Assembly: GCF_017104565.1 (NCBI RefSeq)
Contig: NZ_JAAGPD010000033.1
Span: forward strand, 62,001-126,000
From: Paraburkholderia sp. Tr-20389
GTDB lineage: Bacteria; Pseudomonadota; Gammaproteobacteria; Burkholderiales; Burkholderiaceae
DNA length: 64,000 nucleotides
Direction: 5' to 3'
A program made the position numbers and the translations under genes. The notes below the pieces were generated by a model, which ran no database searches, had not been told where the DNA came from, and saw nothing but the letters and a program-made list of their open reading frames with translations. Numbering within the stretch: position 1 is the stretch's first letter; each line of letters starts with the position of its first letter. Positions 1 to 64,000 of the stretch are shown here, piece after piece.

Positions 1-471
1 GCGCGCAACGGCGAAGAGGCGCCGTCGGCGGTGTCTTGCAGGTTGCTCGAAGGAGTGTTCTCGAAGTTCATAGCTGTGCCGGTGTATGGGTGTATCGCTG
101 GATCGATAGAGCGCGTCACCTTATCACCGCTTTCCGAAATGAGCAGACGGATTGCACAGACCGCGCTGCGCGCGTCAATCCGACCTTTCCCGTACTCCGT
201 TTCAGGGCACGCGAAAATTCTGCCGCATACCATCAGTGTTTTCCCAGCGTCCCGCCCGTCCGCATGCCCATAAGAAAATCAGATCGGATTGCACGATCTT
301 TGCAATGATCTCCGTCCCTTACGTTGGCTATCCTGTGCATGCGGCTGGGCTGCGTGCGATGCCGAAACGTTACGGCGCGAGCGCGCCGCCCGGACCGTCC
401 CTTCCCGTTGCGAGCGGCCGATAAGCACGCCGCATCGCGGCAATCCGACGACAACGACAGGAGACAGACAG
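1..471. other. Left-edge intergenic region
   Basis: No convincing complete gene lies here. On the minus strand an ATG at 69-71 opens a frame (beginning MNFENTPSS) that runs off the window edge without a stop. It could be the first 23 codons of a gene transcribed leftwards, but no Shine-Dalgarno sequence precedes it, so it is only a possibility. The remaining sequence up to 471 would hold the promoter of the downstream esterase; I do not see a clear -35/-10 pair. Confidence 0.4.
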
Positions 472-2319
472 ATGCGTGCGATCTGCAACGCAGGACCGCT
501 TGCGCCTTCTTCGCCAGCGACGGCCCGCGCCGGGCGCCTGGCAACGCTCATGAAGCATCGATTGATGCGCCACGTACTGACGCTGTTCGCCGTGTTCGTC
601 TCGTTGATGACGGCGCTCGCGTGGCCGTCGGGCGCGCATGCCGCATCGGGTCTCGCCAATCTGCCCGCCGTGATGCCCGCGATGAATTGCGCGGCCGTCG
701 CGAGCCTCGATCTCACGGGCGTGACGGACGGCACGGTCACGATCACATCGGCCGTCGTGCTGCCTGCGGGAACGGTGGTCGGCAATCGCACACTGCCTGC
801 CGCGATGTGCGACGTGAAGGGCACGATCGGACCGGGCGCATCGCTGTTCGAACTGCAACTGCCGACGCAAGGCTGGACACAGCGCTATCTGCAAACAGGC
901 TGCGGCGGCCTGTGCGGCAACCTCTCGATCAGCGCGCCGATGGCTTCGACCTGCGTGCCCGTCACCAACGGAACGATCGCGATGGCCGCGACCGACATGG
1001 GCCACGAAGGCGGCAACGACGGCTCATGGGCGCTCGATCCGAAGGCCAAGCTGGACTTCGCGTATCGCGGGGAGCACGCGACGGCGCAAGTGGCGAAGGC
1101 GATCATCAACAAGTTCTACGCGCGGCCCGCGAAGTACGCGTATTTCGACGGTTGCTCCGACGGCGGCCGCGAAGCGCTGATGGAAGCGCAGCGCTTTCCG
1201 GACGACTTCGACGGCATCGCGGCCGGTGCGCCCGCCAACGACCTGATCGTGCAGAACACCTTCCATCACGGCTGGGCCGTCGCTGCCAACATCGATCCGA
1301 ACACGGGCAAGTACATTCTGCTCGCGGGCAAGCTGCCGCTGATCCACGCAGCCGTGCTGAAGGCGTGCGACAGCATCGACGGCGTGACGGACGGCGTGGT
1401 CGACCGGCCGCAAGCGTGCCGTTTCGATCCCGCGACGCTGCTGTGCGCGAAGGGGCAGTCGTCCGCGACGTGCCTGTCCGCTGCGGAAGCGGATGTCGTG
1501 CGGAAGATTCATGACGGCGCGACGGACCCGAACGGCGCGCGTCTGGAGCCGTACGTTTCGCGCGAATGGGGTTCGGAGCTGAACTGGAGCCTCTTCGTGC
1601 CCGCGACGGATGCCGGACCTGGCGGCAGCATCAACTTCGTGATGCCGTTCCTGCGCTACCTCGACTACTTCAATGGCTCGAACGCGTCGGCAACATTCGG
1701 CGACCTGAAGTTCACGATCGATGCGTTCCTGAAGACCGTGCCGACGTCGAAATACCTCGCGGCCACCGATCCCGATCTGCAGCCATTCGAGCGCCGTGGC
1801 GGCAAGTTGCTGCTGTGGCATGGACTCGAAGATCAGCACATCTCGCCGCGTTCGACGATCGAGTACTACACGCAGATGAAGAACGTGATGGGCAGCGATC
1901 GTGTCGACAGCTTCGCGAAGCTTTATCTCTTCCCGGGCGTCGCGCATTGCGGCGGCGGAGACGGTCCGAACACGTTCGACATTCTGACGCCGCTGATGTC
2001 ATGGACGGAGACGGCCACGAAGCCAGGCAAGATCGTTGCATCGATCGTCGACTCGACGGGCCAGGCCACGCGTACGCGCCCGGTGTTCCCGTATCCCGCC
2101 GTCGCGCGTTACACGGGGTCGGGCAGCACCGACGACGCAGCCAACTTCGTCGCCGTGCAGGACAACACGCGTATCGATCTGAACTGGATCGGCGAGTGGC
2201 TGTACTCGCCGGGTTACGAGGCATGGTGTCAGGCGCAAGGCACGCAGCTGAACTGCACGGGCGGCAACAACTGGAGCAGCTACCGCAAGACGCAGATCCG
2301 CCGGGACAACAACCAGTGA
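472..2319 (+). CDS. Secreted tannase/feruloyl esterase family protein
   Basis: Predicted secreted alpha/beta hydrolase that cleaves ester bonds of plant phenolics such as galloyl or feruloyl esters. It is 615 residues with a basic N-terminus, a hydrophobic core (about residues 33-50) and a signal-peptidase-like AHA-A site near residue 57. The family nucleophile is visible as Ser229 in CSDGG, preceded by Cys228; the acid lies in HGLEDQHIS and the catalytic histidine in AHCGGGDG. The Cys next to Ser and the Cys next to His match the disulfide-linked CS-D-HC arrangement of tannases. The start at 472 is chosen because AGGAG lies 8 bases upstream; ATG at 550 would give a more normal signal peptide and remains possible. 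It stands alone, convergent with the next gene. Substrate cannot be decided from sequence. Confidence 0.88.
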   Translation: MRAICNAGPLAPSSPATARAGRLATLMKHRLMRHVLTLFAVFVSLMTALAWPSGAHAASGLANLPAVMPAMNCAAVASLDLTGVTDGTVTITSAVVLPAGTVVGNRTLPAAMCDVKGTIGPGASLFELQLPTQGWTQRYLQTGCGGLCGNLSISAPMASTCVPVTNGTIAMAATDMGHEGGNDGSWALDPKAKLDFAYRGEHATAQVAKAIINKFYARPAKYAYFDGCSDGGREALMEAQRFPDDFDGIAAGAPANDLIVQNTFHHGWAVAANIDPNTGKYILLAGKLPLIHAAVLKACDSIDGVTDGVVDRPQACRFDPATLLCAKGQSSATCLSAAEADVVRKIHDGATDPNGARLEPYVSREWGSELNWSLFVPATDAGPGGSINFVMPFLRYLDYFNGSNASATFGDLKFTIDAFLKTVPTSKYLAATDPDLQPFERRGGKLLLWHGLEDQHISPRSTIEYYTQMKNVMGSDRVDSFAKLYLFPGVAHCGGGDGPNTFDILTPLMSWTETATKPGKIVASIVDSTGQATRTRPVFPYPAVARYTGSGSTDDAANFVAVQDNTRIDLNWIGEWLYSPGYEAWCQAQGTQLNCTGGNNWSSYRKTQIRRDNNQ

Positions 2320-2341
2320 CCCAGGCGTTGCGCGGCCGTCT

Positions 2342-3199
2342 TCAGGTCGTCGCAACGAGAAACGCTTCGCCCGTCGACGGCCGCAGGCCATCCGGTCGAC
2401 GGGCGAAGTAGCGTCCGGCGAGGTCGCCTGTCGACACGTACTCGACGCGTCTGAAGCCTGCTTTGTGCGCGAGCGCCAGCATCTCGTCCGGCGCGAAGAA
2501 GCTGATGAACGGCGTGCCCGCTGCACGCGCGCGCTCGTACACGTACTCGTGCTGCGCGCGTTCCGCGGGATCGATCAGATCGAGCGGCAGCAGGAAGGTC
2601 ATTGCGAGCGTCGATCCGGGCGCCAGCTTCGCGATCTGACGCAAGGTGGCCAGATTCGCGTCGCGCGTCAGGTACATCGACACGCCCGTCGACGCGATCA
2701 CGGCGGGCGCGTTCGTGTCGAAGCCTGCATGCGCGATCTGTTCCCACCACGACTGGCCTGCTTCGAAATCGACGGGCACGAGCCGCAGCCAGTCAGGCAC
2801 ACCGTAGCCGAGTTCGATCAGGCGATTGCGCTTCCACGCCTGCGCGCCGGGCCGGTCCACTTCGAAAACGGTCAGACGCGACGCGCTCTCAGGCTTGCGC
2901 TGCGCGAACGTATCGAGCCCCGCGCCGAGAATCACGTATTGCTCGACGCCTCGATCGCGCTGTTGCGCGACCAGATCTTCGATGAAGCGAGCGCGGCCCA
3001 CGATCGACGCGCGATAGCCGCGCGTGCCCTCCGCATCCATGTCGGGACGGTTGCGCCAGTCTGCATCGGGCGCCGCGAGGCGCAGGCCGATTGGGTCGTC
3101 GAGCACATGGGGCGCCGCGTCGACCTCGACGTGCATCGCGCGCCACAATGCGACGCGTATGGCCGTGCTGTCCGGCGCAACAGTCTGATCGTCCTGCAT
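2342..3199 (-). CDS. Class I SAM-dependent methyltransferase, leucine carboxyl methyltransferase (PPM) type
   Basis: 285-residue protein resembling bacterial members of the leucine carboxyl methyltransferase/Ppm1 family, which transfer a methyl group from S-adenosylmethionine to carboxylates or small molecules; the substrate here is unknown. The SAM-binding motif reads YVILGAGLDTFAQR, followed by FEVDRP (the acidic residue that holds the ribose) and ASTGVSMYL. The start at 3199 is preceded by GGGAG at good distance, which favours it over longer in-frame starts. The gene is convergent with the esterase (22 bases between stop codons) and divergent from the ABC exporter operon. There is no signal peptide, so it is cytoplasmic. 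Confidence 0.82.
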   Translation of the reverse strand: MQDDQTVAPDSTAIRVALWRAMHVEVDAAPHVLDDPIGLRLAAPDADWRNRPDMDAEGTRGYRASIVGRARFIEDLVAQQRDRGVEQYVILGAGLDTFAQRKPESASRLTVFEVDRPGAQAWKRNRLIELGYGVPDWLRLVPVDFEAGQSWWEQIAHAGFDTNAPAVIASTGVSMYLTRDANLATLRQIAKLAPGSTLAMTFLLPLDLIDPAERAQHEYVYERARAAGTPFISFFAPDEMLALAHKAGFRRVEYVSTGDLAGRYFARRPDGLRPSTGEAFLVATT

Positions 3200-3412
3200 G
3201 ATGTCTCCCTCGGAATTGGAATGCCAACGACGTGAATCTAAAACGGCGGTGCACGTGCTTGTCAACATCGGCGCGATGCGCGTCGATGCAGGCTGCATAG
3301 GCGTTTTTCGTGCGAGCGCTGTTGCAGCGCAAACGGAATACCCGGCGGACGCAAGCGCCGGCAAGACGCGGCGCTATACTGTGTGCCCGTCTCTATCCGA
3401 CGACATAACAAA

Positions 3413-4621
3413 TTGGCAGATCACGATCTGAAGCGGCTGAAAATCGACCGGCCCGCCGTTGCTACGGGCGGCCGCCGGCGTAACTGGATCGGCTACGGGG
3501 CCGTCGCGCTGATCCTCATTGGCGCGCTCGTCATCGCGCTCCGGCTCGCCGGGCCGCAAGCCGTCGACACCACGACCGTGGTCTCGGCCTATCCTTCGCA
3601 AACCTACACGCTGCTCAACGCGACGGGCTACGTCGTGCCGCAGCGCAAGGCTGCCGTCGCGTCGAAGGCGCAAGGGCGGCTCGAATGGCTCGGCGTGCTG
3701 GAAGGTACGCGGGTCAAGAAAGACGAAGTGATCGCGCGGATCGAGAGCGCGGACGTGTCGGCGTCGCTTGCGCAGGCGAAGGCGCAGATCAAGGTTGCGC
3801 AGGCGAACCTTGCGCTGCAGCAGGCCGAACTGAAGAACGCCGAAATCAATCTGCGCCGCTCGAAAATTCTTGCACCGAACGGCGCGATCCCCGCGACGCA
3901 GTACGACGCAGACGTCGCGCGCTACGACAAGGCGGTAGCCTCGGTCGACAACAGCCGCGCCGCGATCGTGTCCGCGCAGGCGAATGCGCAGGCCGCGCAG
4001 GTCGCCGTCGACCAGACCGTGATCCGCGCGCCGTTCGACGGCGTCGTGATCGAAAAGCATGCGAACGTCGGCGACAACATCACGCCGTTTTCGCAGGCGT
4101 CGGACAGCAAAGGCGCTGTCGTGACGATCGCCGACATGGACACGCTCGAAGTCGAAGCCGACGTCGCGGAATCGAACATCGCGAAGATCGCCGTGAACGC
4201 GCCGTGCGAAATCCAGCTCGACGCGCTGCCCAATGTGCGCCTCGCGGGCAGCGTGTCGCGCATCGTGCCGACCGTCGACCGCTCGAAGGCGACGGTGCTC
4301 GTCAAGGTGCGTTTCGTCGATCACGACGAGCGCGTGCTGCCCGACATGAGCGCGAAGATCGCGTTCCTGTCGAAGCCGGTGCCGCCCGAAGACCGCAAGC
4401 CGGTCGTGGCCGTGCAGCCGGCTGCGATCGTCGAGCGCAATGGTCGCAAGGTGGTGTTCGCCGTCAAGGACGACACCGCGCGCGAAGTGCCCGTCACGAC
4501 GGGCGAGACGCTCGGCGAACTGGTCGCGGTCAGCGGCGTGCATCCCGGCGACGTACTGGTGCGCGCGCCGAACGAGCACATCAAGGACGGCGCCAAAGTC
4601 TCCGTGGCGAAGAAACAGTGA
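3413..4621 (+). CDS. HlyD/MacA-type periplasmic adaptor of an ABC exporter
   Basis: Membrane-fusion protein that would link an inner-membrane ABC transporter to an outer-membrane channel. A short cytoplasmic N-terminus is followed by one membrane anchor (YGAVALILIGALVIAL). Then come a lipoyl-like half (ATGYVVPQRKAAV), an Ala/Gln-rich alpha-hairpin (AQAKAQIKVAQANLALQQ) and the matching half-motif TVIRAPFDGVVIEKHANVGD, a hallmark of the family. The start is uncertain: TTG at 3413 gives LADHDLKRLKID, the usual-looking N-terminus, while GTG at 3383 is in frame further upstream; neither has a strong ribosome-binding site. The stop codon overlaps the GTG start of the ATPase gene, so it is first in a four-gene operon. 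Confidence 0.88.
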   Translation: MADHDLKRLKIDRPAVATGGRRRNWIGYGAVALILIGALVIALRLAGPQAVDTTTVVSAYPSQTYTLLNATGYVVPQRKAAVASKAQGRLEWLGVLEGTRVKKDEVIARIESADVSASLAQAKAQIKVAQANLALQQAELKNAEINLRRSKILAPNGAIPATQYDADVARYDKAVASVDNSRAAIVSAQANAQAAQVAVDQTVIRAPFDGVVIEKHANVGDNITPFSQASDSKGAVVTIADMDTLEVEADVAESNIAKIAVNAPCEIQLDALPNVRLAGSVSRIVPTVDRSKATVLVKVRFVDHDERVLPDMSAKIAFLSKPVPPEDRKPVVAVQPAAIVERNGRKVVFAVKDDTAREVPVTTGETLGELVAVSGVHPGDVLVRAPNEHIKDGAKVSVAKKQ

Positions 4622-5325
4622 GCGCGCCAAACCCCGCCACGCCGCCGCTCGTCGAGATCCGGCACCTCGTGAAGTCGTACCGTCGCGGCGTGCAGACCGT
4701 GCCCGTGCTGTCCGATATCACGCTTGCGATCGGCGAAGGCGATTTCATCGCGCTGATGGGGCCGTCCGGCTCGGGCAAGAGCACGCTGCTGAATCTGATC
4801 GCGGGTATCGACCGGCCGGACGACGGCGAATTGAGCGTCGGCGGGCTGGATATCACGCGGCTGTCGGAGTCGGCGCTCGCGCAATGGCGCGCGGCGCATG
4901 TCGGCTTCATCTTCCAGTTCTACAACCTGATGCCCGTGTTGACGGCATTCGAGAACATCGAATTGCCGCTCATGCTCACGCGCCTGTCGCGCAAGGAGCG
5001 CCGCGAGCGCGTCAGTCTCGTGCTCGACATGGTGAATCTCGGCAATCGCGCGCATCACTATCCGTCGGAGTTGTCGGGCGGACAGCAACAGCGCGTCGCG
5101 ATTGCGCGCGCGTTGATCACCGACCCGACGCTGATCGTCGCCGACGAACCCACGGGTGACCTAGACCGCGCCTCCGCCGAAGAAATCCTCTCGATGATGC
5201 AACGCCTGAACCGCGAACTGGGCAAGACGATCATCATGGTGACGCACGACGCGCATGCGGCGGGTGCCGCCAACGCGCTCGTGCATCTGGAGAAGGGGGA
5301 GCTGATCGATGGCAGCAGAAACTGA
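4618..5325 (+). CDS. ABC transporter ATP-binding protein (MacB/LolD-like)
   Basis: 235-residue ATPase of the MacB/LolD/FtsE type that powers mechanotransmission rather than classical substrate transport. Visible motifs are Walker A GPSGSGKST, the Q-loop in FIFQFYNLMP, the signature LSGGQQQR, Walker B LIVADEPTGDLD and the switch histidine in MVTHD. The GTG start overlaps the stop of the adaptor gene (GTGA), indicating translational coupling. Two FtsX-like permease genes follow, so the ATPase dimer probably pairs with a permease heterodimer. The transported molecule is unknown; candidates are lipids, lipopeptides or toxic compounds. Confidence 0.93.
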   Translation: MSAPNPATPPLVEIRHLVKSYRRGVQTVPVLSDITLAIGEGDFIALMGPSGSGKSTLLNLIAGIDRPDDGELSVGGLDITRLSESALAQWRAAHVGFIFQFYNLMPVLTAFENIELPLMLTRLSRKERRERVSLVLDMVNLGNRAHHYPSELSGGQQQRVAIARALITDPTLIVADEPTGDLDRASAEEILSMMQRLNRELGKTIIMVTHDAHAAGAANALVHLEKGELIDGSRN

Positions 5326-5346
5326 ACCCCGCGCCGGCGCGCAATC

Positions 5347-6501
5347 ATGTACCTGCTGAAGCTGATCACGCGCAACGCGCTGCGTCACAAGTTGCGCACG
5401 ACGCTGACCGTGCTCGGTCTGACGATCGCGGTGCTCGCCTTCGGGCTGCTGCATACGGTCGTCGACGCGTGGTACGCGGGCGCGGCGGCGGCATCGAATG
5501 CGCGGCTCGTGACGCGCAATGCGATCTCGCTCACGTTCCCGCTGCCGCTGAGCTACGAGAACCGCATTCGCGGCGTGGAAGGCGTGACGATGGTCGCGCG
5601 GTCGAGCTGGTTCGGCGGCATCTACCGCGAGCCGAAAAATTTCTTCGCGCAGTTCGCCGTGTCGGACAACTATCTCGACCTGTATCCGGAGTTTCTGCTG
5701 CCCGCGCAGCAGCGCTCGGACTACGAGCGCGACCGCAAAGGCTGCCTGATCGGCAGGCAGCTTGCGACGGCCTACGGCTTCAAGGTCGGCGACGTGATTC
5801 CCATCAAGGGGACGATCTATCCGGGCACGTGGGAATTCGTCGTGCGCGGCATTCTGGACGGCCGCGACGAATCGACGATCACGCGTCAGATGATCTTCCA
5901 CTGGGACTATCTGAACGAAAGCGTGCGCAAGATGCCGGGGCGCAAAGCGGATCAGGTCGGCGTGTACGTGGTCGGCATCGACAATCCTGACGATGCCGCC
6001 GAAATCTCGCGGCGCGTCGACAGCGTGTTCAAGAACTCGCTCGCCGAAACGCTGACGGAAACGGAGCAGGCGTTCCAGCTCGGCTTCGTCGCGATGTCGA
6101 ATCAGATCATCGCGGCGATCCAGCTCGTGTCGTATGTGGTGATCGTGATCATCATGGCCGTGATGGCGAACGCGATGGCGATGAGCGCGCGCGAGCGCAC
6201 CGTCGAATACGCGACGCTCAAGGCGCTCGGCTTCGGGCCGGGCTTTCTCGCGCTGCTGATGTTCGGCGAGTCGCTGACCATCTGCACGGTCGGCGCGGGG
6301 CTCGGCATGCTCGCGACGCCGCCCGCCGCCGCCTTCTTCAAGCAGGCGACGGGCGGTGTGTTCCCGGTGTTCACCGTGTCGCGCGACACGATGCTGCAAC
6401 AGGCGGCGTGCGCGCTCGTTGTCGGGCTGGCGGCCGCCGTCATTCCGGCGTTGCAGGCGGCGCGCGTGCGGATCGTCGAAGGCCTGCGGGCGATCGGCTA
6501 A
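5347..6501 (+). CDS. FtsX-like ABC transporter permease (first)
   Basis: 384-residue permease with the MacB/FtsX plan. One N-terminal membrane helix (TVLGLTIAVLAFGLLHTV) is followed by a large periplasmic domain (about residues 50-255) and three C-terminal helices, the first reading IAAIQLVSYVVIVIIMAV. The cytoplasmic motif ERTVEYATLKALGFGPG after that helix is the usual coupling segment of the FtsX family. The gene follows the ATPase by 21 bases and precedes a second permease by 24. Two different permeases in one operon suggest a heterodimeric transporter, as in LolCDE-like and many uncharacterised MacB-like systems. Confidence 0.9.
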   Translation: MYLLKLITRNALRHKLRTTLTVLGLTIAVLAFGLLHTVVDAWYAGAAAASNARLVTRNAISLTFPLPLSYENRIRGVEGVTMVARSSWFGGIYREPKNFFAQFAVSDNYLDLYPEFLLPAQQRSDYERDRKGCLIGRQLATAYGFKVGDVIPIKGTIYPGTWEFVVRGILDGRDESTITRQMIFHWDYLNESVRKMPGRKADQVGVYVVGIDNPDDAAEISRRVDSVFKNSLAETLTETEQAFQLGFVAMSNQIIAAIQLVSYVVIVIIMAVMANAMAMSARERTVEYATLKALGFGPGFLALLMFGESLTICTVGAGLGMLATPPAAAFFKQATGGVFPVFTVSRDTMLQQAACALVVGLAAAVIPALQAARVRIVEGLRAIG

Positions 6502-6525
6502 ACGGAAAGCTAAAGGGAAAAGCGC

Positions 6526-7692
6526 GTGGCAATTCCGCTCTCGTACATCGCCCGCAACCTGTGGACCCGCCGTCTCACCACGGCGCTCACGGCTGGCGGC
6601 CTCGCGCTCGTGGTGTTCGTGTTCGCGACGGTGCTGATGCTCGACGCCGGTCTCAAGAAGACGCTCGTGTCGACGGGCGAGCAGGACAACGCCGTCGTGA
6701 TCCGCAAGGGCGCGGAGACGGAGGTGCAGAGCGCGATCGACCGCGGGCAGGCCAACGTGATCGAAATGCATCCGGCCGTGGCGATGGGCGGCGACGGGAT
6801 GCGGATGGCGTCGAAGGAATCCGTCGTGCTGATCTCGCTGCTGAAGCTCGGCACGGGCAAGCCGTCGAACGTCGTGATTCGCGGCGTGTCGCCCGCGGGC
6901 ATGAGCTTGCGGCCGCAGGTGAAGCTCGCATCCGGGCGCATGTTCAGTCCCGGCTCGTCGGAGATCGTGGTCGGCAGCAGCATCGCGAAGGGTTTCAGCG
7001 GCACGCAGCTAGGGGAGCACCTGCACTTCGCGCAACGCGACTGGACGGTGGTCGGCACCTTCGACGCGGGCGGCAGCGGTTTCGATTCGGAAATCTGGGG
7101 CGATGTCGATCAGTTGATGCAGTCGTTCCGGCGCACCAGCTATTCGTCGATGGTGGTGCGGCTTGCACAATCCGACCAGTTCGAACAGTTTCGCGCCGAT
7201 CTCGACGTCGATCCGCGCCTCGCGGAAGAAGCGAAGCGCGAGCAGACCTTCTACAGCGACCAGTCGAAGGCGCTGTCCAGTTTCCTCAATATTCTCGGCA
7301 TCACGTTGTCGACGATCTTTTCGATTGCCGCGATGATCGGCGCGATGATCACGATGTACGCGTCGGTCGCCAATCGCGTCGCGGAGATCGGCACGTTGCG
7401 CGCACTCGGATTTCAGCGCGCGAACGTGCTGGCCGCGTTTCTGATCGAGGCGATGCTGCTGGGGCTGGTGGGCGGCCTGGCGGGTCTGGGCTGCGCGGCG
7501 TTCATGCAGTTCGCGTCGTTTTCCACCACCAACTTCCAGACCTTCGCGGACCTGTCGTTCCGCTTCGTACTCACACCGTCGATCGTCGGGAAGACGCTGC
7601 TGTTTGCGACGACGATGGGGCTCGTCGGCGGATTTCTGCCGGCGATGCGCGCGGCGCGGATGAATATCGTTGATGCGTTGCGCGCGCGCTGA
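6526..7692 (+). CDS. FtsX-like ABC transporter permease (second)
   Basis: 388-residue partner of the preceding permease with the same topology: N-terminal helix (TAGGLALVVFVFATVLML), periplasmic domain to about residue 255, then three helices. The coupling motif is NRVAEIGTLRALGFQRA, closer to the canonical FtsX/LolE form than that of its neighbour. It starts with GTG, preceded by AAAGGGAAAAGC. It is the last gene of the adaptor-ATPase-permease-permease operon and converges with the YciI-like gene, only 6 bases separating the stop codons. No outer-membrane channel gene is nearby, so a housekeeping TolC-like protein may be used. Confidence 0.9.
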   Translation: MAIPLSYIARNLWTRRLTTALTAGGLALVVFVFATVLMLDAGLKKTLVSTGEQDNAVVIRKGAETEVQSAIDRGQANVIEMHPAVAMGGDGMRMASKESVVLISLLKLGTGKPSNVVIRGVSPAGMSLRPQVKLASGRMFSPGSSEIVVGSSIAKGFSGTQLGEHLHFAQRDWTVVGTFDAGGSGFDSEIWGDVDQLMQSFRRTSYSSMVVRLAQSDQFEQFRADLDVDPRLAEEAKREQTFYSDQSKALSSFLNILGITLSTIFSIAAMIGAMITMYASVANRVAEIGTLRALGFQRANVLAAFLIEAMLLGLVGGLAGLGCAAFMQFASFSTTNFQTFADLSFRFVLTPSIVGKTLLFATTMGLVGGFLPAMRAARMNIVDALRAR

Positions 7693-7698
7693 CGCCGG

Positions 7699-8136
7699 TT
7701 ACTTCGCTTTGCTCGCCTGCTGATCGATCTCCGCGCGCAGCCGGTCTTCCTGCTCGCGCAACTCGGGCGTGAACTCGTCGCCGAAATCTTCCGCCTCGAA
7801 TATCTGACGGATTTCGATTTCCGAATCGCCTTCCATCGGATTCGGGCAGCGCCGCACCCATTCGACGGCCTCGTCCATCGACTTCACCTTCCACAGCCAG
7901 AACCCGGCAATCAGTTCCTTCGTCTCAGCAAACGGACCGTCGATCACTGTCCGCTTCTCGCCGGAAAAGCGCACCCGCTTGCCACGCGAACTCGGATGCA
8001 GGCCTTCGCCCGCCTGCATGATGCCCGCCTTGACGAGTTCCTCGTTGAACTGGCCCATCGCCGCCAGCAATTCGGTGCTGGGCATCTTGTACGCTTCCGA
8101 ATCGGTCGTCGCCTTCACGATCACCATGACTCGCAT
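7699..8136 (-). CDS. YciI-like (DGPF domain) protein
   Basis: 145-residue cytoplasmic protein of the YCII/DGPF family, a dimeric ferredoxin-like fold of mostly unknown function sometimes fused or linked to extracytoplasmic-function sigma factors. The family-naming motif is present as VIDGPFAETKE, followed by the hydrophobic strand ELIAGFWLWKVKSMDEAVEW and the conserved RCPNP. The start at 8136 (MRVMVIVKA) is preceded by AGGAGAAC; an upstream in-frame ATG at 8190 lacks a good site. The gene lies immediately downstream of a LysR gene on the same strand, but I see no sign that the two are functionally linked. Confidence 0.82.
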   Translation of the reverse strand: MRVMVIVKATTDSEAYKMPSTELLAAMGQFNEELVKAGIMQAGEGLHPSSRGKRVRFSGEKRTVIDGPFAETKELIAGFWLWKVKSMDEAVEWVRRCPNPMEGDSEIEIRQIFEAEDFGDEFTPELREQEDRLRAEIDQQASKAK

Positions 8137-8233
8137 CGTTGTTCTCCTGAGTGTGTTGTCGAAGCCGCGCGAAATCGCGGCCTTCATCACGACGACGTTC
8201 GAGCGCTGCCGGGATCGACAGCGTCACGCAAGT

Positions 8234-9208
8234 TTATTTCTTCTTGCGACGCGCGGCACCGTCCGCGCGGGCGGTTTTCCACTGCGGTTTGCGTTTGACC
8301 CGTGCTTCGGCCCGCTGCGCGTCCGCCCATTCCCGGATCATTGCGACCAGCGCGCGCAAGCCGGCCGGCGCGTGCCGGCGCCCCGGATAGTAGAGGCACA
8401 GGCCGTCGAGCGGCGGTGTCCAGTCGTCGAGCACGCGAATCAGCGTGCCCGCTTCGAGATCGGCGGCGACGGTCCACTCGCTCAGATACGTGAGGCCGAC
8501 GCCGGCGCGCGCGGCGTCGAGCATCAGGCCGGATTCGTCGAGCGTCAGCGCGCCCTTGCCGTCGATCCGCACCGTCTCGCCATGCCGCTCGAACTCCCAT
8601 TGATAAATCGTGCCGCTCGGCATACGCGTGCGGATGCAGCGGTGCTGATCGAGATCGTGGGGCGTGCGTGGCGGCGTGTGCTGCGCGAAATACGCGGGGC
8701 TTCCCACCACCGCAAAGCGCTGCCTGTCGCCGAACGGCACGGCGATCATGTCCTGCGGCACTGTTTCGGCGAGACGGATACCCGCATCGAAGCCTTCGAC
8801 GACGATATCGATCAGCCTGCCTTCCGTGACGATGTCGAGTTTCATCTCCGGATAGCGCTCGAGGAACGCGATGAAAACGGGCATCGCCTGATGCGCCGCG
8901 CCCACCGACGTGTTGATGCGCAGCGTGCCGCTCGGCGTGTCGCGAAAGCTGCCCGCCTGTTCGAGCGCGACGCGGATGCTGGACAGCGCGGGCGCCACGC
9001 TGTCGACGAATTGCGCGCCCGCTTCCGATAGCGACACGCTGCGCGTCGTACGGTTGAACAGGCGCACGCCGATGCGCGCTTCGAGCCCCGCCACCGCGTG
9101 ACTCAGCGCCGACGTCGAGACGCTCAGTTCGTTGGCGGCGGCGCGAAAGCTGCGATGGCGCGCGACAGCCAGTACCGCTTCCAGTTCGGTCATGCCCGTC
9201 GTTTTCAT
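8234..9208 (-). CDS. LysR-family transcriptional regulator
   Basis: 324-residue LysR-type regulator. The N-terminal winged helix-turn-helix is clear: SFRAAANELSVSTSALSHAVAGLE, then RLFNRTTRSVSLSEAG. The effector-binding domain begins around residue 90 with GTLRINTSVGAAHQ. It belongs to the CrgA/DsdC-like subgroup that often represses or activates divergent dehydrogenase genes. The C-terminus is unusually basic (ending ARRKKK). It is transcribed away from an aldehyde dehydrogenase gene with 102 bases between the two starts, the standard arrangement for a LysR regulator and its target, so it probably controls that gene. Confidence 0.9.
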   Translation of the reverse strand: MKTTGMTELEAVLAVARHRSFRAAANELSVSTSALSHAVAGLEARIGVRLFNRTTRSVSLSEAGAQFVDSVAPALSSIRVALEQAGSFRDTPSGTLRINTSVGAAHQAMPVFIAFLERYPEMKLDIVTEGRLIDIVVEGFDAGIRLAETVPQDMIAVPFGDRQRFAVVGSPAYFAQHTPPRTPHDLDQHRCIRTRMPSGTIYQWEFERHGETVRIDGKGALTLDESGLMLDAARAGVGLTYLSEWTVAADLEAGTLIRVLDDWTPPLDGLCLYYPGRRHAPAGLRALVAMIREWADAQRAEARVKRKPQWKTARADGAARRKKK

Positions 9209-9310
9209 TGTCCTGTTTTGCTCAATAGGTCATGTCCGATTGTACGGCTAGTCGGTTCAATCGCGCGCCGCTATCTTTATGCCATCGGAAGCACGTTACG
9301 GGATACGCAG

Positions 9311-10732
9311 ATGCACACAATCGACAGAATCTATATCGACGGCGCGTTCGTCACGCCGCACGGCGAAGAGTGGTTCGATCTCTTCAACCCCGCCACCGAA
9401 CGCGTGATCGGCCGCGTGCGCCTCGCCGACGCGAAAGACGCGCGTGACGCGATCGCGGCGGCGAAGCGCGCGTTTCCGGCGTTTTCGCGCACCAGCAAAC
9501 GCGCCCGCATCGACATGCTCAGGCGCATGCATGCCGCTGTCGTTGCGAAAGAGGACGAGCTTTACGAGGCGATCATCGAGGAATACGGTGCGCCCGTTTC
9601 GCGTGGGCGCTGGATGGCGCAGCATGCGAGCAACGTGCTGGACGAAGCGGCCAAGGTGCTGGACCACTTTGCGTTCACGCGGCAAGCGGGCACGGCCGAA
9701 GTCGTGATGCAGCCGCTCGGCGTCGCGGGACTGATCACGCCCTGGAACAGCAACGCTGGCTTCATCTGCGGCAAGCTCGCGGCGGCGCTGGCGGCAGGCT
9801 GCACGACGGTTATCAAGCCGAGCGAAATGAGCGCGCTGCAGACGCAGATCGTCACGCAGGCGCTGCACGAGGCGGATTTGCCGCCCGGCGTGTTCAACAT
9901 CGTCACGGGGCGCGGCGATTCCGTCGGCGCGCAGATCAGTTCGCATCCGGATGTCGCGAAGATTTCGTTCACGGGATCGACGGCTGTCGGCAAGACCATT
10001 CTGCGCACGGGCGCCGACACGCTCAAGCGTGTGACGCTGGAACTGGGCGGCAAGTCGCCCTTTGTCGTACTCGACGATGCCGACTTCGCGCAGGCCGTGC
10101 CGCTCGCGCTTCAGGCGGGCTTCATGAACAGCGGCCAGGCGTGCATCGCGGGTACGCGCATTCTGGTGCCGCGCCGGCGTCTCGCGGAGTTCGAAGCGCT
10201 CGTGCGTGACGAAGTGGTGCGCACGCAAGCGGGCGATCCGCGCGATCCGCGCACGACGGTCGGCCCGATGGTCAGCCAGAAGCAATGGGAGCGGGTGCAG
10301 CGCTATATCCGTATCGGTATCGACGAGGGCGCGCGTCTGATCGCGGGCGGCGAAGGGCGCCCCGAAGGTCTCGACGCAGGCTGGTTCATCCGGCCGACGG
10401 TCTTCAGCGACGTGACCAACGACATGACGATCGCGCGCGAGGAAATCTTCGGCCCGGTGCTGTCGATCATCGCGTATGACGATGTCGAACAGGCCATCGC
10501 GATCGCCAACGATACGAACTACGGCTTGCAAGGGTACGTGTTCTCGCACGACAAGGCGCGCGCGCGGGAAGTGGCGTCGCGCATCGAGGCGGGGCGCGTG
10601 CTCGTCAACACGCTGGCACACGAGCCCGCCGCGCCGTTCGGCGGATTCAAGCAGTCGGGTATCGGGCGCGAGTACGGCACATATGGGATCGAAGCGTTTC
10701 TCGAACCGAAGGCGGTGCTCGGCGTGTTTTGA
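9311..10732 (+). CDS. NAD(P)-dependent aldehyde dehydrogenase
   Basis: 473-residue aldehyde dehydrogenase superfamily enzyme that oxidises an aldehyde to the acid in the cytoplasm. The catalytic cysteine is Cys278 in SGQACIAG and the general base Glu244 in LELGGKSP. The cofactor loop FTGSTAVGK and the oxyanion Asn in TPWNSN are also present, as is EEIFGPVL near the C-terminus. The ATG at 9311 is preceded by only a weak purine-rich stretch, but alignment-like features favour it (MHTIDRIYIDGAF). It is divergent from a LysR gene that is its likely regulator, and is followed by a good hairpin terminator, so it is probably monocistronic. The aldehyde substrate cannot be inferred. Confidence 0.93.
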   Translation: MHTIDRIYIDGAFVTPHGEEWFDLFNPATERVIGRVRLADAKDARDAIAAAKRAFPAFSRTSKRARIDMLRRMHAAVVAKEDELYEAIIEEYGAPVSRGRWMAQHASNVLDEAAKVLDHFAFTRQAGTAEVVMQPLGVAGLITPWNSNAGFICGKLAAALAAGCTTVIKPSEMSALQTQIVTQALHEADLPPGVFNIVTGRGDSVGAQISSHPDVAKISFTGSTAVGKTILRTGADTLKRVTLELGGKSPFVVLDDADFAQAVPLALQAGFMNSGQACIAGTRILVPRRRLAEFEALVRDEVVRTQAGDPRDPRTTVGPMVSQKQWERVQRYIRIGIDEGARLIAGGEGRPEGLDAGWFIRPTVFSDVTNDMTIAREEIFGPVLSIIAYDDVEQAIAIANDTNYGLQGYVFSHDKARAREVASRIEAGRVLVNTLAHEPAAPFGGFKQSGIGREYGTYGIEAFLEPKAVLGVF

Positions 10733-10755
10733 GCGCGACGTGTGGCGTCGACAGT

Positions 10756-10797
10756 GGCGGCAAAGGACGGTTCGTCTTTCGCCGCCTTTCCTTTTCT
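10756..10797 (+). terminator. Rho-independent terminator after the aldehyde dehydrogenase gene
   Basis: GGCGGCAAAG (10756-10765) pairs with CTTTCGCCGCC (10776-10786) with one bulged C, and a T-rich tract (TTTCCTTTTC) follows directly. It sits 23 bases after the stop codon. Confidence 0.75.
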
Positions 10798-11006
10798 GTC
10801 TCGTGCTGGAAGTGCGTTATCACGGCATGCATCGGCTGGACGGAGCGCGGCGCGTGTTGCCGCGCCGTATCGATCCAACGCGCATGTGATACGTGAAAGC
10901 GTGAGTAAGCGAACGTTGCGCGGCGGCACTCCCATCACGTGGGACGCGTTGATATCGTTTCGGAATCTTCATTACTGCAACGGCAGCGTCATATCTGCCG
11001 AACGCC

Positions 11007-11408
11007 ATGATCCCGCTGAAACGAATTTCCCTTCTCGCCGCGCTCGTCGCGCTGACCGCTGCTGCGCACGCGCAAGTGCCGCCGTCGTCCGATCTTCCGC
11101 CGCCGCACGACGGTCCCGCACACGACGGTCCGCCGCCGCATGGTCCTGGCTTTGCGGCCGTCAACGATCTCGAACACCTGCAACGTCTCTACGACATGAG
11201 CGGGCGCGACGCCGAGATGAATGCGGTCTATCACGACGTGCTGTCGAAAACGCACGATCCCGCGCTTCGTCATTACGTGTATGTCGCGCTGGCGCGCAAC
11301 CAGTTGAAGCCCGCCAATGTCGATCAGGCGATCGACACGATCCGCAAGAGCCTCGACGAAGATATCGAAGCGCTCGACAAGCGCGCTGCCCCGCCTGCCA
11401 AGCGCTAA
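11007..11408 (+). CDS. Small secreted protein, unknown function
   Basis: 133 residues. A signal peptide is clear (ISLLAALVALTAAAHA, cleavage after AHA near residue 22). It is followed by a Pro/His/Asp-rich linker (PPPHDGPAHDGPPPHG, residues 27-45) and a helical domain with NQLKPANVDQAIDTIRKSL. The His/Asp repeat could bind metal, but this is only inference. I do not recognise a family. It is convergent with the next gene, with an inverted repeat between them. Confidence 0.7.
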   Translation: MIPLKRISLLAALVALTAAAHAQVPPSSDLPPPHDGPAHDGPPPHGPGFAAVNDLEHLQRLYDMSGRDAEMNAVYHDVLSKTHDPALRHYVYVALARNQLKPANVDQAIDTIRKSLDEDIEALDKRAAPPAKR

Positions 11409-11425
11409 ACGTTTGCTTTAAAGAC

Positions 11426-11450
11426 CGCTGCTCGTCTCATACGAGCAGCG
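11426..11450. terminator. Inverted repeat between convergent genes
   Basis: CGCTGCTCG (11426-11434) and CGAGCAGCG (11442-11450) form a perfect 9-bp stem with a 7-base loop. It overlaps the last codons of the minus-strand gene. No long T tract follows on either strand (TCTTT on the minus strand), so termination may be weak. Confidence 0.5.
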
Positions 11451-11985
11451 AAATCAGGCCGCCGATGGTCAGTCCTGCGGCGAGCCATTTGCCTGCCGAG
11501 TAGAAGCTGTTGCGCTCGTCCTTCGGCTGATCGGGCCGCTCCAGTCCCAGTGCGCCATACGCGAATGCCTTCACGGGCGAGATATCCGATGGCGTTGCAT
11601 CGTCGCCGGCCGTCACGTCGTCGGCGGTGTCGCCAGTGCCGATGCCGTCGGTGCCGTCGATATCAGCCGTGTCCGCGCCGGTATCCGTGTCGGCGTCCAT
11701 GTCCGCGTCTGTCGCCACCGATGCGTTCGCGCTCGCGTTGCTCGTCTGATCCCTGCTATCCGCTCGCTGCATGCGAGACACCGCCGCCGCGCCGGCGGGC
11801 GAAATGCTGACCGTCACGCCGGGCTGTGCGGCCTGGGTCGCGGCATCCTGTTTCGAATCTTTCTGTCCGTTGCCGATCGCGCTGCCCGCCGTGGATTGTG
11901 CCACTGCAGCCGATGCTTCGCCGGACACGGAAGTGCGATGCGTCGACGGCGTGGACGCCGTCCCATATCCGACACTGCTTACCAT
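11437..11985 (-). CDS. Acidic low-complexity protein with C-terminal membrane segment, unknown function
   Basis: 182 residues of unusual composition. The N-terminal half is Ser/Thr/Ala-rich; residues about 90-130 form an Asp/Thr/Gly/Ala-rich stretch (DADMDADTDTGADTAD and similar). The C-terminus has a hydrophobic segment (KWLAAGLTIGGLISLLV) that may be a tail anchor. There is no N-terminal signal peptide. The start ATG at 11985 is preceded by AGGAGG in the antisense reading. I do not recognise a family. Tail-anchored topology and disordered acidic middle could suit a secreted effector or a surface-exposed linker, but nothing decides it. Confidence 0.6.
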   Translation of the reverse strand: MVSSVGYGTASTPSTHRTSVSGEASAAVAQSTAGSAIGNGQKDSKQDAATQAAQPGVTVSISPAGAAAVSRMQRADSRDQTSNASANASVATDADMDADTDTGADTADIDGTDGIGTGDTADDVTAGDDATPSDISPVKAFAYGALGLERPDQPKDERNSFYSAGKWLAAGLTIGGLISLLV

Positions 11986-12090
11986 TGCACGCCTCCTTCA
12001 GTCGCGAATTCCAGTTGCACTGATGGCGCTAACGTCTGCTTGCGCGCACAACTTGAGGGCTCGTAAGGCCAGGTAAGCAAACCGCGTGCA

Positions 12091-12444
12091 TCAAGCGGCG
12101 ATATACACCCACGCGTCGATGCCGGATTTCAGCGTGACGAGCACGCGCCTGTAGTCAGCGACTTCGTATTCGTCGGCGGCCGCGAGTTCCTGCGGGGTGA
12201 TCTCGAAGACGGTGCCCGCCACTTCGTCGGCGGGATTGCCGCTCGGGCGCACGACGGGATGATGCGTCTTGCCGCTGATCTCGACGACCTTCGGATCGGC
12301 GATCGCAAGCAGTGTCTGCGCGTAGCCTGGCAGCGCGTCCGCACGTCCGGCGAGTTCGCGGCCGAAGCTCGAAATCTGCACGTTGCGATCCTGCAGCGTG
12401 CCATACGAGAAGAGATGAACGATCGGGGTATCGGGCGTGTTCAA
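12091..12444 (-). CDS. Gamma-glutamylcyclotransferase-like (AIG2 fold) protein
   Basis: 117-residue member of the AIG2/gamma-glutamylcyclotransferase-like fold, which releases 5-oxoproline from gamma-glutamyl compounds. The substrate-binding loop is present as FSYGTLQD (YGxL motif) near residue 14, and the conserved acidic residue lies in LAAADEYEVADYRRV. Length and motif order fit the small bacterial members. ATG at 12444 follows GAGGAGCACCACTT, giving a good ribosome-binding site. The gene is divergent from the siderophore receptor. Activity is inferred from the fold only. Confidence 0.8.
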   Translation of the reverse strand: MNTPDTPIVHLFSYGTLQDRNVQISSFGRELAGRADALPGYAQTLLAIADPKVVEISGKTHHPVVRPSGNPADEVAGTVFEITPQELAAADEYEVADYRRVLVTLKSGIDAWVYIAA

Positions 12445-12572
12445 GTGGTGCTCCTCGAATGAACAGGGTCGGAGAAGCGGTCAGTCTACCGTTGCCGCTT
12501 TCAGCGTGCCTTCGACCGGCGCGCTGAGCCACACAGAAAGAATCGGAAAGCACGATCGGCGCCCGCTTATTG

Positions 12573-12594
12573 CAAATGAGAATAACTCTTATTA
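12573..12594 (+). promoter_or_regulatory. Probable Fur box
   Basis: The sequence AAATGAGAATAACTCTTATT closely follows the Fur consensus built from overlapping GATAAT-type hexamers and stands out as an AT-rich, near-palindromic block in a GC-rich region. It lies about 65 bases upstream of the TonB-dependent siderophore receptor start, where iron-dependent repression by Fur is expected. Confidence 0.72.
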
Positions 12595-12657
12595 ATCTGG
12601 CGCACTTTCAAGCCAACTGAATGCGCCTCGTGCGGGCGCTTCCACGACCACGACGAC

Positions 12658-14892
12658 ATGACAGACCACACGCCTTTCACGGGGCGCGCCGCCGGCGCGC
12701 GTGTTTCAGTCCGCCGCGCCGCCCGCCTGCCGGGCGCGACGCGCTTGCCGCTCGGTGCGGCGCTTCTCGTCAGCGCGGGCGTCGTGCTGTCGTCGGTGAC
12801 GACGGCGGCCTGGGCGCAAGCCACGGCCGCCGATTCGACCACGACCCAGCAGTCGACCCAGCAGGAAGACAAGACCTTGCCGTCCGTGAAGGTGGCCGCC
12901 AAACGCGATGTGTCGTCCGACAATACGACCATCAGCGCGGGCGCATTGGGCACGCGCACACAGGTCGACACGCCGTTCTCGACCAACGTGAAGACGAGCG
13001 AGGACGCGAAGGATCTGATGGCCAACACGGCCAACGATCTCTTCAAATACGATCCGGCCGTGACCGTGGTCGGCGACAACGCGACGGCCGAGAACTCGGT
13101 GTTCAGCGTGCGCGGCCTGCAGATCGACATGCTCAACGGCGTGAAGGTCGACGGCCAGAGTTTTCCGTCGTGGGATACGGATCTTCCCCTCGAACCGTTC
13201 GAGCAGGTGCAGTTGCTCAAGGGCTTGTCGGGCTTCATGTACGGCTTCGGTTCGCCGGGCGGCATCGTCAACTACGTGGTCAAGCGTCCGACGGATACGC
13301 CGTATCGCAGCGTGTCGATCGGTTATCAGTCGGCGGGCGTGTTCAGCGAGAAGCTCGACGTGGGTGGCCGGTTCGGCAACGACGACCGCTTCGGCTATCG
13401 CTTCAATCTCGTGAACGAAGAGGGCAATACGGCGGAAGCGAATGGGCATTTGCGCCGCCAGGTCGCTTCGGTTGCGCTGGACTTCCGCATCACACCGGAT
13501 CTCGTCTGGAGCATGGATGCGTTCTATCAGAAGCGTAAAACGAACGGCACGCTGTTCGCGATGTACTTCGGCTCGGGCGTCGGCATTCCGGATGCGAGCA
13601 CGGTCAGCCGCAACCTCACGCAGCCGCAGAACTACTACGAAACGGAGATGGCGTCGTTCGGCACGGGCCTCGACTACCGGATCAACGACAACTGGCACGC
13701 GAGCCTGAAGTACCGCTTCGCGAAGGAAAACCGCTACAACTCGGACAGCCTGCTGTACGTCTACGACAACGCGGGCGACTATTCGAACACGCTGTATGCC
13801 GCACTCACGCGCTACTTCTATTCGAACGTCGATGCGATGGTGGAAGGCAAGTTCAACACGGGCAGCGTGAAGCATGACGTCGTGCTCGGCGCCGGCTATC
13901 AGACGCAGACGAGCGCGTACGACAACAGCACGGGCTGGAACGACGGCTATAGCCTCGGCATCGGCAATCTGTACAGCAGCACGTTGCTGACGAACGACGA
14001 AGTGCATATCGGCGAGAACATGTATCGCCAGTCGTACACGACGCAGGCCGCGCTGTACGCGAGCGATACCGTCGACATCACGTCGCGTCTGTCGGTGCTG
14101 CTCGGCGTGCGCTATACGCAATTCAGGCAGACCTCGTACAACACCGACTACACGGTCAGCTCGGGCTATAGCGCGAACCCCGTCACGCCGACTGTCGCGG
14201 TGATGTTCAAGACCGATCCGTATTCGACCGTGTACGCGAGCTATGTCGAGTCGCTGCAGCAGGGCGGCGCGGCGGGCAACACAAACGTGAACTATGGCGA
14301 GACATTCGGGCCGCTCAAGAGCAAGCAGTATGAAGTCGGCTACAAGACGGATCACCAGAAGTGGGGCGCCAATGTTGCGCTGTTCCGCGTCGATCAGGGC
14401 TACGAGTACACGAATACGCAGAACGTGTACGTGCAGAGCGGCAAGAAGCGTTATACGGGTGTCGATGCAAGCGGCTGGGTGCAGCTCGCGAACGACTGGC
14501 GTTTCCTTGGCGGCGTGATGTGGTTGAATGCGAAGGCGGTCGATGTCGACGATGCGACGATCGAGGGCAAGCGCGTATATGCAGCGCCGCGCTTCACCGC
14601 GACGGGCCGCATCGAATACAACCCGTCATACATGCGGCAGCTGACGCTCGCGTTCGGCGGCAAGTACGTCGGCAACATGGCCGTCGATGCAGCGAATACG
14701 CAGTTCACGCCGGCCTACGTGCTGTACGACGTGAGCGGCAAGTACGAAACGCGCATCGCGGGCAAGGACGTGATCTTCCGCGCGGGGATCAACAATCTGT
14801 TCAACCGCCGCTACTGGACCTCCGCTTACGGCTATTACGTGCTGCCGGGCGCGACGCGAACGGCTGTTGCAAGCGCGACGCTGCAGTTCTAA
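12658..14892 (+). CDS. TonB-dependent siderophore receptor
   Basis: 744-residue outer-membrane beta-barrel receptor of the FhuA/FpvA-like siderophore family, importing ferric-siderophore with TonB energy. A long basic N-terminus precedes a hydrophobic signal segment (GAALLVSAGVVLSS) with a likely cleavage after AWA, near residue 54. The plug domain carries FSVRGLQIDMLNGVKVDG, then the LLKGLSGFMYGFGSPGGIVNYVVKRP signature. The barrel ends with the typical aromatic C-terminus (TAVASATLQF). The length is normal and there is no N-terminal transcription-signalling domain. A Fur-box-like sequence lies upstream and a strong terminator downstream, so it is an iron-regulated single gene. The siderophore is unknown. 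Confidence 0.94.
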   Translation: MTDHTPFTGRAAGARVSVRRAARLPGATRLPLGAALLVSAGVVLSSVTTAAWAQATAADSTTTQQSTQQEDKTLPSVKVAAKRDVSSDNTTISAGALGTRTQVDTPFSTNVKTSEDAKDLMANTANDLFKYDPAVTVVGDNATAENSVFSVRGLQIDMLNGVKVDGQSFPSWDTDLPLEPFEQVQLLKGLSGFMYGFGSPGGIVNYVVKRPTDTPYRSVSIGYQSAGVFSEKLDVGGRFGNDDRFGYRFNLVNEEGNTAEANGHLRRQVASVALDFRITPDLVWSMDAFYQKRKTNGTLFAMYFGSGVGIPDASTVSRNLTQPQNYYETEMASFGTGLDYRINDNWHASLKYRFAKENRYNSDSLLYVYDNAGDYSNTLYAALTRYFYSNVDAMVEGKFNTGSVKHDVVLGAGYQTQTSAYDNSTGWNDGYSLGIGNLYSSTLLTNDEVHIGENMYRQSYTTQAALYASDTVDITSRLSVLLGVRYTQFRQTSYNTDYTVSSGYSANPVTPTVAVMFKTDPYSTVYASYVESLQQGGAAGNTNVNYGETFGPLKSKQYEVGYKTDHQKWGANVALFRVDQGYEYTNTQNVYVQSGKKRYTGVDASGWVQLANDWRFLGGVMWLNAKAVDVDDATIEGKRVYAAPRFTATGRIEYNPSYMRQLTLAFGGKYVGNMAVDAANTQFTPAYVLYDVSGKYETRIAGKDVIFRAGINNLFNRRYWTSAYGYYVLPGATRTAVASATLQF

Positions 14893-14912
14893 GCCTGTTT
14901 CTCAGGGGCAAC

Positions 14913-14946
14913 AAAAAAGCTCGAACGTTTGGCGTTCGAGCTTTTT
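14913..14946 (+). terminator. Strong Rho-independent terminator after the siderophore receptor
   Basis: GCTCGAACG (14919-14927) pairs perfectly with CGTTCGAGC (14933-14941) around a 5-base loop. An A tract lies upstream and TTTTT downstream, so the stem could act in both directions. Confidence 0.92.
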
Positions 14947-14998
14947 CTATTTTCACTGCGGCCAGGCGTCTTGCCATTTCCAGCCCGCAGAACAGGTG

Positions 14999-15604
14999 TT
15001 ATTGCGAGGCGCCGCCGTCGGAGGAAGGCGGCGCGATCATCGCGACGCCACAAAACCAGCTATCCGAAGCAGCACCTTGCGCTTGCCATTCCGAGCGCTT
15101 ACCGAGCACGCTGCTGCATTGGACGGGCGGCACGAGATCTTGCGTCGTGGCCGTGCACTGCTGCACGTCGCGCGCGAACGCTTGCGATTCGAATGCCTTG
15201 GGCTTGGCGGCGGGCTTCTCGACGGCGGGCTTGCTGACAGCCGCAAGATCGGTATCGACGGGGCGCGCGCGTGGTTCGTCGGGCGCCGGTTTGTGCAACT
15301 GCTCGCGGATTTCCTCGATACGCGTCGAGTACCAGTCGGTCAGGCACGCGATGTCCTTGCAGTTCTCTTCGCGCCAAGCCCATTTGCTGTCGCTGTCGCG
15401 TCGATAGGCGCGGCGGTCCGCGGTCTGTTTCTGCGCGAGCCTGAACAGCTTGCCGAGTTCGTCGTCGGCTTTCGAGAGGCCGGCGTCATGGCAGATCAGC
15501 GTCTCTGCCGTCGAATGCGCGATGGCGCAATTGAAGCTGGTGGCGTGCGCATTCGACATCGCGAGCAGGCCGAGCGCAGCGAGAATGGTTCGGTTGAGCT
15601 TCAT
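14999..15604 (-). CDS. LprI-like (DUF1311) secreted protein
   Basis: 201 residues with a signal peptide (TILAALGLLAMSNAHA, cleavage after AHA). The mature N-terminus is the LprI/DUF1311 domain: FNCAIAHSTAETLICHDAGLSKADDELGKLF with paired cysteines, then WAWREENCKDIACLTDWYSTRIEEI. Family members include lysozyme inhibitors and periplasmic proteins of unknown role. A Pro/Ala/Lys linker (about 115-135) leads to a second Cys-containing C-terminal segment without clear homology. The start at 15604 gives the signal peptide; ATG at 15628 is also in frame. It lies 14 bases downstream of a small lipoprotein gene, and the two are probably one transcript. Confidence 0.78.
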   Translation of the reverse strand: MKLNRTILAALGLLAMSNAHATSFNCAIAHSTAETLICHDAGLSKADDELGKLFRLAQKQTADRRAYRRDSDSKWAWREENCKDIACLTDWYSTRIEEIREQLHKPAPDEPRARPVDTDLAAVSKPAVEKPAAKPKAFESQAFARDVQQCTATTQDLVPPVQCSSVLGKRSEWQAQGAASDSWFCGVAMIAPPSSDGGASQ

Positions 15605-15618
15605 GGGATAGCGCGAGG

Positions 15619-15765
15619 TCAGTGACATGCGATGACGCACGTGACGGCGCTGAGGCTGGCAGCCGCGCCGACCAGTCCGCCGAGCATGAAAGTCTGAAGT
15701 GATGTCGCGCATCCCTGCAGGCACAGCACGGCCGCCAGCAGGATGGAAACGGTGGTAAAGCGCAT
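15619..15765 (-). CDS. Small lipoprotein (48 residues)
   Basis: Short minus-strand gene encoding MRFTTVSILLAAVLCLQGC and 29 further residues. The N-terminus is a textbook lipoprotein signal with lipobox LQGC (lipidated Cys19). The mature part is hydrophobic and small-residue rich (MLGGLVGAAASLSAV), ending with two cysteines. GAGGGG lies 3 bases before the ATG, rather close but a credible ribosome-binding site. It precedes the LprI-like gene by 14 bases on the same strand, suggesting co-transcription. The mature glycine-rich segment resembles small entericidin- or glycine-zipper-like lipoproteins, but I cannot assign a function. Confidence 0.6.
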   Translation of the reverse strand: MRFTTVSILLAAVLCLQGCATSLQTFMLGGLVGAAASLSAVTCVIACH

Positions 15766-15993
15766 TGGCCCCTCGATGCAGATAGTCTCGACCTGCAAGC
15801 ATAGGTGCCGCGTGCGCGCGCATTCACGGGAGCAACGGGCGATAAAGCCGATCGCTTACCAGAAGTTGCTGTGCGTCAGGATGTGGAAGATATGGCCTTC
15901 GGGCGGCCATGCACAAACGTTCAAGACACGCTGCCCGCGCGCCGGCTACGCTGCATGCCGTACGGTTGATCCGGTATTCGTTGCGAGGGCGAC

Positions 15994-16494
15994 ATGACCA
16001 CTTCATTCACTCCACTCAGGCCTCAGGTAGTGCCGCAGATTCGCGAAGCCGTGTTGCCCGCAGATACCGCGCCTCTCGTCGCGATCATTCGCGAGTATGT
16101 GCGCTGGCTCGACATGGATCTCTCGTACCGCGGTTTCGAAGACGAAATGCAGTCGTTCGAACAGACGTACACCTGGCCTTCCGGCGTGTTTTTCATTGCC
16201 GAAGCGGACGGCGAACTGGCGGGCTGCGGCGGCCTGCTGCGTCATTCGGACGAGGTCGCGGAAGTGAAGCGTCTTTACGTGCGGCCGGCCTACCGTGGAC
16301 TGGCGCTGGGAGAGCAACTGATGAAGCGCGTGATCGACAGGGCAAAGTCGTCGGGTTATGCAAGGCTCGTGCTGGATTCCGTACCTCAAACGGCATTCGC
16401 GCAAGGGTTGTACGAGCGTATGGGCTTCACTGAAACAGCGCCGTACTATGCGAATCCCGTTGCAGGAACGCGCTTTCTCGAACTCGTGTTGTGA
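15994..16494 (+). CDS. GNAT-family N-acetyltransferase
   Basis: 166-residue acetyltransferase using acetyl-CoA. The GNAT core is visible: FFIAEADGELAGCGGLLRH (strands 2-3), VAEVKRLYVRPAYRGLALGEQLMKR (motif A, with the R-x-x-G-x-A pyrophosphate loop as RGLALG) and YERMGFTETAPYY (motif B). The N-terminus resembles the CASP3/YafP-like small-molecule acetyltransferases. The acceptor is unknown. The gene stands alone on the plus strand between the lipoprotein pair and the GGDEF-EAL gene. Confidence 0.87.
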   Translation: MTTSFTPLRPQVVPQIREAVLPADTAPLVAIIREYVRWLDMDLSYRGFEDEMQSFEQTYTWPSGVFFIAEADGELAGCGGLLRHSDEVAEVKRLYVRPAYRGLALGEQLMKRVIDRAKSSGYARLVLDSVPQTAFAQGLYERMGFTETAPYYANPVAGTRFLELVL

Positions 16495-16678
16495 ACGTGC
16501 AGAGAGTTTGGTGAACACGAAGCTCGCCGCACGTCCCATATAAAGGGAATAGATGGTTGCATCCGCAACGCAATTCGCATCGGATGCAAACCATCGGGCG
16601 CAAGAGCATCAATTGTCAAATGAGTCGATGCTCAGGATATTGACCGTCTACGGGTGCGAATTGATCTGAAGTATTAAC

Positions 16679-16731
16679 CTCAGGCCTTTACTGCCGTTAT
16701 ACACGGGCAGAGTGACCGGAACTGGCCTGAG
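16679..16731 (+). promoter_or_regulatory. Structured leader with inverted repeat overlapping the Shine-Dalgarno region
   Basis: CTCAGGCC (16679-16686) and GGCCTGAG (16724-16731) are perfectly complementary and enclose a second hairpin, CTGCC (16691-16695) with GGCAG (16706-16710). The 3' arm contains the only purine-rich element (TGAG) before the ATG at 16738, so folding could limit translation of the GGDEF-EAL gene. It does not match a riboswitch class that I know. Confidence 0.4.
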
Positions 16732-16737
16732 TAGACA

Positions 16738-19080
16738 ATGCTTTTCTCCCCGACGGAACAGACGTCCGACGCCGGATTTCGAAGCCGGTTTCACCGACGT
16801 TCGCTGGAACACCAGCGGCCCCTTTCTACCGTGACGATGGCGTTTACCGTCGTCGCCTTCATCATCTTCGTGTGCGCCCGCAGCCTGGTCGCGGGACCGG
16901 CTGTGCCGCTCGTATGGCGGCTGTCGTGCGCAATCGTGCTTGCGCTGCTGGTCGCCGCCATTCCGTGGACGCGGCGTATCTGGGTCTTCGGCGGCATCGG
17001 CGTCGCGTACACGCTCGTGCTGCTGGCGGGGCTCGCGCTCAACGTCGCCGGACTCGACGAGCCGGTGTTATGGGCGCTGCCCGCGATGGTCGTGATCTCG
17101 GTCTGCGCCGCGCCGTTGTGGCTGACGCCCGCGCACTTCTGCATCGGCACAGCGCTGTTCTACGCGGCGGGCACGCCATTTCTGTTGAACCTGCCGCATC
17201 CGCGCGGCGACGTCAGTGTCGTGTGCTGGATGTGGGTGCTGATCGCGGTGTCGACGGCGGCCGTGTTTCACTTCGGCTTCTACTGGTTCCGGCGCAATCA
17301 TTTCCTGCTCGAAGACCGGCTCGCGCGCCTCGCCGCCACCGATCCCCTGACGGGCCTGCAGAACCGCCGCGCCTTTCTCGAGCAGGCGGCGTTGCGTTTG
17401 TCCTCACTGGACAGCGGCGCGAAGGCCAGCGCGATTTTTCTCGACATCGACTATTTCAAGTCGCTCAACGACCAGTTCGGGCATGCTGTCGGCGATCAGG
17501 CGCTGTCGGACGTGGCGCGCGTGTTGAAGGAGATGACGGCGGCGGGAGACCTCGTGAGCCGCATCGGCGGCGAGGAATTTGCGCTGCTGCACGACGCGGC
17601 GCTGCGTCCCGCCGCGCAACTCGCCGAAACGCTGCGTGCCGCGATCGGCCGCATCGCACGTCCCGATGGGCAACTGAGCGCGAGCTTCGGCGTCGCGGAG
17701 TATCGGCCGGGCGAAGGCGTGATGGCGCTGCTCGACCGCGCGGACGAAGCGCTGCTGCGCGCCAAGTATTCGGGCCGCAACCGCGTATGCGCAGAACGCG
17801 CGACCCTCGTGGACCCGGTGCGCCTCACCTGGACGCACGATGACGCAGACGGCACGGCATCGCAGCCGGTGCGTCAGCAATGGGACGATTTCTGGCTGAC
17901 CTCGCATTTCCAGCCGCTTTACAGCCTCTCGCATCAGAAACAGGTCGGCTTCGAGGCGCTGTTGCGCGGCGAGCGCGAGGACGGGGGGCAAGTGCCGCCC
18001 GCCGTGCTGTTTTCGCCGAAGCCGTTCAGCGATCAGGGCGAACTCGACCGCGTGAGCCACGCGTTGCATCTCGGCAACGCGCGCCGTCTGATTCCCGACG
18101 ATGCATGGGTGTTCCTGAACATTCTGCCTTCGACGTTCGTCGCCGACGGCTATCCCGACCAGTTGGCGCAGATCGCGCGCTCAGCAGGAATTTCAGCGGG
18201 GCGCGTGGTGCTCGAACTGCTGGAGTCGCACGGCGGCAGCGTCGACGAGATGTCGCGCGCGGCGAGCCAGTATCGCGACCACGGCTTCCTGATCGCCGTC
18301 GACGATTTCGGCGCGGGGCATTCGAATCTCGACCGTCTGCTGCGCATCCGGCCCGATCTGGTCAAGCTGGACGGCGAGCTGATTCGCGCGAAAAGTCACG
18401 GCGCGGACCAGCCGATTCTGCCGAAGCTGGTATCGCTGCTGCATCAGGCGGGCATGCTGGTCGTCGTGGAAGGCGTCGAGACGACGGAGCAGTTGATCCT
18501 CGCGGTCGAATCGAACGTCGATTTCGCGCAGGGCTTCTTGCTGGGCCGCCCGTCGCCGTCCATCACGCCGCCCGATGCCGTGCACCGGCGCATCGATCAT
18601 GCGTTCGATGTGATCGCGGAAGGGCGCGCGCATCAGCACGCATTGTTCGAATCGGAAGTGCGGCCCTACCGGCAGGCGCTCGATGCGGGTGTCGATGCAT
18701 GGCTCAAGGGCACGCCCCTCAACGACGCGTTCTACGATCTCGCGCAACTGGAACTCTGCATCAGCTGTTTCGTGCTCGACGATACGGGCCGGCAGATCGG
18801 GCACGAGTTGCCTGGCAAGGCGTCGGCGATCGACGGTGGATCGTTGCATCCCGTCGCGAATCCGCGCGATGCGCGTTGGGATCATCGGCCGTATTTCCGC
18901 AACGCCGTGCTGAAGCCGGGCGTACCGGTCACAAGCAGCCCGTATCTGTCGCTCGCGAGCGGCAGACCGTGCATCGCGGTGACGGTCGCGTTGCAGTCGG
19001 AGGCCGGGCGCTGCGTGGTCGGCGCGGAACTGGACTGGTCGCTGCACAGGCTGCCCTGGCCGACGGCCGAGCATTGGTGA
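16738..19080 (+). CDS. Membrane GGDEF-EAL protein with C-terminal sensor-like domain
   Basis: 780-residue c-di-GMP enzyme. About six membrane helices occupy residues 33-190. The GGDEF domain follows, with active-site GGEEF at 277-281; the inhibitory site normally RxxD reads AAGD, so product inhibition is probably lost. The EAL domain has EALLR (406-410), LNILPS, ELLES, VDDFGAGHSN and VVEGVETTEQ (catalytic-loop Glu near 578), all residues expected of an active phosphodiesterase. The last 140 residues contain RPYFRNAVLKPG, SSPYLSLASGRP and VVGAELDW, which resemble a Cache/PDC sensor fold, placed unusually at the C-terminus after EAL and therefore probably cytoplasmic. No obvious partner gene is adjacent. 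Confidence 0.9.
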   Translation: MLFSPTEQTSDAGFRSRFHRRSLEHQRPLSTVTMAFTVVAFIIFVCARSLVAGPAVPLVWRLSCAIVLALLVAAIPWTRRIWVFGGIGVAYTLVLLAGLALNVAGLDEPVLWALPAMVVISVCAAPLWLTPAHFCIGTALFYAAGTPFLLNLPHPRGDVSVVCWMWVLIAVSTAAVFHFGFYWFRRNHFLLEDRLARLAATDPLTGLQNRRAFLEQAALRLSSLDSGAKASAIFLDIDYFKSLNDQFGHAVGDQALSDVARVLKEMTAAGDLVSRIGGEEFALLHDAALRPAAQLAETLRAAIGRIARPDGQLSASFGVAEYRPGEGVMALLDRADEALLRAKYSGRNRVCAERATLVDPVRLTWTHDDADGTASQPVRQQWDDFWLTSHFQPLYSLSHQKQVGFEALLRGEREDGGQVPPAVLFSPKPFSDQGELDRVSHALHLGNARRLIPDDAWVFLNILPSTFVADGYPDQLAQIARSAGISAGRVVLELLESHGGSVDEMSRAASQYRDHGFLIAVDDFGAGHSNLDRLLRIRPDLVKLDGELIRAKSHGADQPILPKLVSLLHQAGMLVVVEGVETTEQLILAVESNVDFAQGFLLGRPSPSITPPDAVHRRIDHAFDVIAEGRAHQHALFESEVRPYRQALDAGVDAWLKGTPLNDAFYDLAQLELCISCFVLDDTGRQIGHELPGKASAIDGGSLHPVANPRDARWDHRPYFRNAVLKPGVPVTSSPYLSLASGRPCIAVTVALQSEAGRCVVGAELDWSLHRLPWPTAEHW

Positions 19081-19110
19081 CGCGGCGCGCGTCGAAACGC
19101 TGAAACCGCG

Positions 19111-20169
19111 TCAGCGCAGGCGGGCGAGCAGCTCGCAGGCCTGCTCGTGAAGATCGGCATCCGTGGGCCGCAGCGCGAAACGCGTCGACTCGGGCAGCTT
19201 GGCAAAATTCTTGCCCGAGCTGCGCGCATACGCAGGGTCATAGTGCAGATCGATCAACTGCTCGAAGAGTTCGACGCGGCGGTCTTCGTCGATCAACTTG
19301 TGCCATTCGCCGATGCGCGCACGGCCGTGCAATTCGACGAGCCGCGCGAGCTGCGACTTGAAGAGCGCGCGGTTGTCGAACAGATGCGCGTAGTCCTGCA
19401 ACAACAGACGGATGCGCTCGTCGCGTTCCGTTTCGACCCGGATGCAGGTGCCGCGATGGATCTGCTCCGTTAATGACACGGGCAGCGCGATCGCACCGAT
19501 GCGGCGGCTTTCCGCTTCGACGAATACCGGCTGTTCCGCGTCGAAGCGGCGCATGGCACCGATGAGCGCGGTGTCGAACGCTTTCTGCGAAGGCTGCACC
19601 TCGTTGGGCAGCGTGCCGAGAATCGAGCCGCGATGCGCGGCGAGCGCTTCGAGATCGAGCGTTTGCGCGTCGGCGCCCGCCAGTGCGTTCAGGAGCCGCG
19701 TCTTGCCGCTGCCCGTGTGGCCCGCGAGCACGATGTAACGGAATTGCTGCGGCAGTGTATCGAGCAGTTCGACCACGCTGCGGCGATAGGTCTTGTAGCC
19801 GCCGTCCAGTTGCCGGGCGCGCCAGCCGATCAGGTTGAACCACGTCGTCATCGATCCCGAGCGCTTGCCGCCGCGCCAGCAATAGACGAGCGGCCGCCAG
19901 TTGCGCGGACGATCCGCGAAGGTCGTTTCAAGGTGCGCGGCAATGTTGCGCGACACCATCGCGGCACCTTGCCGGGTGGCTTCGAACGGCGACACCTGCT
20001 TGTACATCGTGCCGATGATCACGCGTTCTTCGTTGGACAATACGGGCGCGTTGATTGCGCCGGGAATATGGTCTTCGGCGAATTCGAGCGGTGTGCGGAC
20101 GTCGACGATTTCATCGAATTCCGCGATCTGGTCGAGCGGGACGAGAAGCGATTTCAAGGGCGGGAGCAA
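19111..20169 (-). CDS. mnmH: tRNA 2-selenouridine synthase (SelU/MnmH)
   Basis: 352-residue enzyme that converts 2-thiouridine at the tRNA wobble position to 2-selenouridine, through a geranylated intermediate, using selenophosphate. The N-terminal rhodanese domain carries the catalytic Cys97 in YCWRGGKRSGSM, at the same position as in the E. coli enzyme. The C-terminal P-loop domain carries GHTGSGKT at 150-157. Length is normal. Selenophosphate synthase (selD) is not in the window, so selenium supply must come from elsewhere in the genome. It is divergent from the CBS protein gene with 233 bases between the starts. Confidence 0.94.
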   Translation of the reverse strand: MLPPLKSLLVPLDQIAEFDEIVDVRTPLEFAEDHIPGAINAPVLSNEERVIIGTMYKQVSPFEATRQGAAMVSRNIAAHLETTFADRPRNWRPLVYCWRGGKRSGSMTTWFNLIGWRARQLDGGYKTYRRSVVELLDTLPQQFRYIVLAGHTGSGKTRLLNALAGADAQTLDLEALAAHRGSILGTLPNEVQPSQKAFDTALIGAMRRFDAEQPVFVEAESRRIGAIALPVSLTEQIHRGTCIRVETERDERIRLLLQDYAHLFDNRALFKSQLARLVELHGRARIGEWHKLIDEDRRVELFEQLIDLHYDPAYARSSGKNFAKLPESTRFALRPTDADLHEQACELLARLR

Positions 20170-20402
20170 GAAGCGGTCGCGACGCGACGTAATATTGAAT
20201 TATCGCATGCCGGGGTGTGCTTTCCCGTCCGCCCCCGCGACGGGCTGTCGCGAGCAAATAGCTCACGTTATGATGTAAAGTGACGGAAAGCGATGTAAGC
20301 CGCCGACGTGCTCCGCGCTACGGCAGCGGAGCGGGAACCACGGGTGCGCATCGCCGGAATAAGTGCTTCATGCACGGTCGACCGTCACCGCGGAGGCGCA
20401 AC

Positions 20403-21020
20403 ATGTCGATTTCGTCGGTATTGCAATGGTGTTTCGGAGCCCAGCCGCATCATGTCGGACCGGACCACGGCCACAGCGAAAGCAATGACGGCCCGGACGA
20501 CGATGCACCCCGCTCGCCGGCGCCGCACGACGAACGGCGGGCAGTGCTCGGCGAACTGCATCGGCAGGCCTATCTGCACGAACTGCTGCGTCTCACCTGC
20601 GCCGATGTGATGCGCACGCCGCCCGTTACAGTCTCTGTCGACGAAACCATCGGCAGCGCGTTGAAAACGCTCGACGCTCACCATATCAAGCTGCTGCCCG
20701 TGGTCGATGCGCAAGGGCGGCTCAAAGGCGTCGTGACACATGTCGATCTGCAGCCGCTCGACGAAGTGCTGCCGTTTCTCAAGCTGGCTTCCGACACGAC
20801 TGCGCCCGAAAGCGAACGGCGCGAATGGCCGGTCACGACCGTGATGTCGGCCCATGTCCAGTATGTCGACCTGCTCACGCCGCTCACGGAAGTCATTCCG
20901 CTCTTCACGAGGAACGGACATCATCATTTGCCCGTGGTGGAAGAGGGCGGACGCGTGGTCGGCATGCTGACTCAGGCCGACATCCTGAAGCTCATGTGCG
21001 GCCGTCCCGGCGGCTTTTGA
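20403..21020 (+). CDS. Tandem CBS-domain protein
   Basis: 205 residues with two CBS motifs forming one Bateman module, the kind that senses adenine nucleotides. The first CBS starts at CADVMRTPPVTVSVDETIGSAL and the second at VTTVMSAHVQYVDLLTPLTEVIPLF. The N-terminus contains a His/Asp-rich stretch (about 10-40). CBS-only proteins of this kind often derive from HPP-family membrane proteins; the sequence HHIKLLPVVD and HHHLPVVEEGG fits that group, but the membrane part is absent. ATG at 20403 follows GGAGG by 6 bases. It is convergent with cobA (5 bases between). Confidence 0.85.
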   Translation: MSISSVLQWCFGAQPHHVGPDHGHSESNDGPDDDAPRSPAPHDERRAVLGELHRQAYLHELLRLTCADVMRTPPVTVSVDETIGSALKTLDAHHIKLLPVVDAQGRLKGVVTHVDLQPLDEVLPFLKLASDTTAPESERREWPVTTVMSAHVQYVDLLTPLTEVIPLFTRNGHHHLPVVEEGGRVVGMLTQADILKLMCGRPGGF

Positions 21021-21025
21021 GCGGA

Positions 21026-21790
21026 TCAGGCGCTCAGCCGCTGCATCATCGGTTCGCTGTGCGCGGACACTTGCGCCATCGCCTCGCCGATCGCGCCGCC
21101 GATCAGGATCACGGCCGGGCTCGCTACCTGTTGCGCCGCCGCGCACGCGGCGATGTCGCCGAGCGTCGCACACACCCGTTTTTCACGTGACGTACCCGCC
21201 CACTGCACGACGGCAGCGGGCGTATCGGGCGCGAGCGTCCTGGTCAATGCTTCGCTGATGCTGTCGATACGGCTCGCGCCCATGTAGATCGCGAGCGTCA
21301 TGCCCGTGGCCGCGAGCGTTGCCCAGTCGGGCTCGGTGTTGTCGCGCAGATGCGCCGTCACGAAGATCACGCCCTGGCAATGATCGCGATGCGTGAGCGA
21401 TACGCCGAGCCCCGCCGCCGCCGCAAAGCCGGATGAAATGCCGTTGACGATCTCGACCTCGATGCCCGCGTGCCGCAGGTCCGCGATTTCTTCGCCGGCG
21501 CGGCCGAACAGCAGCGCATCGCCGCCCTTGATGCGCACGACGTGCTTGCCTTGCAGCGCATAGCGGCGCATCAGGCGCTGGATGAATGCCTGCGGCGTGG
21601 ACTTGCAGCCGCCGCGCTTGCCGACCTTGACGACGCGCGCATGCGTGGACTTCAGCGTCGTGATCTCGTCGTTCACGAGGTCGTCGATCAGCAGCACGTC
21701 GCCTGCCGCGATGGCCTTCGCTGCCTTGAAGGTCAGCAGATCGAGATCGCCAGGCCCTGCGCTGACGAGTGTGACTTTGCCCGTGTTCAT
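21026..21790 (-). CDS. cobA: Uroporphyrinogen-III C-methyltransferase (SUMT)
   Basis: 254-residue enzyme transferring two methyl groups from SAM to uroporphyrinogen III to make precorrin-2, the branch point to siroheme and cobalamin. Motifs are VSAGPGDLDLLT, VGKRGG, VVRIKGGDALLFGRAGEE and VNGISSG, all diagnostic of SUMT. It is the stand-alone form without the CysG dehydrogenase domain. The start at 21790 is chosen because GGAG lies 6 bases upstream; an in-frame ATG at 21802 would put that site inside the gene. No nitrite or sulfite reductase genes are adjacent, so the pathway it serves is not evident. Confidence 0.93.
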   Translation of the reverse strand: MNTGKVTLVSAGPGDLDLLTFKAAKAIAAGDVLLIDDLVNDEITTLKSTHARVVKVGKRGGCKSTPQAFIQRLMRRYALQGKHVVRIKGGDALLFGRAGEEIADLRHAGIEVEIVNGISSGFAAAAGLGVSLTHRDHCQGVIFVTAHLRDNTEPDWATLAATGMTLAIYMGASRIDSISEALTRTLAPDTPAAVVQWAGTSREKRVCATLGDIAACAAAQQVASPAVILIGGAIGEAMAQVSAHSEPMMQRLSA

Positions 21791-22186
21791 CGTTTTCTCC
21801 ATCGCGTGATTCGTCGATTTCTGTCCGCCAACGCAAAACGGCGTCCCGCCCGTGCATGCACGAAGGGGACGCCGCTGTCCTGACCAATGCTATGTGTTTC
21901 CATATCGGGCGCGTTGCTACGCGCCCGCTTGCGATTCGATGCCGACGCCTTTGCCGGCGCAGCAATTAACGCAAGAACGGGGCCAATGCATATGCGCGTT
22001 GTAAACGCCGTGCTCCCGATTGGTACCTCTTCCGTACGGCGCCGAACTGCACTCGCGCTGTGCGGCAGCGCACCACGAGCGTGCCCTGGGCATCACGCCG
22101 GATCATTCACACAAAATCGACATTTGCACATAGCGCTCAGACGATATTGCGGTTCCCGCAATCCGGAACATTCACGGTACCGCACG
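21791..22186. other. Divergent intergenic region cobA / methyltransferase
   Basis: About 395 bases between two divergent starts. It must hold both promoters, but no clear -35/-10 pair, riboswitch core or large repeat could be recognised. GC-rich in its first half and more mixed near 22100-22180. Confidence 0.5.
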
Positions 22187-23770
22187 ATGGACGTCAACAA
22201 GCAAACGAACGAGATCCAACAGAACTACGACGATTTCCCTTACTTCTCGTTCCCGTACGAGCAGTCTGCTCCCGAACACCTCGCCGCCGTCGCGCATGTG
22301 TTCGGTTTGTCCGCGCCGGACACGAGCACGGCCCGCGTGCTCGAACTGGGCTGCGCGGCAGGCGGCAATCTGATTGCGTTCGCCGTGCGCAACCCGGAGG
22401 GGCGAGCGATCGGTGTGGATCTCTCCGGTGTACAGGTGCAGGAAGGGCGCAAGCGCGTGAAGCGGTTGAAGCTGAAGAATGTCGAACTGCGTCAGCAGGA
22501 CCTCACGACGCTCGGCGAAGTGGACGGCAAGTTCGACTACATCATCTGTCACGGCGTTTACAGCTGGGTGCCGCCCGATGTGCAGCAGGCGATCCTGCGT
22601 GTTTGCCGCGAGAATCTGTCGGCGGATGGCATCGCGTATATCGGGTACAACACGTACCCGGGATGGAAGTCGCGCGAGATTGTCCGTGACGCGATGCTGT
22701 TGCGGGCGCGCGGACTGACGGGCGGCCGCGAGCGGCTCGCGTATGGCCGCGGCATGATCGACTTTCTACGCGAGCATGCGAGCAAGGACAGCCTGCTGGC
22801 ACGCGCGGTCGAGCGGGATCACGCGCTGATCGGCAACGGCGATACGGGCACATCCGCGTATGTTTCGCACGATTATCTGGCGCCTTCCAATACACCGTGC
22901 TATCTGCAGGACTTTGCGAATCGTGCCGGCGAACACGGGCTCGCGTATCTCGGCGATGCGAATCTGCCTTCGATGTTCGCGCTCAACTACGGTGCCGAAA
23001 TCGGCCGCCTGCTGATCGAGGAGTGCGGGCACAGCCAGGTGGCGGTCGAACAGTATCTGGATTTCGTCAGCGACCGGTCGTTCCGCACCTCCTTGCTCGT
23101 GCACAAGGAACGCGCGGACGCTATCGAATATCACGTCGGGCACGAGCGCCTGCGCGCATTGCATGTCGCGGCATCGCTGATGTGCGCGAACGGCGAGGTT
23201 CGTCTCGACGAATCGCCGCAACAGTTCATCGCGGACAACGGCAGTTCGGTCGTGTTCAACGATGCCGTCGCCAAGGCGGCCACCGTTGCGCTGGGCGACA
23301 CATGGCCGTTCACGCTGAGCTTCGATGAGCTGAAACGCGAGGTGCTCGCGCGCATGAACATTGCCGAAGCGCTCGACGAAGCCGGCCTCGATTCGCGGCT
23401 CGAACTGTTTCTCAACGCACTGGTGGTGCGCGGACTGGGCCGTTTCCGGCTCCAGCCGGTGATGCGCGGCGCGGCCAATCCGAGCCTGCATCCGGCCGTG
23501 CGCGCGTATCCAGCGTCGCTGCCCGAAGGCCAGCTCGCGCACACGGTCAACGCGTGGCATCAGCCCGTGCAGCTCGACGCAGCGGCGCAGTTTCTTCTGC
23601 GCCTTATCGACGGTAGCCGTACGCGGAAGGAGCTGCTTGGCATGCTGTCGAAAGCGGTGCAGGACGGCGAGTTGCTGGTGTCGCTGCCGACGGTCGAAGG
23701 CGGCGAAGCGGACCCGCGTGCTGTCTTCGAACTCAAGCTGGAGCAGGTGCTGGAACAGCTGTGTGCGTGA
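22187..23770 (+). CDS. SAM-dependent methyltransferase with regulatory domain
   Basis: 527 residues. The N-terminal class I methyltransferase domain has motif I VLELGCAAGGNLIAF near residue 47, followed by AIGVDLSGVQVQEG and HGVYSWVPPD. The middle part (about 215-305), with LAPSNTPCYLQDFANRAGEHGLAYLGDANLPSMF, is the methyltransferase regulatory domain found in bacterial protein-lysine methyltransferase-like enzymes. The C-terminal part is a winged-helix-like region. ATG at 22187 follows a weak ribosome-binding site. It lies 114 bases before the SMP-30 gene on the same strand, but a functional link is not obvious. Rickettsial relatives methylate outer-membrane proteins; the target here is unknown. 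Confidence 0.85.
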   Translation: MDVNKQTNEIQQNYDDFPYFSFPYEQSAPEHLAAVAHVFGLSAPDTSTARVLELGCAAGGNLIAFAVRNPEGRAIGVDLSGVQVQEGRKRVKRLKLKNVELRQQDLTTLGEVDGKFDYIICHGVYSWVPPDVQQAILRVCRENLSADGIAYIGYNTYPGWKSREIVRDAMLLRARGLTGGRERLAYGRGMIDFLREHASKDSLLARAVERDHALIGNGDTGTSAYVSHDYLAPSNTPCYLQDFANRAGEHGLAYLGDANLPSMFALNYGAEIGRLLIEECGHSQVAVEQYLDFVSDRSFRTSLLVHKERADAIEYHVGHERLRALHVAASLMCANGEVRLDESPQQFIADNGSSVVFNDAVAKAATVALGDTWPFTLSFDELKREVLARMNIAEALDEAGLDSRLELFLNALVVRGLGRFRLQPVMRGAANPSLHPAVRAYPASLPEGQLAHTVNAWHQPVQLDAAAQFLLRLIDGSRTRKELLGMLSKAVQDGELLVSLPTVEGGEADPRAVFELKLEQVLEQLCA

Positions 23771-23884
23771 TCGCGTTGCTCGAGGCGGCCGCGAGCCGCG
23801 AACTCTGAGCGCACGCGAATGTCTGCTACTGTTTCGAGGGGCGCGCCCGCGCCCTTTGCGCAGCCAGCCGAGAGGACAGTCATC

Positions 23885-24775
23885 ATGCAGACATTGGAGT
23901 GTGTGTTGCCCGCCGCCGCCGCGCTCGGCGAGTGCCCGCGCTGGGACGAGCGCCGCGCGAAGCTGTGGTGGGTCGATATCCAGGCGCCCGCGCTGCACGG
24001 TTTCGATCCGAAGACGGGGCAGGATACGGTGCTGCCGATGCCCGAGAACATCGGCTGCTTTTCGCTGACAGAGGACGACGGTTTCATTGCCGGCATGCGA
24101 ACGGGCATCTTTCTGCTCGACGCGAAAGGGCAGGTCGTGCGCAAGCTGTGCGCAAACCCGGAGAACCCGGCGACGAGCCGCTTCAACGATGGCCGTTGCG
24201 ACGCGCACGGCCGCTTCTGGCTCGGCACGCTCGACGAGCCGAAAGCGGGCAACGCGGCATCGCTCTATTGCTATGGAAACGGCGTGTTGACGAAGGTCGA
24301 CGCGGGGCTGCTTACGTCGAACGGCATGGCGTTCAGCCCCGACTACCGCTGGTGCTATCACTCGGATACGCCGCGCTTCACCATCTACCGCCATCCGTAC
24401 GACGTCGACAGTGGCGAGGTCGGGCCGCGCGAAGAGTGGGTGAAATTCGAACCGACGTCGACGGATCGCGGGCGTCCCGATGGCGCCTCGGTGGATAGCG
24501 AAGGGTTTTACTGGGCGGCGCTGTATGAGGGCGGGCGCGTCGTGCGGATATCGCCCGAAGGCAAGGTGGTCGAAACGCATGCGCTGGCCGCGCGCTGTCC
24601 GACCATGTGCGCGTTCGGCGGCGATGATCTGAAAACGCTCTATGTGACGACGGCGCGCAAGGGGCGTCCTGCTGAAGAGATCGAACAATACCCACAGTCA
24701 GGTGGGGTGTTTGCGATGCGCGTGTCGGTGCCGGGGCTGATCGAAAAACGCAGCGCGTTGCGCGTGACGGATTGA
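23885..24775 (+). CDS. SMP-30/gluconolactonase family sugar lactonase
   Basis: 296-residue six-bladed beta-propeller metal enzyme hydrolysing aldonolactones. The divalent-metal ligands expected for the family are visible: Glu in LGECPRWD near residue 15, Asn in SNGMAFSPD and Asp in GRPDGASVD. The start at 23885 follows GAGAGGACAG. The next gene, 41 bases downstream, is an XylX-like dehydratase of the fumarylacetoacetate hydrolase family. Together they suit the non-phosphorylating pentose oxidation route, in which a sugar lactone is opened and the aldonate is dehydrated twice. The actual sugar (xylose, arabinose or another) cannot be read from sequence. Confidence 0.9.
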   Translation: MQTLECVLPAAAALGECPRWDERRAKLWWVDIQAPALHGFDPKTGQDTVLPMPENIGCFSLTEDDGFIAGMRTGIFLLDAKGQVVRKLCANPENPATSRFNDGRCDAHGRFWLGTLDEPKAGNAASLYCYGNGVLTKVDAGLLTSNGMAFSPDYRWCYHSDTPRFTIYRHPYDVDSGEVGPREEWVKFEPTSTDRGRPDGASVDSEGFYWAALYEGGRVVRISPEGKVVETHALAARCPTMCAFGGDDLKTLYVTTARKGRPAEEIEQYPQSGGVFAMRVSVPGLIEKRSALRVTD

Positions 24776-24816
24776 ATCGTGCAGGTACACCTCTAAAAAC
24801 ATTGGAGACACACTTC

Positions 24817-26007
24817 ATGACAGCATCGACTCAAGCGACCACAGCAAACTATCTTCCCGACGACCTGAACCGCGCGCTGCTGATCGGCCGCGTGTGGCGC
24901 AAGACGAGCGCTCATGAAGGACCGTGCGTCGTGGCCGTACGCAATGGCGACGTATACGACATCACGTCGAGCGCGCCGACCACGGCCGATCTGTTCGAAC
25001 GCGACGATGCCGTCGACGTCGCGCGCAACGCGCCGGGCGAGCGTCTTTGCAGCGCAGCCGAACTGATCGCGGCGAGCCTCGCGAATGACGGCTCGGCGAA
25101 TCTGCGCCTGCTCGCACCATGCGACGTTCAACCGATCAAGGCCTGTGGCGTCACGTTCGCCGTGAGCCTGATCGAGCGCGTGATCGAAGAGCAGGCGGGC
25201 GGTGATCCCGCGAAGGCCGAAGAAGTGCGGCAGACGATTGCATCGGTGATCGGCACGGATCTGTCGAAGGTCAAGCCCGGCTCGGACGCGGCGGCGCGTC
25301 TGAAAGCGGAACTCGAACGGCGCGGCGCGTGGTCGCAATACATGGAAGTGGGCATCGGCCCGGACGCGGAAGTGTTTTCGAAGTCACAGCCGATGTCGTC
25401 CGTGGGCTTCGGCGCCGACGTGGGCCTGCTCGCGGCGTCCACCTGGAACAATCCCGAGCCGGAAATCGTGCTGGCCGTCAACAGCAAGGCCGTGGTGGTG
25501 GGCGCGACCCTCGGTAACGACGTGAACCTGCGCGATATCGAAGGGCGTTCGGCGCTGCTGCTCGGCAAATGCAAGGACAACAACGGCTCGTGTTCGATCG
25601 GGCCGTTCGTGCGTCTGTTCGACGGCGACTTCACGCTGGATGCCGTGCGGCGCGCGAGCGTGTCGCTGCGTGTCGAAGGCGTCGACGACGGTTTCCTGCT
25701 CGAAGGCGTGAGCCATATGTCGGAGATCAGCCGCGATCCCGCCGATCTCGTCGCGCAAACATGCGGCAAACATCATCAGTATCCGGACGGCTTCATGCTG
25801 TTCCTTGGCACGATGTTCTCGCCGATCAAGGACCGCGATACGAAGGGCGGCGGCTTCACGCATCACCTCGGCGATATCGTCACGATTTCGACGCCGCAAC
25901 TCGGCGGGTTGCGCAACACCGTGCAGCTATGCACGGAGATCGCACCGTGGACGTTCGGCGTGCGTTCGCTATACGCGAATCTCGCAGCGCGTGGGCTGCT
26001 CGGCTGA
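24817..26007 (+). CDS. Fumarylacetoacetate hydrolase family protein, XylX-like 2-keto-3-deoxy-sugar acid dehydratase
   Basis: 396 residues. The C-terminal FAH fold shows the metal-binding motif in NNPEPEIVLAVNS and GNDVNLRDIEG, and the long N-terminal domain (YLPDDLNRALLIGRVW and SAPTTADLFE) matches the XylX/KdaD subgroup rather than true fumarylacetoacetase. That subgroup dehydrates 2-keto-3-deoxy-pentonate to 2-ketoglutarate semialdehyde. Linkage to a lactonase supports the assignment. ATG at 24817 follows TTGGAGACAC. No sugar dehydrogenase, aldonate dehydratase or transporter is adjacent, so the pathway is incomplete in this window. An inverted repeat follows the stop codon. Confidence 0.85.
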   Translation: MTASTQATTANYLPDDLNRALLIGRVWRKTSAHEGPCVVAVRNGDVYDITSSAPTTADLFERDDAVDVARNAPGERLCSAAELIAASLANDGSANLRLLAPCDVQPIKACGVTFAVSLIERVIEEQAGGDPAKAEEVRQTIASVIGTDLSKVKPGSDAAARLKAELERRGAWSQYMEVGIGPDAEVFSKSQPMSSVGFGADVGLLAASTWNNPEPEIVLAVNSKAVVVGATLGNDVNLRDIEGRSALLLGKCKDNNGSCSIGPFVRLFDGDFTLDAVRRASVSLRVEGVDDGFLLEGVSHMSEISRDPADLVAQTCGKHHQYPDGFMLFLGTMFSPIKDRDTKGGGFTHHLGDIVTISTPQLGGLRNTVQLCTEIAPWTFGVRSLYANLAARGLLG

Positions 26008-26048
26008 ATATTTTTCGCGGTTATAGATTCGCGCTTTGAATCGAAGAA

Positions 26049-26086
26049 AACGTTTGCGAATCGCGTTATCGACATTCGCAAACGTT
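26049..26086 (+). terminator. Perfect 13-bp inverted repeat after the FAH-family gene
   Basis: AACGTTTGCGAAT (26049-26061) and ATTCGCAAACGTT (26074-26086) form a perfect stem around a 12-base loop, 42 bases after the stop codon. No T tract follows (CAATTAATC), so it may be a weak or factor-assisted terminator, or an operator dyad. Confidence 0.5.
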
Positions 26087-26189
26087 CAATTAATCGGGAG
26101 CGCAAAATCACTTGTCGCGCCACGACTCTCTCCCCATTTATATTTCCACGCTAGAGCCTAAAGGCGGACAACTGGGCGTCGATATACAC

Positions 26190-26262
26190 GGAAGGGCAAA
26201 ACCGGAGCGATCCGGCGACGCAAAGCTAAAGGGACTCCGCACAGGAGTTAGCCAGTTGCCCG
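26190..26262 (+). promoter_or_regulatory. Cyclic di-GMP-I (GEMM-I) riboswitch
   Basis: The leader carries the GEMM-I core in order. GGGCAA (26194-26199) pairs with TTGCCC (26256-26261) as P1. P2 is CCGGA (26202-26206) with TCCGG (26210-26214), hardly interrupted by a GCGA-type GNRA loop sharing flanking bases. The conserved GACGCAAAGC follows at 26217-26226. P3 comprises GCTAA with TTAGC (26248-26252) and CTCC (26235-26238) with GGAG (26244-26247). The GG of the GGGCAA segment retains the guanine that distinguishes c-di-GMP sensors from the A-containing cGAMP variants. It lies 60 bases upstream of a secreted spherulin-4-like protein. The family match is strong; an extra A after GGGCAAA is slightly atypical. 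Confidence 0.85.
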
Positions 26263-26316
26263 CTGTATCCGCAGCGGGCCAAACGATGGACGGCGAGACA
26301 CGCCGTCGTCAGGAGG
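26258..26316 (+). promoter_or_regulatory. Putative riboswitch expression platform and ribosome-binding site
   Basis: GCCCGCTG (26258-26265) pairs perfectly with CAGCGGGC (26272-26279) and shares bases 26258-26261 with the 3' strand of riboswitch P1, so the two helices exclude each other. A second hairpin, GACGGCG (26289-26295) with CGCCGTC (26301-26307), ends three bases before AGGAGG (26311-26316), the site used by the ATG at 26324. There is no T tract after either hairpin, which points to translational control or transcript stability rather than intrinsic termination. Confidence 0.5.
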
Positions 26317-26323
26317 CATCGAG

Positions 26324-27145
26324 ATGTTCAACGCTCGCACACCCGGTTCAGGGTCTCGCGCCATTCAATGGCTGCGTCGCGTCGCGTTGCTTGCAGTGGC
26401 ACCGCTTGCCATTGCCGCTCACGCGAACGCTTTCGCAGCCACTGTGCTGCCGCTGACCGTCCCCGCCTATTTCGATCCCGTCGGCAAGGGCGCCGGCTAC
26501 TGGAACGACCTCGCGACGACGGCGGCCAAAGTACCGACCACGGTCATTCTTAATCCCGATAGCGGCCCCGGCACGAATGCCGACGCGACCTATATCGCCG
26601 CAATCGGGAAAGTGCATGCAGCGGGCGGACGCGTGATCGGCTATGTGTCCACGTCGTACTCGAAGCGTTCGCTGTCGGCTGTCGCGACGGACATCAACCG
26701 CTATATCGCGCTCTATAAGATCGACGGTTTCTTCATCGACGAGATGACGTCGGATAGCGTGACGTCGCATATCCAGTTCTATCAGTCGATCTACAACTAC
26801 ATCAAAGGCTTGTCGCCTGCGTATTCGGTGACGGGCAATCCCGGCACGAACATTCCCGAACTCTACGCAAGCCTGCCCACGGCCGATCAGTTCGTCGTAT
26901 TCGAAGACTCGGCCAAACACTACGCGAGCTACGCGCCGGCGAAATGGCAAGCGGGCTATCCGGTGAAGCGCTTTGTGCACATGGTGTATGGCGCGACGGA
27001 GGCGCAGATGCCCGGCATCGTGTCGTACGCGGCGAAACATGGCGCAGGCAGCGTGTTCGTCACGTCGACGGGCTTGCCGAATCCGTACAAGAACCTGCCG
27101 TCGTGGTGGAGTCAGTTGGTGAGCAACGTGCTCGCGGTGAAATAA
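26324..27145 (+). CDS. Secreted spherulin-4 family protein (GH135-like)
   Basis: 273 residues with a clear signal peptide (basic RRVALLAVAPLAIAAHANAFA, cleavage near residue 38). The mature protein is a TIM-barrel-like spherulation-specific family 4 domain: LTVPAYFDPVG, VPTTVILNPDSGPG, GRVIGYVSTSYSKR, DGFFIDEMTSD (candidate catalytic acids) and ADQFVVFEDS. Fungal Sph3 of this family (GH135) cleaves galactosaminogalactan, and related domains occur in bacterial exopolysaccharide systems. The AGGAGG site lies 7 bases before the ATG. The c-di-GMP riboswitch in the leader suggests a role in biofilm matrix remodelling. A strong terminator follows, so it is monocistronic. Substrate is inference. Confidence 0.88.
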   Translation: MFNARTPGSGSRAIQWLRRVALLAVAPLAIAAHANAFAATVLPLTVPAYFDPVGKGAGYWNDLATTAAKVPTTVILNPDSGPGTNADATYIAAIGKVHAAGGRVIGYVSTSYSKRSLSAVATDINRYIALYKIDGFFIDEMTSDSVTSHIQFYQSIYNYIKGLSPAYSVTGNPGTNIPELYASLPTADQFVVFEDSAKHYASYAPAKWQAGYPVKRFVHMVYGATEAQMPGIVSYAAKHGAGSVFVTSTGLPNPYKNLPSWWSQLVSNVLAVK

Positions 27146-27196
27146 CCAAGAAGAAAAAGGGCGCTTCGCGCGCCTCTGCAGTCGATTGTCGAAGTA

Positions 27197-27228
27197 CGCC
27201 AGGCGCTGATGTGCCTGGCGTTTTTTTT
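27197..27228 (+). terminator. Strong Rho-independent terminator after the spherulin-4 gene
   Basis: CGCCAGGC (27197-27204) pairs perfectly with GCCTGGCG (27213-27220), followed by eight T residues (27221-27228). Confidence 0.93.
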
Positions 27229-27355
27229 GCGCGCGCCAGGTGATGTGCGCATGCGCTATCACGTTGAAGGAATACGCTTAGAATGCGAGCTGAATTGGAT
27301 TGCGTTCGACGCATCGAGGCGCAGCGATAGCGCCATCATCAACGGAGAGGATGTT

Positions 27356-28210
27356 GTGCAAGTTCTGAATCGTGTGCTTGCTTCGGCAAATCGCGTATTG
27401 CCCGCTGTGGGTGTCGCGCTAGGTGTTGCCCTGATGTCGAGCGCCGGCACGGCGGCGTACGCGGCATCGTCTGCCGCGCACAAGGCCAGCGAGTCGAAAG
27501 CGTCGAACGAAACGCAAGGCGCGCAAGAGACCCAAGAGGCGAGTGCCACGGCCACTCCCGACCGTTTTACGGCCGACGATCCCGTCAAGGTGCGCGACAT
27601 GCTCGCGAGCCAGATGCCCACGGCCGAGACGCATTCGCTCACCGACCGTCTGCGCAAGCTCGCGCGCGAACCATACGACCGCTTCGTGCACGGTCATGCG
27701 GCAACGGCGGAGAACGCGCAACGCACGTTTCTTTTCATGATTCCCGCGCCGCACGGCATCCTGTACCGGTCGAGCACGCACATGCTGAGCGTGAACGTGC
27801 CGCTTGCAAGCGACGACGATCCCGACGCCATCCAGCTCTATCAGAACATCGAAGGGCCGAGCGGACGCGGTCTCGTGATCGCGCCCGATGCAAAGGCCAA
27901 GGGCTTTATCCAGAAGATCGACTCGATCGAACTGGCAACGGAAGGCAAGCAGAAGACCACGGCGCGCGGCCGTCTGAAACTGACGCAAACGAGCTTCGAA
28001 CAGGCCGACGACAACTTCGCGATCGTGCTCGTGTGCACGCTCGAACCGCCATACTTGACAGAGGAGCGCGAGCACAGCGACCCCACCGACGAAGAGCCCA
28101 CCGACATCACACGGCGCACGTCGACGCTGCACGCGAACGTTCAGGCCGTATGGCTCGTGAACGCAAAGGACAACACGGTGCTCGCAAAAGGATTGCACCT
28201 GGCGAAGTAA
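27356..28210 (+). CDS. Secreted protein of unknown function
   Basis: 284 residues starting with GTG at 27356, chosen because GGAGAGG lies 5 bases upstream; the longer in-frame opening at 27209 has no ribosome-binding site and begins in the terminator of the previous gene. The signal peptide (LPAVGVALGVALMSSAGTAAYA) is followed by a Ser/Lys/Thr/Gln-rich spacer, then a folded part with TFLFMIPAPHGILYRSSTHMLSV and VWLVNAKDNTVLAKGLHLAK. The C-terminal half is rich in beta-strand-like segments. I do not recognise a family. The neighbouring secreted PRC-barrel protein on the same strand may be independent. Confidence 0.7.
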   Translation: MQVLNRVLASANRVLPAVGVALGVALMSSAGTAAYAASSAAHKASESKASNETQGAQETQEASATATPDRFTADDPVKVRDMLASQMPTAETHSLTDRLRKLAREPYDRFVHGHAATAENAQRTFLFMIPAPHGILYRSSTHMLSVNVPLASDDDPDAIQLYQNIEGPSGRGLVIAPDAKAKGFIQKIDSIELATEGKQKTTARGRLKLTQTSFEQADDNFAIVLVCTLEPPYLTEEREHSDPTDEEPTDITRRTSTLHANVQAVWLVNAKDNTVLAKGLHLAK

Positions 28211-28227
28211 AGGCTAAGCGATGCATC

Positions 28228-28245
28228 GTGCACGGCGCCGTGCAC
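28228..28245. repeat. Perfect 18-bp palindrome
   Basis: GTGCACGGCGCCGTGCAC is a perfect palindrome 18 bases after a stop codon. It could be a transcription-factor site or part of a hairpin; no T tract follows. Confidence 0.5.
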
Positions 28246-28358
28246 TTCCGAAATGGTGCATGTACCCTTCTGCGACGGTTTCTTTCTGATGAGGTAAGGT
28301 ATGTCGCTTCTCACAGCAGCGGCAGTTCCTCGCAACAATTCAAATCGGAGAATAAGCT

Positions 28359-28799
28359 ATGAAGGCAAAGTGGGCAGCGGTTCTGATCGCGGCATCGACG
28401 TTCGGCGTGATGTCCAGCCAGGCAAGCGCACAGGTGGCGGGTTCGCAGACTATCGGCGTGACCGTCGAGCAGGAAGCGATCATCATCAACGGCTGGAGTG
28501 CGAAGAAGAGCCTGCTCGGTAAGCCGATCTACAACGAGGAGGGCCAGAAGGTCGGCGTGCTCCACGACATCATCATTTCGCCGGACAACGCGGCTTCGTT
28601 CGCGATCGTCGCAGCGCATCAGTTCCTCGGCGTGTCGCAGCATGACGTCGCCGTGCCGCTCTCGCAGATCGACTATTCGGCTGGCAAGCTGGTGTGGGCA
28701 GGCGCGACGAAGGATGCCGTGAAGTCGATTCCGGCGTTCCAGTATGCGAAGGTCCGCGCGACGCCGATGGCTCGTAAGGAATACAGCGAGCATCACTGA
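28359..28799 (+). CDS. Secreted PRC-barrel domain protein
   Basis: 146 residues. Signal peptide VLIAASTFGVMSSQASA, with cleavage after ASA near residue 24. The mature part is a PRC-barrel: KKSLLGKPIYNEEGQKVGVLHDIIISPDNAASFAIVAAHQFLGVSQHDVAVPLSQIDY. Periplasmic PRC-barrel proteins are common in Burkholderiaceae and are probably small-molecule or protein-binding modules, often stress-induced; no specific role can be given. The ATG follows CGGAGAATAAGCT. It is followed by a bidirectional terminator shared with the convergent sigma-factor gene. Confidence 0.85.
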   Translation: MKAKWAAVLIAASTFGVMSSQASAQVAGSQTIGVTVEQEAIIINGWSAKKSLLGKPIYNEEGQKVGVLHDIIISPDNAASFAIVAAHQFLGVSQHDVAVPLSQIDYSAGKLVWAGATKDAVKSIPAFQYAKVRATPMARKEYSEHH

Positions 28800-28840
28800 G
28801 CGCTGAACGCGGCTCGCGTGAGCGGACCGTGGAGATGAAA

Positions 28841-28879
28841 AAATGCGCGGCAGCCCTGAGGCTGCCGCGCTTTTGTTTT
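28841..28879. terminator. Bidirectional Rho-independent terminator
   Basis: GCGCGGCAGCC (28845-28855) pairs with GGCTGCCGCGC (28860-28870) around CTGA. TTTTGTTTT follows on the plus strand and a T run (from 28837-28843) on the minus strand, so it serves both convergent genes. Confidence 0.92.
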
Positions 28880-28930
28880 GAAGCTGCTTTAGCAGCGGGC
28901 CGCATGCGTGAACAGCAGCGGCCAGGCGCA

Positions 28931-30928
28931 TCAGCTGCGTTCGAGGAACGGGCGCAGCTTGTCCGCGCGGCTCGGGTGATTGAGCTTGCGGATCGCCTTG
29001 CCTTCGATCTGGCGGATACGCTCGCGCGTCACGTCGAACTGGCGGCCCACTTCTTCGAGCGTCAGTTCCGAAGCCGTGTCGATGCCGTAACGCATACGCA
29101 ACACCTTCGCTTCGCGCGGCGTGAGCGCGTCGAGGGCTTCGTCGATCGCGCGGCGCATGTTCGCATGCACAGCGGCGTCGGCGGGCGACGTTGCCGACGT
29201 GTCTTCGATCATGTCGCCGAGCGTCGTGTCGGCATCTTCACCGACGGGCGAATCCAGCGATGCCGGATTCTTCGCGATCTTCAGGATGCTGCGGATCTTC
29301 GCTTCAGGCATGTCCATGCGTTCGGCGAGCACGGACGGATGCGGCTCCTGACCCGTTTGCTGCACGATCTCGCGCTGGATGCGGTTCAGCTTGTTGATCG
29401 ACTCGATCATGTGAACCGGCACACGAATGGTGCGCGCCTGGTCGGCGATCGCGCGCGTGATGGCCTGACGGACCCACCACGTTGCGTACGTCGAGAACTT
29501 CCAGCCGCGACGGTATTCGAACTTGTCCACCGCCTTCATCAGGCCGATGTTGCCTTCCTGGATCAGATCGAGGAAGTGCATGCCGCGATTCACGTACTTC
29601 TTCGCGATCGAGATCACGAGACGCAGGTTCGCTTCGATCATCTCGCGCTTGGCCTGACGCATCTTCGATTCAGCCGAGCCGAGCTGCTTGTTGATCTGCT
29701 TCAGTTGCTGCAGCGGCAGCGCGATCGACGCTTCGATGTCGACGAGCTTCTGCTGTTCCGACTGGATGGCGGGCAGGTGACGCTCGAGGGCCGGGCCGTA
29801 GGTCTTCGACTTCGCGGCGATGCGCATCGTCCAGTCGAGATCCGTTTCGTTACCCGGGAACGACTCGACGAACGCTTCGCGCGGCATGTCGCAGCGGTCC
29901 ACCGCGATCTGCAGGATGCTGCGTTCGATCGCGCGAACCTGCGCAACCTGCGCCTGCACTTCCGCGCAGAGACGGTCGATGGTCTTCGCCGTGAAGCGGA
30001 TCGGCGTGAGTTCCTGCTGGATCGATTCGCGCAGATTCGCGATGGCCGTGGCGCGGCGCTTGTCCGTGACGGGCATGTCGGGGACGCTGGCGAACAGCGC
30101 GCGCACGCGCTCGAAAATCGCGAGGCTGTCCGCCGTCAGCTGTTCGAGGCGCGCGGCATTGGCTTTTTCGCCGCCGTCGTCGGAGAGATCGCCGTCTTCG
30201 TCGTCGGACTCGTCGTCCGAGGCGCTCGCGTCGAGTTCTTCTTCAGCGGCTGCGTCGGCTGCGTCGTCGTCGAGTTCGGCGGCTTCGCTCGCGTCGCTGA
30301 TGCCGTCGACCAGCTCGTCGATGCGGATTTCGCCCGCAACCACGCGGTCGACGTCCGAGAGAATCGTCGAGATGATGGACGGGCACATCGCGATGGCTTG
30401 CACCATGTCCTGCAGGCCGCCTTCGATGCGCTTGGCGATTTCGATTTCGCCGGCGCGCGTCAGCAGCTCGCTCGCGCCCATTTCACGCATGTACATGCGG
30501 ACCGGGTCGGTAGTGCGGCCGAATTCGGAGTCGACGGTGGACAGCGCGACTTCGGCTTCTTCATCGGCCTGATCGTCCGATGCGGCAGCCGATGGGCCGT
30601 CGTTCAGCAACAGCGTTTCCGCGTCGGGCGCCGTTTCGTACACGGAAACGCCCATTTCGCCGAACGTGCTGACGATGGTTTCCATCGCGGCCGTTTCGGT
30701 GAAATTGTCGGGAAGGTGGTCGTTGATGTCGGCGTGCGTCAAATAGCCGCGCTCGCGGCCCAGCGCGATCAGCGCGCGCATCTGACGTTGACGTTCTTCA
30801 GCGAGAGATTCCATCAAGGCCATGTCTTGCGGCGCGGAGGCAGGTTGTGCCTTGGCCTTTGCTGCGCGCTTGGGCGCTTTCGCTGCGGTGGTTTCGAACT
30901 GGGAGTTGTCCCGGTCAAGCTTTGCCAA
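28931..30928 (-). CDS. rpoD: RpoD-type primary sigma factor paralogue
   Basis: 665-residue sigma-70 factor. After a basic N-terminal tail, region 1.1 ([20 protein letters not shown]) is followed by 1.2 ([30 protein letters not shown]). An acidic insert lies at about 235-290 ([16 protein letters not shown]). Region 2 reads [20 protein letters not shown], then [20 protein letters not shown] and [14 protein letters not shown]; region 4.2 reads [20 protein letters not shown]. The start is TTG at 30928, six bases after GAGGAG; no upstream ATG has a site. It lies apart from dnaG/rpsU, the usual rpoD neighbours, and is followed by its own terminator, so it may be a second RpoD rather than the housekeeping copy. 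Promoter-reading residues look intact. Confidence 0.9.
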
Positions 30929-31194
30929 TACGTTCTCCTCGGCAGGCTGTTTCGCTACCCCGCGCGCACGCGCGCGGCAGGTGACGTGACCTGTCGGATC
31001 GTGAGGGAGGGCGGGGTGTTGCACGAATCGATTGGCGCGGACCGCTTGGGAGCCTGGCTTGGGAGCCTGTTCGGAAGCCCAGTCGGAACACAGTTCGACG
31101 CGTGCAGAAAAGTGAATCTGCAAGTATAGCAAGAAATGTGGTGCAGTGCACCAGTTTTATGCAACTGCATATGCCCCATGCTGGTGCGCGATCC

Positions 31195-31506
31195 TCAGCG
31201 GTTGCGGGACAGATCGGAGGCGACGACGCCCGCCAGCGCCGCAACCAGCAGGCAGCCGACCGTCAGCAGGGTCTTGGCGACGGCCACGGACACGTGTTCC
31301 GGTCCGATCACGGCGAACACGCCGACCAGCAGCCCGACGGCCGACAGCGCGAACATCGCCCACGGCATTCCGCCGTGCTTCGCGGATTCCTTGCGCGCAC
31401 AGGCGTCCTGCGCGCGTTCCGGCTCGGGAACGGTAGACGGGGTAGGCACGGCAGGCGCTTTCGACGACGAGGAGATAGAACCTATCTTATGCGACGCATC
31501 GTTCAT
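31195..31506 (-). CDS. Small inner-membrane protein, unknown function
   Basis: 103 residues from ATG at 31506 (MNDASHKIG); a longer start at 31554 exists. A Ser/Pro-rich cytoplasmic segment with Arg/Lys/Glu (PEPERAQDACARKESAKHG) is followed by two hydrophobic helices: PWAMFALSAVGLLVGVFAVI and VAKTLLTVGCLLVAALAGVV. The short hairpin topology is typical of many small Burkholderia membrane proteins of unknown role. No domain is recognised. Confidence 0.6.
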   Translation of the reverse strand: MNDASHKIGSISSSSKAPAVPTPSTVPEPERAQDACARKESAKHGGMPWAMFALSAVGLLVGVFAVIGPEHVSVAVAKTLLTVGCLLVAALAGVVASDLSRNR

Positions 31507-31679
31507 TTCGACTACGTGTTTCTTTCGAACCGGTAACTGGATGGGTGGACGCATGCCTCTGGCGGGCGGCCGCGCGGCAGGTCCATCATGTTATGACATA
31601 ACGGCATGGGCGTCAGCGCGGGAGGCAGGGGTGTGCAGAAGTACAACGCGGCGCGGGAGGAAATGGTTTACACGCGGGT

Positions 31680-31985
31680 TCACATGGGCGGTGGTGCGGC
31701 CGTTCTGGTCTGGCGGCGCGCTTCGGCCGCTTCGCTGACGTCCCAGAACGACAGCACCTGCACCGAGAGCCTGCAGCGATGCCAGTACATGCCGTGCAGA
31801 CGTCGGCGTATGTAGTTCAGCGCCGTCCAGTTGGCGCCCTTGATGGCGATGAGCGCGGCGGGACGCTCGTCGGCCTCGCCGACCAGTTCGATATCGCTGC
31901 AATCCGCGTGTGAATAGCGGTAGACGAGAGTCTTGATTTCGTCGAGTGAAGCTTTTTGCGGCAGGCCGCTGATCAGAAGTTTCAT
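31680..31985 (-). CDS. Small RRM-like RNA-binding protein candidate
   Basis: 101 residues. The N-terminal part follows an RNA-recognition-motif pattern: a first strand KLLISGLPQKAS (like the RNP2 strand before a helix), a helix LDEIKTLVYRYS, strand DIELVGEADERPAALIAIKG, a helix TALNYIRRRLHGMYWHRCRL and a final strand LSVQVLSFWD. The aromatic residues usual in RNP1 are not obvious, so nucleic-acid binding is inferred from fold pattern only. The start is ATG at 31985. It lies 21 bases downstream of the fabI stop on the same strand and could be the last gene of the DUF3141 operon. Confidence 0.6.
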   Translation of the reverse strand: MKLLISGLPQKASLDEIKTLVYRYSHADCSDIELVGEADERPAALIAIKGANWTALNYIRRRLHGMYWHRCRLSVQVLSFWDVSEAAEARRQTRTAAPPPM

Positions 31986-32006
31986 GCAATGAACAAATGA
32001 GCCGTT

Positions 32007-32786
32007 TCAGCCGATGATGCTCACGCCGCCGTCGACGAAGACCGTGTTGCCCGTCATCCGGCGCGCGTACGGCGTCGCGAGGAATGCGCAGGTGTAGCCG
32101 ACGTCCATGATGTCGACGAGTTCGCCGATGGGCGCGCGTTCAGCCGCTTCATTGAGCAGCAGGTCGAAGTCCTTTAATCCCGATGCGGCGCGGGTCTTCA
32201 GCGGTCCCGGCGAAACGGGATGCACGCGGATGCGCTTCGGGCCGAGTTCGTGCGCGAGATAGCGGCACGATGCTTCGAGCGCCGCCTTCACGGGCCCCAT
32301 CAGATCGTAGTTCGGCACGACGCGCGACGCGCCCAGATAGCTCATCGCGAACAGCGACCCGCCGTCGTCCATCAGCGGCGCGGCGAGACGCGCCATGCGG
32401 ATGAACGAATGACACGAGATGTCCATCGCGACCGAAAAGCCTTCCGGCGAACTGTTCAGCAGGCCGCCCTGCAGGTCGGCCTTCGGCGCGAAGGCGATCG
32501 AATGCACGGCGACGTCGAGCCGTCCCCAAGTGGTGCGCACGGCGTCGAAAACGGCTTCGAGTTCGCCGGGCTTCGACACGTCGAGCGGCAGCAGCAACGA
32601 CGCACCGAGTTCCTGCGCGAGCGGCTCGACGTACGGCTTCGCCTTGTCGTTCAGATACGTGATCGCCAGTTCGGCGCCTAGCTCGCGAAACGCGCGCGCG
32701 CAACCGTATGCGATGGAATGCTCGTTGGCGATGCCGACGATCAGCGCTTTGCTGCCTGCCAGTACCTGTCCCGTGGGCCTTTCCAT
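32007..32786 (-). CDS. fabI: Enoyl-[acyl-carrier-protein] reductase, FabI type
   Basis: 259-residue short-chain dehydrogenase of the FabI group, reducing trans-2-enoyl-ACP with NADH. The nucleotide site reads ALIVGIANEHSIAYG, the catalytic region SYLGASRVVPNYDLMGPVKAALE contains the Y-x6-K pair, and the C-terminus has SPGPLKTRAASGLKDF as in FabI. The start at 32786 lies almost on the ackA stop codon (2 bases between), so translation is coupled to the acetate kinase. Position in an acetate/PHA-like operon instead of a fatty-acid cluster suggests an accessory FabI, perhaps an enoyl-CoA/ACP reductase acting as a redox sink. Confidence 0.9.
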   Translation of the reverse strand: MERPTGQVLAGSKALIVGIANEHSIAYGCARAFRELGAELAITYLNDKAKPYVEPLAQELGASLLLPLDVSKPGELEAVFDAVRTTWGRLDVAVHSIAFAPKADLQGGLLNSSPEGFSVAMDISCHSFIRMARLAAPLMDDGGSLFAMSYLGASRVVPNYDLMGPVKAALEASCRYLAHELGPKRIRVHPVSPGPLKTRAASGLKDFDLLLNEAAERAPIGELVDIMDVGYTCAFLATPYARRMTGNTVFVDGGVSIIG

Positions 32787-32788
32787 GT

Positions 32789-33970
32789 TTAGCTCTCCAG
32801 CCGGCCGAGTGCGTGCCGGGCGATCATCAGTTCTTCGTTGGTCGGAATCACCCAGACGTCGACGGCGCTTTTCGCATCGCTGATGCACGGACCGTGACGC
32901 TGGTTCGCCGCTTCGTCGATCGATACGCCGAGCCACGCGGCCAGCTCGCCGACGCGCTTGCGCACCGGGTCCGCGCGTTCGCCGATGCCCGCGGTGAAGA
33001 CGATCGCGTCGAGTCCGCCGAGCGCGGCCGCGAGCGAGCCGAGTTCGCGCGAGATGCGGTAGCAGAACAGTTCGACGGCTTCGGCGGCTTTCGGGTCGTC
33101 GCTGGCGAGCAGCGTGCGCATGTCGCTGGAAATGCCCGATACGCCGAGCAAACCCGAGCGCTTGTAGAGCAGCGATTCGATCGCGCGCGCGTCCATGTTC
33201 GCTTCTTCGAGCATCCACAGCACGACGCCGGGATCGAGGCTGCCCGAACGCGTGCCCATCACGAGCCCTTCGACGGCTGTGAAGCCCATCGTGCTCGCGA
33301 TGCTCTTGCAGCCATCGAAGGCCGCCATGCTCGCGCCGTTGCCCAGATGCAGCACGACGGTCTTGCCTTTGGCCGCGCGTTCGTCGACTTGCGGCAGCAC
33401 GCTCGCGATGTACTCGTACGACAGCCCGTGAAAACCGTAACGCCGCACGCCACGGCTCGTGATGTCGGGCGGCAGCGCGAAGCGCGTCGCGACGGCGGGC
33501 TGCGTGTGATGGAACGCGGTATCGAAGCACGCGATCTGCGGCACGTTCGTGTTGCGCGCCATGATCGAACGGATGGCCGCGAGATTGTGCGGCTGATGCA
33601 GCGGCGCAAGCGGCACGAGCGCTTCGAGTTCTTGCATCACCTTCGCATCGACGCGCACCGGCTCGGAATATTTGTCGCCGCCATGCACGACGCGATGGCC
33701 GACCGCGAGCAACGTAGCGCGGCCTTCGCCGTGGCTGCGCAGCCAGTCGAGCAGAAACGCGATCGCATTGTCATGTCCCAGCTGCTCGCCTTCGGGCCAG
33801 CGCTTGTCTTCGATGACTTCGCCGTTTTGCCGCTTCGCCGTGAAGCGCGGGTTCGTGTAGATCTCTTCGAGCTTGCCGCCTGCGATGGGTTCGAGTTGCG
33901 CGCCCTCTGCGCGGAACGCATGAAACTTGATGCTAGACGAACCCGCGTTGATGACGAGAATGACGTCCAT
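32789..33970 (-). CDS. ackA: Acetate kinase
   Basis: 393-residue acetate/propionate kinase interconverting acetyl phosphate + ADP with acetate + ATP. The ASKHA-fold motifs are present: VINAGSSSIKF at the N-terminus, GHRVVHGGDKY, the catalytic FDTAFHHTQP, YGFHGLSYEY, HLGNGASMAAF and FTAGIGER. Length is normal. It sits between pta (18 bases upstream) and fabI (2 bases downstream) on the same strand. Together with Pta it converts acetyl-CoA to acetate with substrate-level ATP formation, useful when respiration is limited. Confidence 0.95.
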   Translation of the reverse strand: MDVILVINAGSSSIKFHAFRAEGAQLEPIAGGKLEEIYTNPRFTAKRQNGEVIEDKRWPEGEQLGHDNAIAFLLDWLRSHGEGRATLLAVGHRVVHGGDKYSEPVRVDAKVMQELEALVPLAPLHQPHNLAAIRSIMARNTNVPQIACFDTAFHHTQPAVATRFALPPDITSRGVRRYGFHGLSYEYIASVLPQVDERAAKGKTVVLHLGNGASMAAFDGCKSIASTMGFTAVEGLVMGTRSGSLDPGVVLWMLEEANMDARAIESLLYKRSGLLGVSGISSDMRTLLASDDPKAAEAVELFCYRISRELGSLAAALGGLDAIVFTAGIGERADPVRKRVGELAAWLGVSIDEAANQRHGPCISDAKSAVDVWVIPTNEELMIARHALGRLES

Positions 33971-33988
33971 GCAATGCCCCGAGACGTA

Positions 33989-34930
33989 TCAAACGATGGC
34001 GGAAGCGGGCTGCTCGCGCCGCGCGAGCGCGACCATCGAAGCAACCGCGCAGGAAGCGAGCCGTGTGATCACGGAGTCCGCGCGGCTCGTGAGGATGATG
34101 GGCACCTTCGCGCCGAGCACGATGCCAGCGGCATCCGCGCCCGCCAGAAAGGTGAGGCTCTTCGCGAGCATGTTGCCCGCTTCGAGATCGGGCACGACGA
34201 GCACGTTCGCGCGACCCGCGACGGGCGACTCGATGCCCTTGATCTTCGCGGCTTCTTCGTTGATCGCGTTGTCGAGCGCGAGCGGGCCGTCGAGTATGCC
34301 GCCCTTGATCTGCCCGCGGTCGGCCATCTTGCACAGTGCGGCGGCGTCGAGCGTCGACGGCACCTTGGAGTTGACCGTTTCCATCGCCGAGAGAATCGCC
34401 ACACGTACCACGGGAACACGCAGCGCATGCGCGAGGTCGATCGCGTTTTGCACGATGTCGCGCTTTTCGTCGAGCGTCGGCGAGATGTTGACGGCTGCGT
34501 CGGTGATGATGAGGGCCTCGTCGTGGCCCGGCACGTCCATGATGAAACAATGGCTCACGCGCCGTTCGGTGCGCAGGCCCGTGCTGCGGGAGACCACTGC
34601 GCCCATCAGTTCGTCCGTGTGCAGCGAGCCTTTCATCAGCGCTTGCGCGCGGCCTTCGTGGACCAGTTGCACTGCGATCTCCGCGGCCGCGTGGCTATGC
34701 GGCGCGTCGACGATGGGCAGGTCGCCGAGATCGAGATTGCCTTCCTTCGCGGCTGCTTCGATCTTCTCGCGCGGACCGACGAGGATCGGCGCGATCAGCT
34801 TCATGCGCGCGGCTTCGACGACGGCCGACAGCGAATCGTGATCGCAGGGATGCGCGACGGCTGTCGGCGTCGGCGGGAGCGTGGCCGCAAAGGCGACGAG
34901 ACGCTCGTATTTTTCGCGCTTGTGTTCCAT
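33989..34930 (-). CDS. Phosphate acetyl/butyryltransferase
   Basis: 313-residue phosphotransacylase, the short form resembling phosphate acetyl/butyryltransferases, making acyl phosphate from acyl-CoA. Motifs include IAPILVGPREKIE, ALMKGSLHTDELMGAV, HCFIMDVPGHDEALIITDAAVN and QIKGGILDGPLALDNAI, with RANVLVVPDLEAGNMLAKSL near the C-terminus. It lacks the N-terminal DRTGG/P-loop region of long Pta enzymes. It lies between the DUF3141 gene (86 bases upstream) and ackA, so the acyl phosphate is likely passed to AckA. Choice between acetyl and butyryl substrate cannot be made from sequence. Confidence 0.9.
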   Translation of the reverse strand: MEHKREKYERLVAFAATLPPTPTAVAHPCDHDSLSAVVEAARMKLIAPILVGPREKIEAAAKEGNLDLGDLPIVDAPHSHAAAEIAVQLVHEGRAQALMKGSLHTDELMGAVVSRSTGLRTERRVSHCFIMDVPGHDEALIITDAAVNISPTLDEKRDIVQNAIDLAHALRVPVVRVAILSAMETVNSKVPSTLDAAALCKMADRGQIKGGILDGPLALDNAINEEAAKIKGIESPVAGRANVLVVPDLEAGNMLAKSLTFLAGADAAGIVLGAKVPIILTSRADSVITRLASCAVASMVALARREQPASAIV

Positions 34931-35016
34931 GTTGCGTGCCCTCGTAGGTGAACCGATCCGTGCCCGTCATGCGCGGCGGAACGTGAACGTCCGCTCGCGC
35001 ATGACGATGCCTTCTG

Positions 35017-37302
35017 TCATTCGACCTGCTGACGCGCCGGTTCCGCACGCCGCGCCGTCTTCTTCTTCGATGCCGATTCGAAGATCGTCAGGACGCGGGC
35101 GAGATCGGCGCGTTCGCTATCTTCGAGCGGCAGCATCGTGCTGAGTTCGTCGATATCGCGCGCGGCGGTGCGGATATTGTCGGGTGGTGCATTGGAGAGC
35201 AGGCCGGGCAGCGCGTCGATCGCGGCTTCGCTGTCGAGGCGCAGCAGCGCGGCCTGTTCACGCACGACATGCTTGAAATACAGAATGCCCTGATCGGAGA
35301 GCTTGCTCAGCATCTCGCGCGCGAGATTGAAGCGCCGTTCATCCGCTTCGCCGCGCGTGCGCCGCACATACAGGAGCGCGCGTACGCTCGCCTCGACGAG
35401 ACCGCCTTGCGTCATGTCGTTGCGCAGACGCTCGTGTTCCGCGACGATCGAGGCGTCGCGCTCTTCCTTGTCGCCCGGTGCCGTCAGCGCGGCATTCGCT
35501 GCGCTGTCGCTCTGCGGCGGAAGACCCGCGAACGCCTGCAGCCAGGGCGCGCCATAGATGGTTTCGAAAGCCTGTTCGACGGCGGCGTCGCGCATATCGC
35601 GATAGAAATCGAGCGACGCGATGATCGCGTTCGACATGGCCGTTTGCATCTGCATGAACGGATTGTCTTCCGCGACGGGCGTGCGCGCTTCCTTCACGCT
35701 GGCGGCGGCTTGCGCGACCGACGACGCAAACGGATTGCGATCGGACCATAACTCGTATGTCACGCGCAGCGGATGCAGCTTGCTCGACACATCGGCTGTC
35801 CACGGCGTCGTGCAGGCGCGCACCCACGGTTGCAGGAAGCTGCGATACATGCCGAGGTTGAAGCGCGACAGATAGGCGGCCGTTGCAAAGCGCCTGTCGC
35901 TCTCGGGATCGGGTTGCACGATCTCGCGCACGTCGGCGATCGTGCGCGGCGAGATCGACAATACATACTGGCCTTGCACGAGATCCGCATGCGTCGTCTC
36001 CTCGGTCTTCGCGCCCATATGCGCTTCGTAGAGGCCGGACGGCAGCAGGTCGATCAGATCGATGTTGCTGACGAACTCGCGATGTTCCTTCTTGCCCGTG
36101 CTGCTCGACACGAAGATGCCGAGATGGCCGATGCTGTCGTGCGTCGCGTAGACGATGGTCTGGTCGTGGCCGAGCAGATCGGCGTCGTCGCGATAGAGGT
36201 CGGTGATCCAGCCGAGCGCCTGCGGCGGCGGCGTGATGTTGTCGCCATACGAGCAGAACACGACGATAGGCGAACGGATGTTGCGCAGGTCGAGCCGCAC
36301 GCCTTCGGACGTCACGATCTCGCCGCTCACGAAGCGGTTGCCGACGAACAGGTTGTCGACGATGTATTGCATCTCGGCCGCGTTCAGAAACACATGGCCG
36401 CCCCAATACTTTTCGAAGCCGAGATAGCGCTGCCCTTCCGTGTCGACGTTCGCGTACAGGTTGTATTGCTTGGTCCAGAGCGTGTTCGCGGGGTTCAGGT
36501 TCTCGAAGTTCTCGACGAGCCACGCGCCGTCGAAGCGGCCATCGCCGAGATCGCCCGTGAGCGCCGTGAGCCACGAGCCGCCGAGCATGCCGCCCGAATA
36601 GCGCATCGGGTTCTTGCCGCGCCAGCCTGCCCAGTACGACACGGGCGCGCCTGCGACGACGATCGGTCCGAACAGGTCGGGGCGCATCGAGGCCGTCATC
36701 AGCACTTGCCAGCCTGCCTGGCAATTGGCGATCACGGCGGGTTTGCCGGGGCTGCCGGGATGCAGTTCGATCACCTTTTCGAGGAACGCGGCTTCCGCGA
36801 GCATCACGTCTTCGACGGTCTGTCCCGGCACGGGGTCGGGCAGGAAGCCGACGAAATAGCAGGGATGGCCGGCGCGCAGCGCAGCGCCGATTTCGCTATC
36901 GCGCTTGAATCCGCCGATGCCGGGACCGTGCCCCGCGCGCGGATCGACCACCACGAACGGACGCAGACGGCCGGGATCGCGTCCTTCCACGAGATCGCGG
37001 TCGGGCTTCAGGTCGTCGGGCGCGACGATGCGCACGAGCCCGTAATTCACGGGGCGCGGCAAGGTGCGTCCATCGACGACGAGATCCGTGCCGAAGTCGA
37101 GCACGTTGGGCACGCGCTCCTGCAAGTGAGCCTGATACTGATTGCCGCGCTCGCGCATCACGTCGGCGAACAGCACGCCGCGCTGCCATGCATCGACGGC
37201 ATACGCATAGCCTTGCGCGAACAGATTGCCCGGCATCGACGCGAAAGGCATCGGCGCGGTGAACGTGCTGGATGAAGCGGAGATCGGTTGAGACTGATTC
37301 AT
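35017..37302 (-). CDS. DUF3141 protein, PhaC-like alpha/beta hydrolase
   Basis: 761-residue cytoplasmic protein of the DUF3141 family, distantly related to class III PHA synthases. The alpha/beta-hydrolase core includes VVVDPRAGHGPGIGGFKRDSE, the nucleophile elbow AVIANCQAGWQV with Cys194 in the place of the PhaC catalytic Cys, the acid in FCSYGDNITPPPQALGW and the histidine in HDSIGHLGIFVSS. The C-terminal 300 residues are helical and unrelated to PhaC. The start at 37302 has GGGAG about 10 bases upstream. It is first in an operon with pta, ackA and fabI. Its biochemical activity is not established; polymer synthesis or acyl transfer from CoA are reasonable hypotheses. Confidence 0.88.
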   Translation of the reverse strand: MNQSQPISASSSTFTAPMPFASMPGNLFAQGYAYAVDAWQRGVLFADVMRERGNQYQAHLQERVPNVLDFGTDLVVDGRTLPRPVNYGLVRIVAPDDLKPDRDLVEGRDPGRLRPFVVVDPRAGHGPGIGGFKRDSEIGAALRAGHPCYFVGFLPDPVPGQTVEDVMLAEAAFLEKVIELHPGSPGKPAVIANCQAGWQVLMTASMRPDLFGPIVVAGAPVSYWAGWRGKNPMRYSGGMLGGSWLTALTGDLGDGRFDGAWLVENFENLNPANTLWTKQYNLYANVDTEGQRYLGFEKYWGGHVFLNAAEMQYIVDNLFVGNRFVSGEIVTSEGVRLDLRNIRSPIVVFCSYGDNITPPPQALGWITDLYRDDADLLGHDQTIVYATHDSIGHLGIFVSSSTGKKEHREFVSNIDLIDLLPSGLYEAHMGAKTEETTHADLVQGQYVLSISPRTIADVREIVQPDPESDRRFATAAYLSRFNLGMYRSFLQPWVRACTTPWTADVSSKLHPLRVTYELWSDRNPFASSVAQAAASVKEARTPVAEDNPFMQMQTAMSNAIIASLDFYRDMRDAAVEQAFETIYGAPWLQAFAGLPPQSDSAANAALTAPGDKEERDASIVAEHERLRNDMTQGGLVEASVRALLYVRRTRGEADERRFNLAREMLSKLSDQGILYFKHVVREQAALLRLDSEAAIDALPGLLSNAPPDNIRTAARDIDELSTMLPLEDSERADLARVLTIFESASKKKTARRAEPARQQVE

Positions 37303-37451
37303 GGTCGGATCTGCTCCCTCAAAGGGTCGGTGCCGCGTTCTCATGCGAGACTGCATGCGCGCATCAAACAGGCGATGCGTGCAGCGTCGCGGCGAGTCAA
37401 GCGGCCTGATACCAGGGCGAGACTTCAACGCGCCTCGAATGAGGCGCGGCT

Positions 37452-37465
37452 TCGATCAAGATCAG
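37452..37465 (-). promoter_or_regulatory. Possible FNR/Anr-type site
   Basis: CTGATCTTGATCGA differs from TTGATNNNNATCAA at two consensus positions. Oxygen-dependent control would suit the acetate-forming operon downstream, but a match of this quality can occur by chance. Confidence 0.3.
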
Positions 37466-37647
37466 CGAAAAAAATGGCAGAAGCATGACGCTTTGATGAA
37501 TGCGGACATCGGACATACCTTAAGCATCATCCGGTGCTTGTTGCGTTGCGTCATCAACTCAGTTTAGGACGGGATAATTTTTCTGGCAATCGAAAAAGTG
37601 CCTATACGTGTGCGCAATTTGAAGCAGGCTTACGACTGCAATGACAT

Positions 37648-37681
37648 CGATCAACGCAATCGCAAACGTCTGCGTTGATCG
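37648..37681 (-). terminator. Inverted repeat downstream of the acyl-CoA dehydrogenase
   Basis: CGATCAACGCA (37648-37658) and TGCGTTGATCG (37671-37681) form a perfect 11-bp stem with a 12-base loop, 14 bases past the stop codon. There is no T tract, so it may be a terminator of the hairpin-only kind or an operator. Confidence 0.45.
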
Positions 37682-37694
37682 ACGTAGTATCGCT

Positions 37695-38849
37695 TTAGCG
37701 GCTTGCGTCGCGAATCATGTTACGCGCAATGACCAGTTGCTGGATCTGCGTCGTGCCTTCGTAAATGCGGAACAGGCGTACATCGCGATAGAAGCGTTCG
37801 ACGGCATAGTCGGACACATAACCTGCGCCGCCGTGAATCTGCACCGCGCGATCGGCGACGCGTCCGCACATCTCCGACGCGAACAGCTTGCAGCACGATG
37901 CTTCCGTCGATACGTCCTGTTTCTCGTCGCGGCGGCGCGCGGCGTCGAGCACCATCGAACGCGCGGCGTAGATTTCCGCGCGGCTGTCGGCGAGCATGGC
38001 CTGCACGAGCTGAAATTCGGCAATCGGCTGGCCGAACTGCTTGCGCTCCATTGCGTAGCGCAGCGCGTCGTCGAGCATGCGCTCGGCCGCACCGACGCAG
38101 ATTGCAGAGATATGCAGGCGGCCTTTGTCGAGTACCTTCATCGCCGTCTTGAAGCCGACACCTTCCTTGCCGCCGATGATGTTCGACGCAGGCACGCGGC
38201 AGTTCTCGAAGATCACGTCGCAGGTATGCGCGCCTTTCTGGCCCATCTTTTTGTCGATCTTGCCCAGCGACAAACCGGGCGTGCCTTGCTCGACGATGAA
38301 CGCCGAGATGCCGCCCGCACCCTTGATATCCGGATTGGTGCGCGCCATCACCGTATAGATGCCGGCTTCGGGTGCGTTGGTAATGAAACGCTTGGTTCCA
38401 TTGATCACATAATGGTCATCATCGCGCACGGCTGTCGTGCGCAGCGACGCGGCATCCGAGCCCGAGCCCGGTTCCGTCAGCGCGAACGAAGCGATCAGTT
38501 CGCCCGATGCGAGCTTCGGCAAATAGTATTGCTTCTGCTCGTCCGTGCCGTCGATGATGAGCCCTTGCGAACCGATGCCGTTGTTCGTGCCGATCAGCGA
38601 GCGGAACGCGGGCGAGGTCTTCGCGATCTCGAACGCAGCGAGCACTTCCTCTTCCATCGTCAGACCGAGGCCGCCGTATTCCTCGGGAATCGACAGGCCG
38701 AAGAGACCGAGTTCGCGCATTTCGCCGACGATGTCGGCGGGGATTTCATCCGTTTCGGCGACTTCGTTTTCGGCGGGCACGAGACGCTCGCGCACGAAGC
38801 GCGACAGCGAATCGAGAAGAATGGAAAGTGTTTCCTGATCGCGGATCAT
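37695..38849 (-). CDS. Acyl-CoA dehydrogenase
   Basis: 384-residue FAD-dependent acyl-CoA dehydrogenase, normal length for short/medium-chain enzymes. The FAD/substrate signature ASFALTEPGSGSDAASLRT is followed by FITNAPEAG, and the C-terminal motif RLFRIYEGTTQIQQLVIAR places the catalytic Glu in YEGT. VQIHGGAGYV is also conserved. The electron acceptor would be ETF. It stands upstream of the DUF3141 operon on the same strand, separated by about 390 bases with an inverted repeat, so it is probably transcribed separately. Chain-length specificity is unknown. Confidence 0.94.
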   Translation of the reverse strand: MIRDQETLSILLDSLSRFVRERLVPAENEVAETDEIPADIVGEMRELGLFGLSIPEEYGGLGLTMEEEVLAAFEIAKTSPAFRSLIGTNNGIGSQGLIIDGTDEQKQYYLPKLASGELIASFALTEPGSGSDAASLRTTAVRDDDHYVINGTKRFITNAPEAGIYTVMARTNPDIKGAGGISAFIVEQGTPGLSLGKIDKKMGQKGAHTCDVIFENCRVPASNIIGGKEGVGFKTAMKVLDKGRLHISAICVGAAERMLDDALRYAMERKQFGQPIAEFQLVQAMLADSRAEIYAARSMVLDAARRRDEKQDVSTEASCCKLFASEMCGRVADRAVQIHGGAGYVSDYAVERFYRDVRLFRIYEGTTQIQQLVIARNMIRDASR

Positions 38850-38954
38850 CGTGTTACCTGTGCAAGACGCAGTTGATCTGGCCGGTCATTGTAGAGACGG
38901 ACGCGCGGATTCGCCAACCGGCCGGTCAGCGAACATGCGGCGGGCGCTCTGGCA

Positions 38955-39791
38955 TTACCAGTTTCGCGCGGAAGGCTGCGTGTCGCGGCTCGATGCGCCG
39001 CCGGGGCCATACGGATCGGGATTGCCGAAGCGCGACATCGAGCCGTCGCTGCGCGCGCGATTCAGTTCGTCGCGTACATCGGCGCGGGTTTTCGATGCAT
39101 CGCGGATCGAGGCGCCGGGCGCTTCGTCGTTTGGCTTGCCGGGCGCGATGACGGGGGCGGCGGGTGGTGCGGGCGGTTCTTCAGTTGTTGTCGTTGTCGC
39201 CGTTTGTGTTGCGGCTTCAGGCTCTGGTTGCGCGTTTTGAATGTCGCTTGTCGTGTCGTTCTTTGCGCTGGTTGAACGGATATCGACGGGCGGCGGCGGG
39301 TTGTTGACTGAAAGGTCTTCCTCTTCGTCATGGTCCGTCACATGATGCACGCGCGCATGCAGCGTCTTGCGCGACGCATGCGCGTGCGTCGCGGATCTCG
39401 CATCGCCTTGCCGGTCGAATGTCGACGTCTGCACGCCGCGCGCCATCGCTTCGCGCGCAGCCAGTTCCTTCTGAAGCATGAGGGCTTGAGGTTCGTTTGC
39501 GCGCATCGTCAGCACGGCATCGAGCAGCACGCGTGCGGAGGCGAGGTCATTGCTTTGCAGACTGTCGTGCACCGCCTGCAACACGCGTGCGATGCCGGCG
39601 TTCTGCGGATCGTCGACGGGCGCGTCGGGTATCACGGGCAGCGCGCCGGACGCGAGCGACGCATCGATGTGGCCGTCCGCTTCCTTCGCCGACGACTCGC
39701 GATTGCCGAAGCGGAGCCCGAGTGTCGCGAGCGCCAGCGCGCCGATCAGCACGCCGCCTGCCACGAACATTCTGCTGGATTCGCTCATCAT
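38955..39791 (-). CDS. Membrane-anchored low-complexity protein, unknown function
   Basis: 278 residues. One N-terminal membrane helix (FVAGGVLIGALALATLGL) anchors a long periplasmic part. Residues about 60-125 are helical, with VLQAVHDSLQSNDLASARVLLDAVLTMR and EPQALMLQKELAAREAM, resembling a TPR-like helix pair. The rest is low-complexity Thr/Pro/Glu/Ala (TATTTTTEEPPAPPAAP) and ends with NPDPYGPGGASSRD. The start at 39791 has AAGGAA upstream. No family is recognised; the layout fits an envelope scaffold or secretion-accessory protein, which is only a guess. Confidence 0.7.
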   Translation of the reverse strand: MMSESSRMFVAGGVLIGALALATLGLRFGNRESSAKEADGHIDASLASGALPVIPDAPVDDPQNAGIARVLQAVHDSLQSNDLASARVLLDAVLTMRANEPQALMLQKELAAREAMARGVQTSTFDRQGDARSATHAHASRKTLHARVHHVTDHDEEEDLSVNNPPPPVDIRSTSAKNDTTSDIQNAQPEPEAATQTATTTTTEEPPAPPAAPVIAPGKPNDEAPGASIRDASKTRADVRDELNRARSDGSMSRFGNPDPYGPGGASSRDTQPSARNW

Positions 39792-40021
39792 CGCGCGTTC
39801 CTTGAAACGGATATCGCACAGGTCGCTAACGCATCGCACCGCCCGCAATCGGCAGACGAAACAGACGCGGCAAGCGCGCGCGTCCAATACGAGTTGTAGC
39901 AGCAATTAGCTGCCGAAAGGCCGCTGTTGTGCAAAAACACCTGCCGGCATTCGTCGCATGTTTGAATGATGTGCCGCCATTTTCCAGTAGCATGGCGCCA
40001 ACGCGCTTTTCGGGGAGTCGC

Positions 40022-40744
40022 ATGGGTTATCTGTTGGTACTGGCTGTCGGTCTTGCCGCGGGTACGTTGAGCGGTGTGATCGGCACGGGTTCGTCGATGC
40101 TGCTGATGCCCGTGCTCGTGATGCTGTTCGGCCCGCAACAGGCGGTGCCCATCATGGCGATCGCCGCGATCATGGGCAATTTCGGCAAGGTGCTTGCGTG
40201 GTGGCGCGAGATCGACTGGCGCGCGTGCGGCGCGTATTGCGCGACGGCCGTGCCGGGCGCGGCGCTCGGCGTGCGCACGCTGCTCGCGCTGCCGCCGCAT
40301 GCCGTCGAGATCGCGTTGGGCCTGTTCTTCGTCGCGATGGTGCCCGCGCGCCGCTGGCTCGCGCGCCGCGCGGTCCGCTTTTCGCCGTGGCATCTTGCTG
40401 CCATCGGCGGGCCCGTCGGCTTTCTGACAGGCATCGTCGTGTCGACGGGACCGATCACGGTGCCCGTGTTCATGGGCTACGGTCTCGTGAAAGGCGCGTT
40501 TCTCGCGACGGAAGCGGCCGGCTCGCTCGCCGTCTATGCCGCGAAAGTCGCGGCCTTCAATCACTTCGGCGCGCTGCCGCTGCATGTGGTGCTCGACGGG
40601 CTGATCACGGGGTCCGCGCTGATGGCGGGCGCATTCTGTGCGCGCCGCATCGTCGTGCGCATGAGTCCCGGCACGTTCAGGCTGGTCGTCGACGGACTGA
40701 TGCTCTCATCCGGTTTGTCGCTGCTGTGGGCGGCGGGCCGCTGA
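40022..40744 (+). CDS. TauE/SafE family anion exporter
   Basis: 240-residue inner-membrane protein with about seven to eight helices, of the sulfite/sulfonate exporter TauE/SafE family. Typical features are the N-terminal [25 protein letters not shown] and the internal repeat-like [22 protein letters not shown]. The ATG at 40022 follows GGGGAG by four bases, which decides against the longer frame from 39929. The substrate is usually an organosulfur or other anion; nothing nearby fixes it. The YbjQ gene lies 31 bases downstream on the same strand. Confidence 0.9.
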
Positions 40745-40775
40745 ACCAAACGAATCAACCAGCGGAGGAAACGAC

Positions 40776-41117
40776 ATGATCGAACGACACATGGTCTCCA
40801 CGACCTTCGATTTGCCCGGCCATACCGTCGATGCATCGCTAGGCATGGTACGCGGCATCATCGTGCGCTCGCGCTCCGTGGTGGGATCGATAGGCGCGGG
40901 GTTGCAGACGATCTTCGGCGGCAACATCTCGCTGTACACGTCGCTGTGCGAGCGTGCGCGGCAGGACGCCTACGAGCGCATGCTGGCCGAAGCGGGGATG
41001 CTCGGAGCGAATGCCATCATCGGCATGCGCTACGATGCGACCGAGATCGGCGCGGGCGTGACGGAAGTGCTCTGCTACGGCACCGCCGTGCACGCACGCC
41101 GCAACGTCAACGTATAA
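40776..41117 (+). CDS. YbjQ/UPF0145 family protein
   Basis: 113 residues of the YbjQ (DUF74) family, which forms pentameric beta-rich rings and is suspected to bind heavy metals. Motifs include [50 protein letters not shown] and [10 protein letters not shown]. The ATG follows GCGGAGGAAACGAC. It is followed after 29 bases by a Pmp3-like membrane protein, and both may belong to the transcript starting at the exporter gene. Function is not established. Confidence 0.87.
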
Positions 41118-41146
41118 CCAGGTTTTTTCAACCAGAAGGAAATCTC

Positions 41147-41338
41147 ATGCGTCTGTTGCTTGCCCTGCTCTTGCCGTGGTTCCAGTTCTTCACGATCGGC
41201 CGACCGATCGCGGGGATCATCTGCCTCGTGCTGCAGCTCACGATCATCGGCTGGCTGCCCGCGGCGATCTGGTCGGTCTACGCACTGAGCCAGTACAAGA
41301 CCGATCGCAAGATCGAAGAGGCGCTCGGCCGGCGCTGA
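41147..41338 (+). CDS. YqaE/Pmp3-like small membrane protein
   Basis: 63-residue protein with two hydrophobic helices (LLLALLLPWFQFFTIGRPIAG and IICLVLQLTIIGWLPAAIWSVYAL), the plan of the UPF0057/Pmp3 family of stress-induced proteolipids, although the order of conserved Pro/Gly residues is loose. The basic tail KTDRKIEEALGRR would face the cytoplasm. AGAAGGAA gives a good ribosome-binding site. It follows the YbjQ gene by 29 bases. The product may help adjust membrane potential or salt tolerance, as inferred from the family. Confidence 0.72.
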   Translation: MRLLLALLLPWFQFFTIGRPIAGIICLVLQLTIIGWLPAAIWSVYALSQYKTDRKIEEALGRR

Positions 41339-41485
41339 TCGGCGTATTCGGGGCCACGCGCCGTGTGAAGCGGGCGGCGTTCAAGGCGGTTGCAACCGAT
41401 CGCAACCGTCGGCCTCAAGCAAACGTGCATCGTGGCCGATAACCAGACGTTGGGCCCTGTAGCGGGCCCCAATGCAACGGCCCCG

Positions 41486-42580
41486 ATGAGCACACCACAC
41501 ACGCCCCAGTCCGTCCGTCTTCGCGCACTCGTCGATACGGTGCAACGCAACGAACGCACGTTGCGCCGCTTCCAGGATGTCGAACTTCAACTGATTCGCG
41601 CGCAGGATTTCCAGTCCCTTTGCCGCGTGCTGCTCGATTATCTGCCGCGCGAGTTCGGACTGGAGTGCGTGATGCTCTGGCTCAACGACACGCTGCCGCT
41701 GCTGCATGAGATGGCCTCGCGTCACGTGATCCAGCCGGCGAACGGAGGCCCGGTCGCGTCACTGAAGACGTCGCGTGAAATCGGCGACGCGGCGACGCGT
41801 CTGTGTCCGCAAGGACGTCCTTGGCTGGGCACCGCCGCATCGATGGACGATGCAACGCACGACGCGCTCTGTACCCGCGATATGCAGGCGGCCAGCGTCG
41901 CGCTGCTGCCTCTTGCCGCCAACGGCCAACTGAGCGGCTATCTGTGCCTCGGCAGCGACAACGCCAGCCGCTTCGCGGCGGGCATGGCGACGGACATGCT
42001 GGAACGCTTCGCCGTGATCGTGGCGGCGAGCCTCGATAACGTCGCGCATCGCGAGCAGCTCGAACGGCTCGGTGCAACCGATGCGTTGACGGGTCTGCCC
42101 AATCGACGCTATTTCGACGAGCGTCTGCGCGAAGAGACGACGCGTGCGTCGCGCTACCGTCTGCCGCTCGGCTGCCTCTTCATCGATATCGACGGCTTCA
42201 AGCCGATCAACGATGTACACGGCCATGCAGTCGGCGACCGCGCGCTCGCGCTGGTCGGCGCATGTCTGCGCAAGCAGACGCGCCTCGGCGACACGATCGC
42301 GCGGTATGGCGGCGAAGAGTTCGCCGTGTTGCTGCAAGGCGACCTGAAGGATTCGCTGGTGGTGGCCGAGCGCATGCGCACGGCCGTCGCGCAACTCGAA
42401 CTGCACGACGACAGCGGCGCGCGCATACCGCTGACGGTGTCGATCGGCGTATCCGCGCATGCGATGCAGCTCGGCGCCGATCTCGACCGGCTTGGCCGCA
42501 CGCTCGTCGACGAAGCGGACCGCGCGATGTACAAGGCGAAAGCCGACGGGCGCAATCGCGTGGTGACGCTCGTCACCTGA
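41486..42580 (+). CDS. Diguanylate cyclase with N-terminal GAF/DUF484-like sensor
   Basis: 364-residue cytoplasmic c-di-GMP synthase. A helical stretch (RNERTLRRFQDVELQLIRAQD) leads to a GAF/DUF484-like domain (LLDYLPREFGLECVMLWLN through VALLPLAANGQLSGYLCLGS). The GGDEF domain has GGEEF at 275-279 and an intact inhibitory site RLGD at 266-269, so product feedback is expected. The true start is uncertain: ATG 41486 gives MSTPHTPQ, while TTG at 41390 is in frame further upstream. It has no membrane segment. It is one of two c-di-GMP synthesis genes in the window and may feed the riboswitch at 26.2 kb. Confidence 0.9.
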   Translation: MSTPHTPQSVRLRALVDTVQRNERTLRRFQDVELQLIRAQDFQSLCRVLLDYLPREFGLECVMLWLNDTLPLLHEMASRHVIQPANGGPVASLKTSREIGDAATRLCPQGRPWLGTAASMDDATHDALCTRDMQAASVALLPLAANGQLSGYLCLGSDNASRFAAGMATDMLERFAVIVAASLDNVAHREQLERLGATDALTGLPNRRYFDERLREETTRASRYRLPLGCLFIDIDGFKPINDVHGHAVGDRALALVGACLRKQTRLGDTIARYGGEEFAVLLQGDLKDSLVVAERMRTAVAQLELHDDSGARIPLTVSIGVSAHAMQLGADLDRLGRTLVDEADRAMYKAKADGRNRVVTLVT

Positions 42581-42586
42581 CGCGTG

Positions 42587-42826
42587 CTAGTCGTCGACGA
42601 ACAGCATCGACACGTAGAGGATCGTCGACACGACGATGATGCCGACGCCGACGAACACCTTCGTGCGATTGAATTCGAGCCCGCCGTTGATCGCGACGGC
42701 GATGCCCGCGACGGCCGACAGCGTGCCGATCGCGGCCAGCACGACGTGAGCCTTGCTCCAGATCATCTTGCGGCGCGCGCGGCGCTTTGGGGAGTTCCAG
42801 GGTTCGATAGGCATCGGATTGACCAT
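42587..42826 (-). CDS. Small two-helix membrane protein, unknown function
   Basis: 79 residues: a basic cytoplasmic N-terminus (SPKRRARRKMIWSK) and two hydrophobic helices (VVLAAIGTLSAVAGIAVAI and VFVGVGIIVVSTILYVSMLF). The start could be 42826 or ATG 42814; neither has a clear ribosome-binding site. No family is recognised. It converges with the diguanylate cyclase gene, 6 bases apart. Confidence 0.6.
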   Translation of the reverse strand: MVNPMPIEPWNSPKRRARRKMIWSKAHVVLAAIGTLSAVAGIAVAINGGLEFNRTKVFVGVGIIVVSTILYVSMLFVDD

Positions 42827-42900
42827 GCGGGCAGTGACCGGCAGCGATATGTCTCGCCCGCGTCATATGCCGGGCGAGACGGAAGGGCGCAAGCAGCCCG

Positions 42901-43503
42901 TTACTGGATGGGCGTGCCGTTGCGCGTGATCTGCACGGCCGTGGCGGACGCGTAGTTCGCGCGAATGCTGTCGCCGACCTTGATCTTCTCGAGCGGCACG
43001 TCGGGCGCGACCTCGAGCACCACGGTGTGCTTCGGTCCGCGCAACGTCACCTCGCGCTTCTTGCGGTCGATCTTCTGCACGGTCGCGACGACTTCCACAC
43101 GACGCACCTGCGTCGACGCGCCGCTCTTCGTGGGCGTCGTCGCCTGCGATTCGACGCGCGAACGTATGCCCTTCGCATCGACCTTGTCCGCTGACAGCAG
43201 CAGCGCACCCTTGTACGAAATATGCACTTCGTCGCCGACCTTGAGTTTCTTCACGTCCCCGACGTCGGGATCGACGTCGACGATCATCGAATTGCCGCGC
43301 GGTCCGCGGATCGTCACTTCGTTGTTGTCGGCGTCGATATGGGTGATGTGCGCCGTCACTTCGGCGACGGCTGCCGTGCCGACGGCATCGGGCGAGGACG
43401 CCGGATTGTCCTGCGCGCGGGCGTTGAGGGCGGGCGCGGCGAGCGCCGCGCAAGCGGCAGCGATGGTCAGGATGCGAATCGAACGGCGAGCTGCAAGTTG
43501 CAT
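42901..43503 (-). CDS. Secreted protein with duplicated small domain
   Basis: 200 residues. Signal peptide ILTIAAACAALAAPALNARA, cleavage after ARA. The mature protein contains two copies of one beta-rich unit: the first has VTAHITHIDADNNEVTIRGP and LKVGDEVHISY; the second VVATVQKIDRKKREVTLRGP and IKVGDSIRANY. The repeat suggests an internal duplication, giving a two-domain periplasmic binding protein. GAGGAG lies 6 bases before ATG 43503. The ligand is unknown; the pattern resembles Burkholderia periplasmic proteins of undefined role. Confidence 0.72.
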   Translation of the reverse strand: MQLAARRSIRILTIAAACAALAAPALNARAQDNPASSPDAVGTAAVAEVTAHITHIDADNNEVTIRGPRGNSMIVDVDPDVGDVKKLKVGDEVHISYKGALLLSADKVDAKGIRSRVESQATTPTKSGASTQVRRVEVVATVQKIDRKKREVTLRGPKHTVVLEVAPDVPLEKIKVGDSIRANYASATAVQITRNGTPIQ

Positions 43504-43596
43504 GTGAGACTCCTCGGTTAAATGGACGCTTGGTTCGTTGGCCACATGGCGCGATGTGCCGGGCCCGCGTTCTGTGCGGGTCTGTCCGGCCTGGGC

Positions 43597-43989
43597 TCAG
43601 GCGGTTTCGGCGGCGTGGCAGGACGCCCTTTTTCTTGCATCGTCATAGACGCGGCGACGTTCCGCCTCGACCAGCACGCGCTTGCGCTTGATCGACTGCC
43701 GGTGGATGGGCGGCCCCATGACGGCGACATAGTCGTCATAGCGGTGCTTCTGGTAGCGGCGGAAGAAGTCGGGACCGGGCAAGCCGTTGCTCAGCGCGAG
43801 CAGCACACCGTAATCGATGCTCGACACTTCGCCGAGCGACGCTATGGCACGCTCCAGCGCGTCGTAGCGAGCGGTAAGAGGATCGCCCGCGCCGAACATC
43901 GCATGAAAGCGCTGATAGCTCAGAAGACGCTCATGTTCCGCCGCGCGCCGCAGCGCCACGACGATACGTTCGACCCGTTCCACTTCCAT
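43597..43989 (-). CDS. Conserved hypothetical cytoplasmic protein
   Basis: 130 residues, basic and mostly helical, starting at ATG 43989 (MEVERVERIVVALRR), which has GGAGG 5 bases upstream; a longer frame from 44154 lacks a site and begins in AT-rich DNA. There is no signal peptide or membrane helix. The motif ALSNGLPGPDFFRRYQKHRYDDYVAVMG stands out as a likely conserved core, with Arg/Lys-rich C-terminus (RQSIKRKRVLVEAERRRV). I do not recognise a family. It opens away from the AT-rich region. Confidence 0.62.
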   Translation of the reverse strand: MEVERVERIVVALRRAAEHERLLSYQRFHAMFGAGDPLTARYDALERAIASLGEVSSIDYGVLLALSNGLPGPDFFRRYQKHRYDDYVAVMGPPIHRQSIKRKRVLVEAERRRVYDDARKRASCHAAETA

Positions 43990-44629
43990 CTCTACCTCCG
44001 CGCGTGATGCGCCGTCACGCAGGCCATGTAAACCTGCGCGGCGGACAATTACAAACTGCCGGTTATGTCGTTTATGCCTAAATGATGTTTTGTGCCGATG
44101 AATATTATTTAATTTCGGACAATCATAAGAATTTTCGGGCAGGAATATACCCACCGCTTTAAAAGCGGCGAACTGGGCGGAATAAAAAGTTATTGCCTTG
44201 GCATACGAAAGCCGCGGCGATTGGGTAGTGCGTTATTGAAATCGAGGTATTGCCATACGACGTTCCCCTGTGAAACGTGGCAGGCGCACAGTTCAAAGTG
44301 CGGTTGTAAGCCTTGACTGCACTCGACGTAAGTAACGGTTACTGCATGCTAGCAAACGATTTCGGTAAGTTCAAGGGTGCTGTGTAATGTGGTTGAAAAA
44401 ATGTGAGGGTTTCTTATTATTTACCGAAATGATTCGTTTGTTGATTTTCGTTAGATATTGCGCAATAAAATCCACAAATGGTTTTTCGATATTCATGAAA
44501 TTTTACGGACGCCTGACACAAACAGTCGCGAAGCATATATTGGTTTTTTTAACTTTTGCCACGCGCCCGAGCAAGGCCCGTCATGCGGCACCCAAGGCTT
44601 TCCTGTACCGACCATCAGCGAGGCCGTTC
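43990..44629. other. AT-rich divergent intergenic region
   Basis: About 640 bases without a convincing gene and clearly richer in A/T than its surroundings, mainly at 44080-44200 and 44380-44560. It contains the small palindrome GTAACGGTTAC (44332-44342) and several possible promoter-like hexamers (TTGACT near 44313), none with a decisive partner. An open frame from 44387 joins the helix-turn-helix gene but starts in this region without a ribosome-binding site. Confidence 0.6.
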
Positions 44630-45034
44630 ATGTCGCCACGAAACGAAGCATTGCCGACCGTCATGCGCAGGCTCGCCGCAGGCAAGATGCTGATGGAGGG
44701 CGCGTCCGTCAGCGATGTCGCCGCGCAGTTGCACATCTCCGAGAACACAGTGCGCAAATATCGCGCGCTCATGAACGAAGGCGGAATGGAGTCGTTGCGG
44801 CAGATGAGTGTAGGCGGGAGGTCGTCGGTGCTCGACGAGGCTGCGATGGAATGGATCGCGGCGGCGCTGAACGGCCCCGCGGGCATTCACGGGTTTCCTT
44901 CCGACGCGTGGACCAGCAATCGTCTGCGCGAACTGATACGCGCGAGGTTCGGCGTCAGCTACTCGCGGGTCTACACCTGGCAGATCGCGACCAATCTCGG
45001 TCTGGGGCACCGCCTCACGAAGTCGCGCAAATGA
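44630..45034 (+). CDS. Orphan IS630-type helix-turn-helix protein
   Basis: 134 residues corresponding to the DNA-binding part of IS630-family transposases without the DDE catalytic domain. The first helix-turn-helix is LMEGASVSDVAAQLHISENTVRKYRALM; the second, winged part is GFPSDAWTSNRLRELIRARFGVSYSRVYTWQI. GCGAGG precedes the ATG at 44630. No remnant of the transposase core or terminal repeats follows before the transglycosylase gene. It may therefore be a domesticated regulator, or simply an old fragment; the complete, uninterrupted frame and the tailored stop favour the first. The AT-rich upstream region would be its control region. Confidence 0.72.
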   Translation: MSPRNEALPTVMRRLAAGKMLMEGASVSDVAAQLHISENTVRKYRALMNEGGMESLRQMSVGGRSSVLDEAAMEWIAAALNGPAGIHGFPSDAWTSNRLRELIRARFGVSYSRVYTWQIATNLGLGHRLTKSRK

Positions 45035-45062
45035 AAGCGGGCAGCGGCACCCGCCAGTGTCG

Positions 45063-45557
45063 TCAATGAGCCGCGGGCAGCAGCTCGCCCCACGCGACGA
45101 GGATCTTCTGGATGCTGCGCGCATAGGCGTCGCGCTCTTTCGGCGACTCCGAGTGATATGCGCCGATCGCACGCCACGTGTTGCCGTACTTCACCATCTT
45201 CTGCTTGATGAGCCACGCGGCGACGTAGATGTTCACGCACGCATCCGTGAGCGCGCGATGCGGAATGCCGAGGCGTTTCAGGTCGCTGAAGTGCACGGAA
45301 TTGATCTGCGCCTGGCCGACGTCGATCGAGCCGTTCGTATTGCGGTTGACCGCGGCGGGATCGCCCTTCGATTCATGCCACGCGACCGCACGCAGAATCA
45401 GCGGATTGACGCCCTGATAGACGGCGGCCTGCTCGAAGCAGTCGTCGGCGCGTGCCGTCCCGCAGGTCAGCGCGGCGAACGACAGGGCCAGCGCGCCGAG
45501 CGCACGCCCGAGTGGACGCCCTGAGCGGGGCGCAGCGCGGAATCGGTGAAGAGACAC
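45063..45557 (-). CDS. Lytic transglycosylase domain protein (IagB/VirB1-like)
   Basis: 164-residue secreted murein-cleaving enzyme. After a signal peptide (LGALALSFAALTCGTARA) comes a compact SLT domain: CFEQAAVYQGVNPLILRAVAWHESKGDP with catalytic Glu62, NTNGSIDVGQAQINS and AAWLIKQKMVKYGNTWRAIGAYHS. The small size and motif pattern match the IagB/IpgF/VirB1 group that opens the wall for secretion machines or pili. No such machine is seen in the window; two secreted proteins follow upstream on the same strand, and the three may form a transcription unit. Confidence 0.88.
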   Translation of the reverse strand: MSLHRFRAAPRSGRPLGRALGALALSFAALTCGTARADDCFEQAAVYQGVNPLILRAVAWHESKGDPAAVNRNTNGSIDVGQAQINSVHFSDLKRLGIPHRALTDACVNIYVAAWLIKQKMVKYGNTWRAIGAYHSESPKERDAYARSIQKILVAWGELLPAAH

Positions 45558-45590
45558 GTATGACGCTCCGTAGGGTTCGCGGATCAGCGG

Positions 45591-45956
45591 TTATTTCGCG
45601 AGCGCGAGGTCGAGCTGCTTTTCGACCGAACGCAGATAGGTGCGCGTCGTCTCCGACACGACGAGTCGCGCAGCGGGCGCGGCGGGCCGCAAGTCGACGG
45701 ACGCGCGCACCTTGCGTTTCTTCGCAGTGGGCTTCGGTGCGAGCGGCGGTTCGTCGTCGTCGCCGGCCGAGGGCGGCAGCATCGCGAGCGTCGGCAGCGG
45801 CGGATAGACCTTGTCGGCGGCAGCGGACGCGGCGGGCGCCGCGCTCGAGCCGCTGGTCGACAGCGCGCCGGCAACGGCAGGCTGGCCAGCGGACGCGGCC
45901 TGACTCATGAACGCGGCGAGCGCAAGGCTCGCCGCGAGGATGGCAGTGCGGAACAT
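45591..45956 (-). CDS. Secreted Ala/Pro-rich protein, unknown function
   Basis: 121 residues. Signal peptide ILAASLALAAFMSQAASA, then a low-complexity Ser/Ala/Pro region (STSGSSAAPAASAAADK), a Lys-rich patch (KPTAKKRKVRASVDL) and a helical C-terminus (SETTRTYLRSVEKQLDLALAK). ATG 45956 is used because GAGGGGAAG precedes it. It lies 14 bases downstream of a lipoprotein gene and 33 upstream of the lytic transglycosylase, on one strand. No family recognised. Confidence 0.65.
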   Translation of the reverse strand: MFRTAILAASLALAAFMSQAASAGQPAVAGALSTSGSSAAPAASAAADKVYPPLPTLAMLPPSAGDDDEPPLAPKPTAKKRKVRASVDLRPAAPAARLVVSETTRTYLRSVEKQLDLALAK

Positions 45957-45970
45957 GACGTGGCTTCCCC

Positions 45971-46348
45971 TCATGGCGTCGCGGCCGTCGGCCGGATCGA
46001 CACGCTATACGGCTGATTCGCGCCCGCCGTCAGGTTCTCGAGGCTGAGCTTCGCCGGATGCTGCGAAGGCACGCCGCGCCAGATGGCCTGGTTCAGGTAC
46101 GGCAGATCCTGGCCGAGTGCGGTGACGAGAATGGTCGTCGGCTGCTTCTGCGACGCGGCCAGCGCGCCCGCCTTGGCCAGTACGGCCGACAGCTGCGGGT
46201 CACGCGCGCCGAGTGCGTCGGGCGGAATCGTGAAACTCATGACGTCGTTCGACGCGGGCGGCTTGTCCGCCTGCGATGCCGTATTGGCAGGCAACTGCGC
46301 GCAACCGGCCATCACGGCGAGAACCATACCTATCGCAAGCTGCTTCAC
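45971..46348 (-). CDS. Putative lipoprotein, unknown function
   Basis: 125 residues with a lipoprotein signal (QLAIGMVLAVMAGC; lipidated Cys near residue 16). The mature part has a Ser/Ala linker and a short folded domain containing LGARDPQLSAVLAKAGALAASQKQP, TTILVTALGQDLPYLNQAIW and ANQPYSVSIRP. It is the first gene of the group lipoprotein - secreted protein - lytic transglycosylase, which looks like an envelope-remodelling or secretion-linked unit. No family recognised. Confidence 0.68.
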   Translation of the reverse strand: MKQLAIGMVLAVMAGCAQLPANTASQADKPPASNDVMSFTIPPDALGARDPQLSAVLAKAGALAASQKQPTTILVTALGQDLPYLNQAIWRGVPSQHPAKLSLENLTAGANQPYSVSIRPTAATP

Positions 46349-46741
46349 GAACCGCTCCCAGAAGTCGTTGACGCTATAACGGGCTGTATCGGTTTGTCGG
46401 CAGGATCACGGCGAACTTGATATGCAAACCGCAAACGTTTGGCAAATCGGGAAACTTGACTCAAGAAATAGCGGTCGAGCGGAAACTCTGACCGTCGAGG
46501 GCGCGAAAGCGGTGAGGTTGCCTCGCGGTTGGCGGCGCTTCGCGGCCTGACGGAAGACACGTTTCGCGTCAGGCGGATTTCATTTTCCTTCGCTGCCGGC
46601 GGCAGCCGAAATGATTGGCCGCACAACATATTCCTGCAACACAGTAGTGAAACACAGCGGCCTCAGGATATCGCTCCCATGAGCCGGCTCGGGCAGCCAG
46701 GCTTCATTCGATATCCAACCCGCATTCACCTTTCAAAAGAC
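46349..46741. other. Intergenic region upstream of the MgtC gene
   Basis: About 390 bases between divergent genes. I found no convincing gene, promoter pair or known Mg-sensing leader, although MgtC genes are often controlled by such leaders. Confidence 0.45.
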
Positions 46742-47449
46742 ATGTCAGCGGATTTCATCTGGAGGTTGCTCGCCGCGTTCGCGTGCGGCGTCGCGATTGG
46801 TCTCGAACGTCAGATGCGCCAGCGCACGGCGGGGCTGCGCACCATCACGCTGGTCGCGAGCGGCGCGTGCCTGTTCGTCACGCTCGGCATGCTGACGGGC
46901 AACGGCGTGGCGGGTGTCACGCAGATTGCCGCGTACGTGGTGTCGGGCGTCGGCTTTCTCGGCGGTGGCGTGATCATGCGCGACAAAGGCTCGATCCAGG
47001 GCATCAACACGGCGGCGACGCTGTGGTGTTCCGCGGCCGTCGGTGTGCTATGCGGCGCGGGGCATTACGGACCGGCGCTCGCGGGCACCGTCGTCGTGCT
47101 GGCAACCAATACGGTGCTGCGCGAAGTGAGCCGCGCGATCAACGCCACACCTGTATCGAGCGCGGATCTCGTGCGCGAATATGTGTTGACGGTGGTGTGC
47201 CGCGAGCATGACGAGATCCACATTCGCACGGTGCTGTCGAACGCGATGTATTCGCAACCGCTGTCGTTTCAGAGTTTGACGAGCGAGGATGTCGCGGATG
47301 AGCCGTCGCGCATCCAGGTGACGGCGACCTTGCGCATGCATCCGAAGGATCAGCCGAAGCTCGAACTGATGGCGAGCCGGCTCAGCATGGAGAAGAGCGT
47401 GTCGAGCGTCAGTTGGTCGGCGAAGGAAGTCGAGCCGACGCCCGAATAA
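46742..47449 (+). CDS. MgtC/SapB family membrane protein
   Basis: 235 residues. The N-terminal 125 residues form the MgtC membrane domain: LLAAFACGVAIGLERQMRQRTAGLRT, AYVVSGVGFLGGGVIMRDKGSIQGINTAATLW, CSAAVGVLCGAGHY and VVLATNTVL. The conserved GFLGGGVI and GLxTAAT-like segments are present. A cytoplasmic ACT-like C-terminal domain follows. MgtC proteins modulate phosphate and Mg homeostasis and support survival inside host cells. The start ATG 46742 is weakly preceded by AAAAG. It stands alone, convergent with the DUF4142 gene. Confidence 0.88.
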   Translation: MSADFIWRLLAAFACGVAIGLERQMRQRTAGLRTITLVASGACLFVTLGMLTGNGVAGVTQIAAYVVSGVGFLGGGVIMRDKGSIQGINTAATLWCSAAVGVLCGAGHYGPALAGTVVVLATNTVLREVSRAINATPVSSADLVREYVLTVVCREHDEIHIRTVLSNAMYSQPLSFQSLTSEDVADEPSRIQVTATLRMHPKDQPKLELMASRLSMEKSVSSVSWSAKEVEPTPE

Positions 47450-47475
47450 AAAAAGCGCATCGCGATGATGCGCTT
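47447..47475 (-). terminator. Terminator of the DUF4142 gene
   Basis: AAGCGCATC (47453-47461) pairs with GATGCGCTT (47467-47475). On the minus strand the stem is followed by a T run (complement of the A run starting at 47448), giving a typical Rho-independent terminator; on the plus strand no T run follows. Confidence 0.85.
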
Positions 47476-47501
47476 CATTCGAGCTTGCTTCTGAACTGGC
47501 T

Positions 47502-48077
47502 TTACTGCGCCGCGAGATGTTTGCGCTTTGCAAGCTCTTGCGCTGATGCGTACTGCGCCTGAATGACGGGCAGCGCCTTGCGCGCGGCGTCCTTCAACTG
47601 CTCGTTGCGGCCCGACGCGATTTCCGCCTGAAACGCAGACAGCGTTTTCTGTCCATCGGCCAGTGCGATCTGCTCGATGTACGTCTTGTCGAATTCCGCG
47701 CCGCGCATCGTCTTGATGCTGTCGAGCACCGCCGTGTCCGGATTGTTGTGCGGCACGTCGACGCCGCGCGGACTCGCTGCGCGCAGCGCGTCGGCGATTT
47801 GCAGATTGTCGGCGGCGGCCTTTTCGGCGAAAGCCTTCACCTCACGATCCGTCGAGCGCGACGTTGCGATGCGCGCGGCATCGCGTTGCGTAGCGACGGC
47901 TTGCGTGCCTTCGTTGATGAAAGTCTGGTCGGCAGCGTGCAGGCGCACGGTCTCTGCGGACTTCGCAGCGGGTGCCTGTTGTGCCGGTTGCGTGGTTTGC
48001 GCGTTCGCCGTCGATGCGAGCAGCAACAAACTGGTCGTGGATGCACAGACGATGAGAGCGCGGGGCAAACGGATCAT
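47502..48077 (-). CDS. DUF4142 domain secreted protein
   Basis: 191 residues. Signal peptide LIVCASTTSLLLLASTANA, then a helical-bundle DUF4142 (ferritin-like four-helix) domain: AADQTFINEGTQAVATQRDAARIA, DREVKAFAEKAAADNLQIADAL and FDKTYIEQIALADGQKTLSAFQAEI. Such periplasmic proteins are common in proteobacteria and often stress-responsive, with no fixed function. The gene ends 27 bases before a strong terminator. Confidence 0.87.
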   Translation of the reverse strand: MIRLPRALIVCASTTSLLLLASTANAQTTQPAQQAPAAKSAETVRLHAADQTFINEGTQAVATQRDAARIATSRSTDREVKAFAEKAAADNLQIADALRAASPRGVDVPHNNPDTAVLDSIKTMRGAEFDKTYIEQIALADGQKTLSAFQAEIASGRNEQLKDAARKALPVIQAQYASAQELAKRKHLAAQ

Positions 48078-48348
48078 GTGTTCTCCTTCAGTGAGTTGTG
48101 AATCGTGAGCTGGAAATCAGTCGAGGGCATTCTAGGGGCCGGGCGGGCGTGCAGGTGCAACGGCGATGTCGCTTGTGTAACGGCGCGTAAAGGTTGTGGC
48201 GCGTGTAGCGTGACGATGCAATGGCATGCGCCCCGGCCTTGCGAAGACATGCGCGATGTGTCGGGAGTATCGTGCGCAGTACGGCAATCGATGCCGCCTT
48301 CTCTCAACGCGAAGCATGCGGGCTTCGCATTCACGTCAGGAGATCGCA

Positions 48349-48948
48349 ATGGCCAGGGTTCTCGTTCTCTATTACTCGTCGTACGGGCATGTCGAAAAAA
48401 TGGCGGAGGCCATGGCGGAAGGTGCGCGCGGCGCGGGCGCGCAGGTCGACATCAAACGCGTGCCGGAGACCGTGCCCGAAGAGATTGCGAAGAAGGCGAA
48501 TTTCAAGCTCGATCAGCAGGCGCCCATTGCGACGGTCGCCGATCTCGAACAATACGATGCGATTGTCGTGGGCACGGGCACGCGTTATGGACGCATCTCG
48601 TCGCAGATGGCCGCGTTTCTCGATCAGACAGGCGGACTATGGATGCGCGGTGCACTGAACGGCAAGGTCGGCGCGGCGTTTGCATCGACGGCGACGCAGC
48701 ACGGCGGACAGGAGACCACGCTGTTCTCGATCATCACGAACCTGATGCATCTCGGCATGATCATCGTGGGCTTGCCGTATAGCCATCAGGGGATGATGAA
48801 CATGACGGAGATCGTCGGCGGCGCGCCCTATGGCGCCACCACGATCGCAGCGGGCGACGGCTCGCGCCAGCCGAGCGCCATCGATCTGGCTGGCGCGCGG
48901 CATCAGGGCGAACTGGTGGCGAAGACGGCCGCGAAGCTGTTTGGCTGA
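48349..48948 (+). CDS. wrbA: NAD(P)H:quinone oxidoreductase, WrbA type
   Basis: 199-residue flavodoxin-like FMN enzyme that performs two-electron reduction of quinones, avoiding radical formation. The FMN loop reads [13 protein letters not shown], followed by [23 protein letters not shown] and [22 protein letters not shown]-terminal [19 protein letters not shown] is also diagnostic. CAGGAGATCGCA precedes the ATG. Single gene. Confidence 0.94.
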
Positions 48949-48966
48949 GCCTCTTGTTCCTACGAT

Positions 48967-49521
48967 TCAGGCCGCGTCGGGCTCGCCGGCCGGCAACGTC
49001 AATTGCGCGACTTCGACGTTGCCGAGCTGCGCGAGCACGGACGGCGCGAGCAACAGCTTCGCCTCGCGTATGCCTGCGCCCATTACTACCTGCCGGCGTT
49101 CCATCACCGCGGCATCGACGAGCACACGCCAGTTCGCAGGCAAACCGAATGCCGTGATGCCGCCGAACTCCATGGCGCTTTGCTCGGTCGCGATCTCGCG
49201 CTGCGCAAACGAAATGCGCTTTGCGCCGAGCACCGCTTTCACCGCGCCGTTGACGTCGAGACGCAGCGAGCCGAGCGTCACGATCGCGGCGAGATGTTCG
49301 CCGCCGTCCTTCTTGTAGCGAACCACGATCGTGTTCGCGCAGTCTTCCATCGGAAAGCCGTAGCGCGTGCTGAAGTCGGCGGTGTCCGATGCATCGTCGG
49401 TGACGGAGAACACGACGATATCGCGGCCTTCGATCGACGCGGCAACGTGTGCGGGGAGATGTGCGCCGATGCGATCGGGCGAGACGATGTCGAGCTTCTG
49501 AAGCGGTTCGTGCGAAAGCAT
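48967..49521 (-). CDS. YbaK/EbsC-family aminoacyl-tRNA deacylase
   Basis: 184-residue protein of the YbaK/ProX editing-domain family, which hydrolyses mischarged aminoacyl-tRNA. Motifs are DCANTIVVRYKKDGGEHLAAIVTLGSLRLD, with the conserved Lys/Gly of the pocket, and EFGGITAFGLP, which matches the family's GGVxPFG-type loop. The C-terminal VMERRQVVMGAGIREAKLLLAP closes the domain. ATG 49521 is preceded by GGAGATCACAGG. Which tRNA it edits is unknown. It converges with wrbA. Confidence 0.85.
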   Translation of the reverse strand: MLSHEPLQKLDIVSPDRIGAHLPAHVAASIEGRDIVVFSVTDDASDTADFSTRYGFPMEDCANTIVVRYKKDGGEHLAAIVTLGSLRLDVNGAVKAVLGAKRISFAQREIATEQSAMEFGGITAFGLPANWRVLVDAAVMERRQVVMGAGIREAKLLLAPSVLAQLGNVEVAQLTLPAGEPDAA

Positions 49522-49588
49522 GGTGACCTGTGATCTCCGGGCAATGAGCGAGCGAAAACGACGCGCACACATTGTACGTTGTCGTCAG

Positions 49589-50599
49589 TCAGTCGCCTTG
49601 CGCGTGTTTGCTGGCGGTATCGGCGGGAAAGAGATGCAGACTCATGAAGTCGACGAAGGCCCGCATCTTCGGCGTCAGTTTTCCGCCTGAAGGCCATAGC
49701 GCGCGAAATACGCTCAAAGCGCCGGAGTATTCGCGCAGAACGGGGACGAGCGTGCCGTTCGCGATCTGTGTGCGCACGGTGAAGTCCGGCACGCAGGCGA
49801 GGCCGAGATCCTGTTCGGCCATCGCGATCAGCGGCTCGACGGCCGTTGCGATGGCGGTCGAAGGCAAGTCGATATCGAGCGATTCGCCGTCGCGTTCGAG
49901 CGGCCAGCGGCGCAGCTTGCCCGTGGTCGGAAAGCGATGCTGAAGACATGCGTGATGAACGAGTGCTTCGGGTGCCGTGAGGGGCGGATGCTTCGCGAGA
50001 TACGCAGGCGATGCCACGATCAGATGCACATACGTGCCCATGATGCGCGTGATCAGTTGCGAGTCGTTCACGTCGCCCGTGCGCATCACCACGTCGAAGC
50101 CTTCTTCGATCACATCGACGATCCGGTCGCTGAAGTCGATGTCCAGCGTGATCTGCGGATACGCCTTCATGAACTCGCCGACCACGGGCATCACGAGCGT
50201 CGCGACCATCGGCATGCTCACGCGCAGCTTGCCGCGCGGCGCCGCATGCGCGAGCGCGAGTTCGTTTTCGGCCGCCTCGATTTCTTCGACGATGCGCTGA
50301 CAGCGCGTGAGAAACAGCGCGCCTTCGGGCGTGAGCGTGATGCTGCGAGTGCTGCGATGAAAGAGCCGCGCGCCGAGCCGCGTTTCCAGCCGCGAGACAG
50401 CCTTGCCGACGGCGGAAGCGGAAATGCCTAGCTGGCGGCCCGCTTCCGCGAAGCTGCGGGTTTCGGCGGCACGCACGAATACGTTGATCGAGCCGAAGCG
50501 GTCCATCGCGCTCGTGCTCGACGTGCCGTCGACGGTGGCCGACGATGCGGAGTGCAGCGTGAGGGGCGCGGTGCGCGCGGCATCGGCTTGCGAAGCCAT
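49589..50599 (-). CDS. LysR-family transcriptional regulator
   Basis: 336 residues. DNA-binding domain: VFVRAAETRSFAEAGRQLGISASAVGKAVSRLETRLGARLFHRSTRSITLTPEG. The effector domain begins RGKLRVSMPMVATLVMPVV. It belongs to the CrgA-like subgroup. An N-terminal extension of about 30 residues (Ser/Thr/Ala-rich) precedes the domain; the start at 50599 is used because GGAGACC lies upstream, although MDRFGSINVF further in would also make a complete regulator. No divergent target gene is adjacent, so its regulon is not evident. Confidence 0.88.
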   Translation of the reverse strand: MASQADAARTAPLTLHSASSATVDGTSSTSAMDRFGSINVFVRAAETRSFAEAGRQLGISASAVGKAVSRLETRLGARLFHRSTRSITLTPEGALFLTRCQRIVEEIEAAENELALAHAAPRGKLRVSMPMVATLVMPVVGEFMKAYPQITLDIDFSDRIVDVIEEGFDVVMRTGDVNDSQLITRIMGTYVHLIVASPAYLAKHPPLTAPEALVHHACLQHRFPTTGKLRRWPLERDGESLDIDLPSTAIATAVEPLIAMAEQDLGLACVPDFTVRTQIANGTLVPVLREYSGALSVFRALWPSGGKLTPKMRAFVDFMSLHLFPADTASKHAQGD

Positions 50600-50704
50600 G
50601 AGAGGTCTCCGGAACGAAACGCGCCGCCCAGACGCGATGCCGAGGGCGGCGCGGCGCACGCTAGGCGTGCGCGTCCGAAGTGTAGCGCGATCGCGTGGGA
50701 ACGA

Positions 50705-51280
50705 TCATTCGAGGTCGTCGAGCAACTCGGCGAGAATCATCTGCGACATGTTGCGCGGACGGCTCGACGGTCGACTGAACGGTCCGTACACGGCGTCGCC
50801 GCGCACGATCTCCGCGCCCGTCAGCGCGCACACGCCGCGCGAACGCGCGATGCGGCGCACCCACAGTTGCTCGGTATAGCGGCCTGCCGTCGAATCGCGC
50901 CACGTGATCGAAATCGACTTTGCTCCGAAGCGTTCGACGAAGGTGATCACCGCGCCGCTATATTCGCTCGCGGCCTGGGTGCGTTCGGCCGTTGCCGTGC
51001 GGCGCGCGGCGCGTGCGGCACATGCGCCCTGGTCGCATTTGTCGGAAGGTCCGAGCTTGATGTCCTGTGCGGGGGCCTTGCCCAGCCGCGAAATGGTCGC
51101 GGCCCACGGATCGCGCAGTGCGGGCGGAGCGGACGCAACGCCCCCCGCATGGTCGGACCGGACGTCAGCGTACAGCGTTTCCTTGCGGCGCAGTTCCGGC
51201 TCGCCGCTCGCGCGCCGGTTTGCGTGGGCGCGAGGCCGGGGTTCAGCCGTTGTGCCAGTTGCAGTTCCAATCCTGCTCAC
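50705..51280 (-). CDS. DUF3331 domain protein
   Basis: 191 residues. The C-terminal DUF3331 domain, found mostly in Burkholderia relatives, is visible as SISITWRDSTAGRYTEQLWV followed by RRIARSRGVCALTGAEIVRGDAVYGP. The N-terminal half is basic and probably disordered. Start GTG at 51280 is preceded by GAGGAG. The pattern CALTG/D-rich could bind metal or nucleic acid, but no function is known. The upstream 500 bases contain no gene. Confidence 0.78.
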   Translation of the reverse strand: MSRIGTATGTTAEPRPRAHANRRASGEPELRRKETLYADVRSDHAGGVASAPPALRDPWAATISRLGKAPAQDIKLGPSDKCDQGACAARAARRTATAERTQAASEYSGAVITFVERFGAKSISITWRDSTAGRYTEQLWVRRIARSRGVCALTGAEIVRGDAVYGPFSRPSSRPRNMSQMILAELLDDLE

Positions 51281-51794
51281 GTCGACTCCTCGTTAAAGCA
51301 TGGCCCGTCGAAGCGAATCATCCGGCTGCGCAGAACCTTACGGCCTGCTTGTGATGAACGCCTGCTGCCGCACATCGCGGCCGCTTGCGTGCGGGCGAAA
51401 ACGCATGCGCCGCGCGTCGTTGCGCCATGACAGCGAACGATGGGAGCGGCTTCACGCTGTATCGCAGCGTGACTATTGGCTTTCGCAACCGGCACGAACG
51501 ACCGGTCGCATGGCCTGCATCCTATCGGCTTGCCAGGGGCAGATAAATGCCAGCTAAATGAACACTCAATTTATCTAATTCAAACAATCGGGCGCCGGAA
51601 ACGTGCGGTGGCGGCCAATCGCTTGCTGGGTCAGGGTTTGCGGCGATGCATATGCACATGCACGGCGCAGATGGCAGCCCTATAGGCGTTACGCGGCACA
51701 GGGTCTTGCCTTGACATCGCAAGGCGCGCGTCCATACTCGGACGGTACTTTGCCGCCCGGCCACAACCTGTTTCCATCGCAAGGACACGATGTC
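51281..51794. other. Intergenic region upstream of DUF427 gene
   Basis: About 510 bases without a supported gene. A promoter for the downstream gene is visible near its right end (51711-51738). Confidence 0.5.
51711..51738 (+). promoter_or_regulatory. Sigma-70-type promoter of the DUF427 gene
   Basis: TTGACA (51711-51716) is a perfect -35 box, separated by 16 bases from CATACT (51733-51738), 4 of 6 matches to the -10 consensus. The start codon lies 56 bases downstream. Confidence 0.6.
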
Positions 51795-52172
51795 ATGCAC
51801 AAGACAGTGAAGATTCCCGGTCCCGAACATCCGATCACGATTGCGAAGAGCGGGTCGCGCGTCGTCGTGTCCGTTGCCGGACGCACGATCGCCGACAGCA
51901 CCGACGCGCTGTCTTTCCATGAAGCGTCTTACCCGGAAGTGCTTTACATTCCGCGCAAGGACGTGGACATGTCGCTGCTCGAACGTACCGATCATTCGAC
52001 CTATTGCCCGTATAAAGGCGAATGCAGCTACTACAGCATCCCTGCCGGCGGCGAGCGTTCCATCAATGCGGTGTGGAGCTACGAAAGCCCTTACGATGCC
52101 GTTGCATCGATCAAGGAACACGTCGCGTTCTACCGTGATCGCGTGGACGCCATCGCAGTCAGCGCGCAGTAA
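51795..52172 (+). CDS. DUF427 domain protein
   Basis: 125 residues of the DUF427 family, a small beta-rich fold of unknown activity. Diagnostic parts are VVVSVAGRTIADSTDALSFHEASYPEVLYIPRKDV, the Cys-containing TDHSTYCPYKGECSYYSI and VWSYESPYDAVASIKEHVAFY. Start ATG 51795 follows AAGGACACG. The His/Cys/Tyr content suggests a ligand- or metal-binding pocket. A good promoter lies 56 bases upstream, and an inverted repeat follows the stop. Confidence 0.87.
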   Translation: MHKTVKIPGPEHPITIAKSGSRVVVSVAGRTIADSTDALSFHEASYPEVLYIPRKDVDMSLLERTDHSTYCPYKGECSYYSIPAGGERSINAVWSYESPYDAVASIKEHVAFYRDRVDAIAVSAQ

Positions 52173-52181
52173 ATCAAAGAA

Positions 52182-52209
52182 GGATGGATCGCGTGCATGC
52201 AATCCATCC
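52182..52209 (+). terminator. Weak terminator-like inverted repeat
   Basis: GGATGGAT (52182-52189) pairs with ATCCATCC (52202-52209) with a 12-base loop; a mixed pyrimidine tract follows. Probably ends the DUF427 transcript. Confidence 0.5.
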
Positions 52210-52576
52210 GTTCCAATTTCTTCCTTTGAACAACGACGCATCGTCCGATTCGCGTCGTTGACGACACTGTCAAGCGTGACCCAGCGCGTGTTCCAGGCAC
52301 GCGCTCAAAGATGACACGCGTGACAAGCATCGATCTCCTCATACGCCCCGCCTGAACTCGCCGCTTCATCGCGGTGCAGCCGATCACGCAAATGACATAA
52401 ATGCGCGGAGAGCCGCATGTATGCACGCTTTCCGGGCATCGGATGCAGCCGGCATCAAATGAATTTTGTCTATTTTTTTCGGAACCTTCTTGCCGTAAGC
52501 TTTTCGTAAACACCATCGCGTTTGTCCGCGATGGACAGACTCCGTTCACTTCAGAACCCGGCAGGGAGCACGATCG
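52210..52576. other. Intergenic region upstream of the carbonic anhydrase gene
   Basis: About 370 bases with no gene. CCATCGCG (52513-52520) and CGCGATGG (52527-52534) form a perfect 8-bp hairpin 43 bases before the start codon, in the likely leader. Confidence 0.5.
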
Positions 52577-53242
52577 ATGAATCATCCAAAACGCCTATTG
52601 CTGTCCAATCTAGCGTGGTCGCAGGAAGTCTCGGCGCGCGAGCCCGAGTTCTTCACGGACCTGGCGCGCGGGCAGCAGCCGCGCATTCTGTGGATCGGTT
52701 GCTCCGATAGCCGCGTGCCCGCCGAGCGCATCACCAATGCGCAACCGGGCGAGCTGTTCGTCCATCGCAACATCGCGAACCTCTACACATCCGACGACGG
52801 CAACGCGTCGAGCGTGATCGAGTACGCGGTGCATGCGCTGAAGGTCGAGCATGTCGTGATCTGCGGACATCATCACTGCGGCGGTGTGCGCGCCGCGCTG
52901 TCGCCGCCTTCGGATGCGCTGCCTGTCGTGAACCGCCGCATTGCCGGCTTGCGCGATCTCGCCGAACGTCATCGCGACGAACTGCTTGCCATTGCTGATT
53001 TCGATGCGCGCGTCGATCGCTTTGCGGAACTCAACGTGATCGAGCAGGTGCGTCTGCTGCGCGAGTCGCCCATCGTGCGCCGCGCGCCGCGTCCGCCGCA
53101 GGTGCACGGCTGGATTTTCGGGCTGCGCGAAGGGCTGCTCACGCAACTCACCGATATGGACGAAGCGCGCGAAATTGCCGACACCCACGCCGATTCGCAC
53201 GCCGATTCGCGTGAGTCCATCGCCGTTTGCGACGCCGCCTAG
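52577..53242 (+). CDS. can: Beta-class carbonic anhydrase
   Basis: 221-residue zinc enzyme interconverting CO2 and bicarbonate. The zinc ligands are Cys42 (IGCSDSRV), Asp44 or water, His98 and Cys101 (CGHHHCGGV); the Asp44-Arg46 dyad is intact. GELFVHRNIAN is also conserved. The C-terminus contains a short repeat (ADTHADSHADSRES). GGGAGCACGATCG precedes the ATG. A SulP transporter gene follows 93 bases later on the same strand, suggesting joint bicarbonate supply, with the anhydrase trapping imported or diffused CO2. Confidence 0.94.
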   Translation: MNHPKRLLLSNLAWSQEVSAREPEFFTDLARGQQPRILWIGCSDSRVPAERITNAQPGELFVHRNIANLYTSDDGNASSVIEYAVHALKVEHVVICGHHHCGGVRAALSPPSDALPVVNRRIAGLRDLAERHRDELLAIADFDARVDRFAELNVIEQVRLLRESPIVRRAPRPPQVHGWIFGLREGLLTQLTDMDEAREIADTHADSHADSRESIAVCDAA

Positions 53243-53335
53243 CGACGTTTCAGGCGTTTCCTTTTTTCACTGAAGACCGAAGTGCCGCCGGCGCATCGCC
53301 GGGCGGCAGGGCTCAACTCGACCTTACGGATACCC

Positions 53336-54898
53336 ATGCACACTCCACCCGTTTCCCGTCTATCGAACCTGCGCAGCGACGTCTTCGCGGGCATCGTCGT
53401 GTTTCTCGTCGCGCTGCCGCTATGTCTCGGCATCGCCACTGCATCCGGCGTCGAGCCGTTTGCCGGGCTCGTGTCCGGCATCGTCGGCGGCCTGGTCGTC
53501 GCGCTGCTCAGCGGCTCGCATCTGAGTGTGAGCGGCCCGGCGGCCGGACTCGTGGTGATCGTCGTATCGGCGATCGCGTCGCTCGGCAGCTTCTCCGCGT
53601 TTCTCGCCGCGGTGCTGATCGCGGGCGCGCTGCAGGTCGGCTTCGGTCTGTTGCGTGCGGGACGCCTCGCGAGCTTCGTGCCCGTCGCCGTCATCAAGGG
53701 CATGCTGGCGTCCATCGGCATCATCCTGATCGTCAAGCAGATTCCACTCGGCGTGGGGCTGGAGAGCGGCGCCGATGCCGGTGTGGCTCACGCCGGCATG
53801 CTGGCGACGCCGTTCGGCGATGTCTCGATCGTGTCGGTCGTGCTCGTCGTCGTATCGGTCGCGATGCTGTTCGCGTGGGAGACGCCGCGCGCGAAGCGTT
53901 ACGCGCTCGTGCGCATGTTGCCGGGGCCGCTCGCGGCCGTCGCGCTCGGCATCGGTGCGACGCTCGCGCTCGACGTGCTCGCGCCCGCGCTTGCGCTGCC
54001 TTCCGGGCATCGCGTGTCGCTGGTGTCGCTGGATTCGTTCGCCGCGTTGGCGGGCGCGATCTCGATGCCGGACTTCACGCAGCTCGTCGATGCCGACGTG
54101 TGGCGCGTGGCGCTGACGCTGGCCGTCGTCGCGAGTCTGGAAACGCTGCTGAGTCTGGAAGCCGTCGAGCAGATCGATCCGAAGCGCCGTCGCGCGTCGC
54201 CGGATCGCGAACTGAAAGCGCAGGGCGTCGGCAACATGGTGGCGGCCGTGCTCGGCGGGTTGCCGCTGACGGCCGTGATCGTGCGCAGCTCGGCGAACGT
54301 GCACGCGGGCGCGCAGACGCGCATGTCGGCGGTGATTCACGGCGTGCTGCTGCTGGCGAGCGTGTTTGCGCTGACGGCGGTGCTGAATCTGATTCCGCTC
54401 GCGTGTCTCGCGGCGATCCTGATCCACACGGGCTACAAGCTCGCGAAGCCGGCCTTGTTCGCGGCGATGGCGCGCGAAGGCGTCGACCGTTTCGTTCCGT
54501 TCGTGGCGACGATCGTCGGCGTGCTGGCGACGGATCTGCTGATCGGCATCGGTATCGGCATTGCGACGAGCGCGCTGCTCGCGATGCGCGCGAACCTCTC
54601 ACGCACGTTCACGCTGACGCGTCACGACGATCACTATCTGCTGGTGCTGCGCAAGGACGCGACGTTTCTGTCGAAGCCGATGCTCACGCACTGCCTGGGG
54701 CAGATTCCCGACCGCGCGACGGTGCTGATCGACGCCGAACGCGCCGATTTCATCGACCGGGATATCCGCGATGCGCTCGACGCGTTCGTCGGCGAGGCGG
54801 CGCGCCGCCAGATTACCGTCGAGCGTCTGCGCTGGCCTGAGCCGGCGGCGCAGGAAGGGCGCGCGCTGCTGCCGTCGCTGCGTGCGACGACGGGCTGA
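53336..54898 (+). CDS. SulP-family anion transporter (probable bicarbonate/sulfate)
   Basis: 520-residue inner-membrane transporter of the SLC26/SulP family. The transmembrane part (about residues 1-400) includes VFLVALPLCLGIATASGVEPFAGLVSGIVGGL, GSHLSVSGPAAG (anion-site region) and ASLETLLSLEAVEQIDPKRR. The C-terminal part (LTRHDDHYLLVLRKDATFLSKPML) resembles a shortened STAS domain. Many SulP genes paired with a carbonic anhydrase carry bicarbonate (BicA-like), and the arrangement here supports that; sulfate cannot be excluded. Start ATG 53336 is used over 53282 because the longer start lacks a ribosome-binding site. Confidence 0.9.
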   Translation: MHTPPVSRLSNLRSDVFAGIVVFLVALPLCLGIATASGVEPFAGLVSGIVGGLVVALLSGSHLSVSGPAAGLVVIVVSAIASLGSFSAFLAAVLIAGALQVGFGLLRAGRLASFVPVAVIKGMLASIGIILIVKQIPLGVGLESGADAGVAHAGMLATPFGDVSIVSVVLVVVSVAMLFAWETPRAKRYALVRMLPGPLAAVALGIGATLALDVLAPALALPSGHRVSLVSLDSFAALAGAISMPDFTQLVDADVWRVALTLAVVASLETLLSLEAVEQIDPKRRRASPDRELKAQGVGNMVAAVLGGLPLTAVIVRSSANVHAGAQTRMSAVIHGVLLLASVFALTAVLNLIPLACLAAILIHTGYKLAKPALFAAMAREGVDRFVPFVATIVGVLATDLLIGIGIGIATSALLAMRANLSRTFTLTRHDDHYLLVLRKDATFLSKPMLTHCLGQIPDRATVLIDAERADFIDRDIRDALDAFVGEAARRQITVERLRWPEPAAQEGRALLPSLRATTG

Positions 54899-55048
54899 TG
54901 TGCAAAAAGGGCGCGATGGCGCGCGGAGCTGGCGCGCATCGGAAGACGAAGACTGACGGAGAAGCCGAGGCTCGCGGCAGGCGAGCCGGCTGGGAGGCGA
55001 GGGCGCTGAACCGCTGCCGGACGGCGCGCTCGCCGGATCGCCGGGAAA

Positions 55049-55192
55049 TTACTCGGCGATCGAATAGCGCGACGGGCGCGCCTGCTTCGCCTTCGACGGA
55101 CGCTCGATGCGGGGGCTCGCACCGCGGATGAACAGCACCGCGCACAGCGCCACCATTGCCCAGATCGAGAGAAGTACAGTCAAAACGTTCAT
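55049..55192 (-). CDS. Small membrane protein (47 residues)
   Basis: Encodes MNVLTVLLSIWAMVALC, then AVLFIRGASPR and a basic tail ending RYSIAE. One N-terminal membrane helix (residues 3-22) and a cytoplasmic basic tail are predicted. CTGGAATTGGAA precedes the ATG, with GGAA at reasonable distance. It lies upstream of the next minus-strand gene but 73 bases separate them. Small size and helix make a regulatory subunit or stress peptide possible; no family recognised. Confidence 0.5.
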   Translation of the reverse strand: MNVLTVLLSIWAMVALCAVLFIRGASPRIERPSKAKQARPSRYSIAE

Positions 55193-55264
55193 TTCCAATT
55201 CCAGTCAGCCGGCGCGGCAGTTGCTGTTGCTACGTTCAATTTGTTCCGTCGCGTGAGCGGCGGG

Positions 55265-55549
55265 TCAATGGGTGGTGTGACGGACTTCACCATCGAACAG
55301 AAGCTCGTCGATCAGCCGGGTGGTCAGCGCGAGCTGCTTTTCCAGCGATTCGCGCGCCGCTTCCGCGCTCGCCGCATCGCCACGCGCCACGGCAGCGTGC
55401 GTCTGGGTGGCGAGGCGCAGTACCGTGTCGGACGCGAGCTGCAGGCCGCGCATCAGCTCGGCCTCCGGATAGGTCCGCTGGCTGTTCGAATCCTGTGCTT
55501 CGTGGGCACTGGGCTCGAACGGATCGCTTCTGTCATGACGGGAAGACAT
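55265..55549 (-). CDS. Small helical cytoplasmic protein, unknown function
   Basis: 94 residues. The N-terminus is polar (SSRHDRSDPFEPSAHEAQDS), the remainder strongly helical: AELMRGLQLASDTVLRLATQTHAAVARGDAASAEAARESLEKQLALTTRLIDELL. This could form a coiled-coil hairpin. GAGGAG lies six bases before the ATG, a very good ribosome-binding site, so it is probably expressed. It reads towards the 47-residue membrane protein on the same strand. No family recognised. Confidence 0.62.
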   Translation of the reverse strand: MSSRHDRSDPFEPSAHEAQDSNSQRTYPEAELMRGLQLASDTVLRLATQTHAAVARGDAASAEAARESLEKQLALTTRLIDELLFDGEVRHTTH

Positions 55550-55891
55550 TTCAGGCTCCTCAGTGCATTTGCACGACTGCAGTGTGCGCCTGGAGGTCTT
55601 TTTTCAATCTGTCGAACAGAGGCCGAATTCCGATTCATACCGCCGACATCGAAATCTGCCTGTGCCAGGCGGGGACGCCCGTTCTCTTTTTCACGACCGC
55701 CGAATAGTAAGCAACTGTTAGCGCGCGGTCTGCACGTAAAGGCCCTGGGTTGTGCGGGCCCCTTTCTTGCGCACGCTGGCGGCGCGACCGCACGCGTCCG
55801 CCGCGTAGCGCGCCGTAACCAGCCGTCACAAGTGGTCACGAACACCTTCTGAAGCGTCTGCTCAAATGCTACGTAGAGAGGGAGAACGATC
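55550..55891. other. Divergent intergenic region
   Basis: About 340 bases between two divergent starts; no gene, repeat or clear promoter was seen. Confidence 0.45.
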
Positions 55892-56083
55892 ATGAAAAAA
55901 CTTCTGATGCTGGCAGCCGTCGCCCTGGCGACGATCGGTCTGGGGGGATGCGTCGTCGCGCCGCCGTACGGATATGGGTACGCACCGGCCTACGGCTACG
56001 CGCCGGGGTACTACGCGGGGCCGTCTGTGAGCGTCGGCGTCGGCTATAGCTGTTGCTGGGGGCACGGCGGCTGGCATCGGTGA
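55892..56083 (+). CDS. Small Tyr/Gly-rich lipoprotein
   Basis: 63 residues with a lipoprotein signal (LMLAAVALATIGLGGC, lipidated Cys20). The mature part is Tyr/Gly/Pro/Ala-rich (YGYGYAPAYGYAPGYYAG), followed by SVSVGVGYSCCWGHGGWHR, with two adjacent cysteines and a His/Trp-rich end. GGGAGAACGATC precedes the ATG. Similar short Tyr-rich lipoproteins occur in Burkholderia envelopes with no known role; the CC and His residues could bind metal. Confidence 0.7.
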   Translation: MKKLLMLAAVALATIGLGGCVVAPPYGYGYAPAYGYAPGYYAGPSVSVGVGYSCCWGHGGWHR

Positions 56084-56255
56084 TATATGGGTGGGCGCGC
56101 GCGCGTTTCGGTCGGGATTTGTATGCCGGGCCGTTCGGCTTCGCACACTCGTGGGGCGCGTCTGAGGTACGATCTCGGGACAGAAGACGTCTGCTCGACA
56201 GCGGCGTCGTTCTGGCACGACGTTTTCGCCACACCACCTACGTTTTCACACCAGC

Positions 56256-56447
56256 ATGGACTACCGCGTTACCTACGAGCACAGCCTCGCCACCGCCCCC
56301 GACGACTACATCGTGAATGTGCCGTCGCAACTGGTGTCGGACGTGCCGCCGAACATCCCCAAGGCACTCTTGCCCGAAGTGATCGAGAAGCTGATTCTCG
56401 AACGTTCCCCGCGCATCGGCCGGATCCGCAACCTGAGACTCATCTGA
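56256..56447 (+). CDS. Short hypothetical protein
   Basis: 63 residues: MDYRVTYEHSLATAPDDY, then IVNVPSQLVSDVPPNIPKAL and a basic helical end (IEKLILERSPRIGRIRNLRLI). There is no signal peptide or membrane helix. No strong ribosome-binding site is seen (GCAAACC region absent; only CCAGC before ATG). Codon use agrees with neighbouring genes, with G/C in third positions, so it is probably real. No family recognised. Confidence 0.5.
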   Translation: MDYRVTYEHSLATAPDDYIVNVPSQLVSDVPPNIPKALLPEVIEKLILERSPRIGRIRNLRLI

Positions 56448-56578
56448 CGCGCATTTTTCTCCGTTTCTCTACGGCTGCCTGGGTGCCTGCGTGATCATCG
56501 GCCGGCACGCATGCCGGCCAGCTTGAAAACAGTCCGGCCGTCCCACATGTGCGGCTCTCGCTAATCGGGAGCTTGATC

Positions 56579-57604
56579 ATGGGAAGCCGTCCCCGTTTTA
56601 TCGACGATCTGTCGGGCGCGCTGCCAAGCGCCGCTTCGCCCGGATCGTCCAGCGACGACGCACTCCTCGACACCTATTCGCGCACCGTCATCGATGCGCT
56701 CGAACGGGTGCGGGCGGCTGTCGTCTTCATTACCGTCGAGCGCCGCGTGCCAGGCGCACCGGAGCGCTCCGCGCGAGCGGGCACTGGCTCGGGTTTCCTC
56801 TTCACGCCCGACGGTTATCTTTTGACCAACAGCCACGTCGTGCATGGCGCGACGCATATTCGCGTGCAGCTTGCCGACGGCACGAAATTCGACGCCGATC
56901 TGGTCGGCGACGATCCGCACAGCGATCTTGCCGTGTTACGCATTGGCTCGCCGGAGCCGTTGCCGCATGTTGTGCTTGGCGAGTCGGGCAAGCTGCGCGT
57001 CGGCCAGATTGCGATTGCCGTCGGCAATCCGCTCGGACTCGAGCAGACGGTCACGGCGGGCGTGGTGTCCGCGCTGGGCCGCTCGCTGCGTTCGAATTCC
57101 GGACGCATGATCTATGACGTGATCCAGACGGATGCCGCGCTCAATCCGGGCAATTCCGGCGGGCCGCTGATCAATTCGGCGGGGCAGGTGATCGGCGTGA
57201 ACACGGCGATCATTCCGGGCGCGCAGTCGATCAGCTTCGCGACGGCCATCGATACCGCGAAGTGGGTGATCATGCAGATCTTCGCGCATGGGCGCGTGCG
57301 GCGTGCTTATATCGGCGTCGCCGGGACGACGACGGCGCTGCCGCGCCGTGTGCAGCGGTATTTCGGACTCGAATCGCAGAGTGGCGTGCGGGTGATGGAA
57401 ATCGTCAAGGGGTCGCCGGCTGCCGTTGGCGGGTTGCGGGTCGATGACACCATTGTTGCTGTCGATGGGGTTTTTGTCGAAGGTGTCGACGCTTTGCAGC
57501 GTGCGCTCGATGGGTCGAAGATCGAGCGTGAAGTTCTCGTTACTGTTTTGCGCGGCGCGCAGCGGGTTGAGGTTTTGGTTTTGCCTGCTGAGCAGGTGGT
57601 GTAG
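56579..57604 (+). CDS. S1C-family serine protease with PDZ domain (DegP-like), no signal peptide
   Basis: 341 residues. The trypsin-like domain has the complete triad: His86 (TNSHVVHG), Asp116 (HSDLAVLRIG) and Ser193 (PGNSGGPL). One PDZ domain follows (about 245-335: GVRVMEIVKGSPAAVGGLRVDDTIVAVDG). Unlike DegP/DegS, no signal peptide or membrane anchor is visible; the N-terminus is Ser/Asp-rich (LSGALPSAASPGSSSDD). The start at 56579 is set by GGGAG seven bases upstream. It may act in the cytoplasm or be exported otherwise. Substrates unknown; PDZ-mediated activation is likely. Confidence 0.88.
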   Translation: MGSRPRFIDDLSGALPSAASPGSSSDDALLDTYSRTVIDALERVRAAVVFITVERRVPGAPERSARAGTGSGFLFTPDGYLLTNSHVVHGATHIRVQLADGTKFDADLVGDDPHSDLAVLRIGSPEPLPHVVLGESGKLRVGQIAIAVGNPLGLEQTVTAGVVSALGRSLRSNSGRMIYDVIQTDAALNPGNSGGPLINSAGQVIGVNTAIIPGAQSISFATAIDTAKWVIMQIFAHGRVRRAYIGVAGTTTALPRRVQRYFGLESQSGVRVMEIVKGSPAAVGGLRVDDTIVAVDGVFVEGVDALQRALDGSKIEREVLVTVLRGAQRVEVLVLPAEQVV

Positions 57605-57689
57605 GTTTTTTTTTGCACTGCTTGCGGCTTGGTGTTGTTGATGTTTGCTGGCATCCGGGCGCTGGCATCCGCGTTTTGCCTTCGTGATT

Positions 57690-57765
57690 CATGCGTTGCC
57701 CCTGTGCGGGGCGGCACCTACTTTTCTTTGCAGCGGCAAAGAAAAGTAGGCAAAAGAAAGCCGCT
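57690..57765 (+). repeat. Left 76-bp arm of the inverted repeat
   Basis: Perfect reverse complement of 58209-58284. It contains an internal dyad, CCTACTTTTCTTTGC with GCAAAGAAAAGTAGG, able to form a 15-bp-class hairpin with AGCG loop region. Confidence 0.9.
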
Positions 57766-58208
57766 AACCCCGCCAATCCTTGACGTTTGCCCAGGCGCTC
57801 TCAACGTCCCCGTCCTGTGCGCGGCATCGTGCTATTTCACGTGCGTTGCCAGCGTGCTGACCTCACGCATCACCCACTACACACGCCCGCGTCACGGACT
57901 GCCTTACCAAAAAGTCCGCGGCCGCCCAGGTGGCAAACTATGTGTAGGCCGTCGCGCTGGAGGTGCACCACTCCGGACTGAAAAGAGGGATCGGTGTCGT
58001 AGGATCGCCAACGCGTACGATGCGACAACCTACACACAGTTTGCCACCTGGACGGCGCAGACGAATCGCCGCCGCTGGCTGCCTGCGGGTGATTGGAGTG
58101 GGTGATGCGCTATTCAAGGCGCTGGCAACGCGCGTTGAAACGGGTGTTGCCGTGTGGAGTGCGGGACCCGTTGGGGGCCCGCAGGCAATCACTAGCACTG
58201 GCGGTGTG

Positions 58209-58284
58209 AGCGGCTTTCTTTTGCCTACTTTTCTTTGCCGCTGCAAAGAAAAGTAGGTGCCGCCCCGCACAGGGGCAACGCATG
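58209..58284 (-). repeat. Right 76-bp arm of the inverted repeat
   Basis: Identical, on the opposite strand, to 57690-57765. It lies 112 bases past the stop codon of phnE, between that gene and the central part of the element. Confidence 0.9.
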
Positions 58285-58396
58285 AAGTACGAAGGCAAGA
58301 CGCGGATGCCAGCAAAAGCGCGAAAGCAAAAAGCAAAACCGAAAAGCAAAACCGAAAACCAAAACCGGCATAGCCCGCGCCACGAAGGCAAAACCC

Positions 58397-59239
58397 TTAA
58401 ATCACCCGCTCGCGAAGCCGAGCAGACACCACATCAATAACGGTAACAACCACAACAACCATCAACATAACAGCGGCAGTCTGCGAATAATTGAATGAGC
58501 GAATAGACTCATAAAGCACAACGCCGATGCCCCCGGCGCCCACCATCCCTACGACCATCGCCGACCGCACATTCGATTCGAACCGATACAACGCATACGA
58601 GATCCACAGCGGCATAACCTGCGGCAGCACGCCATAAACAATCTCATCGAGACTCGTCGCGCCCGTAGCGCGCACACCTTCCGCGGGACGCGGATCAATA
58701 GCCTCGACGGCTTCGGCAAAAAGCTTGGCAAGCACACCCGTCGTGTGCACCCACAGTGCAAGCACACCCGCAAACGGCCCAAGCCCGACCGCGACGATGA
58801 ACAGCATCGCGAACACCATTTCGTTGATCGCGCGGCACGCGTCCATCAGACGGCGCACGGGCTGCACGACCCAGGCGGGCGCCATGTTGTTCGCGGACAG
58901 CAGCCCGAACGGAATCGCGCACACAATGGAAAGCGCCGTGCCCCACACCGCGACCGCGAGCGTCACACCCATCTCGTGCAGATACGTGCGCCACTCTGTG
59001 AAGTCCGGCGGAAAGAAGTCTTTCGCGAACTGCCCCATGTTGCCCGAATCGGACAGCAGATCGAGCGGACGCATGTCGGCGGCTTGCCACGACAGGCCGA
59101 GCACCGCGATCAACGCGATCCAGCCAAGCAGCGAAACCCAGCTGCGTTTGCCCGCCGCCGCAGCCGTCGCTTTCCGCGAGGGCGGCGGCGGAGCGGTCGA
59201 AGGCGTCGAGCGATCGGCGCTCAGGTCGGCTGCGTTCAT
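58397..59239 (-). CDS. phnE: Phosphonate/phosphite ABC transporter permease
   Basis: 280-residue inner-membrane permease of the PhnE type, with about six helices. A Pro/Ala-rich N-terminus precedes the first helix ([15 protein letters not shown]). The coupling (EAA-like) segment is [32 protein letters not shown], and [20 protein letters not shown] is typical of PhnE. The start overlaps the phnD stop (ATGA). It is the last gene of phnC-phnD-phnE. C-P lyase or phosphonatase genes are absent here, so the imported compound (phosphonate, phosphite or phosphate ester) is undecided. Confidence 0.93.
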
Positions 59240-60204
59240 TGCTTTTGCGTGTTCAGTGCGGACAGCTTCGCGTCGATCGCGGCCATCTGCGTCTTGCGGT
59301 CAGCGTCCGACAGCGACGCATCGGCTTCGATCTTCTGCTTCTGCTCGAACAGCTTGATCTGGCGAATCGGCTGCAACTGCGCATCGGACGACGGCGAGAA
59401 ACCGCTATAGCTGAAGATGTTCGCCATCACCGACTTCTCGCGCGCATCGGTCTTCGCGTAGTTGTAGAAGAACTTGCGCAACTTGTCCTTGGTCGCGTCC
59501 GGCAGATCCTTGCGCCACACCAGCGGGTCCGACGGAATCAGCGGCGATTGCCACAGCACGCGCACCTGCGCGAAACGGTCGGGATGCTGCTTCTTCAACG
59601 TGTCGAGCATCTCGGTGTTGTTCGTCGCGATGTCCACCTTGTTGTTCACGACGGCAAGCAGGTTCGCTTCGTGGCTCGACGGCAGCACCGTCTTGAACGA
59701 CGTGCGCACAGGCGCGTTGTGCTGCGCGAACAGGTAATAGCCGGGAACCAGCGAGCCCGACGTCGAGTTCGGATCGCCGAAGCCGAGCGTCACGTCCTTG
59801 CTGTTCTTGAAGACATCGTCGAGCGTCTTGAAGCGGCTGTTCGCGTTCGTGATCAGCACCGAGTAATAGCCGGCGTCGCCGTTCGCGTACGTGGTCTTCG
59901 CGAATACTTCGCCATTCGAACGATCGACGGCTTCGATCGCCGATGCGTTGCCGAGATACGCAACCTGCACCTTGTTGAAGCGCATGCCTTCGATGATGCC
60001 CGCGTAGTCGGTTGCGAAGAACGCCTTGACGTTCAGACCCGTCTGCTTGTTCAGATCGTCGATGAGCGGCTGCCAGCGCTGCTTGAGCACGGCCGACGAA
60101 TCGGTCGAGATGATGCCGAGATTCACGTCTTCGGCATGAGCGGCGAAGCTGGCGAAAGCCGACACGGCCGCAACGCCGACGAGCAGAGAGCGCAGAAATT
60201 TCAT
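59236..60204 (-). CDS. phnD: Phosphonate/phosphite-binding periplasmic protein
   Basis: 322-residue substrate-binding protein. Signal peptide [18 protein letters not shown], cleavage after AHA. Family motifs include [48 protein letters not shown] and [18 protein letters not shown], where Ser/Thr residues bind the phosphorus oxyanion. A helical C-terminal tail ([33 protein letters not shown]) extends beyond the usual fold. It lies 52 bases after phnC and overlaps phnE. The start at 60204 follows CTGGAACAG. Confidence 0.94.
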
Positions 60205-60256
60205 GTTCTGTTCCAGGTGAGTGAGTCGGGTACAGCGTTTCTTTCCGGAAAGGGAA

Positions 60257-61108
60257 TCAGGCCGAGCGCGCAGCGTTGAACGGCAGCGCGCGCGTGCGAG
60301 GCGCGGCGCCTGCTGCGTTGTCGGGCTGCAGCGTGTCGTCGAGCAGCTCGCGCGCATCGTCGCCATAGAGCTTTTGCAACAGCGCGGGCGTGAGCGCCGA
60401 AGAAGGACCGTCGTAGACGATCTTGCCGCGCCGCATCGCGATCGTGCGCCGGCAGTACTGCATCGCGATGTCGACCTGATGCAGCGACACCAGCACCGTC
60501 AGCCGATGCTCGATGTTCAGTGTGCGCAGCATCTCCATCACGCGGCGCGACGATTCGGGGTCGAGCGAGGCGATCGGCTCGTCGGCGAGAATGATGCGCG
60601 CCTGCTGCACGAGCGCACGTGCGAGCGCGGCGCGCTGCTGCTGTCCACCCGAGAGATTCGACGCACGTTCGCGCGCATGTTCGCCGATGCCGACTTCGTT
60701 CAACGCCGACATCGACAGTTCGCGCTCGCCGCGCGGAAAGCAGCCGGTGAGACGGCGCCACAGCGGCAGGCGCGCGAGTGCGCCGATCAGCACGTTCGCC
60801 TCGACCGTCAGCCGGTTCACGAGATTGAACTGCTGGAAAACGAAACCGATGTCGCGGCGAATGCTGCGCACTTCGCGCACGATGCGCCCGTTCTGCTGGA
60901 TCGGCCGGCCGAGAATCGAAATCTGCGAAGGCTGCGCATCCGACACCGTGAAGCCCGCGATATGCCGCAACAGTGTCGACTTGCCCGAGCCCGATGCACC
61001 GATCAGCGCAACCATTTCGCCTTGTTCGACGCGCAGGTCGATTTCGTCGAGCGCTTTGCGGCCGTTGCCGAACGTCTTGCTCAGACGTTCGATGCGGATT
61101 GCTTCCAT
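60257..61108 (-). CDS. phnC: Phosphonate/phosphite ABC transporter ATPase
   Basis: 283-residue ATPase of the PhnC group. Walker A is [11 protein letters not shown], the Q-loop [14 protein letters not shown], signature LSGGQQQR, Walker [17 protein letters not shown] and the switch VSLHQVD. The insert after the Q-loop ([19 protein letters not shown]) is characteristic of phosphonate importers. It is first in the operon phnCDE; the upstream region did not show a clear Pho box. A C-terminal tail of about 20 residues ([19 protein letters not shown]) is low-complexity. Confidence 0.95.
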
Positions 61109-61495
61109 GTGTGTCCTGTCGATGGCTCCGGTGCGTGCCGGAAGTTGTGGGACATTCTAGAAAGCGTCTGTGACGGTTGAGTGAAGGCGTCGCAACATCT
61201 AGACGACTATATCTTTGCGTTGCTGCCCGCCGATTCATTGATTCGTCACGCAGCGTGCGGCGTGCCGCAGTATTCGATCGCGCTGTGTGTCATATCTATG
61301 TCAAACGAAACGAAGGCGTGTTGGCACTGCCAGGGTTCGACGCGCGCGATCGGCCATTCCGTGGCATAAAAACTGCGGCATCTCGAAGACACACGACGGG
61401 TCCGCGCCGATAGGCGTCCGTCATACAAAGCGGCTATATTGGCGGCGGCAGGCGGCGCTCTCCCCGATGCAGCCGTCCATAACGAAACTACAACC
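61109..61495. other. Divergent intergenic region phnC / M14 peptidase
   Basis: About 390 bases holding the phnC promoter on the left and a possible sigma-54 promoter (61362-61376) for the right-hand operon. A 23-codon frame MSNETKACWHCQGSTRAIGH (from 61299) with a CxxC motif is present but has no ribosome-binding site. Confidence 0.5.
61362..61376 (+). promoter_or_regulatory. Possible sigma-54 promoter
   Basis: TGGCATAAAAACTGC preserves the GG and GC elements of the -24/-12 consensus TGGCAC-N5-TTGC with correct spacing. It lies about 120 bases upstream of the M14 peptidase start. No enhancer-binding regulator gene is nearby. Confidence 0.45.
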
Positions 61496-62530
61496 ATGCG
61501 CGCTTTCAGTTTGTTGCCTGACAGCTTCGCCGAATACGACGATCTGAAGGCGCTGCTCGACGAGGGCGCGCGTTCGTTCGATATCAAGAGCGTGGCCGAC
61601 GTCGAGGTAGCAGGCCGCACATTCGAGGTGTATGTCGCGTCGATTGGATCGAACGACCCCCACGCTCCCGCTGTCGGTTTCTTCGGCGGCATCCACGGGC
61701 TCGAACGGATCGGCTCGCGGCTCGTGCTCGAATACATGCGCTCGCTATTGTCCCGGCTCACATGGGACGAACTGCTGCTGCAACAGCTCGAATCCATTCG
61801 TATCTACATCGTGCCGATCGTCAATCCGGGCGGCATGTGGGCGGCGACACGCGCGAATCCGAACGGCGTCGATCTGATGCGCAACGCCCCGCAGGACGCC
61901 GAGGAGCGCGTGCCCCTGCTCGCCGGCGGCCAGCGTGTCGGCTCGTGGCTGCCGTGGTATCGCGGGCGGCGCGGCGCACCGATGGAAGGGGAGGCGGAGG
62001 CGCTGCTGCGAGTCGTCGCGGAAGAACTCTCAACGCGGCCGCTGTCGTTTGCGCTCGATTGCCATTCGGGATACGGCTGGAGCGACAGTATCTGGTTTCC
62101 CTACGCGAAGACGCGCCGCGCGATGCCGCATCTGCCGGAGATGTACGCGCTGAAAACGATGTTCGAGCGCGCGCATCCGCATCACGGCTATATGTTCGAG
62201 CCGCAGAGCCATCAGTACCTTCTGCACGGCGATCTGTGGGACTGGGCCTACGACCGCACGCCGCCGCCCAATATCTTTCTGCCGATGACGCTCGAACTTG
62301 GCTCATGGCTGTGGATCAAGAAGAACCCGCGGCAGATCTTCTCGCGCCAGGGCATGTTCAACCCCGTGAAGGCGCACCGTACCGCGCGCGTGTTGCGGCG
62401 CCATGCGAACCTGCTCGATTTCCTGACGCGCGCAGCGTATGCGTCGGAGCGCTGGCTGCCGCAGGGCAACCGGCGCGATCAGCTGCTCACCAGCGCGACT
62501 GAACTCTGGTACAGGCGCAACGAAAAATGA
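61496..62530 (+). CDS. M14-family zinc carboxypeptidase
   Basis: 344-residue metallopeptidase of the M14/succinylglutamate desuccinylase-like group. Zinc ligands are seen in FFGGIHGLERIGSRL (His-x-x-Glu) and FALDCHSGYGWSDS (His); the substrate Arg/Asn region is NPNGVDLMRNAP, and the catalytic Glu is in MTLELGSWLW. There is no signal peptide. ATG at 61496 gives MRAFSLLPDSF. The stop overlaps the ATG of an alpha/beta hydrolase (ATGA), so both are co-translated. It may trim peptides or deacylate amino acids; substrate unknown. Confidence 0.9.
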   Translation: MRAFSLLPDSFAEYDDLKALLDEGARSFDIKSVADVEVAGRTFEVYVASIGSNDPHAPAVGFFGGIHGLERIGSRLVLEYMRSLLSRLTWDELLLQQLESIRIYIVPIVNPGGMWAATRANPNGVDLMRNAPQDAEERVPLLAGGQRVGSWLPWYRGRRGAPMEGEAEALLRVVAEELSTRPLSFALDCHSGYGWSDSIWFPYAKTRRAMPHLPEMYALKTMFERAHPHHGYMFEPQSHQYLLHGDLWDWAYDRTPPPNIFLPMTLELGSWLWIKKNPRQIFSRQGMFNPVKAHRTARVLRRHANLLDFLTRAAYASERWLPQGNRRDQLLTSATELWYRRNEK

Positions 62531-63363
62531 GCACCTGGATCCTGTTGCGCGGCCTGACCCGCGAAGCGCGCCATTGGGGCGCGCTGCCCGATGCGTTGCG
62601 CGCGGCGCTGGACGGCACGAAGCCCGGCGCGGGGCGCGCGAACGCCGCGCCGTCGCGCGTGCTGACCATCGACCTGCCCGGCAACGGCGAACACGCAAAC
62701 CTGCGCGCGCCGCTACAGGTTGCCGGGATGGTCGACTTCGTGCGCGCGGCGGCACGCGCGAGCGGCGCGCCGGCCCCGTATTGCGTGCTGGCGATGTCGC
62801 TGGGCGGCATGGTCGCGACGTGCTGGGCGCAGCGTCATCCCGCCGATATCGCGCGGCTCGTGCTGATCAATACGAGCATGCGGCCGTTCAGCCGCTTCGA
62901 CGAACGGTTGCGTCCACAGGCATGGTCTGGGCTCGCGCACATCGCGTGGCATTGGGACGAGGCAAGCGTTGCAGAGGCCGAGATTCATCGTCTGACCTGC
63001 ACCAACCGCGCGACCCGCGACGCCGATGTCGAAGCATGGACGGCCATCCGCGAAAGCGCGCCCGTCAGCCGCGCGAACGCGCTGCGGCAACTGCTTGCAG
63101 CCGCGCGCTTCAGCGCGCAACGGCAGCGGCCGGCATGCCCGACGCTCGTGCTCTCGACGCGTGAAGACGGACTTGTCGATCCCGCATGCTCCGCGGCGCT
63201 CGCGGCGGCCTGGGGTGCGCCGCACTGGCGCCACGCGTGGGCTGGCCACGATCTTCCGCACGACGACCCCGCATGGACCGTCGAGCGCATTCGCGCATGG
63301 CTCGATCAACAGGATGAGAATCCGGACTTCGAAAACGCAGAATCCGGTTCAACCGATGAATAA
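62527..63363 (+). CDS. Alpha/beta hydrolase
   Basis: 278-residue serine hydrolase. The oxyanion region is MSTWILLRGLTREARHWG and the nucleophile elbow AMSLGGMVA (Ser near residue 90), with LVLSTREDGLVDP carrying the acid and WAGHDLPHDDP the histidine. It resembles small-molecule esterases/lactonases. Its ATG overlaps the stop of the M14 peptidase, showing coupling; the pair may process one substrate, for example an esterified or amidated peptide. The C-terminal residues after LDQQDENPD are acidic and probably disordered. Confidence 0.87.
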   Translation: MSTWILLRGLTREARHWGALPDALRAALDGTKPGAGRANAAPSRVLTIDLPGNGEHANLRAPLQVAGMVDFVRAAARASGAPAPYCVLAMSLGGMVATCWAQRHPADIARLVLINTSMRPFSRFDERLRPQAWSGLAHIAWHWDEASVAEAEIHRLTCTNRATRDADVEAWTAIRESAPVSRANALRQLLAAARFSAQRQRPACPTLVLSTREDGLVDPACSAALAAAWGAPHWRHAWAGHDLPHDDPAWTVERIRAWLDQQDENPDFENAESGSTDE

Positions 63364-64000
63364 TCGATAATTAAATAGATCATTCATGGGTGAAAGCATT
63401 CCGGAGCCGTGTTTTGATGCATCGCATTAGTGCGGTGCAATAAAACCGCGGCGGTATTTCTATCAAGCGTTGACCTATTTTATTTCTGATGGACAAGCCT
63501 CATTATTAATGGGAAATTGATGCTGCGCGCCATTATCATGTGATTAATTTCAGGGGTTCTGCGCATTAGGCGCCTACTGAAATTGTAAAATAATTACGCT
63601 GCCCGCCGGGCGATTCGGAAAAACATGCGGATGAAGGCTGCATGCGGCTTGCGGCGTCGTAAACGATACGTTTTTTTGCGCCAGGAATTCGGCGTGCGAC
63701 GCCAGCGACGATTCCGCGCAAAACCATGGTGCGCAAGGCCACTCAGGGTTTTTCTCGAAAAATCGCGGGGCTAGAGGAGCCGATTATCCTGGGACTCAAG
63801 AATCGGGCCCACCAAAAAAGAAACGTTTTTAAAAGCTCCGCTTTTTTATCAAAAATGTTCTGCAATCGTTTGAATCGAAAGCGATTTCAAAACCCCTCAT
63901 ATTCGCAAACCGGTGCAATGCCGGTTTCGCCGTTTCAAACGCGCAACATAAAACCTAGGTATTAACCCCTAAGTTTTCATCCCGCATAACGGGAAACAAG
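63364..64000. other. AT-rich right end, no supported gene
   Basis: About 640 bases markedly richer in A/T than the rest of the window. It contains AAACCGG (63908-63914) with CCGGTTT (63922-63928) as a hairpin and AAAAGC with GCTTTT near 63831-63845. A 79-codon frame (63726-63965) has neither normal codon use nor a ribosome-binding site. The base composition suggests a regulatory region or the edge of acquired DNA. Confidence 0.5.

Follow-up and report, generated by a model that had tools for sequence, protein, structure and literature searches.

The window is the whole 64,000-nucleotide stretch of Paraburkholderia sp. Tr-20389 DNA that was analyzed. The locus described here is composed of a putative flagellar promoter, a short leader with a cyclic di-GMP (c-di-GMP) aptamer, and a gene for a spherulin-4-like glycosidase. 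Its features, in window coordinates, are as follows.

26159..26185, + strand: FliA/sigma-28-type promoter, with TAAA at 26159-26162, a 15-nt spacer, and GTCGATAT at 26178-26185
26185..26263, + strand: c-di-GMP-I (GEMM-I) riboswitch aptamer, Rfam RF01051, 51.8 bits
26258..26279, + strand: hairpin H1 (anti-aptamer), GCCCGCTG/CAGCGGGC, from the consensus fold and covariation of 40 leaders
26278..26280, + strand: GCC foot of H1, the proposed switch strand, whose partner is the GGC of the Shine-Dalgarno region
26285..26310, + strand: hairpin H2, which would bring the foot and the Shine-Dalgarno together; 7 of 9 pairs changed on both sides
26311..26317, + strand: Shine-Dalgarno AGGAGG and a conserved C; the GGC partner of the foot is 26315-26317
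26324..27145, + strand: Spherulin4/GH135-like glycosidase, predicted to be secreted, 273 aa, PF12138 E 4e-46
27196..27229, + strand: hairpin and T run 3' of the gene that resemble an intrinsic terminator, from a pattern scan of the sequence

Given the terminator-like hairpin and T run 3' of the gene, the transcript looks monocistronic. An RpoD-type sigma-70 gene, recognized by eye, lies a few genes downstream (window 28931-31132, - strand). The host's best named relatives are Paraburkholderia sp. C35 and Burkholderia sp. Ac-20365, at 90-91% identity.

The aptamer is a member of Rfam family RF01051. An earlier note, made from the letters of this DNA, had recognized a GEMM-I core and proposed a covariance-model search. 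This search (cmscan) gives 51.8 bits, where the gathering score is 35 bits, with E 3.2e-7 and a model span of 1-87, i.e., the full model. The positions that the note gave for the core, made up of a GNRA loop (GCGA), GACGCAAAGC, and TTAGC...TTGCCC, are correct. It is the sole RF01051 match found in the host's 9.0 Mb genome, where 150 of 599 first-look candidates were scored, and 14 control genomes gave no match. Membership in the c-di-GMP-I riboswitch family is thus confirmed at the level of sequence, and binding of c-di-GMP is predicted. In Vc2 numbering, 26195 and 26259 are taken to be the equivalents of G20 and C92, with positions read off the model alignment.

The open reading frame begins at 26324, leaving a gap of 60 nt after the aptamer. 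Its product matches the PF12138 (Spherulin4) profile with 157.9 bits, where the cut-off is 30.2, and its N-terminus resembles a signal peptide by eye. A spherulin-4 domain 60 bases past the aptamer is therefore present as first reported, and its secretion is likely. Among solved structures, phmmer finds the Aspergillus spherulin-4/Sph3 chains 5c5g and 5d6t as relatives (E ~6e-14). In the alignment with 5c5g, residues D139 and E194 fall opposite chain positions 116 and 172, which probably correspond to the Sph3 catalytic residues D166 and E222, using an offset of 50 derived from the published numbering. D139 is invariant across 29 aligned sequences, the host protein included, and E194 is found in at least 90%. 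Excerpts of the literature differ on the number of the Asp: a D166A variant is named in PMC8546845, and the catalytic pair is given as Asp196/Glu222 in PMC12054363. The alignments support placement of the enzyme in the GH135-like/Spherulin4 family, with predicted glycosidase activity.

The aptamer-gene pair recurs in dozens of species and is thus not a product of chance. Among 145 genomes of the genus, RF01051 exceeds its cut-off in 25 and PF12138 in 28, and a Spherulin4 gene adjoins every above-cut-off aptamer (25/25; Fisher p 4e-25, phylogeny not corrected). Across 398 genomes of the family, the corresponding numbers are 34 and 42, and by coordinates the two are adjacent in 33 of the 34 aptamer-bearing genomes. 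The direct link from RNA to gene that had been proposed from this one locus is borne out by these counts. The exception in the family, G161, has two strong c-di-GMP-I aptamers (65-66 bits) and no Spherulin4. One is L097 (G161:C36), which precedes a small, charged, secreted-looking protein, and the other is at G161:C9:578581-578669.

Named loci in which the aptamer core precedes the gene belong to Paraburkholderia, Caballeronia, Robbsia, and Ralstonia. The same order, confirmed by cmscan, is observed in L153-L155, which come from two named Oxalobacteraceae and one Burkholderiales MAG. Each of these three loci also has, ~1.3 kb upstream of the gene, a match to the Betaproteobacteria toxic small RNA family.

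L153:1637-1699, - strand: RF02278, covariance-model match
L154:1638-1700, - strand: RF02278, covariance-model match
L155:91-153, - strand: RF02278, covariance-model match

For 45 distant loci (L156-L200; Nitrosomonas, Zoogloea, Planctomycetota, Legionella, and others), a pattern search found no core within 450 nt other than a chance-looking match in L194. RF01051 was not found by cmscan in 9 of these 45 loci or in four aptamer-less Burkholderiaceae loci.

Spherulin4 is present without a matching aptamer in 9 of the 42 family genomes: two of g10 (L091 and L094, with a degenerate aptamer), four of g12, two of g25, and G474. In the genus there are three such genomes, G003, G001, and G056, and the Spherulin4 member is divergent in the last two. 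In G003 (L048), a FliA box matching 11/12 positions precedes Spherulin4 and no riboswitch is matched; the gene can thus be tied to this type of promoter even where the RNA switch is missing. Locus L026 (G143) reads as a decaying copy: its aptamer scores 31.8 bits, under the cut-off, its Spherulin4 is fragmented, its FliA box looks intact, and PelG is near. L027 (G052, 31.3 bits) was rejected as an aptamer. It lies inside a coding region with no Spherulin4 near and is a probable chance match.

The promoter was scored against a FliA consensus that is assumed here to be TAAA-N15-GCCGATAA. A similar consensus is printed in the excerpted part of PMC3627812. The host promoter agrees at 10/12 consensus positions, with A or T allowed at one position, and 0/200 shuffles of the host's 150-nt upstream region reach its score. 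Transcription is predicted to start just before the aptamer. A box of at least 10/12 is found in 35/35 loci (25/25 in genus g1, 8/8 in g10, and 2/2 in g16), a match that shuffled upstream regions attain at 0.25-0.9% (null fractions 0.0025-0.009). A 15-nt spacer is present in 31 of the 35 loci, and in these the information content averages 1.91 bits in the -35 box and 1.48 in the -10 box versus 0.27 in spacer positions 3-15, the first two, partly conserved spacer positions being omitted. The boxes are therefore kept while their surroundings drift. From the end of the box to the GGCAAA of the aptamer there are 7-10 nt in every locus except L003 (21 nt), so the transcript should open with the aptamer. 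The box is absent from the Ralstonia-type genus g24 (0/15) and from the Oxalobacteraceae-type loci L153-L155 (0/3).

A strict FliA pattern has 11 matches in the host genome versus 8 for the reversed control, a weak excess. Motility genes follow 4 of the 10 matches scanned: FlgM, two chemotaxis receptors, and a CheY-like receiver. The other six, which are not clear motility genes, encode a HAMP-domain protein, MreB, an M30 peptidase, a solute-binding protein, a Cache/PAS sensor, and CsgG. It is the conservation of the box, not the pattern count in the host genome, that suggests sigma-28 control.

Two conserved hairpins, H1 and H2, follow the aptamer. They were derived from alignment A2, which contains 40 of 48 distinct leaders. 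The eight excluded leaders are L026, which is decayed, the divergent L024, and six that had been cut at a wrong start codon (L067, L073, L075, L076, L090, and L092). H1 pairs a GCCCGCC-like strand that includes C92 with GGCGGGC (RNAalifold); in the host, C92 (26259) is paired with G26278. H2 ends directly before the Shine-Dalgarno. In the 40 leaders, 93.4% of the H1 and H2 cells are paired, and 10 of the 16 pairs show changes on both sides. Slid versions of the hairpins are 29-42% paired, and 0/500 shuffles, which leave the relatedness among leaders in place, pair as highly. Judged from sequence and folding, the platform and the bound aptamer are mutually exclusive, since H1 uses C92.

The foot of H1 is proposed to pair with the last three bases of the Shine-Dalgarno region, GGC. 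This GGC is present in 50/50 leaders and invariant in A2, and the remainder of the Shine-Dalgarno varies. The variants, from a motif list drawn up after the leaders had been viewed, are AGGAGGC, CGGGGGC, CAGGGGC, CAGAGGC, GGGAGGC, and AAAAGGC. In 20 other leaders used as a control, the base after AGGAGG is C in 6, A in 9, G in 3, and T in 2. The near-identical leaders L094 and L128 have lost aptamer P3 and have AGGAGGA as the Shine-Dalgarno; L091 has a damaged aptamer and still has AGGAGGC. After aptamer loss, the conserved C is gone in L094/L128 and L048 only. Because the foot helix consists of 3 bp that do not vary, it is beyond the reach of a covariation test. Three other pairings were set aside. 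Two that were judged by eye, one between the Shine-Dalgarno and a complementary stretch of the P3 strand and one in which CGAUG and CAUCG enclose the Shine-Dalgarno, are each confined to some clades, and a 5' CAACUGG pairing with the 3' edge of the aptamer is clade-specific and overlaps the promoter spacer.

Constrained folding was applied to 50 leaders, a set in which L021 shares the leader of L020 and from which the Ralstonia-type L069, L076, and L079 were left out. The bound state was represented by holding C92 and G20 unpaired and enforcing two aptamer helices. In the host leader, the probability of the foot:Shine-Dalgarno helix is 0.989 under this constraint, 0.000 with H1 enforced, and 0.046 unconstrained. 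Over the 50 leaders, the bound-constrained mean is 0.81, with values >0.5 in 43 and <=0.5 in 7. Enforcing H1 brings the helix to 0 in 50/50. The unconstrained mean is 0.24, and 11 leaders exceed 0.5, 7 of them Ralstonia-type.

Opening the region from the Shine-Dalgarno to the start codon costs 6.27 kcal/mol in the bound state versus 3.81 with H1 (50 leaders). The bound state is costlier by >0.5 in 45/50, with a mean of +2.47 kcal/mol, and the reverse is observed in one (L068). When the foot helix is forbidden, the bound cost falls to 2.17 kcal/mol. Shuffled platforms were compared for 23 of the 50 leaders, hand-picked for diversity. They have a mean difference of 0.19 versus 2.62 observed, and 0/25 replicate means are as high; singly, 11/23 leaders exceed all 25 of their own shuffles. 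With the foot helix closed and opening costlier in the bound state, the expression platform is predicted to act on translation, with c-di-GMP turning it OFF. The bound fold lies ~6.6 kcal/mol above the free ensemble. Because of this cost, a purely thermodynamic switch would be weak and co-transcriptional folding must be assumed; the switch is likely to be decided while the RNA is being made.

The opposite sign is considered unlikely. Here, c-di-GMP would turn the gene ON, and the enzyme would trim or remodel Pel in cells that have just attached and still contain the flagellar sigma factor, or would be needed for Pel synthesis. Excerpts of the literature describe both signs among c-di-GMP riboswitches (PMC6366702) and report Sph3 as essential for GAG synthesis in Aspergillus (PMC12054363). 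Moreover, the ligand-free RNAalifold consensus pairs the GGC of the Shine-Dalgarno with another GCC, that of the aptamer's AGCCAGUUG, and the ligand would release this pairing. This competitor was allowed in the constrained-fold calculations, yet in 45/50 leaders the start region remains more tightly closed in the bound than in the H1 state. Loci with a damaged or missing aptamer (L048, L091, and L094/L128) keep the FliA box and an open gene, which fits the loss of a repressor better than the loss of an activator, although the events are few. If the enzyme served synthesis, its expression through the flagellar sigma factor would also be mistimed. The OFF sign is the preferred one.

Pel is favored by c-di-GMP through PelD, and how cells leave a Pel matrix is, to our knowledge, poorly understood. 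PelG is found in 61/145 genus genomes and in 25/25 of those with the aptamer-gene pair (Fisher p 1e-11); in the family, it is found in 146/398 genomes and in 33/33 with the pair (p 3e-16), both values being uncorrected for phylogeny. Family genomes with Spherulin4 contain PelG in 39 of 42 cases, and those without it (G168, G263, and G474) have the lowest-scoring Spherulin4 members. PelG is also present in G003 and in G143, the genome with the decayed locus, and is absent from G001 and G056. Many Pel genomes have no Spherulin4.

PelG lies <=14 kb from the aptamer in 13/25 genus genomes and also in G143, and by coordinates it is similarly close in the g10 genomes G330 and G379. In the other 12/25 it is farther away or on another contig, and in the host's own genome and clade it is not near the gene. 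At locus L207, the glycosidase gene is divergent from a 929-aa open reading frame at the PelA position. This frame has no Pfam or NCBIfam match and is called PelA by position only. It is followed by PelB, PelD, DUF3492/glycosyltransferase, PelG, and GH114-like domains. The DUF3492/glycosyltransferase frame is presumably PelF-like, and RxxD tetrapeptides are present in PelD. The host itself has two different pel loci on other contigs. L211 (C9) encodes PelB, a PelF-like protein, PelG, and a PelA-position frame with a GH114-like domain; L212 (C8) encodes PelB, PelG, and a separate GH114-like gene. Neither has a c-di-GMP aptamer.

The most likely substrate, as these gene associations suggest, would be the cell's own Pel, which is rich in GalNAc. 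According to excerpts of PMC12054363 and PMC8546845, the characterized Sph3 prefers acetylated polymer, and Pel is partly deacetylated. The enzyme might act instead on foreign galactosamine polymers, e.g., the fungal galactosaminogalactan met by swimming soil bacteria, with the Pel association reflecting shared ancestry. The closest solved relative is the fungal Sph3, and the host's own clade has PelG far from the gene or on another contig, both of which speak for this substrate. It is nonetheless considered improbable in view of the presence of PelG in all pair-bearing genomes of genus and family and the proximity of PelG in 13 genus genomes, G330, and G379.

Two further explanations concern the RNA. 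Control by transcription, through attenuation or Rho, in place of closure of the Shine-Dalgarno would be compatible with H1, which is strong, G+C-rich, and shares C92 with the ligand. It is very doubtful, as neither H1 nor H2 is followed by a U tract and a pattern scan of the + strand of the leader found no intrinsic terminator-like site. Variant GEMM-I classes exist, and some relatives best match RF03168, with scores under the RF03168 cut-off, but another cyclic dinucleotide ligand such as cGAMP is hardly credible, since the equivalents of G20, A47, and C92 (numbering taken from Vc2) are those of the c-di-GMP class and invariant in 40/40 aligned leaders.

The arrangement considered somewhat probable overall is a sigma-28-driven, c-di-GMP-repressed glycosidase that acts on the cell's own Pel. 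In swimming cells, the flagellar sigma-28 promoter would make a short leader that begins with the c-di-GMP-I aptamer. At low c-di-GMP, the 3' edge of the aptamer, C92 included, would pair into H1 and lock the GCC foot away; the Shine-Dalgarno would be open, and the secreted GH135-like glycosidase would be made. At high c-di-GMP, the ligand would hold C92 during transcription and block the lowest pairs of H1. The freed GCC would then pair around H2 with the terminal GGC of the Shine-Dalgarno, and translation would be shut off. One messenger would thereby favor Pel, through PelD, and withhold a Pel hydrolase. Swimming cells could free themselves from Pel or avoid being trapped by it.

The RNA and protein families, the conserved pairing, the promoter motif, the covariation of H1 and H2, and the co-occurrence and linkage with Pel were computed. 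We infer ligand binding in vivo, the OFF sign, the substrate, and the role in dispersal, with confidence that falls from ligand to sign to substrate to phenotype. The reading of the locus as a dispersal or remodelling circuit receives indirect support from the sigma-28-type promoter, the predicted OFF platform, and the Pel linkage. Extension of the circuit to the whole family is about as likely as not. Here, c-di-GMP would command Pel twice, by activating Pel export at the protein level through PelD and by withholding, at the RNA level, a sigma-28-transcribed hydrolase, with C92 handed between ligand and hairpin and the GCC between hairpin and Shine-Dalgarno.

If this is true, a single signal builds the matrix and withholds its dissolver. 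Motility (sigma-28), a second messenger, and a matrix-cutting enzyme would be joined compactly on one transcript. A likely single target would be assigned to the c-di-GMP-I riboswitch of many Burkholderiaceae, and a new expression-platform logic is predicted. Bacterial GH135-like enzymes would also become candidates for use against biofilms built on Pel.

Both the RNA and the protein are typical of the families to which they belong. The earlier note knew of no description of the two together. This stands for the literature searched, where the listed matches, available as excerpts, contain no description of the pairing and no joint mention of "spherulin" and "riboswitch"; beyond that literature the claim does not extend. 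Neither the sigma-28-type promoter nor the hand-off of C92 and the foot is described among those excerpted matches.

Known c-di-GMP-I riboswitches include Vibrio Vc1 (gbpA), Vc2 (tfoX), and those of Aeromonas chitinase genes (PMC6366702, in excerpt). The present RNA shares their aptamer family, their ligand-contact residues, and a secreted, surface-related target. Unlike in these systems, the target here is GH135-like and tied to Pel, the promoter is sigma-28-type, and the platform would pass C92 between ligand and H1 and the foot of H1 to the Shine-Dalgarno.

Aspergillus Sph3 is a GH135 enzyme, and the hydrolase domain of PelA belongs to GH166 (excerpts of PMC12054363 and PMC8546845). The present enzyme shares with Sph3 the Spherulin4 family and the aligned catalytic Asp and Glu, and with both proteins GalNAc polymers as the predicted class of substrate. 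Points of difference are that it is bacterial, free-standing, probably secreted, and outside the transcription direction of the pel operon, with predicted RNA control by c-di-GMP.

The merRNA of Bdellovibrio, which contains a c-di-GMP riboswitch, is expressed massively in the attack phase, and the FliA motif was found at 92/140 attack-phase promoters in the same study (PMC3627812, in excerpt). Both merRNA and the present leader tie a c-di-GMP aptamer to a flagellar or attack programme. In the excerpted text, however, no gene is conserved downstream of merRNA, for which a role as a store of c-di-GMP is proposed, whereas the aptamer here lies in the leader of a gene.

Cd1 of Clostridioides difficile is an OFF switch on the flgB flagellar operon (excerpt of PMC6366702). 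As in Cd1, c-di-GMP would repress a gene of the motile state by means of a riboswitch, the sign being predicted here. According to that excerpt, Cd1 controls the transcription of flagellar genes, whereas the present target is likely a matrix hydrolase behind a translational-looking platform.
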